From: Acinetobacter defluvii
Lineage (GTDB): Bacteria > Pseudomonadota > Gammaproteobacteria > Pseudomonadales > Moraxellaceae
DNA length: 64,000 nucleotides
Direction of reading: 5' to 3'
Assembly (NCBI RefSeq): GCF_001704615.3
Contig: NZ_CP029397.2
Location: 2,046,001 to 2,110,000 of the forward strand
The position numbers and the translations under genes are program-made. The notes beneath the pieces are model-generated. The model worked only from the letters and a program-made list of their open reading frames with translations, was not told the DNA's origin and did not search any database. This document shows, one piece after another, positions 1 through 64,000 of this stretch (position 1 is the stretch's first letter; every line of letters starts with the position of its first letter).

Positions 1-723
1 ATTCATTTCATACTGTTGTGCACCATTGACCTTAATATCATAATTGGCTTGAATTTTTTCCACAAAAAACTGACCCACTTGATTTTGTGCATCATACATA
101 GCGGTAAAAATATCATTTCCTTTGGCTGTAAAATAAATATTCAATACAAAGGTAACAAAAGCAAAAATCATAAAATACAAAGCATAATTTAAGGCAATAG
201 ACTGTGCTAATACCCATACCATACTTAGTATTTGAAAAATAATAGGAATTAATACGAAAAGAATCACATAAGTAATCGTGCCAAATGAGGTCGCACCACG
301 TAAAATATCTGTTTGATAAACACCTACCTCTATCTTCTTCTGCTCAGCAAATGTGGTCTTAAAAAACTGTTGTACACTTCCATGTAATAATGCAATTTTA
401 AATTTAGTTTGTAAGTTTGCACTAAGAAATCCTTGCACATGGTTTAAAAGATTCATCAGCAACCAACCTAGTGCATAAGCTGTTGCTAAAATATAGAGAT
501 TCATCCATGTAAATAGCTGTGTTATTTCTAGCTGAGTTGTACCTGACTTCGACTGATCGACAATTTCTTTTAAAATATAAGGCACTGCAACAGACAATAA
601 CGTATGGATGAATAAAATAAATCCCAAGATCAACATATCTCGGATCGGATGCTCATAACGAGTTTTGACCACATTCCAAACTGAGTGGTAAATTTTCAAT
701 ACTTCTAAGTGATTGTTTAACAT
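1..723 (-). CDS. ABC exporter transmembrane subunit (partial, C-terminus outside window)
   Basis: This leftward frame starts at the ATG at 721-723 and stays open for 241 codons to the left edge. It shows a cytoplasmic N-terminal helix (MLNNHLEVLKIYHSVW) followed by several long hydrophobic helices around residues 28-50, 70-90, 130-165 and 170-195, separated by charged loops. This pattern fits the membrane domain of an ABC half-transporter (exporter type, such as ATM1/MsbA relatives). The nucleotide-binding domain should lie outside the window and is not visible, so the substrate and the presence of an ATPase are inferred. The 191-base spacer up to 914 separates it from a divergent gene and holds no other gene I can see. 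Confidence 0.6.
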   Translation of the reverse strand, partial: MLNNHLEVLKIYHSVWNVVKTRYEHPIRDMLILGFILFIHTLLSVAVPYILKEIVDQSKSGTTQLEITQLFTWMNLYILATAYALGWLLMNLLNHVQGFLSANLQTKFKIALLHGSVQQFFKTTFAEQKKIEVGVYQTDILRGATSFGTITYVILFVLIPIIFQILSMVWVLAQSIALNYALYFMIFAFVTFVLNIYFTAKGNDIFTAMYDAQNQVGQFFVEKIQANYDIKVNGAQQYEMN

Positions 724-914
724 AATTTTTATAATACATTCATTCTAATGAACTATTTCATTGTATAAAACTCAATCCAAAATCTCCGTAGAAATAACCA
801 ATTAAAACAAAATACAGACATGACACGTTTATATACAATATTTTTACTCCTTTCAGATATGGATAAGGTATTGTTTTAATACGAACAATAAGTCTTAATT
901 TAGGATGTATTGCT

Positions 915-2375
915 ATGCTCGAAGTAGAATTAAAATTTCAAATTGCACCAGATAAACAAGATTTGTTGGTCAAAACCATTCAAAGAAAAAACTTTAACAC
1001 CCTACAACTCAATGCAAAATATTTTGATACTGATGAATTTAAACTTTCCGAGAAACAAATTTCATTACGACAACGTTTAGAAAATTCAGATTGGATACAA
1101 ACACTTAAACTACCAACTGTTCAGCAATTACAACGCTCAGAGTTTGAACAAGACTTAGGAGAGCAAGAACCCGAGAATTTAGATCTAGATATTTATCAAA
1201 AGCAAAAAGACATTGATAAAAAAACCCTCAAACTCTTTAAAAAAATACAGCCAGATCTGCATATCCAGTTTGAAACACAAGTTGAGCGATTTGTCACAGT
1301 CTTTAACTTTCAAAAAAGCCAAATAGAAGTCAGCTTAGATATAGGCAAAATCACTCACCAAGACCAAGTCACAGAAATTTTTGAAATAGAATTTGAACTT
1401 AAACAAGGCACGATCCAAGATTTGATTTCTTTTGTTTTACCGCGTGTTAAACGTTATGGATTATGGCTTGATGTTCGCAGTAAAGCCCAACGTGGTTTTT
1501 TATTAGCGCAAAATAGTCCCGAAAATCCTGTTGCGTTTCAAACACCACTAACTCTAAATGCAGATGAGTCGCCAGAACAAGCACTTAAAGATATTATAAA
1601 TAATGCCTTACAACATATTTTGCCAAATAGTACAGCAATTGCTTCAGGCAATTTTCACAGTGAACATGTCCATCAAGCACGAGTCGCTATTCGTCGTTTA
1701 AGAAGTGCTTTAAAAACTTTTTCTAAATGGTCAAATCATCTTGATCCAACGTGGGAAGAACAACTGGCACAACTCTTTAGGCAACTGGGTACAACGCGTG
1801 ACCTCGATGTCATCGAAGAAGAATTATTGCCGCAGCTTAAAATGGCGGGTGCACCTGAGTTTGAATTAACTTCCCCTTCTCATGAAAATGAAATAGCTTT
1901 AGACAGTGTTTTTAAATCGATGCAATTTAATAATTTAGTTTTGTCTCTGATCCAATATGTAAATGAAAAAAATAGTGAAAAAACCAAAGAAAACTTAAAG
2001 AAAAAATTTGAAAAAGACATTAAAAAACTTCATCAACAGATTGTAGATGATGCACAGCATTATTTAGATTTAACGATTGATGAACGTCATCGCACACGTA
2101 AACGCTTAAAACGTTTAAGATATAGCATTGAGTTTATTTCATCTATTTATGATACTGAAAAAGTTAAAAAATATCTCAAAGCACTTAAACCTGCTCAAGA
2201 AAGCTTAGGGCAATATAATGACTTAATTGTTGCTGAGGATTTGTTTAAAAGTATGGTGGAGCATGAACCTAAAGCATGGTTTGCGTTGGGTTGGCTTGCG
2301 GCACGCCAACAACTTTTATTAGAACAAACCTCACAAGATTTAGCTCTTTTTTCAGCTGCAAAGCCTTTTTGGTAA
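915..2375 (+). CDS. CYTH and CHAD domain protein (inorganic triphosphatase-like)
   Basis: The 486-residue protein begins with the CYTH signature ExExK (E3, E5, K7), followed by alternating charged strands up to about residue 200 that form the triphosphate tunnel. The second half is a CHAD domain with two conserved histidine/arginine-rich helices: HVHQARVAIRRLRSALK near residue 250 and RHRTRKRLKRLRYSIEF near residue 395. Members with this architecture (E. coli YgiF type) hydrolyse inorganic triphosphate, and the CHAD domain is thought to bind polyphosphate. It stands alone, divergent from the ABC gene and convergent with the next one. The family assignment is firm, but the exact substrate here is inferred. 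Confidence 0.85.
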   Translation: MLEVELKFQIAPDKQDLLVKTIQRKNFNTLQLNAKYFDTDEFKLSEKQISLRQRLENSDWIQTLKLPTVQQLQRSEFEQDLGEQEPENLDLDIYQKQKDIDKKTLKLFKKIQPDLHIQFETQVERFVTVFNFQKSQIEVSLDIGKITHQDQVTEIFEIEFELKQGTIQDLISFVLPRVKRYGLWLDVRSKAQRGFLLAQNSPENPVAFQTPLTLNADESPEQALKDIINNALQHILPNSTAIASGNFHSEHVHQARVAIRRLRSALKTFSKWSNHLDPTWEEQLAQLFRQLGTTRDLDVIEEELLPQLKMAGAPEFELTSPSHENEIALDSVFKSMQFNNLVLSLIQYVNEKNSEKTKENLKKKFEKDIKKLHQQIVDDAQHYLDLTIDERHRTRKRLKRLRYSIEFISSIYDTEKVKKYLKALKPAQESLGQYNDLIVAEDLFKSMVEHEPKAWFALGWLAARQQLLLEQTSQDLALFSAAKPFW

Positions 2376-2431
2376 ACTTTGCTTATATAAGTAGAACCTA
2401 AGCGGTCTTTAAAATACTTTGGGAAATACAC

Positions 2432-3064
2432 TTAACGATATTTCCCAAAAACCTTCCAAGTCGTATTGTCTGCTAAAGGATCGCTATAACTGTCATTGCG
2501 CTGTTTTCTGGGTTTATCACGCGCGTCTACCAATTCAAAATGTTGTTCTGTACTTAAAACCAAGCCATTCACATAAAAACGGGTGCGTGTATATTCACTT
2601 TGTCCATGTTGGAAAATATAAGTACGCAAATCAATAAATTCACGATGTGCGACCAATGCAGCGGTATCATCGCTGTCTAACCATTGCTTCATTGCAAGAA
2701 CTTGCTCAGGCTCAAACTGTCCACATTTTTCCATTAAACTGGCAAGACCACGAAACGTTTTAGATTCTTTGGCACGCGTTTTATTAATGCGAATGCGGTC
2801 TACATGAAAGAAAAATAGCGGTAAATTTAAATGACTCGGCAGATGAATTACATCCAAAACTTCATCTTGCATAAACGGCTGAAATAAATCTTGCGCCCGT
2901 TCAATCAAGCCTGTCCATTGCTGATAATAATCAGCAACTTGTTGTTTCGTTCCATAATAAATCGGCAAGCCTTCAACATTGGCTAATTCTAGTGGTGGCC
3001 AAATATTTTGACGTAATAAAGCAATGTCACTTTTTAAACTTTGTACTGCGATTGCATCTTGCAT
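2432..3064 (-). CDS. conserved hypothetical protein, 210 aa
   Basis: I do not recognise a family. The protein is soluble with no signal peptide or membrane segment. It is mixed alpha/beta, with an aromatic, acidic N-terminal half (PLELANVEGLPIYYG near residue 25). A central basic stretch (RIRINKTRAKESKTFRGL) precedes a C-terminal part ending in WKVFGKYR. It is convergent with the CYTH-CHAD gene, and its start lies 91 bases from the divergent DUF3144 gene. Length and codon use resemble the neighbours, so it is likely a real chromosomal gene. Confidence 0.7.
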   Translation of the reverse strand: MQDAIAVQSLKSDIALLRQNIWPPLELANVEGLPIYYGTKQQVADYYQQWTGLIERAQDLFQPFMQDEVLDVIHLPSHLNLPLFFFHVDRIRINKTRAKESKTFRGLASLMEKCGQFEPEQVLAMKQWLDSDDTAALVAHREFIDLRTYIFQHGQSEYTRTRFYVNGLVLSTEQHFELVDARDKPRKQRNDSYSDPLADNTTWKVFGKYR

Positions 3065-3155
3065 AAGGCATCCTGAAAGTTTGTGATTTAAATACTTAGG
3101 CTATTTTAAGTATGCTATAGTTCATTTATACATACAAGTCATTGAGAAATTTAAT

Positions 3156-3533
3156 ATGTCAGAAAATTCTAATAATTTTGACAGTTTATTAGAGCCTGTT
3201 GAAACCGTTGCAGATGAACAATTTTACCAACGTGCAGATGAGTTTATTGCCCTTGCCAATGAGCTTTCAGATGCATCCAATGGTGATGAAGAATTTGCAA
3301 ATTCCGCAGCAAAAGTGAGTGCATCTTTGATGTATGCCAATGCACGTTTCAACATTTGGTTAACCGCATGCGGTTATAACAAAGCTGAAGATTTAAAAGC
3401 CAACAAAGAACAAGTTTTAAACTATTTCTTAGAACAATATAAATTGATGCTTGAAGATAATTTTGAAGAATATTCCAATAATTTTGAAGAATATATGAAT
3501 CCGCCTGAGGATGAAGTTAAACGTTTCGTTTAA
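3156..3533 (+). CDS. DUF3144 family protein (first of a tandem pair)
   Basis: This is a 125-residue acidic soluble protein. Residues 23-110 carry the DUF3144 pattern: FYQRADEFIALANELS, then SASLMYANARFNIWL, then a C-terminal helix ending LEDNFEEYSNNFEEYM. No catalytic residues are obvious and the family has no established function. A diverged copy follows 54 bases downstream (compare YQRADEFI with FERADEFI, and ANARFNIW with GTARFNTW), so the two arose by tandem duplication and probably share a transcript. No secretion signal is present. Confidence 0.8.
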   Translation: MSENSNNFDSLLEPVETVADEQFYQRADEFIALANELSDASNGDEEFANSAAKVSASLMYANARFNIWLTACGYNKAEDLKANKEQVLNYFLEQYKLMLEDNFEEYSNNFEEYMNPPEDEVKRFV

Positions 3534-3587
3534 GGGCAAGATTGCCTATAATGTTGTTATATTTAAACCATTGTTGTGGAAATTTTC

Positions 3588-3977
3588 ATGTCTCAAAAAA
3601 TTGATGCGACGGATGTCACCGAAGAAGAAGCGTTAAATGCGGTTTTTTTTGAGCGTGCTGACGAATTTATTAAACAAGCCAATGAGTTTTGTCGTCCGCC
3701 CAAAGGTGAAAAGCCGGATCCAAGTGAGTTACGCAGTCAAGTCAGTGCAGCGATGTTATTCGGCACAGCCCGTTTTAATACTTGGGTAGCTGCCAATACC
3801 TTTAAAGACGCTAATGAGATGCGTGATGCCAAAGATCAAGTGATGTCTTACATTCTTCAACAGTTTCAAATGATGTTAGAAGATAATTATGATGAATACT
3901 GTGAACAATTTGAAAATTATTTACGCTTCCGTAAAAATGAAGATTTTCATACACATAAACATGATCATGAGCATTAA
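3588..3977 (+). CDS. DUF3144 family protein (second of a tandem pair)
   Basis: This is a 129-residue paralogue of the preceding gene with the same core blocks (FFERADEFIKQANEF, then AMLFGTARFNTWVA, then a helix ending MMLEDNYDEYCEQFENY). Its tail is richer in histidine, ending THKHDHEH. An in-frame GTG lies 12 bases upstream at 3576, but the ATG at 3588 aligns better with the start of the sister protein and was chosen. The histidine tail could bind metal, though that is only a guess. A strong hairpin terminator follows. Confidence 0.8.
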   Translation: MSQKIDATDVTEEEALNAVFFERADEFIKQANEFCRPPKGEKPDPSELRSQVSAAMLFGTARFNTWVAANTFKDANEMRDAKDQVMSYILQQFQMMLEDNYDEYCEQFENYLRFRKNEDFHTHKHDHEH

Positions 3978-3994
3978 TTTATCTGCCATGCATC

Positions 3995-4027
3995 AAAAAA
4001 GCCTTGCTCTATGCAAGGCTTTGCTTT
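3995..4027. terminator. bidirectional intrinsic terminator
   Basis: The arms GCCTTGC and GCAAGGC (4001-4007 and 4013-4019) enclose a 5-base loop. A run of A lies on the left and a T-rich tract on the right. It sits between the convergent DUF3144 and glutathione peroxidase genes and can serve both. Confidence 0.75.
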
Positions 4028-4094
4028 TTATAGATTATCCTACTTCAAAATATTTGCAGACTGCATCGTTTTAGCCGAACAATTTCTAAAAAAA

Positions 4095-4577
4095 CTATTC
4101 AGCTAATGCTTTCTCAATATCCTCTTGTAAAGCTTCTGGCTTAGTCGTTGGGGCGTAACGATTAATCACTTCACCTTTTTTATTGATTAAAAATTTAGTG
4201 AAATTCCATTTGATGCCATTACCTAATACACCTTTGCTGTTATTGGTTAAATAACGAAAAATCACATGTGCTTCAGGCCCTTTAACATCTACTTTGGCAA
4301 ACATTGGAAATTTCACACCATAGTTCCGCTGGCAATATTCTCCAATTTGTTCATTGCTACCGGGGTCTTGTCCACCAAATTGGTTACATGGAAAACCTAG
4401 AACTTCAAAGCCTTGATCATGATATTTTTCATATAACTTTTCCAAACCTGCAAATTGTGGTGTAAATCCACACTTACTCGCAGTATTTACAATCAATAAA
4501 ACTTTCCCTTTATAATCTGAAAAAGCCTTATTTTCCCCCTCTAATAACTCAGCTTCAAACTGATAAATATTGGTCAT
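4095..4577 (-). CDS. glutathione peroxidase family protein (BtuE-like)
   Basis: The 160-residue thiol peroxidase reduces hydroperoxides with thioredoxin or glutathione as donor. The peroxidatic cysteine is C36 in [12 protein letters not shown]. The catalytic glutamine lies in the [10 protein letters not shown] block (residues 61-70), and the tryptophan in the [10 protein letters not shown] block. It is a Cys enzyme, not a selenocysteine one, and has no signal peptide, so it is cytoplasmic. Its start overlaps the end of msrB by four bases, so the two are translationally coupled as an oxidative-damage repair pair. Bacterial members often prefer thioredoxin, and the donor here is not shown. Confidence 0.9.
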
Positions 4578-4993
4578 GGATAAGTTCCCTCGTCACTTTT
4601 TTCTTCTGTTTGGAGTTCTAATGAAGCTGAGTTTACACAATAGCGCAAACCTGTGGGTTGTGGACCATCTTCAAAGACATGTCCTAAGTGCGCATCACAA
4701 TGGTGACAGATAATTTCTGTACGTTGCATACCATGCGAACCATCATCATGCTCTTCAACCGCAGCAGCATTGATAGGTTTATAAAAACTTGGCCAACCAC
4801 TACCACTGTCATATTTGGTTTCTGAGGAAAATAAAGGCGTGCCACAGCAACGGCATACATAAGTTCCTTGCTGCTTGGTATTCCAATATTTCCCTGTAAA
4901 TGCAGGTTCAGTTCCCTTTTGGCGTGTTATTTTAAATTCTTCTGGCGATAATTCTCTTTGCCACTCTCTTTCTGTTTTATTGAGTTTTCCCAT
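4574..4993 (-). CDS. msrB: peptide-methionine (R)-S-oxide reductase
   Basis: The protein reduces methionine-R-sulfoxide in proteins. It shows the two zinc CxxC pairs (in [11 protein letters not shown] and [14 protein letters not shown]), the conserved [10 protein letters not shown] block, and the catalytic cysteine in [13 protein letters not shown] near the C-terminus. I start it at the ATG at 4991-4993 because AAGGA lies just upstream. A longer in-frame start at 5014 would add MIVKEIV and lacks a good ribosome site. It is the first gene of a two-gene leftward operon with the glutathione peroxidase, joined by a 4-base overlap. Confidence 0.93.
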
Positions 4994-5222
4994 GACTATT
5001 TCCTTTACGATCATGCCACTTAAAATAGGATAATCTTATATTTACGTGATTCATCTTAAAATTTCTAGTCCTAACTTCACAATTTACAAAAGACTTACCA
5101 ATGACACCAATAGCAAAAAGAAAGCAAATTTAAACTCAAGGTAAGCAAATTTATTCAATTAATTCTTTTTTGTGAGCAAATTTAGTGTTAACCTTAGGCT
5201 TGTTCTTGTTCAGGATTAAAAA

Positions 5223-6653
5223 ATGTCGCAGAAAAAAAGCGTAATTTTCAAAAATCTTCTCCCTGTGATTAAACAATATCAACAGGAAGGATTTACCCAT
5301 GAAAAAATTGTCGCTTTACTCAAAGACAAACATGATCTTGATCTTGTAACAACAGAAACATTTAAAAGTTACTTATATCGTTATGCAAAAGTGAACTCCA
5401 CTCTTTCCGAGAACCTCAAAATGCCGAACAGTATCCAAACCCCACGCGAAATAAAAAAATCGTCTAAGCTCGAGCATGTATGCTACGACATCCGTGGACC
5501 TGTGTTACGCGCGGCCAACGAGATGGAAGAAGCGGGGCATAAAATTATTAAACTAAACATTGGTAACCCTGCCCCATTTGGTTTTGAAGCACCACAAGAA
5601 ATTATTAATGATGTTGCGCTGAATTTACCGAATGCGATTGGCTATACAGATTCAAAAGGGATTTTCCCTGCACGTAAAGCCATTTGTCAGTATTATCAGC
5701 AAAAAGGCATTTTGAATATGCACGTCAATGACGTGTATGTCGGTAATGGCGTATCTGAACTGATCGTGATGGCGATGCAAGGTTTGCTGGATGATGGCGA
5801 TGAAATGTTGATTCCAATGCCTGACTATCCTTTATGGACGGCTGCGGTCAATCTTTCTGGTGGTACAGCGATTCATTATAAATGTGATGACCAAAACTAC
5901 TGGTATCCTGATATTGCTGATATGGAAAGCAAAATCACACCTAATACGCGTGGGATTGTGATTATTAACCCAAACAATCCCACAGGTTCAGTTTATCCGC
6001 GTCATGTGTTAGAGCAAATTGTCGCTTTGGCTAAAAAATATGACTTAATTTTGTTTGCTGATGAGATTTACGACAAAATTGTTTATGACGGTATTGAACA
6101 TGTATCAGTTGCAGCTTTGGCAGGCAATCAACTCTGTATTTCATTTAACGGGTTGTCTAAAGCATATCGTATCGCAGGTTATCGTTCAGGTTGGATGGCG
6201 ATCACAGGCGATAAATCTCGTGCGATGGATTATATTGAAGGTTTAGATATGCTTGCCTCTATGCGCTTGTGTGCAAATCACCAAGCTCAGTATGCGATCC
6301 AAACAGCGCTTGGCGGTTATCAGTCGATCAATGATTTGATTCGTCCGGGCGGTCGCTTATATGAACAACGCAATATCGCTTGGGAAATGTTAAATGACAT
6401 TCCGGGAGTAAGCTGTGTTAAACCTGAAGGTGCGATGTATTGTTTCCCTAAACTTGATCCTGAAATTTATCCAATTGAAGATGACGAAAAGTTCATGTTG
6501 GATTTCTTGAAAGCTGAAAAAGTATTGTTAGTTCAAGGTACAGGCTTTAACTGGCCAACCCCTGATCATTTCCGCGTAGTGTTCTTACCTGCTGAAAATG
6601 AATTACGCGAAGCACTCACGCGTTTAGGTCGTTTCTTATCTAAAATCCGTTAA
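5223..6653 (+). CDS. alaA: AlaA-type pyridoxal-phosphate aminotransferase with N-terminal helical extension
   Basis: Residues about 80-476 form a complete class I/II aminotransferase of the alanine transaminase (AlaA/YfbQ) type. Visible signatures are KLNIGNPAPFGFEAP, INPNNPTGSVYPR, FADEIYDKIVYDG with the cofactor aspartate, and SFNGLSKAYRIAGYRSGWM with the Schiff-base lysine. It should make alanine from pyruvate with glutamate as donor. Residues 1-75 are an extra module absent from E. coli AlaA. They include GFTHEKIVALLKDKHDL and TTETFKSYLYRYAK, which resemble small helix-turn-helix segments of plasmid and phage proteins. The gene is single and is followed by a strong hairpin terminator. Confidence 0.85.
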   Translation: MSQKKSVIFKNLLPVIKQYQQEGFTHEKIVALLKDKHDLDLVTTETFKSYLYRYAKVNSTLSENLKMPNSIQTPREIKKSSKLEHVCYDIRGPVLRAANEMEEAGHKIIKLNIGNPAPFGFEAPQEIINDVALNLPNAIGYTDSKGIFPARKAICQYYQQKGILNMHVNDVYVGNGVSELIVMAMQGLLDDGDEMLIPMPDYPLWTAAVNLSGGTAIHYKCDDQNYWYPDIADMESKITPNTRGIVIINPNNPTGSVYPRHVLEQIVALAKKYDLILFADEIYDKIVYDGIEHVSVAALAGNQLCISFNGLSKAYRIAGYRSGWMAITGDKSRAMDYIEGLDMLASMRLCANHQAQYAIQTALGGYQSINDLIRPGGRLYEQRNIAWEMLNDIPGVSCVKPEGAMYCFPKLDPEIYPIEDDEKFMLDFLKAEKVLLVQGTGFNWPTPDHFRVVFLPAENELREALTRLGRFLSKIR

Positions 6654-6673
6654 GATTCAAAAATATTATGTAA

Positions 6674-6708
6674 TAGAAGTTAAGCAAACCGCTTAACTTC
6701 TATTTTTA
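6674..6708 (+). terminator. intrinsic terminator of the aminotransferase gene
   Basis: The 12-base arms TAGAAGTTAAGC and GCTTAACTTCTA (6674-6685 and 6691-6702) enclose a 5-base loop and are followed by TTTTT. Confidence 0.8.
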
Positions 6709-6799
6709 AATTTAAAAAAACTTGTTATGCTTATTACCACAGTTTCATTAGCCATTAAATTAAAAAATAAAACAAATACTTAAATGAGATTTACCACGT

Positions 6800-7267
6800 A
6801 TGAAAAAAATTAAAATACTTTTATTCACTCTAATGGTGTTTCAAAGTCCAAGTATATTTGCCGACTTTAATAATATCGCTGCCTCTTATGGCAAATGGGA
6901 GGGTTATCCTAATACGGATACCATTGAAGTATCTAAATATGGAATGGAAGATTACCCACCTTACCCCTCCACCTCAAAATCTGAAACAAACTTTCCTAAA
7001 AGCATGGATCAAAAAATCGTTTATATTCAAGGTAAAAAAATTATTGATCGAATCAATAAACAACAAGTTAATAGTCACCCTGAGTCTGAATTTTATATTT
7101 CATCCACCTTCCTCAAGATGATTGACCCACAAAAGCAATATCATGCTATCAGCTTCGTCGAACAAACTTATTTGAAAGAAAGAACTCATTTTTTATTTGT
7201 TAATGAACAATTATCTTTATATATCACACCTGAATTCGGTTTTATTTATATTCTAAAAAAACAGTAA
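6800..7267 (+). CDS. hypothetical exported protein, 155 aa
   Basis: No family is recognised. A basic start and hydrophobic core (residues 1-21, ending SIFA) form a probable Sec signal peptide. The mature part of about 134 residues is rich in Lys, Tyr and Pro and has no cysteine or visible catalytic motif. It is likely periplasmic or surface-associated. It is more A/T-rich than its neighbours and has an isolated position between two terminators, which may mean a recent or poorly conserved gene. Confidence 0.6.
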   Translation: MKKIKILLFTLMVFQSPSIFADFNNIAASYGKWEGYPNTDTIEVSKYGMEDYPPYPSTSKSETNFPKSMDQKIVYIQGKKIIDRINKQQVNSHPESEFYISSTFLKMIDPQKQYHAISFVEQTYLKERTHFLFVNEQLSLYITPEFGFIYILKKQ

Positions 7268-8689
<1,422 letters not shown>

Positions 8690-8705
8690 TTTAAATGTTT
8701 AAAAA

Positions 8706-8730
8706 AATAAGCGCCAATTTGGCGCTTATT
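8706..8730. terminator. bidirectional intrinsic terminator
   Basis: The 11-base arms AATAAGCGCCA and TGGCGCTTATT enclose a 3-base loop. In the leftward direction the stem is followed by a run of T, so it mainly ends the Sel1 gene, and it also lies just behind the asparaginase gene. Confidence 0.8.
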
Positions 8731-8743
8731 CAAAAAATAACTA

Positions 8744-9634
8744 TTAATCTTCTGCTGCTGCAGTCGCATCGATGGCTTCACGATATTCTCTGGCTTTGCT
8801 TAAATCCTTCTTCAAACCAAAACCACCTGTTTCATATAAGTTTGCCAAACTTTCGAGTGCCGAATGGTCGCCTTGCTCATAGGCTAACTCATAATATTTT
8901 GCTGCGCGTTTAAAATCTTTTTTCACACCTTCGCCATTTTCGTACAAAACACCAATATTTGAAGATGCAAGCTCATTTCCTTGTTCTGAAGCTGCCGTAT
9001 ATAGTTTAAGTGCTTTGGCATAATCTTGGGTTACGCCCTCACCATCATGGTATAAAACCCCTAGATTATTTTGCGCATCACGGTTTTCTTGTGCAACTGC
9101 AAGCTCATAATACTTAATGGCTTTTTTAAGGTCTTTTTCTACAAACTCACCCATTTCATAGTTATAACCAAGGTGATATTGTGCATCAGACAATCCACCA
9201 TCGGCAGCTTTCGTAATCCACATCATTGATTTCTTTGGATCAGCTTTTACGCCATCCTCACCTGACTCCAAAGTAAAGCCATAACGATATTGTGCCAGTA
9301 AATGCCCTTTTTCCGCTGCTTTTAACAGCCATTTCATGGCTTCTACATTGTTTTCTTCAACAGCTTCGCCTTCATCATACATATACCCAATCGAGTAAAT
9401 TGCATCTAAGTTGCCTTTTGCGGCTGCTTTTTTATACCACTCTAAAGCTTTATCTAAATCCTCTTCAACACCATAACCTTGATAATAAGCTTCACCCAAA
9501 TCATATTGCGCTTGCGCATCACCAGATTGTGCTTTTTTAAGCAATGTTGCACTATATTGAACTTCTTCTGCATAAACCATCGTGGTGATAGGTAATGCCA
9601 AACAACCCAAGAGTAAAAGTGTTCTAATTTTCAT
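8744..9634 (-). CDS. Sel1-repeat (TPR-like) exported protein
   Basis: The 296-residue protein has a signal peptide (residues 1-22, ending MVYA) and then about seven Sel1-like repeats of 36 residues. Each has the pattern A-x-x-x-LG-x-x-Y-x-x-G-x-G-V-x-x-D-x-x-K-A-x-x-x-Y. Examples are QYDLGEAYYQGYGVEEDLDK and QNNLGVLYHDGEGVTQDYAK. Such solenoids act as protein-binding scaffolds, often in the periplasm or envelope. No enzyme domain is attached. It is monocistronic, and the partner cannot be read from the sequence. Confidence 0.88.
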   Translation of the reverse strand: MKIRTLLLLGCLALPITTMVYAEEVQYSATLLKKAQSGDAQAQYDLGEAYYQGYGVEEDLDKALEWYKKAAAKGNLDAIYSIGYMYDEGEAVEENNVEAMKWLLKAAEKGHLLAQYRYGFTLESGEDGVKADPKKSMMWITKAADGGLSDAQYHLGYNYEMGEFVEKDLKKAIKYYELAVAQENRDAQNNLGVLYHDGEGVTQDYAKALKLYTAASEQGNELASSNIGVLYENGEGVKKDFKRAAKYYELAYEQGDHSALESLANLYETGGFGLKKDLSKAREYREAIDATAAAED

Positions 9635-9806
9635 GTATTTCCTTTCAGAAAGTCCGCAGATTATTGTAAAACCCGATGATATTAATTTTTTTTACTGATT
9701 GCAAAATATTCATCCAGCCATTAACAAAATAAGTTCACTTAAGTTTCATCTGCATATATAAATGAAGCGTGGTAAAATCGGAGGCGGTTTAAAAAGGGAT
9801 TCATCT

Positions 9807-12800
9807 ATGCAGTTTGTTCATCTTGGTATTCATACAGAGTTTTCGATTACAGAATCGATTGTACGGATACCTGATCTGATTTCAGCTGCTGCTAAGGATG
9901 AAATGCCTGCGTTAGCGATTACAGACTTATCCAACTTACATGCAGCGGTTAAATTTTATAATAAATGTCTAAGTAAAGGCATTAAGCCTATTTTTGGTAG
10001 CACTATTCGTTTAAATGATGCTGAGCATAAAGTAACGCTACTGGCGATGACCAAAAAAGGTTGGCGTGGGCTGACTGAGATTGTGTCCCGTGGATTCATT
10101 GAAGGTCAGCAACTTTCTATCCCATGTATTCAAAAACAATGGGTTTTAGAACAGCAGCAGGACATTATCGTGCTGCTCGGTTTACATAGTGATGTTGGGC
10201 AAATGTTGGTGTCTTCGAACCCACAGAAAGCCGAGCCTTTGCTTGAAGAATGGATCGAAAAATTTGGCAATCGTGTTTATTTAGCACTGACACGTACTGA
10301 CCGCCCGAGAGAAGAAGACTTTAACCAAGAAGCAGTAAAACTTGCATGTAAATATAACATCGGTGTGGTTGCACATAATGATGTGCATTTTGTTAAACCT
10401 GAAGATTATGAAGCACATGAAGCACGTGTTTGTATTGCCGACGGTTATGTTTTAGGTGATGACAAACGTCCCAAAAACTACAGCCCTGAACAATATTTCA
10501 AAAGTTCAGCGCAAATGGTCGAGCTCTTTTCAGATATCCCAAGTGCGATTCAAAATACCGTTGAAATCGCTAAACGTTGTACTGTGTCTTTACGCTTAGG
10601 TTTCCATGACTTACCAGATTATCCAATCCCTGAAGGTCATACTATTAACACCTTCTTTGAACATTTATCTGAAGAAGGTTTAGAAGAGCGTTTAGCTGTT
10701 TTATATCCGATTGAAAAACGAGATGAAGATTGGGCAGAAATCCGTAAGCCTTATGATGAGCGCCTTGCCTATGAGCTTGGCATTATTAATAAAATGGGAT
10801 TCCCAGGCTACTTCCTGATCGTCATGGATTTTATTCAATGGTCAAAAAATAACGGGGTTCCTGTGGGTCCGGGGCGTGGTTCTGGTGCAGGTTCATTGGT
10901 CGCTTTCAGTTTAAAAATTACGGATTTAGACCCATTACGTTATGACTTACTCTTTGAACGTTTCTTAAACCCTGAACGTGTATCCATGCCCGACTTTGAC
11001 GTCGATTTTTGTATCGCAGGTCGAGATAAAGTCATTGACTATGTGGCACGTCATTATGGTCGTGATGCTGTTTCTCAGATTGCAACATTTGGTACGATGG
11101 CAGCCAAAGGTGCGATTCGAGATGTAGCACGTGTTTTAGGTAAATCTTATGGTTTGGCTGATCGTATTTCCAAAATGATCCCAACTAAACCTTTAGGTTT
11201 AAGTTTAGAAGAATCAATAGAAGCCGAGCCACAACTCAAAGATATTGTCACTAATCCATCTAATCCTGATCATGAAGATGCTGCCGAAATTTGGGAAATG
11301 GCACTTAAACTCGAAGGCATTACCCGAAATACAGGAAAACACGCAGGTGGTGTGGTCATTGCACCAACTAAAATTACTGATTATTCAGCAGTTTTGTGTG
11401 ATGAAGATGGCACCAACCGTGTTGCCCAATTTGACAAAGATGATGTTGAAGCTGCTGGTTTGGTTAAATTTGACTTCTTGGGTCTGCGAAATTTAACCGT
11501 AATCGAAGATGCTGTTCAAAATATTAATAAACGTATTCTGTCAGAAACGCCACTAGACATAGCACATATTCCTTTAGACGATAAAGATGCCTATACCGTA
11601 TTCGCTGATGCCAATACCACTGCGGTATTCCAGTTTGAATCCGTGGGCATGAAAAAAATGCTCAAAGAAGCACGCCCAAGTAAGTTTGAAGAAATTATTG
11701 CCTTTGTGTCCTTGTACCGCCCCGGTCCAATGGATCTTATTCCAGACTTTATTCACCGTATGCATGGGGGGGAGTTTGAGTATTTACATCCTTTGCTTGA
11801 AAGTGTACTCGAACCGACCTACGGCATCATGGTGTACCAAGAACAAGTAATGCAAGCTGCTCAGTTCTGTGCAGGCTATTCTTTGGGTGGTGCGGACATT
11901 TTACGTCGTGCCATGGGTAAAAAGAAACCCGAAGAAATGGTTAAGCAACGTCAAATCTTTATTGAAGGTGCTGCGAAAAAAGACATTGACGAAAAAACAG
12001 CCAACCATATTTTCGACTATATGGAAAAATTTGCTGGCTACGGTTTTAACAAATCCCATGCGGCTGCCTATGCCTTAGTAGCTTATCAAACTGCTTGGCT
12101 TAAAGCACATTATCCTTCTGAATTTTTAGCCGCAGTGATGTCATCGGAAATGCAAAATACCGATAACATCGTATTTTTGATTGATGACTGTCGTATCAAT
12201 GGCTTAGAAGTACTGCCACCGTCTATTAATATGTCCTTTTACCATTTCTATGCCAGCGATGAAAAAACCATCATTTATGGTTTAGGTGCGATCAAAGGGG
12301 TTGGTGAACAAGCCATGCAATCCGTGATTGATTCACGTGAACAAGAGGGTCCTTATAAAGATTTATTTGATTTCTGCCATCGTATTGACCTGAAAAAAAT
12401 CAATAAACGCACCCTTGAAGCGCTGATTCGTGCAGGTGCTTTAGACTGCTTAGGCATGGAACGTTCGACCATCATGGCGCAACTACCTGAAGCTGTGCAA
12501 GCTGCTGAACAAGCTCGTTCTAACCGTGAAACTGGCATCATGGACTTATTTGGTGAAGTTGAAGAAGTTCAGCGTAAACCAGCCAAACCGGTGAAACCAT
12601 GGTCAGATGAAGTTCGTTTAAAAGGTGAAAAAGATACTTTAGGTTTGTATTTAACAGGTCATCCGATTGATGTTTATCGTCCTGAATTAAAGTCTTTTAT
12701 TTCTCAACGGATTAATGAGCTTACGCCTACTCGTCGTGGTGTCACCACGGTATTTGCAGGATTAGTGGTAGATGTTGCCAACTTCCCGAACCGTATGATG

Positions 12801-13379
12801 ATTACGCTCGATGATGGTACAGCACGTATTGAGGTTTCAGCGAATCATGAGCGTTTCCAACGCTTTAAAGACATTTTACAAAATGAAAAAGTGGTGGTGA
12901 TTGAAGGTGAAATTTATGAGCGTGAAGGTTATGATCGCCCGATGGGACGCTTAACCAAAGCTTTTAGCCTCAATGAAATCCGTCAAAAACGGGCAAACTC
13001 TATCGCCATTGAACTCAAGCCCGATATAATCAGCAAAACTTTAGCTAGTGATCTACAAAAAATTCTCCTCCCCTATTGTAATGTTGATATGTGTCAGCAT
13101 ATTCCATTTCAAATCCAAGTTGATTATGACTATGCCAGTGCCGATGTACATTTGGGTGCACAATGGAAAGTTGCGCCACTGGATGATTTGCTGTTTAAAC
13201 TGCGTGAATATTTTGGTAAAGAAGCCATTCATATCCAGTATCAAGTCAAGTCTAAGGCTGCAAAAACTGTGGATCATCGAGAACTTGCCCAACCTACCCA
13301 AGTTGCTCCTCCGCCAGAGGATATGAGTATGGATGATGCAATGGACATGTATAACGCTGAAGTCAGTCAATTTTCTTAA
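9807..13379 (+). CDS. dnaE: DNA polymerase III alpha subunit
   Basis: This is the replicative polymerase catalytic subunit, about 1190 residues. It has an N-terminal PHP domain (FVHLGIHTEFSITES onward), then the polymerase core with GPGRGSGAGSLVAF. The catalytic acidic motif is PDFDVDFCI, with the third aspartate in VKFDFLGLRNLT. After these come a helix-hairpin-helix region and an OB fold (VFAGLVVDVANFPNRM) near the C-terminus. An in-frame ATG at 9762 would add 15 residues, but AAGGGA precedes the ATG at 9807 and the protein then begins like known DnaE (MQFVHLG). It heads a dnaE-trmJ-cysE rightward run. Confidence 0.96.
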   Translation: MQFVHLGIHTEFSITESIVRIPDLISAAAKDEMPALAITDLSNLHAAVKFYNKCLSKGIKPIFGSTIRLNDAEHKVTLLAMTKKGWRGLTEIVSRGFIEGQQLSIPCIQKQWVLEQQQDIIVLLGLHSDVGQMLVSSNPQKAEPLLEEWIEKFGNRVYLALTRTDRPREEDFNQEAVKLACKYNIGVVAHNDVHFVKPEDYEAHEARVCIADGYVLGDDKRPKNYSPEQYFKSSAQMVELFSDIPSAIQNTVEIAKRCTVSLRLGFHDLPDYPIPEGHTINTFFEHLSEEGLEERLAVLYPIEKRDEDWAEIRKPYDERLAYELGIINKMGFPGYFLIVMDFIQWSKNNGVPVGPGRGSGAGSLVAFSLKITDLDPLRYDLLFERFLNPERVSMPDFDVDFCIAGRDKVIDYVARHYGRDAVSQIATFGTMAAKGAIRDVARVLGKSYGLADRISKMIPTKPLGLSLEESIEAEPQLKDIVTNPSNPDHEDAAEIWEMALKLEGITRNTGKHAGGVVIAPTKITDYSAVLCDEDGTNRVAQFDKDDVEAAGLVKFDFLGLRNLTVIEDAVQNINKRILSETPLDIAHIPLDDKDAYTVFADANTTAVFQFESVGMKKMLKEARPSKFEEIIAFVSLYRPGPMDLIPDFIHRMHGGEFEYLHPLLESVLEPTYGIMVYQEQVMQAAQFCAGYSLGGADILRRAMGKKKPEEMVKQRQIFIEGAAKKDIDEKTANHIFDYMEKFAGYGFNKSHAAAYALVAYQTAWLKAHYPSEFLAAVMSSEMQNTDNIVFLIDDCRINGLEVLPPSINMSFYHFYASDEKTIIYGLGAIKGVGEQAMQSVIDSREQEGPYKDLFDFCHRIDLKKINKRTLEALIRAGALDCLGMERSTIMAQLPEAVQAAEQARSNRETGIMDLFGEVEEVQRKPAKPVKPWSDEVRLKGEKDTLGLYLTGHPIDVYRPELKSFISQRINELTPTRRGVTTVFAGLVVDVANFPNRMMITLDDGTARIEVSANHERFQRFKDILQNEKVVVIEGEIYEREGYDRPMGRLTKAFSLNEIRQKRANSIAIELKPDIISKTLASDLQKILLPYCNVDMCQHIPFQIQVDYDYASADVHLGAQWKVAPLDDLLFKLREYFGKEAIHIQYQVKSKAAKTVDHRELAQPTQVAPPPEDMSMDDAMDMYNAEVSQFS

Positions 13380-13413
13380 CATCTTCTCATTCAAGCTATA
13401 TTTTGGAAATATC

Positions 13414-14250
13414 ATGGATATTATTGATAATGCTGCACTTTCGCAGCATTTAAGCCATGTGCGTATTGTCATGGTCAATACCACATTACCTGCAAATATT
13501 GGTAGTGCTTTACGTGCCATGAAAACGATGGGGTTATCAAAGTTAGTCTTGGTGGCACCAAAAACCTATCCACATCCCGATATTGATGCGCTGGCAGCAG
13601 GTGCAGCCGATCTGATTGAACAGATTGAAATCGTTGAAACTTTAGAAGACGCAATTAAAGACTGTCATTTGGTATTTGGTACAAGCGCACGTAGTCGTAC
13701 TATTCCTTGGCCTTTACTAGATGCACGTCCTGCTGCACAAAAATCAATGCAAGCCGTGATACAAGGACAGCAAGAAATTGCCATTGTCTTTGGTCGTGAA
13801 GATCGAGGACTGACCAATGAAGAATTGGCATTAGCCAACTATCATGTGACTATTCCTGTAAATACTGATTATGGTGTGCTCAATGTTGCACAAGCCATTC
13901 AAGTGATTTGCTATGAAATGCGTATGGCAGCTATAGAGTTTTCAGATAAAAAACATGATGATCAAGCGGTAATGCATGTGACCGATTCCGAAGATATGCA
14001 TTGGGACGAACCTTTGGTCACGCATGAACAAATGGCACAATTTTATCCGCATATCGAAAAAATGTTGGCTGAAATTGAATTTATGGATCCAAAAAATCCA
14101 AGATTATTACCATTACGCTTGCGCCGTTTATTTGGACGTATACAATTAGATAAAATGGAATATCATTTACTTCGAGGCATATTTAGTCGAGTTCAAGCCT
14201 TGAATAATGGCACATGGAAAAGTTCAAAATCGAAAGAGGATCAAAACTGA
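13414..14250 (+). CDS. trmJ: tRNA (cytidine/uridine-2'-O)-methyltransferase, SPOUT family
   Basis: The 278-residue TrmJ-type enzyme methylates the 2'-O of nucleotide 32 in the tRNA anticodon loop, using S-adenosylmethionine. The trefoil-knot signatures are [20 protein letters not shown] at the N-terminus and [20 protein letters not shown] plus VTIPVN in the knot. The C-terminal helical part ends near residue 278. The ATG at 13414 follows GGAAAT and lies 34 bases behind dnaE. A longer frame open from 13333 overlaps dnaE and lacks family similarity. Its stop overlaps the cysE start by one base. Confidence 0.93.
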
Positions 14251-15050
14251 TGCTGAAACAGCTCAAAGAAGATATCCAAGCTGTATTTGCGCGAGATCCT
14301 GCTGCACGCAATACATTTGAAGTTTTAACCACTTATCCAGGCATTCATGCATTAATTATGCATCGGGTTGCACACGAATTATGGAAAAAAGAATGTAAAA
14401 CTTCAGCACGTATCTTGTCCTCTTTTAGTCGTTTTGCCACAGGCATTGAAATCCATCCAGGTGCAAAAATCGGCAAACGTTTTTTCATTGATCATGGCAT
14501 GGGGGTAGTGATCGGTGAAACTGCTGAAATTGGAGATGATGTTACCTTATATCATGGCGTAACCTTAGGTGGTACAACTTGGAATAAAGGCAAGCGTCAT
14601 CCGACCCTCGAAGACGGCGTTGTCGTGGGTGCTGGCGCAAAAATTTTAGGACCTTTTACTGTCGGTAAAAATGCCAAAGTTGGTTCAAATACAGTCGTTA
14701 CCAAAGCCATTCCTGAAGGTGTAACTGCTGTCGGAAGTCCTGCTCGTTTAATTTTTAAAGATAAAGAAAAAGACAATGTGCAAGAAAAACAACGCCGTGA
14801 TTATGCTGAAAGTATTGGTTTCCAACCCTATGCAGCAACCCAAGATCAGTCTGACCCGATGCTTGAGGGTATGCGTGTTTTACTTGAGCGTATTCAACAC
14901 AATGAAATGCGAATGAACAATTTATGTCATCGTTTATCTTTGCTTGATCCCACCTTTAATAAACAGCAAGCCAAAGAAACCCCTTTTAGTGATGAAGAGT
15001 TAAAAATCATTGAGGAACTTCGCCGTGAATGTGAAGCACAGAGTAAATGA
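14250..15050 (+). CDS. cysE: serine O-acetyltransferase
   Basis: This enzyme makes O-acetylserine for cysteine synthesis. The N-terminal helical domain (residues 1-60, with [16 protein letters not shown]) is followed by a left-handed beta-helix of hexapeptide repeats. Those include [39 protein letters not shown] and [19 protein letters not shown]. The catalytic histidine lies in [10 protein letters not shown] and the second in YHGVTLGG. I start at the ATG at 14250, which shares its base with the trmJ stop and follows GAGGA, giving 266 residues. It is the last gene of the dnaE run. Confidence 0.95.
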
Positions 15051-15388
15051 TTTAACTTTTAGGAAAATTACTTTACGAACGGGTAAATAAATTTTCACTT
15101 TTTTAATGTTCAAGTATTACAAAATCGACATGGCTTTATTTTCAAATTATTATAAAGTCATGTTCTTCATTTTAGTTTCAATAAGATCCCTGCAGACTAT
15201 TTCTAGTTCTATTATTTTCGATATTTGAGATCAAGTTAAGCTGCCCCCTATATCAATTTTTATTTTTAGAATCTTATAACTACCTCTATTAATTCCATAA
15301 TCAATAAATTAACACTCTAATATAAGGTCGCAAATCGCCTTTCAATAACTAAATCAAACAAAAATCGCTATCACGATTACTGCATTGA
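15051..15388. other. A/T-rich intergenic stretch, no gene seen
   Basis: These 338 bases separate the convergent cysE and DUF817 genes. Neither strand has a recognisable frame, RNA gene or clear hairpin terminator. Confidence 0.4.
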
Positions 15389-16195
15389 TTATTTTTCTAG
15401 CTGCCGTACTGTCCAATCCCCTGTATCTGTTCTATTTCCCAAAATCTTTAAAACCAAAACCAAACTAAGCAATAACAATAAATACCATGAACCTAATTTC
15501 CCCCAGCCGACCATATGCCATGCATCGACCTGACTCGGATATAACCAAATTTTATAAAAAGTACTGATATTCTCTGCAATCCAAATAATAAATGCCAATA
15601 AAATAAGAATAGGTAACATCGGTAGTTGAAATTGATGTTGTTGTAATCGAAAACGAATTTTTGTTTTCCAGAAAATAAAAATACTCCAAGCAAACAAAAT
15701 ATTACGAATATCTGGCACAAAAAATTTGCTCATAAAGTTGATATAAGACAATACCGCTAAACACAGCATATTGGCAAAATGAGGTAAATGTGTGAATGAA
15801 ACTTGGTATAGTCTAAGTGAACGTGCGAAAAAACTTCCCACTGCCGAATACATAAATCCAGCAAATAAAGGCACCGTCATAATTTTAAAAACAGCAGGCT
15901 GTGGATACTGCCATGAAGCAATTTGAGGATGGGTAAGGAAAATTTCCATAACCATTGCCATGAGATGAAATAGTGCGATCACTTTGGCTTCTGCCCAAGA
16001 TTCAAGCTTGAGATAAAGCAAACATGTTTGAATCAGTAAAGCATAGATCAATAAATAATCATAGCGAAACAAACTGTAATATTCATGACTGCCCATTTTT
16101 GCTGTCAAAGCAAAAGCGATAAGCAATAAAATACCAAATAAGGCAGCCGATGCTGCCTTAAAGGTAAATTCTATACTTGATTTTAAATACCGCAT
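15389..16195 (-). CDS. DUF817 integral membrane protein
   Basis: This 268-residue protein has about eight hydrophobic helices. The DUF817-type blocks include FRYDYLLIYALLIQ, KVIALFHLMAMVMEIF, WQYP, PLFAGFMYSAVGSF and AWHMVGWGKLGSW. It is an inner-membrane protein of unknown function, with conserved His, Glu and Trp residues buried in the helices (ALFH, MEIF, WHMVGWGK). It lies 12 bases behind hemE on the same strand and is probably co-transcribed with it. No direct link to haem synthesis can be shown. Confidence 0.8.
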   Translation of the reverse strand: MRYLKSSIEFTFKAASAALFGILLLIAFALTAKMGSHEYYSLFRYDYLLIYALLIQTCLLYLKLESWAEAKVIALFHLMAMVMEIFLTHPQIASWQYPQPAVFKIMTVPLFAGFMYSAVGSFFARSLRLYQVSFTHLPHFANMLCLAVLSYINFMSKFFVPDIRNILFAWSIFIFWKTKIRFRLQQHQFQLPMLPILILLAFIIWIAENISTFYKIWLYPSQVDAWHMVGWGKLGSWYLLLLLSLVLVLKILGNRTDTGDWTVRQLEK

Positions 16196-16207
16196 GTGTC
16201 GAATAAC

Positions 16208-17281
16208 TTAGCCCAAATATTTTGCACTATATTCATGCACAGTATCGATAAATATTTTTGGCTGTGCAGGATCCACCCATTGGGTAATACCATGACCTAA
16301 GTTGGCAACATAACCTGTTTTTTCACCGTTGGCATAGGCGTCATCTAACATGGCTTTCGTCGCTTTTTCAATACTTGCTGCTGAACCATATAAAGTTGCA
16401 GGATCTAAGTTCCCTTGTAATGCTACACGACCATTGACAGTTTGACGTGCAACATTGAGCGAGGTTGTCCAATCCAAACCTAAAGCATCCGCACCCGTTG
16501 CAAGCATAGGTTCTAACCATTGCCCGCCACCTTTGGTAAATAAAATTACAGGAATCTTACGCCCGTCTTTTTCACGTTGTAAACCTGATACAATTCTCTG
16601 CATATACTTCAATGAAAATTCAATATATTCACGATGGGCAAGTGCCCCGCCCCAACTGTCAAAAATCTGAATCGCTTGTGCACCTGCATCAATTTGTGCA
16701 TTTAAATATTCTGTGACTGCATCAGCCAAACGCTCTAACAATGCATGCAAAACTTCGGGTTGGGCATACATCATCTGTTTCGTAAAACGAAAATCTTTAC
16801 TCGAGCCACCTTCAACCATATAAGTGGCCAACGTCCATGGGCTACCCGAAAAGCCAATCAATGGCACCTGCCCACCTAAAGCAGAACGAATGGTCGAAAC
16901 TGCATTCATGACATAATCCAAATCAGATTTAGCATTGAATTTAGGCAAATTGGCAACGTCTTGTTCAGTACGAATCGTTTTATGAAACTTAGGTCCTTCA
17001 CCTGTTTCAAAATACAGACCTAAGCCTAATGCATCAGGAATTGTTAAAATATCAGAAAATAAAATCGCAGCGTCTAAATCATAACGACGCAAAGGTTGTA
17101 AAGTCACTTCACAAGCAAATTCAGTATTTTTACACAAAGAAAGAAAATCACCTGCTTTAGCTCGTGTTTCACGATACTCAGGTAGATAACGACCTGCTTG
17201 ACGCATCATCCACACAGGCGTGGTATCGACAGGTTCACGTAGCAAAGCACGTAGAAAACGATCATTCTTGAGGGTCGTCAT
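16208..17281 (-). CDS. hemE: uroporphyrinogen decarboxylase
   Basis: The 357-residue enzyme removes four carboxyl groups from uroporphyrinogen III to give coproporphyrinogen III in haem synthesis. It starts with the family hallmark [17 protein letters not shown] (residues 21-37). The catalytic-site aspartate block is [19 protein letters not shown], followed by [17 protein letters not shown] and [11 protein letters not shown] near the C-terminus. It is cofactor-free and cytosolic. It is followed by DUF817 with a 12-base gap. The start ATG at 17281 sits behind AGGAAAGT. Confidence 0.96.
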
Positions 17282-17520
17282 TTACTTTCCTATTTTTTAA
17301 ATTGAACAATGTCGCTCATCATAGCAAAAATCTATCCCATATCGTCATTTCTGGTGAGATTTTAATTTTTGAAAATTATTTGAAATCTCATTTTTATCAC
17401 AGGCATAGAATTGCATAAAAAATAAGATTTAAACAAAACAAATACTGCATCTCCATTTATTTTCTGCAATACTTGCCTAGTTTATTAAATCAGTATGAAT
17501 AATTCTTAAGGTTGAATTAC

Positions 17521-18819
17521 ATGTTCGTTCGCTCAATTCTTGCTTTGAGTTTAAGTTGTATTTTCACTGGCACAGCATTTGCTGCACCTACAACTGCTGA
17601 GCAACCCCTTAGCCCTCATAAAGTAACATCTATAGCAATTGAAGATCCTATTGATCCTCTTGCTGTCGAATCTTCCGCTGCCTCTACAGTCAATACTGGC
17701 AGTGCAAGCGAAGCTCAAATTTCTCAACAAGAGCTGAATGATTTAGATCAAGCTGCCAATACACTGCAAAATTTAGAAAAAACTGAAGATAAAACTGCTG
17801 ATACAGCCATTGCTGCACCGAGCACAACCACAGAAAAAGCGACACCAAGTACGACAGAAACAACAACGCCTAGTACAGCACCATCAACAACAAAATCAAG
17901 CAATGCTAATAAAGCATCTTGGACTTTAGATGGTATCAATAATGCTGAATGGTATGAAAATATTGGTAAAGGTCAATTCCCTGTGTATGCGCGTGCCCAT
18001 GTGATGTTAAACAACTCACATGCTTCACCAGGTGCAATCGATGGTTCAAGTGGTATGAATACCCTGAAAGCCATTTCTTCATTTCAACAAATGAATGGTT
18101 TAAAACCAACAGGTGAACTGACCAAAGAAACTTGGGATACCTTAGTGGCAAAACAAGGTGGTAAACCCGCATTTGTAGAATACACCATCACAGAAGCAGA
18201 CCTCAAAGGTCCTTATGCTGCATCTATTCCACGTGACTATGCCTTACAAGCAAAAATGAAAGGTTTGTATTACACACGTGTAACTGAAATGTTAGCTGAA
18301 AAATTTCACATGGATGAAGATTTCTTAAAGAAATTAAATCCAAAAGCGACTTTCAAAAAAGCAGGTGAAAAAATCGTTGTGACCAATATTCGCAATGAGT
18401 TACCTGAAAATATTCATTTGATCGTAGCGCATAAGGGTGCAAAACAACTTTATTTATTTAATGCTCAAAACCAAATGGTCGGTTCATTCCCAGCAACAAT
18501 TGGGAGTTCCGACACACCATCACCTACTGGTACATATAAGGTGACAGGTGTAGCACCAAATCCTTGGTATGGCTATTCACCAAGTAACTTTGTGCAAGGT
18601 AATAATCGTAAACCTTTATCTTTACCACCCGGTCCAAATGGTCCTGTAGGTAATATCTGGATTGGTTTGAGTAAAAAATCATTTGGTATTCACGGTACAC
18701 CAAATCCGTCTGCAATTTCTAAAACTGCATCACATGGCTGTATCCGTCTAACCAACTGGGATGCTAATGACTTAGGTAAAAAAGTTAAGTCTGGTGTTAC
18801 TGTTAAATTCTTAGAATAA
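17521..18819 (+). CDS. L,D-transpeptidase with peptidoglycan-binding domain
   Basis: The roughly 432-residue exported protein has a signal peptide (ending TAFA). A long Thr/Ser/Ala/Glu-rich linker spans about residues 25-125. A PG_binding_1 domain follows around residues 135-205, with INNAEWYENIG and ISSFQQMNGLKPTGELTKETW. The short module RVTEMLAEKFHMDEDFLKKLNP resembles LysM. The C-terminal YkuD domain carries the catalytic SHGCIRLTN motif with HGTP upstream. It should form 3-3 peptidoglycan crosslinks or attach protein to peptidoglycan. The ATG at 17521 follows TAAGG; an in-frame TTG at 17512 is less likely. Confidence 0.92.
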   Translation: MFVRSILALSLSCIFTGTAFAAPTTAEQPLSPHKVTSIAIEDPIDPLAVESSAASTVNTGSASEAQISQQELNDLDQAANTLQNLEKTEDKTADTAIAAPSTTTEKATPSTTETTTPSTAPSTTKSSNANKASWTLDGINNAEWYENIGKGQFPVYARAHVMLNNSHASPGAIDGSSGMNTLKAISSFQQMNGLKPTGELTKETWDTLVAKQGGKPAFVEYTITEADLKGPYAASIPRDYALQAKMKGLYYTRVTEMLAEKFHMDEDFLKKLNPKATFKKAGEKIVVTNIRNELPENIHLIVAHKGAKQLYLFNAQNQMVGSFPATIGSSDTPSPTGTYKVTGVAPNPWYGYSPSNFVQGNNRKPLSLPPGPNGPVGNIWIGLSKKSFGIHGTPNPSAISKTASHGCIRLTNWDANDLGKKVKSGVTVKFLE

Positions 18820-18844
18820 TCCATATTATTTGTAATCAGTATTC

Positions 18845-18870
18845 AACCAGTGTTCGCACTGGTTTTTTAT
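18845..18870 (+). terminator. intrinsic terminator of the L,D-transpeptidase gene
   Basis: The arms AACCAGTG and CACTGGTT enclose a stable TTCG tetraloop, followed by a T run. Confidence 0.85.
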
Positions 18871-19023
18871 TAGACCCAATATTTACACTAAATGTTTAGC
18901 AAGGCATCTTCAACACGAGATCATTCCAAAAATACAACAATACGTTGCATGTTTAATATTTCAACTCAAATTTGCAAAGACTAAGATAGTACTCAGTTAA
19001 TAATAAAGATTTGGAGATTTGAT

Positions 19024-19713
19024 ATGAATACTTTCTTACACCGTAGTGAAGACCGTGGTCATGCTCAAATTGGTTGGTTAGACAGCAAACATAGTTTTTC
19101 ATTCGGCAGTTGGTACAACCCTAAATATATGGGCGTAGGTTCTTTACGTGTGATCAATGATGATACTATTGCAGCACATAACGGTTTTGGTACACACCCG
19201 CACGACAATATGGAAATCTTAACCTGTGTGCTTCAAGGTACAATTTCTCATAAAGACACGATGGGTAATGAACGCCATATCAATGCAGGTGAATGGCAAC
19301 TGATGAGTGCTGGTACAGGTGTTCAACATAGTGAAATGAACAATGGTGATGTGCCTGTACATATGTTACAAATTTGGGTAATTCCGAATGTACGTGATGC
19401 TGAACCAAATTATCAACAAATTGAGCGTGATCCTAAAAAGTCACCAAATGAATGGCTATTAATAGCAGGTCCAAATGACAATGCGCCTATGCACATTCGT
19501 CAAAATGCTGAAATCAAAGCAGCATACTTGGAGCAAGGTCATTCACTACTTGTTGAAGCCACTCAAAAATTTAACTATGTCCATGTGATTGAAGGTGAAA
19601 TTGAGATTGCAGGTCAAGTGGTTAAGGCTGGTGATGCTTACTTATTTGATGAGAACGCTACCATCAATGCCAACAAAAACAGCCAATTCATTTGGTTTGA
19701 CCTAAACAATTAA
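19024..19713 (+). CDS. pirin family protein (YhhW/quercetinase-like bicupin)
   Basis: The 229-residue cytosolic bicupin has its metal site in the N-terminal cupin. HPHDNMEILTCVLQG supplies two histidines and a glutamate, and GVQHSEMNN supplies a third histidine. It starts with the pirin block RGHAQIGWLDSKHSFSFGSWY. The C-terminal cupin (NYVHVIEGEIEIAGQ) lacks a metal motif. Members of this clade oxidise flavonols in vitro, but the natural substrate is unknown. It is monocistronic, with GGAG upstream of the ATG and a strong terminator behind. Confidence 0.9.
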   Translation: MNTFLHRSEDRGHAQIGWLDSKHSFSFGSWYNPKYMGVGSLRVINDDTIAAHNGFGTHPHDNMEILTCVLQGTISHKDTMGNERHINAGEWQLMSAGTGVQHSEMNNGDVPVHMLQIWVIPNVRDAEPNYQQIERDPKKSPNEWLLIAGPNDNAPMHIRQNAEIKAAYLEQGHSLLVEATQKFNYVHVIEGEIEIAGQVVKAGDAYLFDENATINANKNSQFIWFDLNN

Positions 19714-19726
19714 GCTAAGTTATTAG

Positions 19727-19758
19727 AAAAGACCTTTGCTTTTGCAAGGGTCTTTTTT
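19727..19758 (+). terminator. intrinsic terminator of the pirin gene, with short tail duplication
   Basis: AAAGACCTTTGC pairs with GCAAGGGTCTTT over a TTTT loop, followed by T. The right arm and T tract are repeated right behind it (AAGGGTC plus T run, to about 19780), which looks like replication slippage. Confidence 0.75.
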
Positions 19759-19921
19759 ATAAGGGTCTTTTTTTATAAGGATTAAGAAAATTAGGATTAT
19801 GATAGACCTAGCACAGTTTAGCTTACATAAAAATTAGGTTGTTTAAATGCAAAAGCTAGCATGATTAAAATTTAAAGTACATTGAAACCTAAGTATATTG
19901 AGCGCTGATCAAATATTTAAG

Positions 19922-19957
19922 TAAAAGAAAACCGAGCAAATTTCTTAACTCGGTTTT
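19922..19957 (-). terminator. intrinsic terminator of the M16 peptidase gene
   Basis: The arms AAAACCGAG and CTCGGTTTT lie 32 bases beyond the leftward peptidase stop. On the minus strand the stem runs into TTTTCTTTTAC. Confidence 0.7.
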
Positions 19958-19988
19958 AAGTAAAATACTATATATCTCACTTAGCTCC

Positions 19989-22757
19989 TCAAGGCTTTTG
20001 CGGCTTCCCATATTGGTCTGCCATCACTTCAACTAGTTGATCTAACTTAATATATTTTTTAATTACCGCATCAATATCAACTTTGCCTAACTTGGCAAAC
20101 TCCTGATCTCGTTGTGCACGATCCATAAGCGTTTTTTGATTTTGCATTTGGGGCACAAGCATCTGATGAATAATACGGTCATCTTCAAGGGAAGTAACAC
20201 GTTTTTTCATAATGCGTGCTTTGGCTGCTTCCACTTCTTGCTCTGTCACACCCGTATTTAAAAGCTCAGTAAATACTTGATGAATGACTTGTGACACTTG
20301 TGCAGATTTACCTGCTGTATAATTTGCTTCGACCTTAATCGCACCTGAATCGACCACATCATCTAATTGTAACTGACTGCCAAAACCATAGACTAAAGCA
20401 TTCTTTTCACGTAATTCTTTACCTAAACGTGAGGACAATTGTGAGTCGCCTAAAATACTATCCAACACAATCAAAGCAGGTGCATCTTTATGATATGCTC
20501 CGACAGGAATGGTTAAAATACTTTGATAATTACCAAACTCACGTTGTTCTGATAAAGCATGAACTTTTTGCGCTTTATATTGATCAAAATCTCCGCTTAA
20601 ACGCAGATATTTTTCTTTACTTTTCCAGTTTCCAAGTTGTTGATTTAAGACATTTTGAATATGTTTGGCGTCATATTTTCCTGTAATTGCAATTTGTGCA
20701 TGTTCAGTTGTAAAGAATTTTTGATATAAATCTTTGACTTGCTGATTAGACATCGCCTTGATTTGTTTCTTAGCAAGCTCAGGCTCATAATGATAACGTA
20801 AATCACCTGCTTTATACGTTTCCAATAAACGAGAAATCGTGAGTGCAGCAACAGTTTCAGGCTCGGTATAAGGTCGATCTAAAGTCGCTAAGCTTTGTAA
20901 TTTGATCAAATCAAACTGCGATTGCTCAAATTTTGGATTTTTCATCACATCGACGATATAAGCAAAGAAATCATCAAATTTTTCACTTTTTGCTGAAATT
21001 TGAATTTCAATCCCATTATTCGCAGAAGAAGCAGTTGCCAAACCACCAGATTCAATAGATTTATCTGCAATATCTTGCAAGCTATATTTATCTGAAGCTC
21101 TTAATAATAAATAAGAAGTAAATTCAATAACTTCATCTTTATTGAACAAAGACTCTGCAGTACCAAAGCCGATATTTATCGTAGCATAGGTTTTATCATC
21201 ACGAGTAGTGGTTGGAAATAGCACATATTGCATGCCATTTTTTAGCTTACCACGCTGAATTTTTTGTTCCGTTTGCTTTAATAAATTTTCTGAACTTTTC
21301 ACATATTCAGCAACTTCATTTTTATACTCATCTGCCGACTTTAAAGGTTCTTCTGCAACTGCTTGCTGATCTAAAGTCTTCGCAGTTTCACTACTTTGCT
21401 TTTGCTCTAAAGCTTTTTTTTGCTCTTCAGGGGTGGGTTTGATATCTCCACTGAAACGGTGCTGTGTAGTTAAAAATGCCTGTAAAGTTTGATTGGTTTG
21501 TTCGACAGTAAGCGCTTGAATGGCTTGCTGATCTTTAAAATATTGCGTCCAGTCACCCTGTGAAGACACCACATAATCACTCAGCATTGAACCCACTGCA
21601 GTTGCACTAGTCAATAAATTATCTTGTGCATTTTTCATGAGATTTTTAACACGTTTTAATTCAACCTCATTAAAACTAGGATTTTTCTCGACTTCAGCGA
21701 TCAAAGACTGAGCAATACGTTTCTCATCGTGTTTTGGTGAGTAAATTGCCCCCATAAACACCAAGTTAAAATCTTCATCTAACCACGTGCTAGCTTGCAC
21801 ATTGGTTGCAATTCCTGTTTCCACCATGTTGGAATATAGATGACCACTCGGTTGTAAGGTATATAAATAAGGTGCTAATGCTAATACTGGCTGAATGGCT
21901 TCATTTTTACCATTCATATAAATATTAAACTTGGCTAAGTCACTGCCCTTTTTTACGAGGAATTGACGATTTTTAACTTTTGCAGAATCTAACAATGGAA
22001 CTTGCGCTTGCTGTGGTAGCTTGCGTGCAGGAATCGGACTAAAGTTTTTATCAATTTGCTTTAATACTTCGGCTTTATCAAATTTTCCTGAAATCACCAT
22101 GACCGCGTTGTTAGGTGCATACCAATCTTTATAAAATTTATTTAACTCATTCATTTTAATCGATTGTAATTCCGATAAATCACCAATGGGTAAACGTCCT
22201 AATGACTGATTGCCATAAGCTGCTTTCCACATTTGATCCATGAGCACAGCAAAAGGCTGATCCATACGTACTTCACGCTCACGCATGACAATGTTAATTT
22301 CAGAAGGTACATATTTTTCTTGTAGGACGAGTTTGTCCATACGCTCAGCTTCTAAATAAATAATCTCATTGAGCGCTGCTGTTTCAGGGCGGACGATATT
22401 GGTATATTTTGTCGAATAGTAATCTGTACTGGCATTGGTCATCAAAGTATAGCGATCTAGGCGGCGCTGAAACTCTTCGCCTTTGACATTTTCTGTTCCT
22501 TTAAATGCCAAATGTTCTAATAAATGTGCCAAACCACCTTTGCCTTGAGGATCATTCAAAGAGCCTGTGAAATACACTGTATTTACAAAAACTTTGCTTT
22601 CTTTATCATTTGGTGCAAGTAAAACTCGAAAGCCATTATCGAGTTTATATTCTTCAATATCATGTTCAGCTTTAACTAAAACCGTTTGTGCAAAACCTGT
22701 CGCACTGATTCCCAATAAACAAAGAGATAAAGTAAGTTTCTTCAACCGCATTAACAT
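19989..22757 (-). CDS. M16 family zinc metallopeptidase, two-unit, exported
   Basis: The roughly 922-residue protein has a signal peptide (MRLKKLTLSLCLLGISATGF, ending FAQ). The first M16 unit has the inverted zinc motif HLLEH (H78, E81, H82), with the third ligand in the ALNEIIYLEAERM helix about 75 residues later. A coiled, charged linker around residues 440-500 leads to a second M16 unit (residues about 510-920) that lacks HxxEH and should be structural. It resembles periplasmic pitrilysin/PqqL-type enzymes that degrade peptides. I choose the ATG at 22757, which follows GGAC, rather than the in-frame ATG at 22787. Confidence 0.9.
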   Translation of the reverse strand: MLMRLKKLTLSLCLLGISATGFAQTVLVKAEHDIEEYKLDNGFRVLLAPNDKESKVFVNTVYFTGSLNDPQGKGGLAHLLEHLAFKGTENVKGEEFQRRLDRYTLMTNASTDYYSTKYTNIVRPETAALNEIIYLEAERMDKLVLQEKYVPSEINIVMREREVRMDQPFAVLMDQMWKAAYGNQSLGRLPIGDLSELQSIKMNELNKFYKDWYAPNNAVMVISGKFDKAEVLKQIDKNFSPIPARKLPQQAQVPLLDSAKVKNRQFLVKKGSDLAKFNIYMNGKNEAIQPVLALAPYLYTLQPSGHLYSNMVETGIATNVQASTWLDEDFNLVFMGAIYSPKHDEKRIAQSLIAEVEKNPSFNEVELKRVKNLMKNAQDNLLTSATAVGSMLSDYVVSSQGDWTQYFKDQQAIQALTVEQTNQTLQAFLTTQHRFSGDIKPTPEEQKKALEQKQSSETAKTLDQQAVAEEPLKSADEYKNEVAEYVKSSENLLKQTEQKIQRGKLKNGMQYVLFPTTTRDDKTYATINIGFGTAESLFNKDEVIEFTSYLLLRASDKYSLQDIADKSIESGGLATASSANNGIEIQISAKSEKFDDFFAYIVDVMKNPKFEQSQFDLIKLQSLATLDRPYTEPETVAALTISRLLETYKAGDLRYHYEPELAKKQIKAMSNQQVKDLYQKFFTTEHAQIAITGKYDAKHIQNVLNQQLGNWKSKEKYLRLSGDFDQYKAQKVHALSEQREFGNYQSILTIPVGAYHKDAPALIVLDSILGDSQLSSRLGKELREKNALVYGFGSQLQLDDVVDSGAIKVEANYTAGKSAQVSQVIHQVFTELLNTGVTEQEVEAAKARIMKKRVTSLEDDRIIHQMLVPQMQNQKTLMDRAQRDQEFAKLGKVDIDAVIKKYIKLDQLVEVMADQYGKPQKP

Positions 22758-22867
22758 AAAAAGTCCAAATTTTTTAAATTTTATCAACCATTCATCTTAA
22801 AAAATCCTACATAAAAATACAGTAAATTTTTGAAAAAATTGCTGTTTATTTCTAGACTTTATGTGTT

Positions 22868-23689
22868 TTATTGAAACAATATAACTGCAAGAACCAACAT
22901 CAACAAAATAATGTAGCCTCTTTCATGTATCGTATTAGAAAATTTAGTTCCCCAATTTTTCGTAATTCTCATTCCTATAAAACTTCCAACAATCAAACAA
23001 ATCAAGGCAGGAAGATAAAAATAGCCAATGAATTGCGCTCCTAAAAAAATTGGGTGCAGAATAGATCCAAATACATATGTTAGACACCCCGCAATTGCAA
23101 CAGGTATTGAAAGAGGGTTGGCTAATGCAACGGCGGATAGCATTTTTAAACCACAACGGCGAAATAAAGGTACCGTCATCACACTTCCTCCGACACCCAA
23201 CGCAGCAGCAATACTTCCAATCAAAAAACCACCCAGCGTTTTTTCTGTACTGGTTAATGTACGTGTTTGCTCTTCAACTATATGATGTACTGAAAACATC
23301 TGTCGCTTGAGGCAATCCACAATCGTGACAAGCAGATAGATGACAAAAATCCATTTCAATAGAGAAGCACTTATAAAAAAAGAGAGTGTTGTTCCGACGA
23401 TCGCACCCAAAGCAATCCAATAAGCGAGTGGGAAAATATACTGAAATTGGATTCGGTTATTTTTATATTGTTGATAACTTGCCAATGCTGAATTTAAAAC
23501 CATCAATAACAATGACGTTGCAATTGCACTTTTGAATGCCATCGCATAAGCAGCAGAATCTACTGTGTGGGTGAGACGGATCGTACTATATACAATGGGA
23601 ATGATGACAAAACCACCCGCAAAACCAAATAGTATTGTAAGCATGCCACTCACAATTCCTACCACACATAAAGCAATATAAATTTCCAT
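22868..23689 (-). CDS. TSUP (TauE/SafE) family anion permease
   Basis: The 273-residue inner-membrane protein has about eight hydrophobic helices. The TSUP repeat appears twice: GMLTILFGFAGGFVIIPIVY near the start and GSIAAALGVGGSVMTVPLFR in the middle. This family moves sulfite, sulfonates, sulfoacetate or related anions, and the substrate here is unknown. It is divergent from an AraC regulator across only 98 bases, which suggests regulation by that protein. The ATG at 23689 was chosen over an in-frame TTG two codons upstream. Confidence 0.85.
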   Translation of the reverse strand: MEIYIALCVVGIVSGMLTILFGFAGGFVIIPIVYSTIRLTHTVDSAAYAMAFKSAIATSLLLMVLNSALASYQQYKNNRIQFQYIFPLAYWIALGAIVGTTLSFFISASLLKWIFVIYLLVTIVDCLKRQMFSVHHIVEEQTRTLTSTEKTLGGFLIGSIAAALGVGGSVMTVPLFRRCGLKMLSAVALANPLSIPVAIAGCLTYVFGSILHPIFLGAQFIGYFYLPALICLIVGSFIGMRITKNWGTKFSNTIHERGYIILLMLVLAVILFQ

Positions 23690-23787
23690 ACACAATCACA
23701 ATTTAACGAATCGTGACCAGTTTAGGATGAGATAGCACACTAAAATTTGTTATATTCCGCTTTTAATTACGCCAATCAGACAAGAAT

Positions 23788-24552
23788 ATGAAACAGATTT
23801 CTATTCATAGTGTTGAACATTTAGAACAAAAAATTCTTGCAATTGAAACACAGTACGCAGCTCATACCGTCTTAGAGATGCATACACATCAACGCATACA
23901 ACTTCTTTATGGTGCGCAAGGTGTCATCCATGTTGAAACACCCCAAGGAAATTGGATTATTCCTCCTGAACGTGCTGTTTGGATTCCTGCCCACACTCCG
24001 CATCAGTTAACTTTATTTAATGTCAAAACCTGTAGTTTGTATATTCAACCTGAATATTCACCAAGACCCTCTCAACAATGTGAAGTTTTATCGATCACCC
24101 CTTTACTACGACAGCTTTTGCTAAAAGCACCTGAATTAAACGATCCTCACTCACTGTATGCTACGCAAATTTTTGATTTAATTTTATCGGAGTTAAAAAT
24201 TGCATCCAGCATTGCGCTACATCTGCCTTTACCACAAACACCACTGATTTTAGAGATCTGTCAAAAATTTTTAAAAAATCCCAATATCCATTTATCCCCA
24301 GAGCACATCGCAACATCTATTTTTATGAGTGAACGACACTTTAGCCGCCTCTTCAAAAATGAAGTCGGCATGTCATTTTCAAAATGGCGACAACATGCCT
24401 GTGTGCTTCTTAGTTTAGAAAAAATAATGCAAGGACAGTCGATCCAACATATTGCTTATCATTTTGGCTTTCAAAATCCTGCAGCCTTTAGCACCATGTT
24501 TCATCGCGTACTCGGACAAAGCCCTTCCCAATACGCTAAATCGCTTCATTAA
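23788..24552 (+). CDS. AraC family transcriptional regulator
   Basis: The 254-residue regulator has an N-terminal cupin sensor (residues about 20-90, HTHQRIQLLYGAQGVIHVET and RAVWIPAHTPHQLTLF). The C-terminal AraC double helix-turn-helix spans residues about 155-252, with HLSPEHIATSIFMSERHFSR and the family signature IQHIAYHFGFQNPAAFSTMF. The effector is unknown. Its divergent position beside the TSUP permease suggests that permease as a target. The downstream neighbour PhzF is convergent with it. Confidence 0.9.
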   Translation: MKQISIHSVEHLEQKILAIETQYAAHTVLEMHTHQRIQLLYGAQGVIHVETPQGNWIIPPERAVWIPAHTPHQLTLFNVKTCSLYIQPEYSPRPSQQCEVLSITPLLRQLLLKAPELNDPHSLYATQIFDLILSELKIASSIALHLPLPQTPLILEICQKFLKNPNIHLSPEHIATSIFMSERHFSRLFKNEVGMSFSKWRQHACVLLSLEKIMQGQSIQHIAYHFGFQNPAAFSTMFHRVLGQSPSQYAKSLH

Positions 24553-24604
24553 TCTGATCAGTACACATACATTCTACGGCTTAATCATGTGCTATTTGAT
24601 CCAA

Positions 24605-25435
24605 TCAAACCTCTATTTCTGCTTGCATATATAATTTTGCATAACCTGAAATTTCGATACGATTTTCATCTAAAATTTTGCAATATAACTGACCGCCACG
24701 CTTTGAGGCTTGATACGCAATCAATTGATTTTTCCCTAATTTCTCCGCCCATAAAGGTGCTAAACCTGTATGCATCGAACCTGTCACAGGATCTTCATTG
24801 ATCCCTTTATGTGGTGCGAAATAACGCGCAACATAATCATATTGCTCAGAAGTCGCAGTAATGGTGACATCTGGCTGATCTGTATATGCGGTAATGGCAG
24901 TACTCACTTGATAACTTGCTGCTAACTTTTGTATAGTAACTAAATCTGGCACAGCATCGATTACAGCTTGCGCTGATTCCAATACTAAAATAAATGCCTG
25001 TGCATTTTGATAAACTGCTTTAAAAGGTTGGTCAATCACATAATTAAGTAATTCTGGATAATCTGTCAGTGGCTGCGCTGCACGAATTGGAAAATTCATT
25101 TTGATTTTGCCATCTTCCGCTTGTTCAATGATAAAAATTCCTAAATTTTTAACATGCAAATGGACAGTTTTTGCAATCGTAAACTCTTTAAAAAGTACAA
25201 ATGCAGATGCTAAAGTCGCATGTCCACAAAAATCGACTTCTAAAGTAGGTGTAAACCATCGAATTTCATAATGAGTGTCATCGATTCTTTTAACAAAAGC
25301 TGTCTCTGCTAGATTATTTTCCTGAGCAATGTTTTGCATCCAGGCATCATCGAGCCATTCATCTAAAACCAATACAGCTGCTGGATTTCCTTTAAATAAG
25401 CTTTGTGTAAAAGCGTCTACTTGGTACATTTTCAT
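24605..25435 (-). CDS. PhzF family isomerase
   Basis: The 276-residue protein of the diaminopimelate-epimerase fold begins YQVDAFTQSLFKGNPAAV. It has the catalytic glutamate E44 in the NNLAETAFV block, then DFCGHATLASAFVL and, near the C-terminus, DPVTGSMHTGLAPLW. Family members isomerise small acidic or aromatic substrates, but most, including this one, have no known substrate. No phenazine genes are nearby. The ATG at 25435 follows GGAG at normal spacing. Confidence 0.88.
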   Translation of the reverse strand: MKMYQVDAFTQSLFKGNPAAVLVLDEWLDDAWMQNIAQENNLAETAFVKRIDDTHYEIRWFTPTLEVDFCGHATLASAFVLFKEFTIAKTVHLHVKNLGIFIIEQAEDGKIKMNFPIRAAQPLTDYPELLNYVIDQPFKAVYQNAQAFILVLESAQAVIDAVPDLVTIQKLAASYQVSTAITAYTDQPDVTITATSEQYDYVARYFAPHKGINEDPVTGSMHTGLAPLWAEKLGKNQLIAYQASKRGGQLYCKILDENRIEISGYAKLYMQAEIEV

Positions 25436-25667
25436 CGCATATCTCCATTTTTTATTATTTTAAGCAATGCTGAAAATGATGACAGATATAATTTTATTTT
25501 TAAAATAGATACAGTTCACATCTTTTTATATTTTTAATTTCCTTTTCATGTAAAAACAAAGTTGTTTCAACCCAAAATATTTATTAAATAAATGATGATT
25601 ATGGCTTGCCAAGCATGCATAAGATATTTAGTGTAAGTTCAAATCTTAACCAAAAGATAAAAATAGC

Positions 25668-26858
25668 ATGGATGATAATACTTATATTAGTAAAATTAAA
25701 CTGAGCCTTTTCTTGTGCTTAAGTACATGTCTAGGAATCGGCTTATTACGCTTTTCTTATACCGCACTGCTACCCTCCACTCGTGAGAGTTATGAGTGGT
25801 CAGCAAATTTTGCTAGTATTTTAGGCAGTGCTAATTTGCTCGGTTATTTGATCGGGGCTTTTGTAGCGATGAAATTACCGCAAAACCAAAGCATGGCAAA
25901 GTATTTGCTGTATGCAGCTTTTGTAGGAACGCTTAGCTTATTAAGTTGTGCATTTTCCGACTTTCCAAACCTTTGGTATGTAGTTTGGCGCACCATCTCA
26001 GGGATTAGTGGTGGCTTGCTCATGATTCTTGCACCAAGTGTGGTTGTACAATGCTGTGCTGCACAAGATCGCTTAAATATTAATTTTATTGGCTTTAGTG
26101 GGATTGGGATTGGTGTTTTATTGGCAACGTTATTCATGCCATTTTTAGACCGAATTGCGACCCAAACAGCATGGCTGATTTTGTTTGCATTCGCATTTTT
26201 AATTAGTTTGATTCTTTTGTATTTACTCAATATTTTCAAAAGCCATTTAAGTAATATTCAAGCTCCGACTCAACAAGCAAACAGCATCGACGCTATGTAT
26301 TTTTGTTTGTTGATTGTCTATTCTTGTAGTGCATTTGCTTATGTACCTCATTCGTTATTCTGGATTGATTACTTAAAAAACACCTTGCATTTAAATCTAT
26401 ATCATATCAATTTTAATTGGATTTTATATGGTACAGGTAGTGCATTGGGTGCAGTAACCGCCTATCTCTGTGCAAGAAAATTTGGGCATTTTATGGCATT
26501 AAAAATCTTATATAGTGCTTATGTGATTGCGATTATTATTGCTGTTTTAAATATTCATCCTATTTTTACGTATGCATCCTCATTTTTTACAGGTCTGCTC
26601 AATCCTGCTGTTGTGTTTTTAACCTCTTATACCATCATGCATTTATATGGAATTGCGTATAAAAAATTATGGAGTATCGCTACCTTATGTTTTGCGTTGA
26701 CACAACTGATCGGTGGTTTGTGTTTTAGCGCTTTACAACATTTTGGGGTGTCTTATCATCAACAGTTTATTTTAGCTTCAGCAGTTTTATTATTGGGAAC
26801 AGTGCAGTTTTTTGTTTATAGCATGCGAATAAGCACACACAAATATCAACAGAATTAA
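25668..26858 (+). CDS. YbfB/YjiJ family MFS transporter
   Basis: The 396-residue protein has twelve hydrophobic helices. The start LGIGLLRFSYTALLPSTRESYEW matches the YbfB/YjiJ group of the major facilitator superfamily. The mid region WRTISGISGGLLMILAPSVV is the helix 4 block. The substrate is unknown. It is monocistronic and ends before a strong bidirectional terminator shared with icd. A weak A-rich ribosome site precedes the ATG. Confidence 0.85.
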   Translation: MDDNTYISKIKLSLFLCLSTCLGIGLLRFSYTALLPSTRESYEWSANFASILGSANLLGYLIGAFVAMKLPQNQSMAKYLLYAAFVGTLSLLSCAFSDFPNLWYVVWRTISGISGGLLMILAPSVVVQCCAAQDRLNINFIGFSGIGIGVLLATLFMPFLDRIATQTAWLILFAFAFLISLILLYLLNIFKSHLSNIQAPTQQANSIDAMYFCLLIVYSCSAFAYVPHSLFWIDYLKNTLHLNLYHINFNWILYGTGSALGAVTAYLCARKFGHFMALKILYSAYVIAIIIAVLNIHPIFTYASSFFTGLLNPAVVFLTSYTIMHLYGIAYKKLWSIATLCFALTQLIGGLCFSALQHFGVSYHQQFILASAVLLLGTVQFFVYSMRISTHKYQQN

Positions 26859-26869
26859 GTATTAAGCTG

Positions 26870-26906
26870 GCAATAAAACCCATAAATAGATTATGGGTTT
26901 TATTGC
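26870..26906. terminator. bidirectional intrinsic terminator between MFS gene and icd
   Basis: The 16-base arms GCAATAAAACCCATAA and TTATGGGTTTTATTGC enclose a 5-base loop between two convergent genes. Confidence 0.8.
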
Positions 26907-26918
26907 ATTGGAATGTGT

Positions 26919-28175
26919 TCAGTCGCCCATGTGCACTATGATAGCTTCACCAAACTCAGAACAACGTAATAATTTGGCATTTTCCATTAAACGCTCAAAG
27001 TCATAAGTCACGGTTTTCGCTGCTATCGCACCTGAAATACCTTTAATAATCAAATCAGCTGCTTCGATCCATCCCATATCTCGCAACATCATTTCCGCAG
27101 ATAAAATGATCGAGCCAGGATTGACTTTGTCTTGACCTGCATATTTAGGTGCTGTGCCATGCGTTGCCTCATATACTGCAATTGCGCCACCAATATTCGC
27201 ACCAGGTGCAATTCCAATACCACCAACTTCTGCAGCTAAAGCATCGGAAACATAGTCACCATTTAAGTTTAAAGTCGCAATCACAGAATAATCTGCAGGA
27301 CGCATTAAAATTTGCTGTAAGAAAGCATCCGCAATCACATCTTTAATAATAATGTCTTTGCCCGTTTTTGGATTTTTAATTTTCACCCAAGGACCACCAT
27401 CAAGTAACTCACCGCCAAAACGATCAAGCGCAAGTTCGTAGCCCCATTCTTTAAACGCACCTTCGGTATATTTCATGATATTACCTTTATGTACTAAGGT
27501 TACACTTGGCTTATCATTATCAATCGCAAATTGGATAGCTTTACGCACTAAACGCTCAGTTCCTTCTTTTGAAACAGGTTTGATCCCGATACCACAATTG
27601 TCTTCAAAACGAATTTTGGTAACGCCCATTTCTTCTTTTAAAAATTTAATGACTTTTTTCGCTTCAGGAGAATCAGCTTTCCACTCGATACCAGCATAAA
27701 TATCTTCAGAATTTTCACGGAAAATCACCATATCTGTGAGTTCTGGATGTTTTACAGGAGAAGGAACTCCTTTAAACCAGCGTACAGGACGCACACAAAC
27801 ATATAAATCTAATTCTTGACGCAGAGCAACATTCAATGAACGGATTCCACCACCCACAGGCGTGGTTAAAGGACCTTTAATGGAAACAACATATTCACGT
27901 AATGCTTCAAATGTTTCTTCTGGCATATAAGTGCCATAAATTTTGTTTGCTTTTTCACCGCAATAGACTTCCATCCATTCTATACAGCGTTTGCCACCAT
28001 AAGCTTTTTGTACTGCGGCATTGACCACAGCTTGCATGGTCGGAGTAATATCCACCCCGATTCCATCACCTTCAATGAAAGGGATAATCGGATGATTTGG
28101 GACATTTAAGGATAAATCTGCGTTAACTGTAATTTTACTTCCATCTACAGGTACTACGATTTTTTGATAACCCAT
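26919..28175 (-). CDS. icd: NADP-dependent isocitrate dehydrogenase (homodimeric type)
   Basis: The 418-residue TCA cycle enzyme converts isocitrate to 2-oxoglutarate. It matches the E. coli-type dimeric family: [20 protein letters not shown] holds the phosphorylatable serine and substrate-binding arginines. [14 protein letters not shown] follows, then the metal aspartates in [10 protein letters not shown]. The NADP loop is [19 protein letters not shown]. The ATG at 28175 sits behind GGGAGA. It is divergent from the rluE-like gene, the same neighbour arrangement as in E. coli. Acinetobacter usually also has a monomeric enzyme, which is not in this window. Confidence 0.96.
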
Positions 28176-28371
28176 GATTCAGGTTCTCCCTTTTTATAAT
28201 TGGCGATTTTTAAAAATAATTGCCGAGAAACGATACTTTCTACCTTTCTTCACGCATAATAGATTAATTGAATTCCAGTGTTTTTTGAGATTTATATGAG
28301 GAATAACAACATTTCTCTATTAAATAAAACACATTGTTTTTAGAATTTATCTGAATCAAAGAAGCATTTTT

Positions 28372-29160
28372 ATGAAAATCGTCATCTTGAACAAACCCTA
28401 CGGTGTTCTCTCCCAATTCCGTAAAGACGAAGCACATATGACGATGTCAGACTTCGTAGATGATCCTAGTTTACGTTTGGCTGGTCGTTTGGACATGGAC
28501 TCTGAAGGTTTGGTCTTTCTGACTGATCACGGCGGTCTAAACCAATATATCACCAACCCTGCCAATAAAAAGTTTAAAACTTACTTGGTTCAGGTCGATG
28601 GTGATGTCACTGAAGAAGCTTTAGAGCAACTACGTAAAGGTGTCGAACTCAAAGATGGCATGACTTTAGCTGCTAAAGCTGAAAAGGTTGAGCAACCTGC
28701 TTGGTTGTGGGAACGTGATCCGCCTGTCCGTTTCCGTGCCAATATTCCTACATCTTGGATTGAAATTTCAATCTGTGAAGGGCGTAATCGTCAAGTGCGT
28801 CGTATGACTTCAGCCGTTGGTTTTCCAACTTTACGTTTAATTCGCACCAAAATTGGTGCAATTGATTTGGTACAAATGCAGTTAAAATCTGGTGAAACCA
28901 AAGAAATCGAACCATTACTGTATCCAGACTTCCAAAATATTCCTGCTGAAGAACCGTATCGTTCTCGATCTTATGTAAAAAAACCAGGTGGTACAGGTGG
29001 TAAGCCAATGGTACGTAAAAACAAAGATGGTTCTGTTAAAAAATCAGGTACTAAACGTATTTGGCAAATGGAAGAGCATGAAAAACCAAAACGTAGAACC
29101 AATGGAACCACTCGCCCGAATACCAAAACTCCACGTGGTCGTGGACGGAGTGGACGTTAA
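28372..29160 (+). CDS. rluE: 23S rRNA pseudouridine synthase, RluE-like, with basic C-terminal tail
   Basis: The RsuA/RluE-type synthase has the catalytic aspartate in LAGRLDMDSEGLVFLT (near residue 42). It also has the family blocks KTYLVQVDG and ICEGRNRQVRRMTSAVGFPTLRLIRTKIG. It has no S4 domain at the N-terminus, as expected for RluE. Residues about 190-262 form a Lys/Arg/Thr-rich tail (PRGRGRSGR at the end) that is longer than in E. coli RluE and probably binds RNA. The icd neighbour is conserved between E. coli and this genome, supporting RluE over RsuA. Confidence 0.88.
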   Translation: MKIVILNKPYGVLSQFRKDEAHMTMSDFVDDPSLRLAGRLDMDSEGLVFLTDHGGLNQYITNPANKKFKTYLVQVDGDVTEEALEQLRKGVELKDGMTLAAKAEKVEQPAWLWERDPPVRFRANIPTSWIEISICEGRNRQVRRMTSAVGFPTLRLIRTKIGAIDLVQMQLKSGETKEIEPLLYPDFQNIPAEEPYRSRSYVKKPGGTGGKPMVRKNKDGSVKKSGTKRIWQMEEHEKPKRRTNGTTRPNTKTPRGRGRSGR

Positions 29161-29549
29161 GTTTTAGCCGTTAGATAGAGCTCACAAATGTGGGCTTTTT
29201 TATTACATAAATGCTTATTTTTAATTTATTTCTATTTGTAATTTTAATGCTTTTTATTTTGAAAAAATAAACCCAAAACGCCTTATTTTGTCTTTCAAAA
29301 GTTAGCAACGGATTCATCTGCTTAACTTTTTAAATTTCAACTTGATTACGTGGTTAACTTTTCCTCACAAAATACCTAACAATCTTGGTTGAAACACCCC
29401 CTCCAAATTGACTAAAACTAAAACAATAAACAGTACATTGTTTTTTATACATATTCATGAAATAGAACTTTTACCGATTTCACTCTATTTCTGTTGTTGT
29501 CTTAAGCCACCGATTAAAACCAATTACATGCAAGAGGAGTAAGACATTC
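29161..29549. other. intergenic region between rluE and fadE
   Basis: A terminator hairpin follows rluE (29179-29202: AGCTCACA paired with TGTGGGCT, then T). The remaining roughly 350 bases show no gene and presumably carry the fadE control region. I cannot place a promoter or operator with confidence. Confidence 0.45.
29179..29202 (+). terminator. intrinsic terminator of rluE
   Basis: The arms AGCTCACA and TGTGGGCT enclose a 2-4 base loop, followed by TTTTT. Confidence 0.75.
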
Positions 29550-32060
29550 ATGCTATGGCTCAGCCTTGTTATCGCAATTCTTTTACAAATTATAAGTTTA
29601 TGGACAGTTTTCTTTTTTGCCTTTCCGCGTACGCTAGGCGCCGTGACTGTCATTTTCATGGGTATCGCAACTGCATTTTTAAACCCGTGGTCACTGCTAC
29701 TTGGTGTGCCACTCATACTGATCAGTTTGATTGTGCTGATCTCACCCTTACGAATGGCTTTAATTTCAAAACCTGCCTATAAAATATTGGCAAATGCTAT
29801 GCCAAGTATGAGTACCACTGAACGTGAAGCACTAGATGCAGGCACCAGTTGGTGGGAAAAAGAGTTATTTATGGGGGCACCCGATTGGAAAAAATTGAAT
29901 GATTACCCCTATCCAACATTATCGACGGAAGAACAATCTTTTTTAGACAATGAAGTAGAACAATTGTGCGCAATGTTAGATGAATGGGAAATTCATCAAC
30001 AACAAGATTTATCTGCTGAAGCATGGCACTTTATCCAAGACAACGGTTTCTTTGGTTTAATCATTCCAAAATCTTATGGTGGACGTGAATTTACCCCTTT
30101 TGCACAAAGTCGCATCATGAGCAAGATTGCCTCCAAATCTTTAACTGCGGCAGTGACCTGTATGGTGCCAAATTCACTTGGACCAGGTGAATTATTATTA
30201 AATTATGGAACAGATGAACAAAAAGACCGTTACCTACCTGGTTTAGCCGCAGGTACTGAAATTCCATGTTTTGGTTTAACCAGTCCTGAAGCAGGTTCAG
30301 ATGCAGGTGCAATTCCAGATACTGGTATCGTCTGTTACGGAGAGTTTGAAGGTCAGCAAGTGCTTGGCTTGAAAATGAACTTTTCTAAACGCTGGATTAC
30401 CTTAGCACCTGTTGCCACTGTAATTGGTTTGGCATTTAAACTTTATGATCCTGAAGGATTATTGGGCGATGAAAATAAAATAGAATATGGCATTACTTGC
30501 GCCTTAATTCCAGCATCCCATGAAGGTGTACGTGTTGGTCCTCGTCACCACCCTGGCGGCTCACCATTTATGAATGGTACCGTGGAAGGAAAAGATGTAT
30601 TTATTCCAATCAACTGGATCATTGGTGGACCTAAAAACGCAGGTAAAGGCTGGCGTATGCTGATGGAATGTTTAGGTGTAGGACGTGGCATTTCACTGCC
30701 TGCCCTGTCTACAGCAGCTGGTGAAATGAGCTATTTGTCTGTTGGTGCTTTTGCTAAAGTTCGCCAACAATTCAAACTGTCTGTGGGTAAATTCGAAGGT
30801 GTGCAAGAAGTCATGAGTGACATGGCGAGTGACACCTATATGCTTGAGGCATTTCGTTATTTGGTCACCTGTGGCTTAAATCAGGGCGGTAAACCTGCCG
30901 TCATGACCGCAATGGCAAAATACTATGCCACAGAAACCATGCGTAAAGTTGTCAATCATGGCATGGATGTGGTGGGTGGTCGTGCCATCCAACAAGGACC
31001 TCGTAATTTCCTTGCGAATATGTATCAAGCAATTCCTATTTCGATCACGGTGGAGGGGGCAAATATTCTCAGTCGTTCACTGATGATTTTTGGTCAAGGT
31101 TCAATGCGTTGCCATCCTTATCTATTTGAAGAATTACAATTGTTGCAAGCAGAAGATAAAAGTACTGCCTTAAAAACTTTTAACGAAATGTTGTATCAAC
31201 ATTTAGGCTATACTTTTAATCGTGCTGCACGTTCATTTACCTATGGTTATATTGGTGCATCAAATGCAGCCCCTGATTCTGCCGATGAATTTACTCGTCC
31301 TTATTATAAAATTTTAAATCGTTTCAGTGCCAATTTTGCCCTCACCGCAGACATGTGTTTAGGCCTGTTAGCAGGTGATATTAAACGTAAAGAAATGCTA
31401 TCAGGACGTTTAGCAGATATTCATGCACAAATGTTTATTAGCACCGCCATTTTAAAATTTTATGAGCAAAGCAATCGTTCTGAACAAGAGCAGCTGCATG
31501 CAAAACTGGCATTAAATAAAGCCTTACTTGCAGCGCAAGAAGCATTTTTGGGCTTATTTGATAATTTTCCAAAAGCTTTCCCAGCAAAATTAGTGAAATG
31601 GATGTGCTTTCCTTTTGGTCGTCCAATTCAAGCTGTAAGCGATCAGCTTAAACAAACCGTAGCAGCACAAATGCTTGAGGAAAATCCTTTCCGAGATGTA
31701 CTGAAACAGCATGTACATTATTCACTTGATCCAAACAGTGCATTCGGACGTATGGAAATCACTTTCCAAATGTTATTGGACATTGAACAACTTTGGGATA
31801 AATTCAAAAAAGCGGAATCTAAAGGACAATTTACGGGTTTAAGTTTTGAGGAACACATTCAAAATGCACTTGAAACAGGATTTATCAATGCTGAACAAGC
31901 GGAAAAATTAACAACTTATAACGCGATGCGTTATGACAGTATGCTCACCGACATTTTTGATGAATCTTTACAACAGGTTTTACCCTTAGAAAATCCGCAC
32001 ATTGCCCCAGCGATCACCGCACAACAAAGTGAAGTTGATGAACATATTGTGTTGACTTAA
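29550..32060 (+). CDS. fadE: acyl-CoA dehydrogenase FadE
   Basis: The 836-residue FAD enzyme of fatty-acid beta-oxidation makes trans-2-enoyl-CoA. Three or four hydrophobic helices in residues 1-75 anchor it to the inner membrane, as in E. coli FadE. The dehydrogenase core shows GLIIPKSYGGREFTPFAQS, CFGLTSPEAGSDAGAIPD, KRWITLAP and GPRNFLANMYQAIPISITVEGANILSRSL. The C-terminal DUF1974 domain of the long FadE family follows (ARSFTYGYIG, CFPFGRPIQAVSDQL). It has a GAGGAG ribosome site and a terminator hairpin behind. It is single, with no fadAB beside it. Confidence 0.95.
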   Translation: MLWLSLVIAILLQIISLWTVFFFAFPRTLGAVTVIFMGIATAFLNPWSLLLGVPLILISLIVLISPLRMALISKPAYKILANAMPSMSTTEREALDAGTSWWEKELFMGAPDWKKLNDYPYPTLSTEEQSFLDNEVEQLCAMLDEWEIHQQQDLSAEAWHFIQDNGFFGLIIPKSYGGREFTPFAQSRIMSKIASKSLTAAVTCMVPNSLGPGELLLNYGTDEQKDRYLPGLAAGTEIPCFGLTSPEAGSDAGAIPDTGIVCYGEFEGQQVLGLKMNFSKRWITLAPVATVIGLAFKLYDPEGLLGDENKIEYGITCALIPASHEGVRVGPRHHPGGSPFMNGTVEGKDVFIPINWIIGGPKNAGKGWRMLMECLGVGRGISLPALSTAAGEMSYLSVGAFAKVRQQFKLSVGKFEGVQEVMSDMASDTYMLEAFRYLVTCGLNQGGKPAVMTAMAKYYATETMRKVVNHGMDVVGGRAIQQGPRNFLANMYQAIPISITVEGANILSRSLMIFGQGSMRCHPYLFEELQLLQAEDKSTALKTFNEMLYQHLGYTFNRAARSFTYGYIGASNAAPDSADEFTRPYYKILNRFSANFALTADMCLGLLAGDIKRKEMLSGRLADIHAQMFISTAILKFYEQSNRSEQEQLHAKLALNKALLAAQEAFLGLFDNFPKAFPAKLVKWMCFPFGRPIQAVSDQLKQTVAAQMLEENPFRDVLKQHVHYSLDPNSAFGRMEITFQMLLDIEQLWDKFKKAESKGQFTGLSFEEHIQNALETGFINAEQAEKLTTYNAMRYDSMLTDIFDESLQQVLPLENPHIAPAITAQQSEVDEHIVLT

Positions 32061-32079
32061 TAAAGTTTTATACGTCATT

Positions 32080-32108
32080 AAAAGTGACTCTGCGGGGTCA
32101 CTTTTTTA
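32080..32108 (+). terminator. intrinsic terminator of fadE
   Basis: The arms AAAAGTGAC and GTCACTTTT enclose an 8-base loop, followed by a T tract. Confidence 0.8.
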
Positions 32109-32193
32109 TTGCATACTTAGACGTTTCGACTATGGCATTCTTAATAAAAAAGGTTAGGCTAATACATATATTTTTAAATTTTAGGATGCAATC

Positions 32194-32580
32194 ATGTCAC
32201 AACAAGACTATGAAAATGGTTTAAAAGTTCGTACCGAAGTGATGGGCGAAAGTTTTGTAAAGCGCGCACAAGACAATACCGTACCATTCACCCAACCCTT
32301 ACAAGACTGGATCAATGAACATGCTTGGGGCTCAACTTGGCAACGTGAAGGTGTTTTACCGCGTAAGTATCGTTCTCTCATTACCATTGCTTTTTTAACT
32401 GCTCAAAAAAGCCCGACTGAGCTCAAAGGTCATGTTCGTGGCGCATTAAACAATGGCGCAACGGTTGAGGAAATCCAAGAAGTTTTACTACACAGCTTGC
32501 CATATTGCGGCGCACCAGCCACTCAAGAAGCATTTCGTGCTGCACTCGAAGTCATTAATGAATATCAAAAAACAGAATAA
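32194..32580 (+). CDS. carboxymuconolactone decarboxylase family protein
   Basis: The 128-residue PcaC-like protein starts YENGLKVRTEVMGESFV and has the conserved WQREGVLPRKYRSLITIAFL, KGHVRGALNNGATVEEIQEV and HSLPYCGAPAT blocks. It lacks the CxxC thiol pair of AhpD, so it is more like true 4-carboxymuconolactone decarboxylases. No protocatechuate pathway genes are nearby, so its role is uncertain. It is preceded by AGGATGC and not followed by a clear terminator. Confidence 0.88.
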   Translation: MSQQDYENGLKVRTEVMGESFVKRAQDNTVPFTQPLQDWINEHAWGSTWQREGVLPRKYRSLITIAFLTAQKSPTELKGHVRGALNNGATVEEIQEVLLHSLPYCGAPATQEAFRAALEVINEYQKTE

Positions 32581-32781
32581 AACATCTTATAAGGCTGATA
32601 CTGCTTCAGCCTTCGTGCTCTAAATTATATTATATGTTAGTCAAATCTGCCGATAGAAAAAATAAATTAAATTTACTTTTAAGATCTTACGACACCAATA
32701 TAGCCAATAAAATATCGTTAGCATACTTTTTTGAAACACTTTGCTGAATATAAGTCAAAAAAGAAATCAACAACTTATGCC

Positions 32782-34254
32782 TTATTTCTCATCACTCAAA
32801 TCTAAAGTTTTTTCGAAAGATATCACTTCATCCTCTAATCTTAACTTTGCAACCCCATGCGTATTGGTCAACTGCTCTTGAGCTTGAATACGCTTAATCA
32901 TACTTTCTAATACATTAATTAATTCAATATATTCAAAATTTTGAACTTCCTGCATATCCAAAACTAAATGAAAACCTTTGTACTCGTAGTCAAACCATTG
33001 CTCATTTTCATTCTGAATATTTGAATATTTTTCCATAACTTGCCAAGTTTTCACAGCATCTTGAATACCTTTTAACTCCATCGGCTCTTTAGGTGCACAT
33101 AAATAACAACTTTTTACTAATTTATAAGTATCATCTGAAATTAAAATCTCATCAATTTCAGCAGCACTTTGTAAACGTGCTGCTAAATTTGCATCACGCC
33201 CAACAATGGTGTAAGTCATACGATGCACTGCACCATAGTTGCCTACGTGGCAATACCCCGTACTAATTCCCATACGAATATGTAGCGGTGCATAGCCCAT
33301 TTTTTCCCATCGTGCTCGCAAAAATTTCATTTGCTGACGCATTGCCAGTGCCATATCTAAACAGTTTTTTGCATCTTGTTCTACGCCCTGTGATTCAGGA
33401 TCGCCAAAGAAGATTAAAATAGCATCCCCCATAAACTTATCAATGGTTGCACCATATTGCTTGGCAATTTCTGTCATATGACTCAAATAATCATTTAATA
33501 CAAAAGCCAAATCATCGGGAATTAAAGTTTCAGAAAGCTCTGTAAAACCTTGAATATCTGAAAAAAATACTGTTATTTTTTTACGTTTATATTCTAACTT
33601 TGCCTCAGTTTCACCACGCATGATAGATTGCCATAATTGTAATGGCGCATAGCGACTCAGTTGATTAGAAAGCTGAATATATCGATTCATTTCATTAAAA
33701 TAATTTTGACGCTGTAAATCGACTCGCTTCATTCTTCTTTTTTGATAATAATTTGAAATATTAATAAAAATAATCAATCCCATAAAACTTAGCACAGTCA
33801 GTTCTATAGAAGTTTGCTGAAAATAATCATCAAAACCAAAGATAAAAATAATATTAAAATAAAAAACAAAAATACTGATTAAAAGCGCTAACGAACCAAT
33901 CATCATCGAAATTTTATGATTTACTGCCAAATAAATCGCAACAAATAATAAAATAAAGGTAATGACAAGGCTGAGATGGACAGCAGCTAAAGCGGTTGCA
34001 ATGACCACAATATCAATCAGGAAATAGACACTTTTGCGAACCACAGAACCATATTGATATTCTAGCCAACGTGACAAGCGAGGACTAATGAGAAAAATAA
34101 AAAGAATAAAGATCGGCACATAAAGCTGATTATGTGCATTGGGAGAAGTGAAGTAATAAATCAGCAACATCACCGCAATCATGATATATCCCATCAAACG
34201 CTGAAATATTTCAAATTGCTTAGGTTGCTTATCAAACATACGTTCTAATGGCAA
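32782..34254 (-). CDS. membrane-bound class III adenylate/guanylate cyclase
   Basis: The 490-residue protein has six hydrophobic helices in residues 17-180. A linker helix leads to a class III cyclase domain (about 225-410) with VFFSDIQGFTELSE (metal aspartate), DKFMGDAILIFFGDP (second aspartate) and YTIVGRDANLAARLQS. A tail of about 80 residues follows. It should make cyclic AMP (or cGMP) from the membrane and resembles the Acinetobacter cyclase described as CavA, though I cannot confirm orthology. The start appears to be TTG at 34254 behind GAGG; an ATG at 34239 has no good ribosome site. Confidence 0.88.
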   Translation of the reverse strand: MPLERMFDKQPKQFEIFQRLMGYIMIAVMLLIYYFTSPNAHNQLYVPIFILFIFLISPRLSRWLEYQYGSVVRKSVYFLIDIVVIATALAAVHLSLVITFILLFVAIYLAVNHKISMMIGSLALLISIFVFYFNIIFIFGFDDYFQQTSIELTVLSFMGLIIFINISNYYQKRRMKRVDLQRQNYFNEMNRYIQLSNQLSRYAPLQLWQSIMRGETEAKLEYKRKKITVFFSDIQGFTELSETLIPDDLAFVLNDYLSHMTEIAKQYGATIDKFMGDAILIFFGDPESQGVEQDAKNCLDMALAMRQQMKFLRARWEKMGYAPLHIRMGISTGYCHVGNYGAVHRMTYTIVGRDANLAARLQSAAEIDEILISDDTYKLVKSCYLCAPKEPMELKGIQDAVKTWQVMEKYSNIQNENEQWFDYEYKGFHLVLDMQEVQNFEYIELINVLESMIKRIQAQEQLTNTHGVAKLRLEDEVISFEKTLDLSDEK

Positions 34255-34303
34255 ATGATGACCTCGAATGTCATTTATTATTCACTTATCCATATGCAAG
34301 TCT

Positions 34304-34738
34304 TTAGTCCATGCGCCAGTCAAATGGCATATCCCCTTGACCACGAAGCGCAAGCATCAAAGTTTGACGCATATGTGCTAAAACTTCATTTGAATAAGGC
34401 ACTGCGGGTAAACCAAATACTGGTTTTGGCCACGCTGTATCATTTTGATAACGCACCACATGATGAAAATGTAATTGTGGCACCATATTTCCTAAAGCAG
34501 CGACATTCATTTTATCTGCACGGAATACACGAGAAAGTTGGCTTGAGAGCCAGCTTGATTCACGTAAAAACTGTTCTTGATCGGCTTGGCTGAGTTCATA
34601 GAGCTCAGTAATCCCTGGCACACGAGGGATGAGAATGAGCCAAGGAAATTGCATATCATTCATTAAACGACATGTAGAAAGCGGAAAATCGCCGACAAAA
34701 AACGTATCTTGAGCAAGTTGGGGATGCAAACTAAACAT
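34304..34738 (-). CDS. HIT (histidine triad) family protein
   Basis: This 144-residue protein is likely a nucleotide hydrolase or transferase. The active-site block is QLHFHHVVRY (H90, H92, H93), a proteobacterial HIT variant in which the histidines are HxHH rather than HxHxH. TAWPKPVFGLPAVPY follows, as is usual for this subgroup. The N-terminus has FPWLILIPRVPGITELYELS, typical of HIT strands. The substrate is not deducible. It lies 49 bases upstream of the cyclase on the same strand and may share its transcript. Confidence 0.85.
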   Translation of the reverse strand: MFSLHPQLAQDTFFVGDFPLSTCRLMNDMQFPWLILIPRVPGITELYELSQADQEQFLRESSWLSSQLSRVFRADKMNVAALGNMVPQLHFHHVVRYQNDTAWPKPVFGLPAVPYSNEVLAHMRQTLMLALRGQGDMPFDWRMD

Positions 34739-34970
34739 ATCTTTATAAATGACATAAAAGTAAAAACGATATCTAATACTAACACATCAGTTTTAGCGTG
34801 AATATTGCTAGGCTTGTGTTTTGGTACAAATAAATACAGTTTGTTTGGATCTGGATGACAAATCTATTGACTAAAAAGTGATAAACATATTAGGTACACA
34901 CATTGGCTGATATATTGCCGTCTATTTTTGCAATCGTTACACCACAAAAGTGTAACGATTGGCGTTTGAA

Positions 34971-37900
34971 CTATTTTAAGTCAGCGAGAAGCTTATTCAG
35001 TAAGTCTAAAATAAACTGAATACGTTTGTCATTTTCCTCAAGCATCACCATCACTTTGAGTTTTTGCCCCCCTTCCATACGATAGTAAGTAGGTTGCTTT
35101 TGCATGAGTTGGATAATGGTTATGGCTTGCACTGGTGTGTCTGGTGAGAACTCAATAGAACCACCATTTGCACCAATATCAATTTTAGTAATGCCTAACT
35201 GTTCGGCTTGAATACGAATCTGATGCACACTAAACAATTGTTTGACTGCAATCGGCGGTACACCAAAGCGATCAATCAGCTCCATACGAATATTATCGAG
35301 CTTTTCTTGGGTATCGGTATTGCTGATCCGCTTATAGAACATCAAACGTTGATGTACATCTCCCAAATAATCATCTGGAATCAATGCTGGCATATGCAAA
35401 GTAATTTCCGAAGTTAAAGACAATGGTGCATCGAAGTTCGGGGTCTTGCCTTGTTGAATAGCTTTGGTGGCTTTTTCCAACATTTCCATATACAAGCTAT
35501 AACCAATCGCATTCATTGAACCACTTTGCTGTTCACCGAGTAATTCACCTGCACCACGAATTTCCAAGTCTTCAGTTGCCAACATAAAGCCTGCACCCAG
35601 AGTCGATGCACGTGAAATCGCATCAAGACGTTTTTCTGCATCACCTTTTAAACCTTTGATCGACGGTACCATCAAATAAGCATAGGCTTGGTGATGTGAA
35701 CGCCCCACCCGTCCACGAAGTTGATGTAGTTGTGCAAGCCCTAGTTTATCAGCACGTTCAATGATAATCGTATTGGCATTCGGCACATCAATGCCTGTTT
35801 CAATAATGGTTGAACAGACAAGAACATTATATTCTTTGTGATAAAACTGCTGCATGACTTGTTCAAGTTCACGTTCACGCATTTGCCCATGTGCTACCGC
35901 AACACGTGCCTCAGGTACAAGATTGCGAATATTTTCAGCGGCACGTTCAATGGTTTCAACTTCATTATGTAGGATATACACCTGACCACCACGTAACAAT
36001 TCACGCAGAATCGCCTCTTTCATGGTTTCGTTAGTTTGTTCATTGACAAAGGTTTTGACAGCTAAACGGCGTGCAGGTGGCGTGGCAATAATGGATAGAT
36101 CACGCATGCCTGAAAATGCCATATTCAATGTTCGTGGAATCGGAGTCGCTGTCAGCGTCAACATATCCACATCCGCACGCATGGCTTTAATACGTTCTTT
36201 GTCACGCACACCAAAACGATGTTCTTCATCAACAATCATCAAACCTAAGTTTTTAAATTGCACATTTTCTTGCAAAATCTTATGCGTGCCGATGACAATG
36301 TCTACTTTACCTTCCGCTAAATCTTCAATGGTTTTGGTATGAGTTTTGCTCGTTCCGAAACGTGATAAAACCTCAATACGAATTGGCCAATCGGCAAAAC
36401 GATCTTTAAATGATTCATAATGTTGTTGTGCTAAAAGTGTAGTCGGTACAAGCACTGCAACTTGCTTATCATTTTGTACTGCAACAAATGCTGCCCGCAT
36501 CGCCACTTCTGTTTTACCGAAACCCACATCACCACAGACCAAACGATCCATCGGTTTAGCAAGTTGCATATCATGCAAAGTCGCCTCAATCGCATTGGCT
36601 TGATCAAGCGTTTCTTCATAAGCAAAACCACTTGAAAATTGCATATAAGCACTTTGTTCAAGCTCAAAACTAATACCAGGCTTAGACTGACGACGTGCCT
36701 GTATATGCAATAATTCGGCTGCAACATCATGGATTTGCTCAAGTGCTTTGCGTTTGGCTTTATTCCAAGCATCGGTACCGAGCTTATGTAAAGGCGCAAG
36801 ATCAGGATCACCACCACTAAAACGACTAATCAAATGTAAATGCGTCACAGGCACATAAACTTTTGCTTCATCTGCATAATTGAGCTGTAAAAACTCATAA
36901 TCTTGCTCGTCAATGTTTAAGGTAACCAAACCTGCATAACGCCCCACACCATGATCAATATGCACCACAGGCGCACCGATATTCAGTTCCGTTAAACTTT
37001 TAATTAAAAATTCTTCAGAAACTTCTTGTTGACGTTTACGACGACGCTGTACCACACGATGTTCATACAATTGATTTTCAGAAATAACCGACAAACTATC
37101 TGTGACTACCAAACCACGATCTAAAGGCGCATGGGTAATCGCAACTGAAAAATTTGAGCTTTGAAATTCGCTAAAGTTTTCTACAACTGGAATTTCACCC
37201 AAACTTGGACGCAAGGCATCTTTTAAGGTTTCACGACGACCCGCACTTTCAGCCACCAGTAATACAGGATGATTGGCTTCATCAATATAAGTTTTAACAG
37301 CACTGAAGGGGCGCTCTTGTTTTGGATCGACAGGCAAACGAGGCGGTAATTCTGCTGATAAGTTAAGTGCACCCGCTTTTAACTCAATCTTTTCAGTGGA
37401 AGCAATAATTCTTGGGAAATGATTTAAATATTCAAACAACTGATTTGGTTGGATAAACAGTTCTTCAGGCGGCAATAAAGGCTGATCCACATTGTGACGA
37501 CGATCTTCATAGCGACGCATCACATCTTTCCAAAAATGAGTTAAACCTTCATCCAAATGTGTATCTGTAATGACAATGCAATGCTCAGGTAAGTACGCTG
37601 TCAGACTACTTTGACCTTGCATCGCCTCTTTACTAAAAAATAATGGGAAATAAAAGTCTAATCCTGCTGAAGCAATCCCATCAAGTACATCAGCATAAAT
37701 CGGGTTTTTCTTTGGATTTGCCGTTGGAAAACTCTCTGCATAACGATCACGGAATGTCGAACGTGCTTCTTTCAGTGGAAATTCTTTAGCAGGCAATACT
37801 GTAAAGTTGTCTAGTTTGGTGGTAGTTCTTTGCGTTTCAGGATCGAAAAATTTTAAACTATCAATTTCATCATCAAATAAATCTATGCGAATCGGAGCAT

Positions 37901-38453
37901 TTTGCCCAGAGGCATAAATATCCATAATACTGCCACGTACCGCAAACTCACCATGATCATAAACAGTATCGACCAAGTGATAACCTGCTTGAATCAAACG
38001 CATTTTTTGTTGTTCTAAGTCAAATTTTTGTCCAACTTTAATATCAAAATGCTCACCTAGAACCCATGATGTAGGTGCAACACGTTGTGCCAAAGTTGTC
38101 GCTGAAACAAGTAATATGCCTTTAGTTGGCATATTTGAAAGGATTGAAAGCCGTTCTGAAATGATATCTTGATGGGGGGATAAACGATCATAAGGTAAGA
38201 TTTCCCAGTCAGGAAAAATGGTCGGTTTTATGCCATAAAACTCAAGTTCACTTTCAAGCTGCCCCACATGCTGATTATTTCGAGCCACCAATACAAATAG
38301 CTGCTCAGATTGCTCTGAAATTTCTTTGAATAATAGTGCAGCCGAAGAACCGAGCATGGAGCCGATCCAACGTTTTTCACCTGCTTTGAGTTGTTTTAAA
38401 TGAAGATCAGAAATTTCTTGTTTAAACATAATCGCTTTAGGTCTAAAAGACAT
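34971..38453 (-). CDS. mfd: transcription-repair coupling factor
   Basis: The 1160-residue translocase removes stalled RNA polymerase and recruits UvrA. The UvrB-homology region comes first, then the RNA polymerase-interacting domain with EFLIKSLTELNIGAPVVHID. The RecG-like helicase core follows with GDVGFGKTEVAMRAAF (Walker A), VDEEHRFGVRDKE (DEEH box) and LTATPIPRTLNMA. HQLRGRVGRS and the TRCF C-terminal domain complete it. Starts at 38453 and 38429 are both possible, neither with a strong ribosome site. A perfect 12-base inverted repeat (34931-34961) lies just beyond the stop. Confidence 0.96.
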   Translation of the reverse strand: MSFRPKAIMFKQEISDLHLKQLKAGEKRWIGSMLGSSAALLFKEISEQSEQLFVLVARNNQHVGQLESELEFYGIKPTIFPDWEILPYDRLSPHQDIISERLSILSNMPTKGILLVSATTLAQRVAPTSWVLGEHFDIKVGQKFDLEQQKMRLIQAGYHLVDTVYDHGEFAVRGSIMDIYASGQNAPIRIDLFDDEIDSLKFFDPETQRTTTKLDNFTVLPAKEFPLKEARSTFRDRYAESFPTANPKKNPIYADVLDGIASAGLDFYFPLFFSKEAMQGQSSLTAYLPEHCIVITDTHLDEGLTHFWKDVMRRYEDRRHNVDQPLLPPEELFIQPNQLFEYLNHFPRIIASTEKIELKAGALNLSAELPPRLPVDPKQERPFSAVKTYIDEANHPVLLVAESAGRRETLKDALRPSLGEIPVVENFSEFQSSNFSVAITHAPLDRGLVVTDSLSVISENQLYEHRVVQRRRKRQQEVSEEFLIKSLTELNIGAPVVHIDHGVGRYAGLVTLNIDEQDYEFLQLNYADEAKVYVPVTHLHLISRFSGGDPDLAPLHKLGTDAWNKAKRKALEQIHDVAAELLHIQARRQSKPGISFELEQSAYMQFSSGFAYEETLDQANAIEATLHDMQLAKPMDRLVCGDVGFGKTEVAMRAAFVAVQNDKQVAVLVPTTLLAQQHYESFKDRFADWPIRIEVLSRFGTSKTHTKTIEDLAEGKVDIVIGTHKILQENVQFKNLGLMIVDEEHRFGVRDKERIKAMRADVDMLTLTATPIPRTLNMAFSGMRDLSIIATPPARRLAVKTFVNEQTNETMKEAILRELLRGGQVYILHNEVETIERAAENIRNLVPEARVAVAHGQMRERELEQVMQQFYHKEYNVLVCSTIIETGIDVPNANTIIIERADKLGLAQLHQLRGRVGRSHHQAYAYLMVPSIKGLKGDAEKRLDAISRASTLGAGFMLATEDLEIRGAGELLGEQQSGSMNAIGYSLYMEMLEKATKAIQQGKTPNFDAPLSLTSEITLHMPALIPDDYLGDVHQRLMFYKRISNTDTQEKLDNIRMELIDRFGVPPIAVKQLFSVHQIRIQAEQLGITKIDIGANGGSIEFSPDTPVQAITIIQLMQKQPTYYRMEGGQKLKVMVMLEENDKRIQFILDLLNKLLADLK

Positions 38454-38610
38454 GAGCGATAGTTTAACATGATGACTTTATTCAGTTGAGTGATTTTGTT
38501 TATCTTGTTGTGGTGCTTTAAAATGACTAAATATCACTTTTTTGCTTCAGAATAAAATCACTATATTTACATCAGTTGTTATGCTCATATTTTGTTTTAC
38601 TTAATGCTTT

Positions 38611-38964
38611 CTATTTCTCTCTTTTAAATTCTTTATAATACGCATTTAATTTTCGTATAATCTCTTTTAATTGTTTCAAATTTTCCTCATTATTTCCAAG
38701 CCTTTGAACATAACGCCCTGAAGCAATTTCCAAATCAATTTTTTCATTGATCAAGATTGCTTTATAAAATAATGCCTCTAAGTCATCAAAATGATTTAAT
38801 TTACGATTAGAAAAATATTCAAGACGCTCAGATAAATCATTCACCATGATTCCATCGACAATAAAACCTTTTTCAGCATCGATTTGAATATTATTTTCCT
38901 GTAAAAATGCTTGCTCTGCTGTATTTTTATTCGCTTTAAATAGCTCGGCAATTTTTGCAAACAT
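38611..38964 (-). CDS. hypothetical protein, about 117 aa
   Basis: No family is recognised. It is a small soluble helical protein, rich in Lys, Glu, Asn and Leu, starting MFAKIAELFKANKNTAEQAF. It has no signal peptide or membrane helix. It is separated from mfd by 157 bases and from the DyP gene by 96. The ATG at 38964 follows AGGA; an in-frame ATG at 38976 is too close to that site. Confidence 0.6.
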   Translation of the reverse strand: MFAKIAELFKANKNTAEQAFLQENNIQIDAEKGFIVDGIMVNDLSERLEYFSNRKLNHFDDLEALFYKAILINEKIDLEIASGRYVQRLGNNEENLKQLKEIIRKLNAYYKEFKREK

Positions 38965-39060
38965 CTTGAAATTCATCCTGATTAAAATCTCATTTTAGCA
39001 AATCATTCAACATTAAGCGAAAAAGGACGCCACCACATCCCTTAGCGACTAGTTAGAAAG

Positions 39061-40002
39061 TTACTCATCTCCCAAATCATCAAGGAAATCAACCGTAGGG
39101 ACAAAGAATAAAGTCCCTGTTTGTGCTGTACTAAAATCAAGCAGGCGATCTAAATTTCCAGCAGCATCACCTTGGAACATATGTTCAAGCATCTGACGAG
39201 TCACACTAAATTTTCGTGCGTAACCAATAAAGAATGTTCCATATTCATTTTTAGAAGGATTTGAAAATGGCATATTGGCACGCATGATTTTTAACTCATT
39301 GCCCTGTTCATCATGTGCCTTACTCACTACATTATGTGCGGTAAGTGGTTTTACCTCATCACTGAGCTCTACATCATTAAACTTTTTACGTCCTATGACT
39401 TTTTCTTGTTCTTCATCACTTAAAGCACGCCATTTTTGCATGTCATGGGTATATTTTTGAATAAAGGCATAACTTCCACCTCTAAACTGAGCATCTTCAT
39501 CCCCGACTAAAGCGTATTCTGCGGCAATTTCAGGCTCAGGATTTTCTGTACCATCCACAAAACCGATGATGGCACGCCCATCAAAATAGCGAAAGCCATG
39601 CACTTCATCGATTGAATAAGTCGCCTGTTGCAGTTGTTGTTGAATAATACTGCCTAACTCAAAGCACAAAGCCTGACGATCAGCCCGTATATGGAAAAAT
39701 AAATCCCCTTCAGTTGAAACTGCCGTATATTTTGGACCTTTAATTTCTTTAAATGTTTCTAATTCTTTAGGTTTTACTTGATGTGGAAATAAACGATCCC
39801 ATGCATTTGAGCTAAAACCTAAAATTGCGTTGAACTGTGCTTCTGGATAACGCCCCGTTAAACTACGTGTTAAAGCCGAAAAATTTGCTGCAAAATCGAG
39901 CACTGTACTGATCGCATCTTCACTTGGATTTAAACCTAAAACGATGAATAGCGCATTTTCACCAGGACGACTCATAACCGGTTGAATTCGAGTGTTCGCC
40001 AT
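39061..40002 (-). CDS. DyP-type heme peroxidase
   Basis: The 313-residue YfeX-like dye-decolorising peroxidase has the hallmark GFVDGTENP (distal aspartate). It also has RGGSYAFIQKYTHD and the distal arginine in IMRANMPFSNPSKNEYGTFF. No Tat or Sec signal is present, so it is cytoplasmic. Family members oxidise organic substrates with hydrogen peroxide, and the physiological substrate is unknown. No encapsulin gene is adjacent. ATG at 40002 follows AGGA. Confidence 0.92.
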   Translation of the reverse strand: MANTRIQPVMSRPGENALFIVLGLNPSEDAISTVLDFAANFSALTRSLTGRYPEAQFNAILGFSSNAWDRLFPHQVKPKELETFKEIKGPKYTAVSTEGDLFFHIRADRQALCFELGSIIQQQLQQATYSIDEVHGFRYFDGRAIIGFVDGTENPEPEIAAEYALVGDEDAQFRGGSYAFIQKYTHDMQKWRALSDEEQEKVIGRKKFNDVELSDEVKPLTAHNVVSKAHDEQGNELKIMRANMPFSNPSKNEYGTFFIGYARKFSVTRQMLEHMFQGDAAGNLDRLLDFSTAQTGTLFFVPTVDFLDDLGDE

Positions 40003-40005
40003 CAT

Positions 40006-40551
40006 ATTTCCTAAATTCGTTATATTTATTTTAATTTAACATAATTTCTATGTTCTAAAATGAAGAAAAATATTTCATCTTTCAACACTTGTTTTAGCAT
40101 TGGCTTTTCAAGTCCACGATAAACCCAAATTTTAAAGCAATTATTTTCTTGCTCAAACATTAACGCTAGTCATTTAATACCAATCAATAAAAGTTTTATA
40201 ATATATTTCGGAATGTTTTTTTCTGCTTCCAATCATACATTGAGACGCGGAAACGTCATCCGCAATTGTCTGAGGCAGGACTACCAATGATGAATAATGT
40301 TTTTGCAATACATCAATCAATTTGCGGTATTTGTCGAGTCTTGCGGATGACAATGGTTTTGCCTACTTTTGCCAAAACAAAAGTAGGTCGAGCCGAAGGC
40401 TAGTTCCAAAATATAAACTTTAGATGTAAGACTCCGTCGAAAACAAACCACTTATATTATGTTACTTTCCAAGAGTGGTATAATATTTTGCCTAAACTCA
40501 TCCCCGATCTCAATAAAAAAGCACCTTTACGGATGTTTTCAGGCTTAAAAT
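40006..40551. other. intergenic stretch with a structured repeat-like element
   Basis: No protein gene is seen in these 546 bases. The middle holds an element with nested inverted repeats (annotated separately at 40255-40387). The flanks are A/T-rich. Confidence 0.5.
40255..40387. repeat. structured intergenic element with nested inverted repeats
   Basis: GTCATCCGC at 40255-40263 is the exact inverse of GCGGATGAC at 40343-40351. Just to the right, CCTACTTTTG (40362-40371) and CAAAAGTAGG (40378-40387) form a perfect 10-base stem with a 6-base loop. The element is more GC-rich than its surroundings. The pattern suggests a dispersed intergenic repeat of the REP or MITE kind, but copy number cannot be judged from one window. 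Confidence 0.45.
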
Positions 40552-41340
40552 TTAAGCACCATATTTTTTTTGTAAATAATCAACAATTGCTTCAGACTCA
40601 AATAATTGAGCACCTGTATTTGGATCAACCAAGTATGGCACTTGAATGTCTTTTTTATGACGCCCCATAACATCCACAACTTTTGAACGTTTACCCTCTT
40701 TTAAGGGTACATATTTACCAGGTTTCAAACGCAAAAATGAAGGACCCTGATCTTGCCAACGCTCTTTTGCCACATTATGAAAAACAAAAGGCAGTTCTAG
40801 CTCAGTTAAAACGCCACGCACCACACGGGTATATGGACTCGCCTCAAAACCCCATAACTCTAAAAGTTGTTTAGGCGCTTCACGATTGACAATTTTTTTA
40901 TCAACCCAAACACCGCGTGCACCATTTATCAATGTCCCTGCAAATGCCACAATAGGCAATTTGGGATAACGAGCATATCTTTTCGGTGTTTTGCCATTTT
41001 TACCATAATTTTTAAATAAGTGATTAATAATATCTTGAGATTCATACAGCTTTTCACCTGTATTTTCATCAATTAAAAACGGAAACTGGGCTTTTCCACC
41101 TTGCTCTTTGGCAATTGCACGGTACTTTGTGCCACCTTTTGGACATGGATAAACCTCATAGTCCAAATTCAATAATGTCATCACTTCCCGAACACGACGA
41201 CAAAATGGTGACCCCTCAAATTCATATAACTTTAACGCTTTTTCAGGCTGATTAGGAAATGGCGTACCGTTTGCGCCACGCCCACCCTCTGTAATTGCTG
41301 AAATCAATGCTTGAGCAACTTTTATCTGATGATGCACCAT
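40552..41340 (-). CDS. protein with two tandem GST N-terminal (thioredoxin-fold) domains
   Basis: The 262-residue protein has two copies of a glutaredoxin/GST-N fold. The first (residues about 36-115) has SPFCRRVREV with C47 and a YESQDIINHLFKNYG end. The second (about 160-260) has SPYTRVVRGV, with T171 where the cysteine should be, and an FESEAIVDYLQKKYG end. No GST C-terminal helical domain is present. It may bind or use glutathione, with the first copy alone redox-active. It is the last gene of a leftward run that may include rraA. Confidence 0.82.
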   Translation of the reverse strand: MVHHQIKVAQALISAITEGGRGANGTPFPNQPEKALKLYEFEGSPFCRRVREVMTLLNLDYEVYPCPKGGTKYRAIAKEQGGKAQFPFLIDENTGEKLYESQDIINHLFKNYGKNGKTPKRYARYPKLPIVAFAGTLINGARGVWVDKKIVNREAPKQLLELWGFEASPYTRVVRGVLTELELPFVFHNVAKERWQDQGPSFLRLKPGKYVPLKEGKRSKVVDVMGRHKKDIQVPYLVDPNTGAQLFESEAIVDYLQKKYGA

Positions 41341-41373
41341 TTTGTTATCCTTAGGGTTTTAAGCACCCTTATT

Positions 41374-41886
41374 TTAAAGATCAACTAATTTTTCTTTGGC
41401 AACCACAATTCCATTGTTATCTGCATAGATAAAATCGCCAGAATTGAAAGTTACGCTACCAAAATACAAAGGAACATCGACTTCGCCTATGCCCTTACGG
41501 TTACTTTTTTGTGGAATTGAAGCCAATGCATGTATGCCAAGGTCAAGTTCAGCAATTGCATCCACATCACGTACACAACCGTAAATAACAACACCATTCC
41601 AGTGATTTTTGACAGCAGATTCAGCAATCATATCGCCCATCAAGGCACACCGCATAGAAGCCCCACCATCGACCACCAAAACTTTACCTGTGCCATCCGT
41701 CGCTAATAATTCTTTAACACGAGAGTTATCCTCAAAGCATTTTACGGTCACGATTTGACCGCCAAAACTTTTGCGTGCACCATAACTTTTAAAGAAACGA
41801 CCATCTAAAGAAGGAATTAAAGTTTGAATGTCTTTTTCAGGATGATCATCCAGTAAATCGCAAGTTACAAAAGCGGGTGAAGTCAA
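41374..41886 (-). CDS. rraA: RraA family protein (RNase E inhibitor / HMG aldolase fold)
   Basis: The 170-residue protein has the family core VDGGASMRCALMGDMIAESAVKN and VIYGCVRDVDAIAELDLGI. It contains the Arg and Asp that bind substrate and metal in the aldolase members (RDVD). Such proteins either bind RNase E or act as 4-hydroxy-4-methyl-2-oxoglutarate aldolase, and sequence alone does not decide. The start is TTG at 41886 with a strong AAGGAG seven bases upstream. It lies between the GST-like and NAD-binding genes, 12 bases from the latter. Confidence 0.85.
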   Translation of the reverse strand: MTSPAFVTCDLLDDHPEKDIQTLIPSLDGRFFKSYGARKSFGGQIVTVKCFEDNSRVKELLATDGTGKVLVVDGGASMRCALMGDMIAESAVKNHWNGVVIYGCVRDVDAIAELDLGIHALASIPQKSNRKGIGEVDVPLYFGSVTFNSGDFIYADNNGIVVAKEKLVDL

Positions 41887-41898
41887 TTTAATTCTCCT

Positions 41899-42564
41899 TT
41901 ATTTGGAATTTTGTATGCGTAAATTATCATAAATTTCAAATTTATCCGTCTGAGTTTGTGCAATCTCGACCATAGTATGAGCCACTTGTTCGGCTGTCAC
42001 TGGCTTATATTTAAATGTATTTGGAATGAAATGCGACAATTTTTGAAAAACTTTTTGTCCCAGATCTTCAAATGTTCGTTGCTCATTTCGCTCACCTAAC
42101 AACAAAGAAGGTCGAATAATAGAAATGCGTGCCAAACCTAAACTTTGTAAGTAATTTTCCAACTCACCCTTTACTCGATTATAAAAAATCTTAGAATTTG
42201 CATTTGCCCCCATTGCACTCACTAAAATCAAGTGAGTATCCGTAGTTTCGAACAAATCAGCAAAATGTGCATTTATCTCAAAATCAATGGCATAAAATTT
42301 TTCTTTAGATCCTGCTTTTTTCTGAGTTGACCCTAGACAACTAAAGGCGTGGCTAAAGCCATGAACATCCTGATCATTCAGTAAAAGAAAATCATCTAAT
42401 ACCAATTGTTCCACTTTAGAGCGTTGTTTAAGCTCAATATCTTCCTGTCGAACAACTGCTGTAATTTTTTCACATTGCGCTAATTGGTCTAGTTGTTTGA
42501 CTAAAGCTTTACCCACCAAACCTGTTGCACCAATCACGACTGCATTTTTAATCGTTTGTGTCAT
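41899..42564 (-). CDS. NAD(P)-binding Rossmann protein (atypical SDR, HTATIP2/YbjT-like)
   Basis: The 221-residue protein begins with the dinucleotide motif VVIGATGLVGKALV (G-x-x-G-x-x-G). Further typical blocks are FSCLGSTQKKAGSKEKFYAID, LVSAMGANANSKIFYNRVKGELE and ISIIRPSLLLGER. It has no obvious catalytic Tyr-x-x-x-Lys dyad except YNRVK in the middle block. The substrate is unknown. I start at the ATG at 42564 with AAGGAGA upstream. A longer open frame from 42624 has no ribosome site. Confidence 0.8.
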   Translation of the reverse strand: MTQTIKNAVVIGATGLVGKALVKQLDQLAQCEKITAVVRQEDIELKQRSKVEQLVLDDFLLLNDQDVHGFSHAFSCLGSTQKKAGSKEKFYAIDFEINAHFADLFETTDTHLILVSAMGANANSKIFYNRVKGELENYLQSLGLARISIIRPSLLLGERNEQRTFEDLGQKVFQKLSHFIPNTFKYKPVTAEQVAHTMVEIAQTQTDKFEIYDNLRIQNSK

Positions 42565-42777
42565 TTTTAAACAATCTCCTTGATTTATAAATAATCTAAC
42601 GCTTTGTTGAATTTTTTTCTGCATCTAATTGGTGTCAAAGCATGTCAAGACTTGACTTTAATGTGCGCTTTAATCAAAATATGGCACTTGTTTACGGGCT
42701 GGTGAAAATTCTCTGATGTAGGTTTTCAGATGTAATTTCAGCCCGCCCAGACCAATCTATTTTCAAGGAGTGCACGA

Positions 42778-43044
42778 GTGGCAAACTCTGCTCAAGCTAG
42801 AAAACGTGCTAAACAAAACGTTAAAGCACGTAAACACAACGCAAGCTTACGTTCTATGGTTCGTACTTATCTTAAACGTACAGTAGCTGCTATCGCTGCT
42901 GGTGACTATGCTGCTGCTTCTGAAGCGTATAAAACAGCTGTACCAGTCATCGACCGTATGGCTGATAAAGGCATCATCCATAAAAACAAAGCTGCTCGTC
43001 ATAAGAGCCGTTTAAATGCACAAGTTAAAGCATTAGCGAACTAA
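42778..43044 (+). CDS. rpsT: 30S ribosomal protein S20
   Basis: The 88-residue basic helical protein [19 protein letters not shown] matches S20. The start is GTG at 42778 with a strong AAGGAG seven bases upstream. S20 in enterobacteria also begins at a weak codon (TTG) and represses its own translation, so a non-ATG start here fits that habit. It binds 16S rRNA early in 30S assembly. It is monocistronic and followed by a strong hairpin terminator. Confidence 0.97.
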
Positions 43045-43056
43045 TTTGTTGCGTGA

Positions 43057-43081
43057 AAAGAGCCCTTTTAGGGCTTTTTTT
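43057..43081 (+). terminator. intrinsic terminator of rpsT
   Basis: The arms AGCCC and GGGCT, extended by flanking A/T pairs, enclose a TTTTA loop and are followed by a run of T. Confidence 0.85.
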
Positions 43082-43260
43082 GTGAATAGAAATTATCAGC
43101 TTAAAATAATAATCAATAATATTGTTGCACTTAACTACAATCTTAACTCAGTTTTCATCCCTTTAAAGTTTACTCTCGCAACTTCAGCAAATATTTTTAG
43201 CAAATATTTTTCCATTTTTTAATATCTTTAGCTCATCCACACAAGTTATTAGAATATTAG

Positions 43261-43386
43261 CTATTGAGATGGTGTAAAATCTAAATTACTAAAATCCTTA
43301 CTTTTAGAAAAATACAAACTTAATAAGTGTTTCTTACCCATAATCTCAAAACCCAAATAATACAAAGCTTTTAATCTCGGATTGTT
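43261..43386 (-). pseudogene. possible remnant of a GNAT acetyltransferase C-terminus
   Basis: The minus strand reads 41 codons to a TAG at 43261. The start, NNPRLKALYYLGFEIMGKKH, resembles the last helix and strand of GNAT N-acetyltransferases (pattern NPRxxALYxxLGF). An in-frame TAA (43387-43389) lies directly upstream, and nothing coding-like extends further. If real, this is a decayed 3' fragment. It could also be chance. Confidence 0.35.
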
Positions 43387-43619
43387 TTATATATATTATA
43401 ATTTTGTGTAGTAACGCTAAAATGAGTAGCATACTTTTTCACTATAATTAACATTATTTTATAATTTCATTATAATATTATTCAGCTTAACATCTTAAAT
43501 TCATTAAAAATATAATTTAAAGCTTTATATAGCCAGTATGCTTAATTATCAAAATATTTTGATTTTTTATTTATAAAGTTAGTGGTTAAAAAATAAAACA
43601 AATGGCATACTGCAATATG

Positions 43620-43841
43620 TCATAATTCATTTGTTTTATATAAAAAATCAAATCTAGATTTTTTACTCCCATCCTCTAAGATTACACTTTCATTAAACAT
43701 ATTCAAAGGTCTTACCCAAATAGAATAATCACCATATAAACATTGATAAACAACCAGTTTTTCCTGAGTTTCACTATGCGTGGCAACATACAGAACCTGA
43801 TACAAATTTCCTTTGTAATGACGGTATATACCTTGTTGCAT
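43620..43841 (-). CDS. DUF1653 family small protein
   Basis: This 73-residue protein matches the DUF1653 core almost from end to end: GIYRHYKGNLYQVLYVATHSE, then KLVVYQCLYGDYSIWVRPLNMF, then an SRFDFL end. The domain is small and beta-rich and its function is unknown. A TTG seven codons upstream keeps the frame open, but the ATG at 43841 fits the domain start. It follows an A/T-rich region and may be expressed alone. Confidence 0.8.
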   Translation of the reverse strand: MQQGIYRHYKGNLYQVLYVATHSETQEKLVVYQCLYGDYSIWVRPLNMFNESVILEDGSKKSRFDFLYKTNEL

Positions 43842-43908
43842 ATTCTTACACTGTATGATCAAAATATAAGTATAAAAGCCAACATCTATTTATACAAATC
43901 TTAAATAA

Positions 43909-43934
43909 AAAATCCGCTATAAATAGCGGATTCT
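43909..43934 (-). terminator. intrinsic terminator behind the roadblock gene
   Basis: The 10-base arms AATCCGCTAT and ATAGCGGATT enclose a 2-base spacer. The leftward transcript runs into TTTTTTATTT. Confidence 0.8.
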
Positions 43935-43949
43935 TTTTGTGATTTTGAA

Positions 43950-44306
43950 TTAAGAAAAATCTAATTCTTTTTCAAAACCTTTTAACTCATGGCGAGCCAT
44001 AGCTAAGTTTGATTTACTACGATCTAATACCAAATAAAGGAATAGATTCTCATTAGATTCTAAAGGACGGATCAAGTGATATTGTTTACCTAAAGTAATC
44101 AAGATATCTTCGATTTGGTCATCTAATTTCAATGCTTTCGCAACCTTACGTTTAGCACGAACTACTTCTGTATTACCAGCAGCAGCTAATTCTAAATCAA
44201 GACCTGTACCAGCCGTAGCAAGTGATAAACCACTTTCACTATCTACTAATGCAGCACAAACGAAACCATCAATATCCGTTAAAGGTTCTAAAGTAATACG
44301 TGCCAT
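43950..44306 (-). CDS. roadblock/LC7 domain protein (first of two)
   Basis: The roughly 118-residue protein has the roadblock fold pattern: [20 protein letters not shown], a helix of alanine-rich residues ([18 protein letters not shown]), then [18 protein letters not shown] and [17 protein letters not shown]. In other bacteria roadblock proteins act with small Ras-like GTPases (MglB with MglA), but no GTPase gene is nearby. It has no signal peptide. The ATG at 44306 follows GGGGA. A second roadblock gene lies 255 bases upstream on the same strand. Confidence 0.8.
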
Positions 44307-44561
44307 AGGATTCCCCATTGTTTTTGTTTAACGTGTCTTTTGCTTTAATTGTATTTGAAATACAACTAAAACCATCTGCCCTCGACTTTAAATCGAGTTC
44401 TCTTAAAAATTAATATTGAGTTGTTAATTCTATTCACTACAATATCAAATTTTTATTTCTACATAATTTTATACTAATATAACAATATATAATCGGATGT
44501 ATATAGTTCATTGAAAATAATTTAAACTTATATGCCTTTTTATATTACACATTAATATAAC

Positions 44562-44969
44562 TTAATATTTAGTTAATTGATCAACTGTCACTTTAGTTTC
44601 ATATAACATCTGTCCAATTAAAATATCTTTAGATGTCAAAGCAACCAATACCATTGGATATTTTGGATGAGGCACCGAAGTTAATAAAGCTTTACCATTT
44701 TCAGCATCAAGCGTGATCGTTTGGCAACCAACCAAATTAATTTCAGAAATAAACGCCGTCACCATTGCAAGAATAGAGCTACTCACAGCAGCAATTTTAC
44801 CTGAATTATTGACTTGCTTTTTATTTGCGAGTGTTACCTCAAAGCCATCAGAAGAACATAACATCACAAAATCAATGCCAGAAACACTGTTCAGCAACTC
44901 TCTAATCTTTTGTTCCCCAAATTTTACAAATTCATCTGGAATTTTTCTTGATAGATTTACATCTAACAT
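44562..44969 (-). CDS. roadblock/LC7 domain protein (second of two)
   Basis: The 135-residue protein begins with an extra helix (KIPDEFVKFGEQKIRELLNS). The roadblock core follows, with IDFVMLCSSDGFEVTLAN, then a serine/alanine-rich helix (GKIAAVSSSILAMVTAFISE), QTITLDAENGKALLTSV and YPMVLVALTSKDILIGQM. It differs clearly from the sister gene downstream, so the two may form a heterodimer. The start ATG at 44969 sits behind AAGGTGG. The upstream region carries a 21-base duplicated element. Confidence 0.8.
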   Translation of the reverse strand: MLDVNLSRKIPDEFVKFGEQKIRELLNSVSGIDFVMLCSSDGFEVTLANKKQVNNSGKIAAVSSSILAMVTAFISEINLVGCQTITLDAENGKALLTSVPHPKYPMVLVALTSKDILIGQMLYETKVTVDQLTKY

Positions 44970-44988
44970 AATCCACCTTATTCACTGA

Positions 44989-45009
44989 TTAAATTAATTT
45001 ACTTTTCAT
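44989..45009 (-). repeat. 21-base direct repeat, copy 1 (possible leader peptide MKSKLI)
   Basis: This copy is identical to that at 45160-45180. Read leftward it is ATG AAA AGT AAA TTA ATT TAA. A GAGG lies nine bases upstream of the ATG, and the roadblock start follows about 20 bases beyond the stop, so translation of a six-residue leader is possible. Confidence 0.5.
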
Positions 45010-45159
45010 GATTTTATACCTCATAAAAAATTAATTAATTTTTATATCGCCCCAATCTATGCGAAATATATCACATAAAATTTAATATTTAATACATTTT
45101 TGGCAAAATATTTTGTTATTTTGAAAATATTCTAGATTTTGTATAATTAATTTTAACAG

Positions 45160-45180
45160 TTAAATTAATTTACTTTTCAT
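45160..45180 (-). repeat. 21-base direct repeat, copy 2
   Basis: This is an exact copy of 44989-45009, 171 bases further upstream of the roadblock gene. It lacks a clear ribosome site. It could be a duplicated regulator site rather than a coding leader. Confidence 0.5.
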
Positions 45181-45376
45181 ATTTTCTAAATAAAATAATG
45201 AATACTGTTCCATGCATTATTTTATATTTCCCGATATGCTTATATAAAAATAAAATGATGATTTAATAAAATCGAAAAAAATGATCACAACCATAAAAAC
45301 AAACTGTTTTACCTATGATTTAATTTGAATTATTATAAGCTCAATGAATAAATTTACTCCCTTGGAGATGTTAGCA

Positions 45377-46942
45377 ATGTTAGATACCAATACTTCTGCA
45401 CAACTTAAAACTTTACTTGAACGTCTTGAAAGCCCAATTGATATCGTGGCTTCTTTAAATGACTCTGATAAATCAGACAAAATTAAAGAGTTAGTCACTG
45501 AAATCGCTGCACTTTCAGACCAAGTCACTGCACGTTTTGACGGTCAAAATGAGCGTAAACCTAGCTTCGGTATTGCTAAAACTGGCGAACAACCACGTGT
45601 ATTCTTCGCTGGCTTACCGATGGGACATGAGTTTACCTCCTTGATCTTGGCGTTATTACAAGTGTCTGGTTACGCGCCTAAAGTATCTGATGAAATTTTG
45701 GCACAAATCAAAAGCCTAGACCTGAAAGCAAACTTTGATGTATTTGTGTCTTTAAGCTGCCATAACTGTCCTGATGTCGTGCAAGCATTGAACTTGATTG
45801 CCATTAACAACCCAGGTACTACTACAACCATGATCGATGGTGCATTCTTCCAAGATGAAGTTGAAGAACGCAAAATCATGGCTGTACCGATGGTGTTCCA
45901 AGATGGTGAACATATTGGTCAAGGTCGTATGACCTTGGAAGAAATCATAGCAAAACTGGACACAGGAGCTGCTGCTAAAGATGCCGAAAAGTTAAACGCT
46001 AAAGAAGCATTTGATGTTTTAGTCATCGGTGGTGGACCTGCAGGTGCAACTGCTGCAGTGTATGCTGCACGTAAAGGCATTCGTACAGGTATTGTCGCTG
46101 AACGCTTTGGTGGTCAGGTGATGGACACCATGGACATTGAAAACTTTATTTCCGTGCAAAAAACCCAAGGTCCAAAATTTGCAGCAGATATGGAAGCACA
46201 TGTACGTGAGTACGGTGTGGACATCATGAACCTACAAAAAGTGAAAAATATTGTGGGTGCAGATCAAACTGCCAAGGGCTTAGTTGAAATTGAACTTGAA
46301 AATGGCGCCAAACTGGCATCGAAAACTGTCATCTTGTCTACAGGTGCACGTTGGAGAGAAATGAATGTGCCGGGTGAGAAAGACTATAAAACACGTGGTG
46401 TTGCATACTGTCCACACTGTGATGGTCCATTATTCAAAGGAAAACGTGTTGCAGTGATTGGTGGCGGTAACTCAGGTGTAGAAGCTGCAATTGACCTTGC
46501 TGGTCTCGTAGAGCATGTGACTGTGGTTGAATTTGATACCAAACTTCGTGCGGATCAAGTACTTCAAGACAAATTGCATAGTTTGAAAAATACCACAGTA
46601 ATCATGAATGCGCTTTCTACTGAAGTCATTGGTGATGGTTCACAAGTGACCGCATTAAAATATAAAGATCGTGCAACGGATGAAGAACATATCGTTGAAC
46701 TTGCAGGGATCTTTGTACAAATTGGGTTATTGCCAAATACTGATTTCTTAAAAGATACAGCTGTTGAGCTTTCAAACCGTAATGAAATTGTAGTCAATGA
46801 GCGTAACGAAACCAATGTCAAAGGCGTGTTTGCTGCGGGTGACTGTACGACGGTACCATACAAACAAATCATCATTGCATCAGGTGAAGGGGCGAAAGCA
46901 GCATTATCTGCATTTGATTATATGATTCGTTCTGGACAGTAA
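45377..46942 (+). CDS. ahpF: alkyl hydroperoxide reductase subunit F
   Basis: The 521-residue flavoenzyme uses NADH to recharge AhpC. The N-terminal double thioredoxin-fold domain carries the CHNC disulfide (C128, C131). The thioredoxin reductase-like part has [17 protein letters not shown] for FAD, the redox pair in CPHCDGPLF, and [15 protein letters not shown] for NADH. The ATG at 45377 follows GGAG and gives exactly the E. coli AhpF length; the frame is open from 45344. No ahpC gene is adjacent here, so the two subunits are unlinked in this window. Confidence 0.96.
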
Positions 46943-46976
46943 GCTTTTAAACACAAAATTGATCTGAATTTATATA

Positions 46977-47014
46977 GCCTTTTATTTTTAGAAATGAAAG
47001 GCTTTAATTTTTTT
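46977..47014 (+). terminator. intrinsic terminator of ahpF
   Basis: AGCCTTT and AAAGGCT form the base of a stem, with further A/T pairing inside and a long T tract behind. Confidence 0.65.
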
Positions 47015-47116
47015 GTAGCATTAACAATTTTTAATATTTTTTTCTCATTATTTTGTTTATATTCAGAATATCCATTGCTATGGATAAAAAAATAATAGGT
47101 TAAGAAGGTAAAACAA

Positions 47117-47461
47117 ATGAATAAATTACTTGTTGCTCTAGGTCTTGCTGCTACCGTTGCACTTGTGGGTTGTAATAAAGACAAAGCACCTGAAACGGGT
47201 GCATCGACTGGTGAGCATTTAGAAAATGCTGCTGAGCAAGCGGGTCATGATGTTGCAAATGCAACTGAAAATGCGGCTAATGCAACTGCAACTGCTGTAG
47301 ACAATGCTGCAAGCGCTACTGAAAATGCTGCTCATGATGCTGCAAATGCAACTGCTCATGCTGCGGATGCAACTGTAGATGCAGCAAAAGATGCGACTGC
47401 TGCAACTGCTGGCGCAGTTGAAAAAGGTGCTGCAGATGTTAAAGAAGCTGCCAAAAACTAA
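47117..47461 (+). CDS. alanine-rich lipoprotein
   Basis: This 114-residue protein has a lipoprotein signal (LVALGLAATVALVGC, lipidated C19). The mature part is almost wholly Ala, Asp, Asn, Thr and Glu in a repeating 7-11-residue amphipathic pattern (ATENAANATATAVDNAASAT). It resembles late-embryogenesis-abundant or apolipoprotein-like helices and should form one long surface helix on the membrane. The function is unknown; stress protection is a guess. A strong ribosome site (AAGGT) precedes it, and a terminator with a TTCG loop follows. Confidence 0.82.
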   Translation: MNKLLVALGLAATVALVGCNKDKAPETGASTGEHLENAAEQAGHDVANATENAANATATAVDNAASATENAAHDAANATAHAADATVDAAKDATAATAGAVEKGAADVKEAAKN

Positions 47462-47479
47462 GATAATGAGTCACTAAAG

Positions 47480-47501
47480 AAACTCCTTCGGGAGTTTTTT
47501 T
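47480..47501 (+). terminator. intrinsic terminator of the lipoprotein gene
   Basis: The arms AACTCC and GGAGTT enclose a TTCG loop, followed by a T run. Confidence 0.85.
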
Positions 47502-47585
47502 ATGGATAATTTTTGACGAAGTGTTTTATTTTAACCAGCGTTCTATTATATTGATAATAATATTTTTTTTATTAAATAGATAAAT

Positions 47586-48290
47586 ATGTCTTCACATTTT
47601 TCTCACCACGAGCAACATTTTATTCATCGCGCAGGTTGGCTTCGTGCAGCAGTACTTGGGGCAAATGATGGCATTATTTCAGTAACAAGTTTAGTGGTTG
47701 GCATGGCAGCCAGTGGCGCATCTAGTCACACATTGTTGGTCACATGTATCGCAGGTCTAATATCGGGCGCAACTTCAATGGCTGCTGGCGAATACATTTC
47801 TGTTAAATCTCAAACAGATATTGAAGAAGCAGATCTCAAAATCGAGGCACGAGAATTAAAAAATAATCCACATTTAGAACTTAAAGAATTAACTCAAATC
47901 TATATTCATCGTGGCTTAGACCCTGATTTAGCGCATCAAGTTGCTGTTCAATTAACTGAAAAAGATGCTTTAGAGGCACATGCACGTGATGAAATTGGTA
48001 TCAATGAAATGACTGCCGCAAAACCATTACAAGCAGCAGGCTCATCTGCGCTTTCCTTTACTTTAGGGGCATTATTTCCCACATTATCAATTTTAATCAG
48101 TCCAGAAGCCTATTTAGAACACGTAGTTTTAGTGGTGGGTATTTTATCACTGGCTACTTTAGGTGCATTGTCCAGCTATTTTGCTGGAACGTCTATGCTT
48201 AAAGGAAGTTTACGTGTTGTGATTTGGGGAATCATCGCCATGGCATTTGCAATGTGGATTGGTTCTTTATTTGAAGTGAATCCAATGTAA
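47586..48290 (+). CDS. VIT1/CCC1 family iron/manganese transporter
   Basis: The 234-residue membrane protein begins with a cytosolic histidine-rich stretch (SHFSHHEQHFIHRAGWLRA). It then has the family blocks LGANDGIISVTSLVVGMAASG and SGATSMAAGEYISVKSQTDIE. A charged cytosolic loop with Glu metal ligands (EADLKIEARELK) and three further hydrophobic helices follow. Such proteins export or sequester ferrous iron or manganese. It is monocistronic, and no Fur-like site could be assigned with confidence. Confidence 0.9.
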   Translation: MSSHFSHHEQHFIHRAGWLRAAVLGANDGIISVTSLVVGMAASGASSHTLLVTCIAGLISGATSMAAGEYISVKSQTDIEEADLKIEARELKNNPHLELKELTQIYIHRGLDPDLAHQVAVQLTEKDALEAHARDEIGINEMTAAKPLQAAGSSALSFTLGALFPTLSILISPEAYLEHVVLVVGILSLATLGALSSYFAGTSMLKGSLRVVIWGIIAMAFAMWIGSLFEVNPM

Positions 48291-48349
48291 AAGCCTCGCT
48301 TAATCATAGCAGAAAAGAATCCCCTTAAGACTTCAACGTATTCAGATGC

Positions 48350-49132
48350 TTAAGTGATGATTTTTTCATTCATATAACGCCAATATCGTTTTGGCACATA
48401 TTGGATATGTAGTTTCATATTTTGCCGTGCTTGAATATTGACACTTTTGAAATAATCCTTCCAGAGTTGATCATATAATACTTCTTTCTCATCAAGTTCA
48501 ATATTAAAGTTTTGGCTACGCCCAGTCACTAAGTTTTGATCGACTTCTTTGGCATTCATTTGAATTTGATGTACATTTTTTAAGTCATAATAAATTCCAT
48601 ATTTGCGCTTTTCATCATAAATCAGCCAACGTTGATCTTGATAACGTGCTTTAAAATGCTTCAAAATTAAAGGTAAAACATCAAAATCTGGCTTAATCAA
48701 ACTCAAAAACAATCCATCTTTAGATTTTTTAAAACGTACAAAAGCCTCCATACGATGCTTTTCTCGTCCGACTTGCTTCGTCCATTGCGATAAAGCTAAA
48801 ACAGCGGTATGACCATAGTTTTGATCTACATTTTTCTGGGATAAAAAAACATACACGCTAAACTCAAAAAGCTGCTGAAAAGCTTGAGCTTGCTCAGATA
48901 AAAATGTGTAATAAAAATTTCTAATCGCATTGGCTGAGATTCTTTGTTGTAAGCCTTGCCAAACACGCAGTGCTTGGGTTTCATCAGATGCAACATGAAT
49001 ATTTTCACCAAATAGCCCCTGTTGCGAATCTGCTTCATGATGAATTTCAACTTCAAATTCTCTGAATTGAAATGCCCGAAATACACAACACAATAATCCT
49101 GTCATGCTGCCATCAAAAATATAGCTAGCCAT
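48350..49132 (-). CDS. TIGR03915 family putative DNA repair protein
   Basis: The 260-residue protein starts YIFDGSMTGLLCCVFRAFQ, the signature of TIGR03915/DUF4130. Other family blocks are GREKHRMEAFVRFKKSKDG and FKARYQDQRWLIYDEKRKYG. The family always pairs with the radical-SAM protein encoded directly upstream; here the ATG follows the partner's stop without any gap. Its biochemical role is unknown, and DNA modification or repair is inferred from the partner. Confidence 0.88.
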   Translation of the reverse strand: MASYIFDGSMTGLLCCVFRAFQFREFEVEIHHEADSQQGLFGENIHVASDETQALRVWQGLQQRISANAIRNFYYTFLSEQAQAFQQLFEFSVYVFLSQKNVDQNYGHTAVLALSQWTKQVGREKHRMEAFVRFKKSKDGLFLSLIKPDFDVLPLILKHFKARYQDQRWLIYDEKRKYGIYYDLKNVHQIQMNAKEVDQNLVTGRSQNFNIELDEKEVLYDQLWKDYFKSVNIQARQNMKLHIQYVPKRYWRYMNEKIIT

Positions 49133-50392
49133 CTAAAAACCAAAACCTAACTGTGGTGAAAGTTGTTTCTGATATTTTGATTGACCCGATTGCAAAATTT
49201 GCTGACGAATCTGACTTGGCAATTGCTCTTTTAAAAACTTAGGCGTATCTGCACAGCGTATAAAATGCTGCGCTCGGTTATATGCCACACCTAAACGTTT
49301 TAATTGATCAATATGGATTTTTCCAAAACGTCGGGCTTGCACAATTTTCTTAGCAGAACGCACGCCAATTCCAGGTACACGCAAAATCATACGATACTCT
49401 GCATTATTAATATCTACAGGAAATTGTTGGGGATTTCTTAAAGCCCACGCCAGTTTTGGATCAACCTCTAAGTCTAAATTTGGATGCTGCTCGTCCACAA
49501 TTTCTGTCGCATCAAAACCATAAAAGCGCATCAGCCAATCAGATTGATATAAACGATTTTCACGTAATAAAGGCGGTGCTGAGCCAATCGCTGGCAACAT
49601 TTTTTCTTCATGATTAATCGGAATATAACCTGAAAAATAAACACGCTTTAATTTAAACTCTTGATAATGGTGAGCCGCCATTAAAATAATATCTTGATCG
49701 GTTTCATGATGTGCACCAATGACCATTTGTGTGGTCTGCCCTGCAGGAACAAATTTAGGTACAGATTTAATTATTTTTCGTTCATCTTTGAATTGAATCA
49801 AACGATCTCGCACAATTCCCAAATCTTTTTGAACTTCTTGGTGCGATTTTTCGGGTGCAAATTGTTTTAACCCTGCTTCGGTAGGCATTTCTAAATTAAT
49901 ACTCATACGATCAACATATAAACCTGCCTCATGAATGATTTCTGGAGATGCACCAGGTATAGTTTTAAGATGAATATAACCATTAAAATTTTCTTCAAGT
50001 CTAAGTTTCTTAACGACTTGCAGCATTCGCTCCATGGTAAAATCAGCAGATTTAAAAATACCCGAACTTAGAAACAACCCTTCAATATAATTTCTACGAT
50101 AAAAATTTATGGTCAAATCAACAACTTCTTGCACCGTAAATGCTGCACGTTGAACATCATTTGAACGTCTAGAAACGCAATAAGAGCAGTCATAAATGCA
50201 AACATTTGAAAATAAAATTTTTAACAAAGATACACAGCGTCCATCTTCGGTATAGCTGTGACAAATGCCAGAGCCCGTATTTCCCAAGCCTTTTTCTTTA
50301 TTTTTACGATTACTGCCACTGGACGAACATGACACATCATATTTGGCAGCATCAGCTAAAATTTTTAACTTTTCACTGATACGATCAGACAT
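49133..50392 (-). CDS. TIGR03916 putative DNA modification/repair radical SAM protein
   Basis: The 419-residue protein has the radical SAM cluster motif CIYDCSYC (C65, C69, C72) in the barrel domain. The C-terminal helix-hairpin-helix region (LRVPGIGVRSAKKIVQARRF) should bind DNA. N-terminal cysteines (C22, C44, C53) could hold an extra iron-sulfur cluster. The ATG at 50392 follows AGGTGA; a GTG four codons earlier is in frame. It is co-transcribed with TIGR03915. The substrate is unknown; family naming suggests a DNA lesion or modification. Confidence 0.9.
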   Translation of the reverse strand: MSDRISEKLKILADAAKYDVSCSSSGSNRKNKEKGLGNTGSGICHSYTEDGRCVSLLKILFSNVCIYDCSYCVSRRSNDVQRAAFTVQEVVDLTINFYRRNYIEGLFLSSGIFKSADFTMERMLQVVKKLRLEENFNGYIHLKTIPGASPEIIHEAGLYVDRMSINLEMPTEAGLKQFAPEKSHQEVQKDLGIVRDRLIQFKDERKIIKSVPKFVPAGQTTQMVIGAHHETDQDIILMAAHHYQEFKLKRVYFSGYIPINHEEKMLPAIGSAPPLLRENRLYQSDWLMRFYGFDATEIVDEQHPNLDLEVDPKLAWALRNPQQFPVDINNAEYRMILRVPGIGVRSAKKIVQARRFGKIHIDQLKRLGVAYNRAQHFIRCADTPKFLKEQLPSQIRQQILQSGQSKYQKQLSPQLGFGF

Positions 50393-50593
50393 AACTTTGA
50401 TCACCTGTTATCGAGATGTCTAAATTATAAAATTTTAATCACAACATATTTTTTCAATGATCTTTTAAACGACAAACCGTGTCGTATTAATTATTACTAT
50501 CTCGAATGATATTTCCTGATTAAATAATGATTATTATTTGCCATTTTTTATATAGATCAGCTAAGTTAATAACATCATTGAGGGAGTTTAGCG

Positions 50594-51637
50594 ATGAATA
50601 TATTACAACGATTAGAGATTCGGCATCCGATTTTTCTGGCACCAATGGCGGGAGTTTCAACACCTGAACTCGCAGCAGAAGTGTCAAATCAAGGTGGACT
50701 TGGATCATTGGGTTTAGGCGCAAGTTCAGTTGCGGCTGCACGTGAGCAAATTTTGAAAACACAGGCTTTGACTGAGCATGCTTTCCAAGTTAACTTTTTT
50801 TGTCATCAACCAGAACCTTTAGATGAAAATGCAAATCAAATTTGGCTTGAACATTTACAACCTGAATTTGCAAAGTTTAACTCTAAAGTTCCTACAGATT
50901 TAAAATGTATTTATCCAAGTTTTTTAGACAATGATGATTTTTTAAATTTAGTCTTAGAAACTCAACCGAAAGCTGTCAGCTTTCATTTTGGTATTCCTCA
51001 TCAATACCAAATTCAGAAACTAAAGGATGCTGGCATCATTACGATGGTTTCTGCAACCAATCTTGCTGAAGCCAAAGCAATTGAAGAGGCAGGTATTGAT
51101 ATCATTATTGCTCAAGGTGTTGAGGCTGGCGGACATCGTGGAATTTTCAATCCAAACTTAGATGGTGCAATTAAAACTTTTGATTTAATTCAACTGATTA
51201 AAAAATATTGTCAAATCCCTGTAGTGGCAGCAGGTGGTATTATGAATGGTCAGCAAGCAAAACAAGCCTTGAACTTGGGTGCTGAAGCTGTGCAGCTCGG
51301 GACAGCATTTGTACAATGCAAAAGCTCCAATGCCAATGCTGCATATCGTAAAGCTTTATTTGATCATCCTATTACTCAAATCACTGCCAGTATTTCTGGT
51401 CGTCCTGCACGTGGTTTGATCAATCAATGGGCGTGTTTTGTTGATTTGCCTGATCGTCCAAATGTTGCGCCCTATCCTTATGCTTATGATTTGGCAAAAC
51501 AATTAAATACTTTAGCTGTTCAACAGGGTGAGAGCGGTTATGGAGCTTTTTGGGCGGGTTCAAATGTTGCGCTAATTCGTGAATTAGAAGCTCAGGATTT
51601 GATGAATCAATTAATTTTAGAAATGAATCAATCTTAA
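50594..51637 (+). CDS. nitronate monooxygenase (NMO class I)
   Basis: The 347-residue FMN TIM-barrel starts HPIFLAPMAGVSTPELAAEV. The catalytic histidine lies in GVEAGGHRGIF, and the phosphate-binding block is PVVAAGGIMNGQQAKQALNL with GAEAVQLGTAFVQC after it. It should oxidise propionate-3-nitronate and related nitronates. A strong GAGGGAG ribosome site lies upstream. It is convergent with the DinB-fold gene, with a shared terminator between. Confidence 0.9.
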   Translation: MNILQRLEIRHPIFLAPMAGVSTPELAAEVSNQGGLGSLGLGASSVAAAREQILKTQALTEHAFQVNFFCHQPEPLDENANQIWLEHLQPEFAKFNSKVPTDLKCIYPSFLDNDDFLNLVLETQPKAVSFHFGIPHQYQIQKLKDAGIITMVSATNLAEAKAIEEAGIDIIIAQGVEAGGHRGIFNPNLDGAIKTFDLIQLIKKYCQIPVVAAGGIMNGQQAKQALNLGAEAVQLGTAFVQCKSSNANAAYRKALFDHPITQITASISGRPARGLINQWACFVDLPDRPNVAPYPYAYDLAKQLNTLAVQQGESGYGAFWAGSNVALIRELEAQDLMNQLILEMNQS

Positions 51638-51642
51638 TGCTA

Positions 51643-51674
51643 AAAAATCAGGTTTAACTTTAAGCCTGATTTTT
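51643..51674. terminator. bidirectional intrinsic terminator
   Basis: The arms AAAAATCAGG and CCTGATTTTT enclose a 12-base loop. The structure overlaps the last codons of the DinB-fold gene and lies right behind the nitronate monooxygenase gene. Confidence 0.8.
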
Positions 51675-52166
51675 CTCTGCCAACATATATACTAAATCAA
51701 GCTCAGGACATGCATAACCTAAAACAGTCATTGCAGCCGTGACCTGCCCTCGATGATGCGTCCCGTGATTAAACACATGCAATAATGTTGCTGCATAAGG
51801 CAATGTCAAGGTTTGACCCGAAGCGCGTTGATAGGTTAAATTTCCATTCAACATAGACTCTGGAATTGTTGCTACAAAATCAATCCAGTTTTGGGATTTC
51901 TGCTCTAACTCATTTAACAGTACATATTTTTCCGTATGAATAGTGTGATCTAAAGCTATTCGAGGTGAAACCTCCTCTTTAAAGCGTGGATACCAAAGAT
52001 AATGCTCTCCAAGCAATAAATGATTTAAAGTACCTGAAATAGTTTTAAAGAATAGTCCTACATCTTGGTGAAAATCATCATCTGGCATTTTTTTTAAATG
52101 TTTAACCAAACCTTGAGTTGCCCAAAGATTATATTGAGCAAGAAGTTGAAATGTCGCTTTATTCAT
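51660..52166 (-). CDS. DinB family protein
   Basis: The 168-residue four-helix-bundle protein has three metal histidines: NHLLLGEHYLWYPRF in the second helix and HGTHHRGQVTAAM in the third. The family is metal-binding and includes thiol S-transferases (bacillithiol or mycothiol in Gram-positives). The Gram-negative role is unknown. It is followed by a terminator and preceded by a 63-base gap to dusB. Confidence 0.88.
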   Translation of the reverse strand: MNKATFQLLAQYNLWATQGLVKHLKKMPDDDFHQDVGLFFKTISGTLNHLLLGEHYLWYPRFKEEVSPRIALDHTIHTEKYVLLNELEQKSQNWIDFVATIPESMLNGNLTYQRASGQTLTLPYAATLLHVFNHGTHHRGQVTAAMTVLGYACPELDLVYMLAEKNQA

Positions 52167-52229
52167 TGCTTAAAAATCACCCATCTATTCAAGTTAGCTT
52201 GATCAAAGCATCTAAGTCGTTAATCTTAT

Positions 52230-53273
52230 TTATACATCAAGTAAATTCACTTTCTCTACTTGTACATCACTCATAATTTTTCCTTGTGCAAGTAAATCAT
52301 TAAAATAGCTTTCGACCACTTTGGCTTGATCCGCAGTATTTTCAACTTTATACATATTCTGGCGAAACTCATTACTTGAACGTAAACCTTTGGTATACCA
52401 AGCAATATGCTTACGTGCAATGCGACAACCCGAATACTCACCATAAAACTGATACAACTCAGATAAATGCCCAAGTAATACGTCTTTCACTTCTTGAATA
52501 TCGGGTGCTGCTAAATGCTCACCTGTTTTTAAATAATGATCAATTTCACGGAAAATCCATGGACGACCTTGTGCTGCACGCCCGATCATCACTGCATCTG
52601 CCCCTGTATAGTCCAACACATATTTGGCTTTTTCTGGACTATCAATGTCACCATTGGCAATGACAGGGATATTCAACATGCGTTTAACATCTTTAATTAA
52701 GCTGTAACGTGCTGTATTTAAATACATATCTTCACGGGTACGTCCATGTAAAGCAAGTGCAGCAATGCCAGCTTCTTCTGCTCGCTTGGCAACACGCATA
52801 ATATTTTCATGTCCATTTAAAAACCCCAACCGAGTTTTTAAGGTCACAGGCACATCCACTGCAGTTACAACAGCATCCAAAATTCGAGCGACTAAATCTT
52901 CATCTTTGAGTAAAGCGGAGCCTGCTAATTTATTACAGACTTTTTTGGCTGGACACCCCATATTGATATCGACAATTTGGGCACCATTAGACACTTGATA
53001 GCGGGCTGCTTCAGCTAATTGTTCAGGTTCTGAACCTGCAATTTGCGCTGAAATCGGTGCGAGTTCACCATCAAAATTGGCACGATACAAACTTTTTTTG
53101 GTCATACGCAAAGTTTGATCAGAGGTCATCATTTCACTGACCGCATGACCTGCACCAAAGTACTTGCACAGAGTTCTAAAAGGGCGATCTGTGACACCTG
53201 CCATCGGGGCGACAAAAATAGGGGAATGCTTTGATTTATCAAACAATTCTGCAATTACGTTGTTTTTACTCAA
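52230..53273 (-). CDS. dusB: tRNA-dihydrouridine synthase B; host gene flanking the prophage
   Basis: The 347-residue FMN enzyme reduces uridine in the tRNA D-loop. It is DusB rather than DusA: FVAPMAGVTDRPFRTLCKYF, INMGCPAKKVCNKLAGSALL with the catalytic cysteine, and MIGRAAQGRPWIF. The start is a TTG at 53273. Upstream in the same frame are ATG GGA AAG TGA, so no longer start is possible. The prophage integrase begins only 120 bases away on the opposite strand. The 5' end may therefore have been rebuilt by integration. Confidence 0.93.
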   Translation of the reverse strand: MSKNNVIAELFDKSKHSPIFVAPMAGVTDRPFRTLCKYFGAGHAVSEMMTSDQTLRMTKKSLYRANFDGELAPISAQIAGSEPEQLAEAARYQVSNGAQIVDINMGCPAKKVCNKLAGSALLKDEDLVARILDAVVTAVDVPVTLKTRLGFLNGHENIMRVAKRAEEAGIAALALHGRTREDMYLNTARYSLIKDVKRMLNIPVIANGDIDSPEKAKYVLDYTGADAVMIGRAAQGRPWIFREIDHYLKTGEHLAAPDIQEVKDVLLGHLSELYQFYGEYSGCRIARKHIAWYTKGLRSSNEFRQNMYKVENTADQAKVVESYFNDLLAQGKIMSDVQVEKVNLLDV

Positions 53274-53332
53274 TTTTCACTTTCCCATATTCTCAAAGGT
53301 TTTACATCATTTTCAATCATTCTTAACTATTC

Positions 53333-53393
53333 TTTACGCCTTATTTGCGCCATAATCACCCTTGTGGCGTAAATCCAACTTTATGGCGTAAAT
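53333..53393. promoter_or_regulatory. four ATTTACGCCA-type boxes before the integrase gene
   Basis: TGGCGTAAAT occurs exactly at 53365-53374 and at 53384-53393, the latter ending at the base before the integrase ATG. Inverted versions are TTTACGCC at 53333-53340 and ATTTGCGCCA at 53343-53352. Four sites in 61 bases, two in each direction, suggest binding by the integrase (arm-type sites) or by an excisionase or repressor. The last copy covers the ribosome site region. Confidence 0.55.
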
Positions 53394-55010
53394 ATGGGAA
53401 CAATTGCAGAACGAACTACAGCAGATGGTAAAACTCGATACAGAGCTCAAATACGAATAACTCGTAAAGGCTTACCACCATTTATTAAAACAAGAACTTT
53501 TGCAAAAGAGTCATTAGCCAAAGAATGGATTAAGCGACTTGAAGCAGAGATTCTTGTTAATCCTGCTATTCTAAATCCAGAAGCTAAGGTTGTGTCAAAA
53601 ACTTTAGAACAATTCATCACTCAATATTTAGATGAAATTAGTGATGAATTTGCTGATACCAAAACTGCAGCACTAAAAAATATATGTAATTATGATATTG
53701 CCCATAAAGATGCTTATACCCTTTCACGTCAAGATTTCTCATCATTTGCCATTGAGCGACGAAAAGGCAATCCAATTGAAATGATAGATGGAGTTGCCCC
53801 AGCAACTGCATTAAAAGATTTATCCCATATTTCATCGGTTCTAAACCATGCTGAACTTGTATGGGGTGAAGATGTTGCACATGCAAAAAATGAATTATCA
53901 CATTCGCTGATCGGTCTAAAAAAAGCTCGTATTGTTACTAAATCAAAGGAACGTGATCGTTTAATCACATCAGAAGAACTTCATATTCTGACCAATCACT
54001 TTTATAAAGGCTGGAAACGAGTTCGCAATGCCATTCCTATGCACCTGGTCATGTGGCTTGCGATCTATACAGGTCGTCGTGAAGGTGAACTATGTGAAAT
54101 GCGTTTAGCTGATTTTGACAAAAAAAATAGTCAATGGAAGATCAGAGACGTTAAAAATCCAGATGGATCCAAAGGAAATCATAAGTTTGCCCATTTAGAG
54201 CCTAATGCCCTCCTCATTATTGAAGAATTACTTGAACCTTCTACTCGAAAAAGAATGCTGGAGCTGGGTTATAGTGATGAGCTTTTATTACCTGTCAATG
54301 TACAGACGGTCAGTGATTATTTTCGTAGAGCATGTCGTTTAAATGGTATTGAAGATTTAAGGTTCCATGATTTACGCCATGAAGCTGCAACACGCTATGC
54401 AGAGGATGGTTTTACGATACCTCAGCTTCAGACTATCACGCTACATTCATCATGGAACAGTCTTAAACGTTATGTGAATTTAAGGAAGCGTGGCGAACGC
54501 CTGGATTACCAAGCAGCTATTCAATTTGCCCGACAACAATATGACGATAATTATTCTAAATTTGCTTTAAAACAAAGGTATGTATCAGCTGCTGATATTG
54601 CGGATGCAGAGGAAGCTTATTCTCAAGTTCAAACACCTGACGTTATAAATACTGAATTTTCTTTTATCAAAGAACAATTGGAAAGATTTATGAAATCATT
54701 CCGCCCGACTAAAAGTGTTAAAGATATGTATAAAGAAAAATCCAATATACAGAACATATTTGCATGGAATGATGTGCAACAGTCTTTTGTAGTCCCATAC
54801 ATACAAAATGCTTGGGAAAATTGGTTTAATGACAATGGAAATATTGATTGGAAACAGCTTCCAGATGATACAACTCACTTTAGCATCAAAGGGTTAGACG
54901 TATTAAAAATTGAAAATGAACATGTGTATAAATGGGAAAAAGAAATAGAAAAATGGTTCGATATTACTAAATATTTTGATGCCGATATTTCAAACCTTAT
55001 CAAGAAATAA
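53394..55010 (+). CDS. int: prophage tyrosine recombinase (integrase)
   Basis: The 538-residue protein starts with an AP2-like arm-binding region (residues 1-50, GTIAERTTADGKTRYRAQIR). A core-binding domain follows (about 65-180) and then the catalytic domain, with R229 in TGRREGEL, H325 and R328 in HDLRHEA, H351 and the nucleophile Y360 in HSSWNSLKRY. A tail of about 160 residues (375-538) beyond the usual end is unexplained. It lies next to dusB and is convergent with the lysis cassette. It should integrate and excise the prophage. Confidence 0.93.
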   Translation: MGTIAERTTADGKTRYRAQIRITRKGLPPFIKTRTFAKESLAKEWIKRLEAEILVNPAILNPEAKVVSKTLEQFITQYLDEISDEFADTKTAALKNICNYDIAHKDAYTLSRQDFSSFAIERRKGNPIEMIDGVAPATALKDLSHISSVLNHAELVWGEDVAHAKNELSHSLIGLKKARIVTKSKERDRLITSEELHILTNHFYKGWKRVRNAIPMHLVMWLAIYTGRREGELCEMRLADFDKKNSQWKIRDVKNPDGSKGNHKFAHLEPNALLIIEELLEPSTRKRMLELGYSDELLLPVNVQTVSDYFRRACRLNGIEDLRFHDLRHEAATRYAEDGFTIPQLQTITLHSSWNSLKRYVNLRKRGERLDYQAAIQFARQQYDDNYSKFALKQRYVSAADIADAEEAYSQVQTPDVINTEFSFIKEQLERFMKSFRPTKSVKDMYKEKSNIQNIFAWNDVQQSFVVPYIQNAWENWFNDNGNIDWKQLPDDTTHFSIKGLDVLKIENEHVYKWEKEIEKWFDITKYFDADISNLIKK

Positions 55011-55031
55011 ACCCTCAATTGAGGGTTTTAT
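55009..55031. terminator. bidirectional terminator between integrase and Rz
   Basis: AAACCCTCAATTGAGGGTTT is a perfect 20-base palindrome that begins in the integrase stop codon and covers the Rz stop, with T behind it. Confidence 0.8.
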
Positions 55032-55524
55032 TTAGTTCTGGCCAACTTTCATTTAATCGCCTGACATCAATTGCGTGTCCATCTGCAATTTCTGCCATTT
55101 TTGTATATTCTGTTGTGCAACTTTCGAGTAATTCTGAGTTGGCAATGGTGTAGTTAATGATGGTTTGCTTGGGAGCACTGGACAAACGTTTGTTGGCTTC
55201 ACTGAGTTGCTTTGACAACCCACTAGCAGCCAAGTCAGCACTACGAGCGGCAGCATTCGCATCTTGTATTTTTTTAATCGCATTTTGTTCTACCTCTATA
55301 ATTTTAGCTGACCATGTTTGCATAATGGCGGCTTTTTCCTTTTGAGCCTGATCAATTGCATCTTGATAAGGCTTAATAGCATCAGCTACTGCTTTAGTTT
55401 TAACTTTTTCAGCATTTGCCAATTTTCCAGCAAGAGAATTGGCATAAAAAACATATCCAAAGATAAATATCATCAAGCCTAAAATAATGTATTTGTAAAA
55501 TTTACCTAACACAGCATCAATCAT
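55015..55524 (-). CDS. i-spanin (Rz-like)
   Basis: The 169-residue protein has one N-terminal membrane helix (residues about 11-28, YIILGLMIFIFGYVFYA). A long Ala/Lys/Gln-rich coiled region follows (about 35-115) and then a periplasmic tail. This is the layout of inner-membrane spanins, which join with an outer-membrane lipoprotein to disrupt the envelope at lysis. A second gene with a lipobox is nested inside it in another frame, as in lambda Rz/Rz1. Its start overlaps the endolysin stop by four bases. Confidence 0.85.
   Translation of the reverse strand: MIDAVLGKFYKYIILGLMIFIFGYVFYANSLAGKLANAEKVKTKAVADAIKPYQDAIDQAQKEKAAIMQTWSAKIIEVEQNAIKKIQDANAAARSADLAASGLSKQLSEANKRLSSAPKQTIINYTIANSELLESCTTEYTKMAEIADGHAIDVRRLNESWPELNKTLN
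55053..55283 (-). CDS. o-spanin (Rz1-like) lipoprotein, nested in the Rz frame
   Basis: The 76-residue product lies wholly inside the Rz gene in another frame. It has a basic start, a hydrophobic core and the lipobox LVGC with lipidated C23. The mature 54 residues are proline-rich near the start (KPTNVCPVLPSKPSLTTPLP), as in Rz1 proteins. GAGG nine bases before the ATG at 55283 supports independent translation. It should be the outer-membrane partner of the i-spanin. Confidence 0.85.
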   Translation of the reverse strand: MRLKKYKMRMLPLVVLTWLLVGCQSNSVKPTNVCPVLPSKPSLTTPLPTQNYSKVAQQNIQKWQKLQMDTQLMSGD

Positions 55525-56105
55525 TTAAACCACCCTTTAATCATAGAAAGTTTATTTTTACGATCATCAAAGCCATTTAAACCGCCATTAATACGACGAG
55601 TAATCGTGGTTACATCATCATAATCTGCAAATACATTTAAGTTATTTTCAGACCAGTATTTGCAAGCTACAAGCATTCCAACACTTGGCAGCGCAACAAT
55701 TGTAGGGTTATTTTCAAAATCAATTCCAAGTTCTTGACCATACTTACGATAATTAGCTCGACCAGTTAACTGGATTGGTCCTCGACCTTTATAACGTACA
55801 CCGTCGCCTTTGTTTACATTACCTAAGTCTTTTCGACCTTCATAAGCTGTACCTGAAGCAATTTCTTCCATATAGCGAAAATTTCCGCTTTCATGAGCAA
55901 GTTGAGCAAAGAAATGACAAAAGCGTAACTGCGTCTTGATTGAATATGTCTCTAAGTGCACATTTGCTGCTAATGCTAATTCAGTAGCTCGTGCAGGATT
56001 AGCACCAAGTTTTTGAAATACAGCTGTTAAAGTATTACGCCCAAGAATTCCATCAGCTTTCACGCCAACGGCTTTTTGAAGTTGTGTAATATCAAGAGTA
56101 TTCAT
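55521..56105 (-). CDS. GH19 (chitinase-class) endolysin with peptidoglycan-binding start
   Basis: The 194-residue lysis enzyme has an N-terminal peptidoglycan-binding-like segment (LDITQLQKAVGVKADGILG) and a GH19 lysozyme domain. The catalytic glutamate is in LAHESGNFRYMEE, followed by SGTAYEGRKDLGN and YKGRGPIQLTGRANYRKYG. No signal peptide is present, so release needs the holin. The ATG at 56105 shares a base with the holin stop and follows GGTGGG; a TTG one codon earlier is less likely. It is the second gene of the lysis cassette. Confidence 0.9.
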   Translation of the reverse strand: MNTLDITQLQKAVGVKADGILGRNTLTAVFQKLGANPARATELALAANVHLETYSIKTQLRFCHFFAQLAHESGNFRYMEEIASGTAYEGRKDLGNVNKGDGVRYKGRGPIQLTGRANYRKYGQELGIDFENNPTIVALPSVGMLVACKYWSENNLNVFADYDDVTTITRRINGGLNGFDDRKNKLSMIKGWFK

Positions 56106-56485
56106 CAATTTTTCCCACCTTTACCATTACTAAGTATTGAAATAAAGGCAGCTTTGACCTCACTAATAACCTCGGATAAAGGCTTACCCTGCATCAGTGC
56201 AATGGACTGATAAAGAATGCCAATCCCTAATAATCCAAAAACTGCAAACATAAGCATCACAAAGCCTTGAGCCATGTGAGAATATTTTGATAATTCGTAA
56301 TATTCAATAAATGCCGAACCGCCATAAAGGCTGACTGAAACGCTGAATAGAAACTTGCCTATAACACCCAAAGAAACTTGAATTTTTCCGTTTTTATCAA
56401 TGTCACCACTTAATACCAGGGCAAGAATAGCCCCCACTACGGCAGGCACAACTTTGATGATCCATGGAATTGTGTTTTCTTGCAT
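56105..56485 (-). CDS. putative holin
   Basis: The 126-residue protein has three likely membrane helices: residues about 8-27 (IKVVPAVVGAILALVLSG), 40-60 (LGVIGKFLFSVSVSLYGGSA) and 70-95 (GFVMLMFAVFGLLGIGILYQ). A charged tail ends in NGKGGKN. Position decides the call: it is the first gene of the leftward cassette, directly ahead of the endolysin and spanins with overlapping stops and starts. The family is not recognised by sequence. A perfect hairpin lies just upstream of its ribosome site. Confidence 0.78.
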   Translation of the reverse strand: MQENTIPWIIKVVPAVVGAILALVLSGDIDKNGKIQVSLGVIGKFLFSVSVSLYGGSAFIEYYELSKYSHMAQGFVMLMFAVFGLLGIGILYQSIALMQGKPLSEVISEVKAAFISILSNGKGGKN

Positions 56486-56496
56486 AACTTGCCCCG

Positions 56497-56532
56497 AAAT
56501 AAAACTCTACTTTATTTCGTAGAGTTTTATTT
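56497..56532 (-). promoter_or_regulatory. perfect 14-base hairpin just upstream of the holin start
   Basis: The arms AAATAAAACTCTAC and GTAGAGTTTTATTT (56497-56510 and 56519-56532) enclose an 8-base loop. Read leftward, the stem ends 11 bases before the holin ATG, with GGGGC between. It ends in TTTTATTT like a terminator, so it may block late transcription from the right unless antiterminated, or control holin translation. Confidence 0.6.
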
Positions 56533-56619
56533 AAAGGTGGTTATTTAGCGAACCTTACAGGGGGTTGATACTGCTCTAAAATTAATCTATCGTAATTTCA
56601 TATAATTATTATCTTTGAG

Positions 56620-57207
56620 ATGCGCATGAGTGTATTAAAAATTACAACATTTATTTTACTGTGTATTCCAGTAAATCTATATGCAGGGGTTTACAAATGG
56701 GTTGATGCAAAAGGTAATGTTACCTATTCAAGTAAACCACCACCAACGGGTGCAAAACAACAGAAGATTGAAACGATCCGCTCGCTTGGATCAGCTCCTG
56801 CTCCTCAACGAGCATATTCACAGAGCAATCGAAATTCTGCGCAACAATCCTATCAGTCGCAAAATTATAGTCGCCAAACATATAGTCCACCTCGACAACC
56901 AACACGCTCTGCTGAACAAGAGGCTGAAAGACAAGCGTTATTAAGGTCAGCAAGCACTCCATATAGTGGAGCAAGAGGTTTAACAGCCAGTCAACGCAAT
57001 ACACTATCAACTTTAAATGGTGGTGATAATTCTAGCGGTGGCTATTCAAATAGTTCTCAACGCCAACCATCGACAGTATCAAATTGTGATAGTTCAGGTT
57101 GCTGGGGATCAGATGGTACTCGTTATAATCGTGGTGCTGGTGATACTTACTTTCCTTCTACTGGTGGCTCATGCCAAAATGTCGGCGGACAAATGCAGTG
57201 TAATTAA
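56620..57207 (+). CDS. DUF4124 domain exported protein (prophage cargo)
   Basis: The 195-residue protein has a signal peptide (residues 3-23, ending NLYA). A DUF4124 domain begins GVYKWVDAKGNVTYSSKPPPT. The rest is a long Ser/Gln/Asn/Gly-rich, low-complexity tail with four cysteines near the end (NCDSSGCWGSDG, SCQNVGGQMQCN). The domain is common in gammaproteobacterial envelope proteins and has no known function. It points opposite to the lysis genes and has its own terminator, the pattern of a prophage cargo (moron) gene. Confidence 0.82.
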   Translation: MRMSVLKITTFILLCIPVNLYAGVYKWVDAKGNVTYSSKPPPTGAKQQKIETIRSLGSAPAPQRAYSQSNRNSAQQSYQSQNYSRQTYSPPRQPTRSAEQEAERQALLRSASTPYSGARGLTASQRNTLSTLNGGDNSSGGYSNSSQRQPSTVSNCDSSGCWGSDGTRYNRGAGDTYFPSTGGSCQNVGGQMQCN

Positions 57208-57213
57208 ACAATT

Positions 57214-57240
57214 AAAGCCGACATCAAGTCGGCTTTTTTT
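57214..57240. terminator. intrinsic terminator behind the DUF4124 gene
   Basis: The arms AAAGCCGAC and GTCGGCTTT enclose a 5-base loop, followed by T. The leftward Arc-type gene ends here as well, so it may serve both. Confidence 0.8.
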
Positions 57241-57556
57241 AATTCAATTGATTAATTAATTCTAACATTCTGCTTTTCGATGGATCGTCATCAGGTAGCT
57301 TTTCAGCTAGTTTAAGTACAAGAAGATTAGAGATTTCTAATTGTTTTTTAATCATATCATTTTTTTCTTCAACAGCCTGCATGTATTCAGAAACTAATGT
57401 TGAAGGAATATTGTTTTCAAAGCTCTTTTCTAAACGAGCAACAATTTCTTGATTCATAGAACGATTATTTGCTTTTGCTGTATTTACAATTTTCTCTCTA
57501 AATTCAGGTGATACTCGAACTTTGAGCGTCACAACACTGTTTTGATCTTCACTCAT
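57239..57556 (-). CDS. Arc-type ribbon-helix-helix repressor
   Basis: The 105-residue protein has an N-terminal Arc fold (residues 8-47): the beta strand VTLKVRVSPEF, then helices REKIVNTAKANNRSMNQEIVARLEKSF. The second half is a helical, likely coiled-coil, extension (EYMQAVEEKNDMIKKQLEIS) that may help oligomerise. It is transcribed leftward from the palindrome-bearing control region shared with a second ribbon-helix-helix gene. It resembles Arc/Mnt of the P22 immI region and should repress the divergent antirepressor operon. Confidence 0.88.
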   Translation of the reverse strand: MSEDQNSVVTLKVRVSPEFREKIVNTAKANNRSMNQEIVARLEKSFENNIPSTLVSEYMQAVEEKNDMIKKQLEISNLLVLKLAEKLPDDDPSKSRMLELINQLN

Positions 57557-57580
57557 GAAAAATTAACCCAAATAAAACGA

Positions 57581-57652
57581 ATATTACCCCCAAAATGGGT
57601 CTTGACCAATAACCCCAAAATGGGTACTATAAATCAACACCCCATAATGGGG
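57581..57652. promoter_or_regulatory. divergent promoters with three operator palindromes
   Basis: The rightward promoter has -35 TTGACC at 57602-57607 and -10 TACTAT at 57625-57630, 17 bases apart. The leftward promoter has -35 TTGGTC (57604-57609 read leftward) and -10 TAATAT (57581-57586), also 17 bases apart, so the two -35 boxes overlap. Palindrome 1 (around 57589-57599) fills the leftward spacer and palindrome 2 (57614-57624, CCCAAAATGGG) fills the rightward one. Palindrome 3 (57641-57651, CCCATAATGGG) covers the rightward start region. Centre spacings are 25 and 27 bases. Confidence 0.75.
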
Positions 57653-57666
57653 ACTAGGAGAAGATA

Positions 57667-57822
57667 GTGGAGAATGAATTTGTTTATGTGAAAGCTCGCT
57701 TAGAAGAAGAACTTCACAAAGAACTTAAGGTTATTGCTAATTCAGAAAAACGCTCAATGGTATTTCTATTGAATGAGGCAGTTAAATTATTAATTGAAAA
57801 TAGAAAGAGTGCGAAAGCATGA
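57667..57822 (+). CDS. small ribbon-helix-helix protein, 51 aa
   Basis: The frame runs from GTG at 57667 to TGA at 57820-57822. AGGAG lies six bases upstream of the GTG. The product has a beta strand (FVYVKARLE) followed by two helices (EEELHKELKVIANSEKR, then SMVFLLNEAVKLLIENRK), the Arc/MetJ-like fold with little else. It is the first gene of the rightward operon that ends with the antirepressor, facing the Arc-type repressor. It probably acts as a second repressor, as Mnt and Arc do in P22. Confidence 0.8.
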   Translation: MENEFVYVKARLEEELHKELKVIANSEKRSMVFLLNEAVKLLIENRKSAKA

Positions 57823-57950
57823 AATCAACAGGCACAAAAAAACCTTGTTCAACTACCACATCGCACAAGGTTCAGTTGCCATCACTAAGGATGAATACCT
57901 ATGAACAATATAACTCAATTCACCCAAGACAAGCAAGTTCAAGTCAGTGA
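57819..57950 (+). CDS. possible 43-aa overlapping small ORF
   Basis: An ATG overlapping the TGA of the preceding gene (ATGA) opens 43 codons, beginning MKSTGTKKPCSTTTSHKVQL. The frame overlaps the next gene by 50 bases. A hairpin (AACCTTGT at 57841-57848, ACAAGGTT at 57865-57872) lies within it. There is no strong ribosome site or family match, so translation is uncertain and the hairpin may be a control element for the genes behind. Confidence 0.22.
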   Translation: MKSTGTKKPCSTTTSHKVQLPSLRMNTYEQYNSIHPRQASSSQ

Positions 57951-58191
57951 GCAACAATTACGGAGTTTGCTTGAATTTGTGCGTATCGCAAATAATCGTT
58001 TTGATGAAATTTCAGCATTAACAACTGTAATTGCTGAAAAGTCAGAACTATCCCCAACAATCAAAACTTTGGCACATTTAGCTTCATCAATAGCAAATAA
58101 CTTTCAAGATATTTGTGTTGAAGAATTTGATAACTTCAAAGAACGCTCACCAGATTTGGTAAAGTTTTTTGCAGAGGAGTTGGCAGCATGA
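57901..58191 (+). CDS. hypothetical prophage protein, 96 aa
   Basis: No family is recognised. It is a small, acidic, mostly helical protein with no membrane segment or cysteine-rich motif except a single Cys in DICVEEF. A good ribosome site (AAGGA nine bases upstream) and ATGA overlap with the antirepressor gene place it in the same operon. By position it could be an immunity-module accessory. Its function cannot be deduced. Confidence 0.72.
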   Translation: MNNITQFTQDKQVQVSEQQLRSLLEFVRIANNRFDEISALTTVIAEKSELSPTIKTLAHLASSIANNFQDICVEEFDNFKERSPDLVKFFAEELAA

Positions 58192-58910
58192 ATGCAATTG
58201 TTCCTGTACAAATTCAAATGATGACAAGTTTGGAAATTGCTGAGCTTGTTGAAAAACGCCATGACAATGTTAAGCGTACAATCAAAAATTTAGTAGATCA
58301 ACGAGTTATAACGCTTCCTCAATTTGAGGAAACGTCTTTTCTAAATTCAATTGGTCGAAAACAAAACACTATTGTTTATAAGTTCACAGGTGAACAAGGT
58401 AAGCGTGACAGTATTATTGTAGTTGCTCAATTATGCCCTGAATTTACAGCTCGCTTGGTAGATCGTTGGCAAGAACTTGAGGCTCAGGTTGCTCAACCAG
58501 TATTTGATATTTCAAATCCTTATCACCTACTACAAGCAATTGAAACTCAGGCAAAACAAAATATCGAGCTAACCCAAAAAGTTGAAAAACTTGAGCCCAA
58601 AGCGCAAGCACTCGATACCATTGCTGAAACAGTACATACCTACTGTATCCGTGAATGTGCCAAAACAATTGGAATAAAAGAAAAGGATCTCATTAATCTT
58701 TTACTTCAAAAAAAATGGTGTTATCGAGATGCTGAAAAGAAATTACAACCACATGCACAGTATGTGTTGAATGGTGTTTTTACCAATAAAGCATCACCAG
58801 TAATCAAAAATCAAAATGATGGTCAAGAGCGTGTATTTTTACACATGCGAGTGACAGCATTTGGCTTGACTAGGATTACAGGTTTAGTAAATAAGGAAAA
58901 ACTCAAATAA
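58188..58910 (+). CDS. phage antirepressor (Rha N-terminal and KilAC C-terminal domains)
   Basis: The 240-residue protein has an N-terminal pRha-type domain (about 10-100: MMTSLEIAELVEKRHDNVKR, then TIVYKFTGEQGKRDSIIVVA). The C-terminal KilAC-type domain (about 130-237) includes LDTIAETVHTYCIRECAKTI, KKWCYRDAEKKLQPHAQYV and HMRVTAFGLTRITGL. Proteins with this C-terminus are phage antirepressors that bind and inactivate the main repressor. It is the last gene of the rightward operon and ends before a strong terminator. The repressor it targets is not visible in this window. Confidence 0.88.
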   Translation: MNAIVPVQIQMMTSLEIAELVEKRHDNVKRTIKNLVDQRVITLPQFEETSFLNSIGRKQNTIVYKFTGEQGKRDSIIVVAQLCPEFTARLVDRWQELEAQVAQPVFDISNPYHLLQAIETQAKQNIELTQKVEKLEPKAQALDTIAETVHTYCIRECAKTIGIKEKDLINLLLQKKWCYRDAEKKLQPHAQYVLNGVFTNKASPVIKNQNDGQERVFLHMRVTAFGLTRITGLVNKEKLK

Positions 58911-58922
58911 AATCCAATAAAG

Positions 58923-58950
58923 AAGCCACCGCAAGGTGGCTTTTCCCTTT
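58923..58950. terminator. intrinsic terminator between antirepressor and PLxRFG gene
   Basis: The arms AAGCCACC and GGTGGCTT enclose a GCAA tetraloop, followed by TTTTCCCTTT. It lies between two convergent genes and could work both ways. Confidence 0.75.
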
Positions 58951-61900
58951 AACGATTAAACGCAAACCCACCTTGCTCCTCAGCACCTTTCTGCCGTTTA
59001 GTAAGGTATACACCTCCATCACCAGTTTCTTTTGCTTTACGCTCAGTAGCTTTATAGCTTTGCATAAGGTTCATGCGACTAATTCGCATCTTTGGATTTT
59101 TCTCGGCAGTTTTTGCATTAAATTCCAAAATTTCAGTCCATACTTTATTCATGCCATCACTGTCATCTTCTTGTCGAGCCACCACCCACTTGCGCATCAA
59201 CTCACGTCGATGATCTTCCAGCTTAGTTCTATATTGGAAAATCGCAGACCGCCCCTCGTATGAGGTTCTTACCGATGCCGGTGAAAAACCAATGGCTTGA
59301 GAAAATAACTCAACCCCTGTGACATCCTTATCATGAATCACATCCTTATTTTTGGTTAACACCCCCTCATCAGCATAACGGTAAGACTTCATCGCATTTT
59401 TAAGAAAAATCGGCAGCATAGTCTCTATACCACGACCGTAATCACCTTCTTGAATTTGTTGCAAGCCTTTTACTGTACTTGTGCTAATACCTACGACTGG
59501 TCCAAGTAATGCAGATTGCATTGCAGTTGCCCAATCTGCACCTTCAAGTCCTTCCTGTACGTCAGGAATAATTAAGTTGTTTAGACCGACTCGACCTGAT
59601 AAATCCACTGGGCTGAATACGCGAGGTACACCACCAAATACCAAATCAGCAAACTTAGGATGAATATCTGCCAACCAGTTTCGGATTACAATTTCCAACT
59701 CATAAGGGTCTTCCTCGTCGCCATCCGCAGCACCAAAGAACGCCACAGCCCAAGCCGCAAAAAATGCAGCAGAACCGAGTTTACTTTTCTTTGCGATTAA
59801 AATAGAGGCAGTGAAAAGCATTCCTGTAATTGGTAATCCAATTGCACCAGCTGCCAAAGTCGTCATACCCAAAATACCAGCCAAAGCACGACGAGCCTCT
59901 TTTTGTTCCTTAGGATCGAGCGCATAAATTGACTGATGGGCATTGCGTACCAAGGTATAAATCATATTCTGAGCATATTGTTTAAATAGTAATACCACTT
60001 TTGCAATATTACCTTGCATAAAACGTGCTCGGTTTCCTGTTGAATAATCAAAATGACCTTTATATACAGCATCGATTGCTTGTTCAAAAGCTTCACTGTG
60101 TGTTGCCTTTGAACCATTAGTATTAACATGCTGACGTGCTAGACGATAGGCTGCAATGAAAGTTACTTCACGGTTAAACCGTTCTGCATGATGAAACATG
60201 CCACTTGCCAAACGCATAGCTGGTCGGAAATACCACATCACCTTACTATCTTCACCTTGAGCAATACCTGCTAAATCATGAGCCTGCGTAACATCAATCA
60301 CACCACGCTTTACAGCTTCTTCATACGCAACTAGTTCATCACCTTTTAATATTGATGCAATATCTGGGTTATAGATATCACCAACACTATTTTTAAAGCC
60401 CTCTAAGCTTGAAAAGTCTGGCGTTTTATATCCACTTTTTAAACCAATTCCAAAGTCTTGTGATGCTTTTAATAATTCCTTTCCAGCTTTATCAAAACCC
60501 CATTTCGCACCCATGATTGGATAAGCAATCAAAGCTGTCTGAGATAAATTGACCATGGCAGCAGCGGGAGATAATCCCATGTAATACATGAAACCGACAC
60601 TTGTAAGAAAACTTGATAATGGATTCCCTTTAGGATTCATTAAAAGTTCATGTCTTTTTTCCATTTCATCAATAACATCATTAGCAGAATTCTGGTCATA
60701 GCCAACACCTTTTTTAAATTGATCTTCAGAATACTTTTTCATTTCATCAAGTTGTTGAGCCAATTGATCGCCATAACGCAACTTCCCTAAATAATTTGCA
60801 CCACTAAACATATGTTGTGCAAATGCCCGACGTGCATCATTGCTAAAGCCTGCTGTACCCTTACGGTGAATCCCATGTTTTGCCCAGGATAAATCAGGCA
60901 TAGATGATAGATATAATTGACTTAGAGTGTCTTCAAAATCAGCTTGTGATTTTGCATCCAAACCCAAATTTCCCACCTCATCAAAAAGATCAGACATGAA
61001 TCCACGACCAACGCTGTCACGACTTGCATTGAACTCCGCATCTTTTTTTACGTCATCAGCCTTATATTGTGGATATTTTTTTATTAACTCTGCACGAACC
61101 GATTCAGCTTCATTTTTAGTTTCAGCACGACTAACAACCTCAGCCTCACCATTTTGGTTACGCAGTACCACCACGTATTTACCAAAACGAGCTAAAGGAA
61201 AATAAACACCTTTAATTTGACCAAAAGAACCCTCTATTTTCTGCAATAAATCTGCTTTTTTCTGGCTGCTTAAAGCTGATCGCAAAATGCGTTCTCTAAT
61301 CGCTTCACGAACTTTGGCATAATGCCCACTATAGGCATTTCGAGCCTTTTTATACATTGCCTGTGCTTCAGGGGATAAATTATTATACGCATGGAGTAAT
61401 TGTTGATATTTAACTTTATTATCGCCCTGTTGGTATGGTTTAGCAGGGTCAATTTGAGCTAAAGTTGCATCATGCATTACATTTGCTAAAGCTTCTTCAT
61501 CCTTTAATTTAGACCACTCACGTACAATATTATCCGCTTCAGCAGCAATATCATTCTTATCAGCATCCATCTGAGCTGCAAGTTCATTATATTTATTTAG
61601 TGGTGGTAATAATTTTCCATAAATCTCAGTTAAATGTCGGCGACTTAAAGCTTGTAAGCCGAATTTCAACCAATCGACACCTTTTTTATTAATCCAGTCA
61701 CCTGTTTTGGGCAAATTTTTAAACCCATTAGCGATACGATTGGTAATATCATCATAGTTAGAACTACGGCTAAATCTAATATCTGAACTTTCACTATTAA
61801 ATGTGCCTTTATTCCCCTCAGCCATTTTTACTTGATTAGGCTCTAACGCAACAATATATTCTTGATTTTCAAACTGATGAACAATTCCCTGATATTTCCC

Positions 61901-64000
61901 AGAAGTTGTCGCTTCTACAACTTCCTCACGTGAAACATTACCTGTAGTTTTGAACGCATTCCGAATGTTTACAAATAATGGAAGTACAAAGCCATTTTCC
62001 CCACGGATATTGGCGTATACATCTGCTGTATCAAAACTATCAGTTAAGTAAATGCCATCCCCTAATAAGCCATGACCCTGCTTAAATTCATTAAACTCGG
62101 TGGCAGTACCATGATAAACAACCTTAGGCTCCCCATTTTCATCTAATACCTGTGAAGCATTTGCAGCATCATTTTCCCAATCACCAAACCATTTTTTAAA
62201 CTCAGGTGTACGGACTTGTAACCATTGCTGTTCTGAAAGATGGGTGGCTGCACCGTTTGGTGCTTTCATCCATTGATTTGTACCATGATATTTTTGACGA
62301 ACTAGATCCAATGATGATTGATGTTTAATTTGCCCAATCATGCGCTCTGACAATGCGAGCATATCGTCAGGATTTAAATTAAGATTGATACCAAAATGAT
62401 CAAATACCCATGCTTTTACATACGAAATAATATTGTTAATCAATTTTTGTAATGCATTCCGTTGGAGCACATTTCTTTGTTGCATCGTTGCCGAAAGCGT
62501 TAATAAATATGGTAAATATTCAAGCTGCTGACGTTCAGAGCCTTGTTCACGTTCTGCAAGCATCTTTGCAGCTAAAGCAACAGGATTACCCTGCTCAACT
62601 AATTTATTAAATTGATTCATCAATTCATTATATTGTTTCTGGTTCATCATATTTTGAAAACCAGCATGACCACCCAACTCATGTAAGAATGTTGGCACTG
62701 TGCTTTCAGCAGTCAGATTCGATGCAACGAGTACCGCTTTACCCTTGTAATAGAAGCCCTCAACACCTTCAACCTGATAATCCTGAATAATCTCAAGCTT
62801 ACCTTGTCGTTCAAGCTCATCAATGGTCTCTTTACCAAAACGATCAATCAACACGTCTCGTACTTGTTGAGTTGTAGAACCTGAATTGCTCTTAGTGCGA
62901 CGGCTATAAAGTGGAGTATTAGAATTGTTCTTAGATGAAAATTCTTGATTTTTATATTTACCAAAATAGCTTCGATCAACTACAGCCTTACGAGCTTCTG
63001 ACAAAAACATCATCAAATCGGCATCATTGTAACGTGAAAGGAATTTATCAAAGCCACGATCGCGGAACCACTGACGAATATATCCAATAACTTCTTTTAG
63101 CTTTTGACGTACAAAAGGACGTGACTTAGCATTTTGAGCGATAAAGGCAAATAACTCACTTACAGTTGCTTGTTGAGCATCAAGAGGATCGTAAAGCCCT
63201 TCATCCACGCCTTTTTTAAATGGTTTTAGGTAGGCATTTTCAAATTGATCCATGTCAACGCCATTTTCTTTGGCAATTTTTCGAACACCGTCAACCCCAC
63301 CTAGGGCATTAAAAAGTTGCTGAAATTTGACTTTATACTCTTTCCCAAATAATTGCTGAACACCAAAATGCCCAACCACTTCGTGTAATAAAACTTCCTC
63401 ATATGCTTCATAAGTAGTTTGTTGTGTATTATGATTTCCTTGGACATCGCCAGCATTAATATAAAGTGTACCCTTATGCCAAACAGCACTTACCTCATAA
63501 CGTTGAGTATTACCATCTTTGTCTTGGTAATAGTTGTCTTGCTGTATCGCTTCTGGCAAAGCCTCAAACGATTCAACGACAATAAACGGAAATTTGGGTT
63601 GTACTACCCTGTTGACTACACTTTTCGCCCCACTTGGCGTGCTCCCTTTCGTGATCCGAAGGAGTATATCCGTTACAAGCCGATCTACGACATTTTTAGG
63701 AAGAGGCGAGAATAAAGTTGATAATGGTGATGCACCTTTACGCTCGTTGTCAGGTTTTAATTTGTCACGGCTATAGTCATCTATTTTTTTATTTCTTTGC
63801 TTTAATTCCCCATTCTTACGTGCCTTAATATAGGTTTCCAAATCCACACGATTTTTTAAAAACCGATCCAACGCACCGGCTGCAACCGCCTTACGTGTAC
63901 TACGTTTCCCGTTCACCACCTCATTTTCGCTTTGCTTTTGTGCCTTGGCAATTTCTTTATTTAGATGTTTCAGTGATTGCTGTAATTGCTCATCTGAAGC
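58949..64000 (-). CDS. giant polyvalent (PLxRFG domain) prophage protein, N-terminus outside window
   Basis: The frame is open from the right edge, so the 1656-residue reading from GTG at 63919 is not the true start; at least 1683 codons are present. Numbering from that GTG, there are two metallopeptidase-like zinc motifs, HEVVGH (179-184) and HELGGH (413-418). An ADP-ribosyltransferase-like domain of the polyvalent class spans about 595-718 (VVYHGTATEFNEF, GDGIYLT, IVALEPNQVKMA, SSDIRFSR). A PLxRFG motif (FPLARFGKY) marks the long helical C-terminal half, with a hydrophobic segment near AGILGMTTLAAGAIGLPITG. Such giants are thought to enter the host with the DNA or shield it from defence. 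Function here is inferred. Confidence 0.85.
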   Translation of the reverse strand, partial: ASDEQLQQSLKHLNKEIAKAQKQSENEVVNGKRSTRKAVAAGALDRFLKNRVDLETYIKARKNGELKQRNKKIDDYSRDKLKPDNERKGASPLSTLFSPLPKNVVDRLVTDILLRITKGSTPSGAKSVVNRVVQPKFPFIVVESFEALPEAIQQDNYYQDKDGNTQRYEVSAVWHKGTLYINAGDVQGNHNTQQTTYEAYEEVLLHEVVGHFGVQQLFGKEYKVKFQQLFNALGGVDGVRKIAKENGVDMDQFENAYLKPFKKGVDEGLYDPLDAQQATVSELFAFIAQNAKSRPFVRQKLKEVIGYIRQWFRDRGFDKFLSRYNDADLMMFLSEARKAVVDRSYFGKYKNQEFSSKNNSNTPLYSRRTKSNSGSTTQQVRDVLIDRFGKETIDELERQGKLEIIQDYQVEGVEGFYYKGKAVLVASNLTAESTVPTFLHELGGHAGFQNMMNQKQYNELMNQFNKLVEQGNPVALAAKMLAEREQGSERQQLEYLPYLLTLSATMQQRNVLQRNALQKLINNIISYVKAWVFDHFGINLNLNPDDMLALSERMIGQIKHQSSLDLVRQKYHGTNQWMKAPNGAATHLSEQQWLQVRTPEFKKWFGDWENDAANASQVLDENGEPKVVYHGTATEFNEFKQGHGLLGDGIYLTDSFDTADVYANIRGENGFVLPLFVNIRNAFKTTGNVSREEVVEATTSGKYQGIVHQFENQEYIVALEPNQVKMAEGNKGTFNSESSDIRFSRSSNYDDITNRIANGFKNLPKTGDWINKKGVDWLKFGLQALSRRHLTEIYGKLLPPLNKYNELAAQMDADKNDIAAEADNIVREWSKLKDEEALANVMHDATLAQIDPAKPYQQGDNKVKYQQLLHAYNNLSPEAQAMYKKARNAYSGHYAKVREAIRERILRSALSSQKKADLLQKIEGSFGQIKGVYFPLARFGKYVVVLRNQNGEAEVVSRAETKNEAESVRAELIKKYPQYKADDVKKDAEFNASRDSVGRGFMSDLFDEVGNLGLDAKSQADFEDTLSQLYLSSMPDLSWAKHGIHRKGTAGFSNDARRAFAQHMFSGANYLGKLRYGDQLAQQLDEMKKYSEDQFKKGVGYDQNSANDVIDEMEKRHELLMNPKGNPLSSFLTSVGFMYYMGLSPAAAMVNLSQTALIAYPIMGAKWGFDKAGKELLKASQDFGIGLKSGYKTPDFSSLEGFKNSVGDIYNPDIASILKGDELVAYEEAVKRGVIDVTQAHDLAGIAQGEDSKVMWYFRPAMRLASGMFHHAERFNREVTFIAAYRLARQHVNTNGSKATHSEAFEQAIDAVYKGHFDYSTGNRARFMQGNIAKVVLLFKQYAQNMIYTLVRNAHQSIYALDPKEQKEARRALAGILGMTTLAAGAIGLPITGMLFTASILIAKKSKLGSAAFFAAWAVAFFGAADGDEEDPYELEIVIRNWLADIHPKFADLVFGGVPRVFSPVDLSGRVGLNNLIIPDVQEGLEGADWATAMQSALLGPVVGISTSTVKGLQQIQEGDYGRGIETMLPIFLKNAMKSYRYADEGVLTKNKDVIHDKDVTGVELFSQAIGFSPASVRTSYEGRSAIFQYRTKLEDHRRELMRKWVVARQEDDSDGMNKVWTEILEFNAKTAEKNPKMRISRMNLMQSYKATERKAKETGDGGVYLTKRQKGAEEQGGFAFNR

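Follow-up and report, generated by a model that had tools for sequence, protein, structure and literature searches.

The immI region of phage P22 (mnt-arc-sar-ant) is a classic example of a genetic switch, and most of what is known about it comes from phages of enterobacteria. In that region the leftward gene is mnt, the 53-aa gene opening the ant operon is arc, and ant runs with the late genes beside which it lies. Under the name "ant moron", P22-like phages and prophages of other hosts have been described as carrying within the late operon a variable block with expression of its own, in ten types among sixteen genomes, which in this respect is comparable with the module characterized here; the part of that description considered here does not mention that operators or the sar hairpin are exchanged (PMC2629481). 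Closer to the present host, Acinetobacter phage TCUAN1 (ON531988) carries a divergent ribbon-helix-helix (RHH) gene, a small gene, an accessory ORF and a gene annotated as anti-repressor, together with three operators and a hairpin. Lastly, proteins of the Rha/Roi type combine an N-terminal Rha domain with a C-terminal KilAC domain, as does the effector described below; since the Roi match touches ninF in several lambdoid records, those genes lie among the nin genes rather than in an immI-type module.

The window analyzed here, a stretch of 64,000 nucleotides from Acinetobacter defluvii, contains at 57239-58910 the four genes that a preliminary description had placed there and had compared with P22 immI. 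Specifically, L (57239-57556, minus strand) encodes a 105-aa RHH repressor with a helical tail, and on the plus strand follow R (57667-57822, 51 aa, GTG start), an RHH gene that opens the rightward operon in the position of arc, ORF96 (57901-58191, 96 aa, unknown), and an antirepressor-type effector gene with Rha and KilAC domains, as assigned by Pfam and PHROGs (58188-58910). Gene order and orientation agree with those annotated for P22 immI. The overlapping stops and starts described earlier are present between ORF96 and the KilAC gene (4 nt), while R and ORF96 are 78 nt apart. A hairpin 3' of the KilAC gene (58923-58942), read from the sequence, is the probable terminator of the rightward operon, and is reported by a terminator scan on the minus strand only. 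Beyond it lies a giant gene (58949-63919, minus strand) to which the KilAC gene stands tail to tail, so that the operon of the module, though located among late genes as in P22, runs against them here, whereas P22 ant runs with them. The giant gene had been likened to P22 gene 16, a homology that was not borne out, the matches being to PLxRFG, LPD39 and ART-PolyVal.

A search for the same gene set in other Acinetobacter genomes, as had been proposed, used alignment A1 for R; with matches accepted up to E 1e-5, this gene was detected in 31 of the 175 Acinetobacter genomes covered, and the L core was present upstream of R on the opposite strand in 97 of 100 R loci; such frequencies argue that the pairing of these genes is not due to chance. 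When 293 genomes of the order were searched with A1, weak matches (E 1e-7 to 5e-6) were obtained in five genomes besides that of the window. In a partial coverage of the literature, at the level of titles and the beginnings of abstracts, no report of such modules in Acinetobacter was found.

The leftward gene had been assigned the role of Arc. By profile, L matches the Pfam Arc family (PF03869, 6.4e-9), and its comparison with Mnt by hhalign (96.5%, E 7e-10) is equalled by that of the L core with Arc (97.2%); searches of PDB sequences return AmrZ (E 0.00026) and Mnt (E 0.0041), while Foldseek yields no significant match, the best being 1par at E 1.7. Since the leftward gene of P22 is mnt, L holds the place of Mnt even though it is "Arc-type" by family, and position, divergent orientation relative to the effector operon and profile match together indicate that it is the Mnt counterpart. 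The immI comparison is thus largely right on this point, with the two roles reversed.

Three palindromes resembling ACCCCAAAATGGGGT, overlooked in the preliminary description along with a sar-like element, are located between L and R, and one of them falls within the spacer (17 bp) that separates the -35 and -10 of the rightward promoter. This promoter, P_R (57602-57630, plus strand, TTGACC-17-TACTAT), is predicted by a promoter scan and by comparison, and is the counterpart of Pant. A leftward promoter, P_L (57581-57609, minus strand, TTGGTC-17-TAATAT), is proposed by eye; it is weak (7/12 consensus), is not reported by the promoter scan, and has a -35 that overlaps the -35 of P_R. The predicted operators are O1 (CCCCAAAATGGGT, 57588-57600), within the 17-bp spacer of P_L, O2 (CCCCAAAATGGGT, 57613-57625), within the P_R spacer at the place of P22 Oarc, and O3 (CCCCATAATGGGG, 57640-57652), between the -10 and the ribosome-binding site at the place of P22 Omnt. 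As in P22, therefore, one operator occupies the P_R spacer and another lies downstream; unlike in P22, an additional upstream operator (O1) is present and all three go with L, even O2 at the place of Oarc.

Promoter-like sites in the window alone are not in excess (7 versus a mean of 8.1 in shuffles). A de novo palindrome finder recovers three sites in 78 of 100 loci; its score exceeds the best of 60 shuffled regions in 64 loci and is 6 or less in 22. P_R scores at least 9/12 in 71 of 77 unique loci, compared with 22.7% of shuffled regions, and 63 of these 71 loci have an operator in its spacer. Sequence and co-variation thus place putative operators of a Mnt-type repressor over the counterpart of the ant promoter.

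Comparison of sequences among relatives further shows that the predicted operators follow L and not R. This association was analyzed in the 97 of 100 loci in which the L core was recognized by profile, comprising 77 unique combinations, six of them unclassed. At least nine operator classes exist, and each goes with a particular strand motif in the repressor. The site CCAC[CG]GTGG occurs in six loci, all of class E, and the core CCACGGTGG is common to one class and to the annotated Mnt operator of P22 (Omnt). Among pairs with similar L and different R (L at least 70%, R below 60%), 253 of 258 share the palindrome class, whereas none of 66 pairs with similar R and different L (R at least 85%, L below 60%) does so. 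The classes are patterns written after inspection of the sites, with four loci (L046, L134, L135 and L155) assigned by hand, and a class-free partial Mantel test (n=73), which guards against both, gave 0.67 for L given R versus 0.24 for R given L. In the eight genomes with two or more R matches (G070, G086, G093, G105, G107, G121, G141 and G170) the classable copies belong to different classes, the third copy of G141 being unclassed and the observation standing without a computed chance level. Heteroimmunity between modules is not claimed; class A occurs twice in IMG genome 2547132100 (L099 and L111, beside L102 of class B).

With regard to R, the preliminary description had named a structure prediction as decisive for its assignment to the RHH proteins. 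Matches of R to Pfam all fall below the curated cut-off, while PHROGs returns an "Arc-like repressor" (phrog_3180, 1.6e-14). The AlphaFold2 model (pLDDT 91) has an extended N-terminal stretch followed by helices at 14-26 and 31-50, and although no Foldseek match passes E 0.001, the top matches are RHH proteins (6iya, E 0.025, TM 0.86; Arc, 1par, at rank 17), so that the test of its fold is passed. R therefore resembles Arc in fold and in position at the head of the effector operon, but by sequence it is not recognizable as an Arc homologue (hhalign 4.8%).

The earlier proposal that two small proteins keep the antirepressor off is not supported for R: no separate Arc-type operator was found in the spacer of the Pant counterpart, where the operator follows L, and a column-by-column search of the control regions of classes A and B found no R-specific site. 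The differences linked to R in these classes fall mostly within the R gene and close to its ribosome-binding site, with a few columns near L, outside the operators, in both classes and, in class A only, a change in the -10 (TACTAT versus TACATT); an R operator composed of such columns was considered and provisionally rejected, as no site repeats in both classes. There is an even chance that R is not a second repressor of the operon and has its target elsewhere, such as a different promoter, the leader or the leader RNA, or else that it pairs with L and thereby releases it. Consistent with such a role, besides the distance of R from Arc, identical or nearly identical R proteins occur with different operators (classes B and A in L034 and L111, H and B in L138 and L142), and within class B four R types accompany near-identical control regions in which consistent differences begin only at the ribosome-binding site. 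Against it, R equals Arc in position and length, all classes may share an R site that is weak or relaxed, and operator similarity retains its small partial correlation with R (0.24), a value reached in none of 999 permutations.

A further point of comparison with P22 is a sar-like hairpin ahead of the next gene. The sar-like element (57831-57883, plus strand) lies in the leader between R and ORF96 and consists of an outer GGCA/TGCC stem and an inner stem, AACCTTGT/ACAAGGTT (57841-57872). It was found in 68 of 100 loci by a search that required at least six A, such that the minus-strand T-run is present by construction, and its stems show compensatory pairs across loci. Sequence and comparison suggest a probable antisense RNA of about 65 nt (57836-57900, minus strand) that would end in a U-run past the inner hairpin, with a proposed -10, TATATT (57912-57907, minus strand), and no clear -35. 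The promoter and terminator scan of the window lists neither this promoter nor this terminator, whose loop of 16 exceeds the limit of 8, and the antisense stretch folds no better than shuffles (z -1.04). Codons 3-4 of the next gene contain a -10-like hexamer in 38 of 55 distinct elements versus 2 of 56 other ORFs of the window, which served as control for a pattern written after looking; its position at the start of the next gene is that of P22 Psar. RNA model R1, built on the hairpin, misses P22 sar, its two matches in L174 (14.9 and 9.4 bits) lying elsewhere, so the likeness to sar is one of position, stem and flanks as judged by eye. At E 0.01 R1 matches 158 of 175 genomes, from which it follows that ordinary terminators must account for many of the weak matches and that modules cannot be counted from this tally. 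The best Rfam match over the hairpin, PK-repBA, was rejected (20 bits; gathering score 45).

These observations also bear on a rather unlikely alternative, in which the leader hairpin is only a minus-strand terminator that blocks read-through from the opposite direction, or a structure acting in cis to adjust how the next gene is translated. Late genes on the minus strand do run toward the module, and the hairpin followed by T7 resembles a minus-strand terminator; a clear antisense -35 is missing, and the scan reports no antisense promoter; and wobbles of the outer stem are of the sense type (10 G.T and no A.C at the second pair in 42 rows), as suits a structure in mRNA. However, the element is found between R and the gene that follows even where the module lies between tail genes and runs with them, as in TCUAN1, which differs from the window also in operator class (H) and R type. 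In addition, the -10-like hexamer recurs at the same codons of different effector genes, and hairpins differ strongly between near-identical modules, beyond what a plain terminator needs. An antisense RNA of the sar type is probable.

In place of P22 Ant, the operon of the window contains ORF96 and an effector that belongs to the Rha-KilAC family, both Pfam matches being above cut-off (ANT/KilAC 1.5e-20, Phage_pRha 4.7e-12). The effector slot of other loci holds P22_AR_N (as in relative L033), ORF6N-KilAC, KilA-N-KilAC, KilA-N-ORF6C or Bro-N, and antirepressor-type domains were recognized in all eight effector genes scanned from other loci, that of L044 below cut-off. This filling of one slot by several antirepressor-type families speaks against the doubtful possibility that the KilAC gene is not an antirepressor of its own prophage, its product being either a DNA-binding regulator of a general kind or one whose targets are confined to other resident prophages. 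In favor of this possibility are the wide occurrence of KilAC relatives (738 phage records) and a comparison with the nearest relative, L099, which is 94% identical to the window over 1892 nt and departs from it in the central part of the Rha domain, as if target recognition had changed. ORF96 has no match in Pfam or NCBIfam, and its best PHROGs match (0.082) is of unknown function; PDDEXK_4 on a relative of ORF96 was rejected (19.5 against a cut-off of 22.3). It is highly improbable that L, R and ORF96 are an addiction module of the toxin-antitoxin kind, with the KilAC gene as an unrelated neighbor: weak matches of R are indeed to antitoxin RHH proteins (Pfam Antitox_RHH below cut-off, EndoAI 0.0019, the CopASO fold), but no recognizable toxin gene was found with Pfam, NCBIfam and PHROGs, and relatives of ORF96 occur in only 10 of 100 loci, including the window, the effectors scanned elsewhere being antirepressor-type throughout. 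A candidate target for an antirepressor is at hand: about 43 kb further on the same contig lies the gene of a CI-like repressor (L176:17873-18598) whose domain is of the S24/UmuD type, accompanied by a divergent Cro-like gene; the interval contains genes for phage replication and terminase. This repressor presumably belongs to the same prophage.

Taken together, these data suggest, with a probability of roughly 0.77, that the locus is a secondary immunity module of the immI type, which varies the P22 scheme mnt-arc-sar-ant and works as follows. In the lysogen L would bind O1-O3. Through O2 and O3 it would shut the rightward promoter and so prevent synthesis of R, ORF96 and the Rha-KilAC protein; through O1 it would probably limit its own promoter. 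Leaky message would probably be limited by a short antisense RNA that originates at the beginning of the downstream gene and pairs with the leader hairpin. Upon fresh injection of the module, or a fall in L, the operon would be expressed and the KilAC protein would antagonize a repressor; the likeliest target is the CI-like repressor that the prophage itself, or a resident relative, encodes. What stands of the comparison originally drawn with immI is the arrangement of repressor genes before an antirepressor-type gene beside late genes; the Arc and Mnt roles, repression by both proteins and the likeness to gene 16 are not supported.

Across relatives, L with its operators, R, the hairpin and the effector recombine separately. 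It is conceivable, though somewhat short of an even chance, that Acinetobacter phages thereby practice a combinatorial immunity in which L with its operators, R, the hairpin loop and the effector are exchanged separately at fixed junctions, giving many secondary immunity types from one scaffold, and in which R, having lost or never possessed an operator of its own in the promoter region, has a different target, be it L, the leader RNA or another promoter. The operator classes with their matching repressor strand motifs provide a natural data set for DNA reading by RHH proteins, and some modules are near-identical but for one part, which makes the separate role of each part, and that of R above all, directly testable. 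Such modules may also bear on how co-resident Acinetobacter prophages might induce or spare each other.

The module is related to the immI region of phage P22 and probably works in a similar manner, its function being read from sequence. All four genes that the preliminary description had placed between 57239 and 58910 are recovered there by ORF and profile searches. The leftward ribbon-helix-helix (RHH) gene, L (57239-57556, minus strand), encodes 105 aa with a core of Arc type and a long helical tail; AlphaFold2, with an alignment of ten rows, predicts helices at residues 17-29, 34-47, 52-85 and 92-104 (pLDDT 81), and Foldseek returned no significant match to this model, the best being 1par (E 1.7). 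The rightward gene, R (57667-57822, plus strand), encodes a 51-aa product whose earlier assignment as an RHH protein agrees with its predicted fold, an extended stretch followed by two helices (AlphaFold2, pLDDT 91), and with its top Foldseek matches, all RHH proteins and all with E above 0.001. ORF96, the third gene, gave no Pfam or NCBIfam match. In the effector gene (58188-58910, plus strand), Rha and KilAC domains are joined in one 240-aa protein.

On one side the module has lysis genes and a DUF4124 gene as neighbours, and on the other side the gene of a giant PLxRFG/LPD39/ART protein. The DUF4124 gene (56620-57207, plus strand), with a terminator-like hairpin at its 3' side, sits between the lysis genes and L, close to the place of sieA in P22, and is a possible lysogenic-conversion gene. 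The giant protein (58949-63919, minus strand), with matches to ART-PolyVal, LPD39 and PLxRFG, is perhaps a virion protein or an ejected polyvalent protein. The integrase (53394-55010) has 538 aa, of which about 170 extend past the end of the Pfam recombinase match (210-365). About 43 kb onward on the same contig, beyond replication and terminase genes, lie genes for a CI-like repressor (S24/UmuD-type domain) and, divergently, a Cro-like protein; both are presumably part of the module's own prophage. Two publications (PMC3121763 and PMC10432266) reportedly deal with antirepressors and with small modules governing prophage induction.

Three palindromes lie between L and R: O1 (57588-57600), O2 (57613-57625), which falls inside the 17-bp spacer of TTGACC-17-TACTAT, and O3 (57640-57652). 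In the window alone, promoter-like matches are not enriched (7 versus a shuffle mean of 8.1). A search for the same module in other Acinetobacter, as earlier suggested, gathered 100 loci with an R-like gene, 41 of them from genomes of the genus, 58 from viral contigs (some duplicating loci from genomes) and one from phage TCUAN1. A de novo palindrome finder located three sites in 78 of these loci; scores exceeded 8, the maximum of 60 shuffled regions, in 64 loci, equaled 8 in 14 and were 6 or less in 22. In 71 of 77 unique L/R combinations R is preceded by a promoter that matches at 9/12 or better, versus 22.7% of shuffled regions, and in 63 of those 71 one of the operators found begins within the promoter spacer. 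O1 and O2 are 42-43 bp apart in operator classes B and C versus 22-25 bp in classes A, D, E, H and S; the leftward promoter must therefore be laid out differently in B and C. In one locus (L116) the O1-O3 stretch, promoter included, is absent and a single operator remains, as if from recombination between operator copies.

The sites sort into at least nine classes: A (ACCCC..GGGGT), B (GCCACA..TGTGGC), C (ACCTCA..TGAGGT), D (AAGCAC.GTGCTT), E (AACCAC.GTGGTT), F (GTACCT), H (TCACCC..GGGTGA), S (AACACGGTGTT, two unique loci only) and T (TTAGTAC.GTACTAA, one unique locus only). Every class is tied to a distinct L strand motif (VVTLKVRV, HTIVRLRV, HVTVRLRV, PQMNLRV, PQLKVRL, PQYKLRW, TQHKLRM, QQFPLRL, PQFNLRV), with a second one within class A in locus L136. 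Across 71 classified unique L/R combinations, a common class was seen for 253 of 258 pairs whose L proteins are at least 70% and R proteins below 60% identical, versus 0 of 66 pairs with L below 60% and R at least 85% identical. The exceptions are L136 and L132, where class A sites stand beside an L that has diverged (24 of the 1975 pairs below 60% in L), and L090, whose sites are class T and whose L is D-like (9 of the 433 pairs at 70% or more in L). A class-free partial Mantel correlation (n=73) is 0.67 between operator and L given R and 0.24 between operator and R given L, each reached by 0 of 999 permutations. CCAC[CG]GTGG occurs in six loci, all of class E, and the core of the annotated P22 Omnt is CCACGGTGG. 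Because of these associations and of the core that class E shares with Omnt, L is most likely the protein that recognises the operators. R does not seem to recognise them, since one R protein accompanies both A and B sites and another both B and H, and since four R types in class B have common control regions, consistent differences starting at the ribosome-binding site; R may still have a weak site common to all classes.

In the P22 record, mnt is leftward, Pant and Pmnt overlap, Oarc lies in the Pant spacer and Omnt directly past the -10, followed by arc (53 aa), the sar antisense RNA and ant. Matched position by position, L is the counterpart of Mnt and R occupies the place of Arc, which reverses the Arc and Mnt roles first proposed. 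Profile matches of L to Mnt (96.5%) and Arc (97.2%) are about equal, while R hardly matches Arc (4.8%) and weakly matches Mnt (75%). One account describes Mnt as the repressor of arc and ant, Arc as a repressor of mnt that also moderates ant, and sar as an RNA that binds ant mRNA (PMC11016777); other papers call the P22 block the "ant moron," with ten types counted in sixteen genomes (PMC2629481), and mention sar in several phage genomes (PMC13397905). The immI-like reading holds for relatedness and probable working, but two defining features of P22, an Arc homologue and an Arc operator, were looked for and not found, and the slot of P22 Ant holds another effector. For these reasons the module is named an immI-type variant rather than P22 immI.

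In 68 of 100 loci (55 distinct sequences), a pattern search found a hairpin after R and ahead of the following gene. The pattern missed a one-base variant in L099, and L137 is truncated at its contig end. Its layout comprises GRCA, an A-run, an inner stem, mostly GCCC..GGGC or AACCTTG..CAAGGTT, and a closing TGYC-like end. In 42 aligned rows, which are related sequences rather than independent events, five scored inner pairs change in step from G-C to A-T and from C-G to T-A; all 11 of their cells that depart from Watson-Crick pairing are of C.A type, equivalent to antisense G.U, with zero G.T. Two further inner pairs nearer the loop are poorly conserved. In the outer stem the second pair has the opposite pattern, with 10 G.T and no A.C, and the fourth is broken in 8 of 42. 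In 38 of 55 sequences a minus-strand -10-like hexamer overlies codons 3-4 of the gene that follows, and in 12 it lies 6 nt beyond; among the window's 56 other ORFs starting with ATG, 2 have it at codons 3-4. P22 Psar likewise overlies ant codons 3-4. From these features we infer a sar-type antisense RNA. Several results count against it: a clear -35 is absent, a promoter scan of the window lists no promoter there, a search with the hairpin model did not match P22 sar, and the folding z-score of the antisense stretch reaches only -1.04. Seven loci (L039, L041, L043, L056, L085, L090, L094) lack the hairpin at its usual place and have a model match 0.73-0.84 kb past R, at about the end of the effector gene. 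Model matches became 20 loci, of which the eight not beside an R of the query alignment type were inspected: six matches have L upstream and are set between a different small RHH gene and an effector or accessory ORF, a seventh also has L upstream with no small RHH gene listed, and the last follows a Bro-type gene.

Parts of the module appear to be exchanged separately between loci. In 51 pairs with R 90% to <100% identical, many sharing a member, median identity is 0.53 for the hairpin versus 0.95 for R, the hairpin being the lower in 44. L142 matches L143 at 99% across R and the control region and at 50% in the hairpin; with L138, L143 shares the hairpin, their control regions being 65% alike. 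The window and L099, 94% identical over 1892 nt, differ in the hairpin loop and in one compensated stem pair; the middle of the Rha domain (gene 58188-58910) is strongly diverged between them despite the overall 94%. Eight effector genes from eight loci comprise P22_AR_N, ORF6N-KilAC, KilA-N-KilAC, KilA-N-ORF6C, Bro-N (two) and Rha-KilAC types, the eighth being of Rha type below the cut-off. One genome carries three immI-type modules (L042, L056, L095) within about 41 kb (G141:C3, ~958-1000 kb). It is unexpected that R, though in the place of Arc, is without a visible site there, and also that a single scaffold serves many exchangeable specificities.
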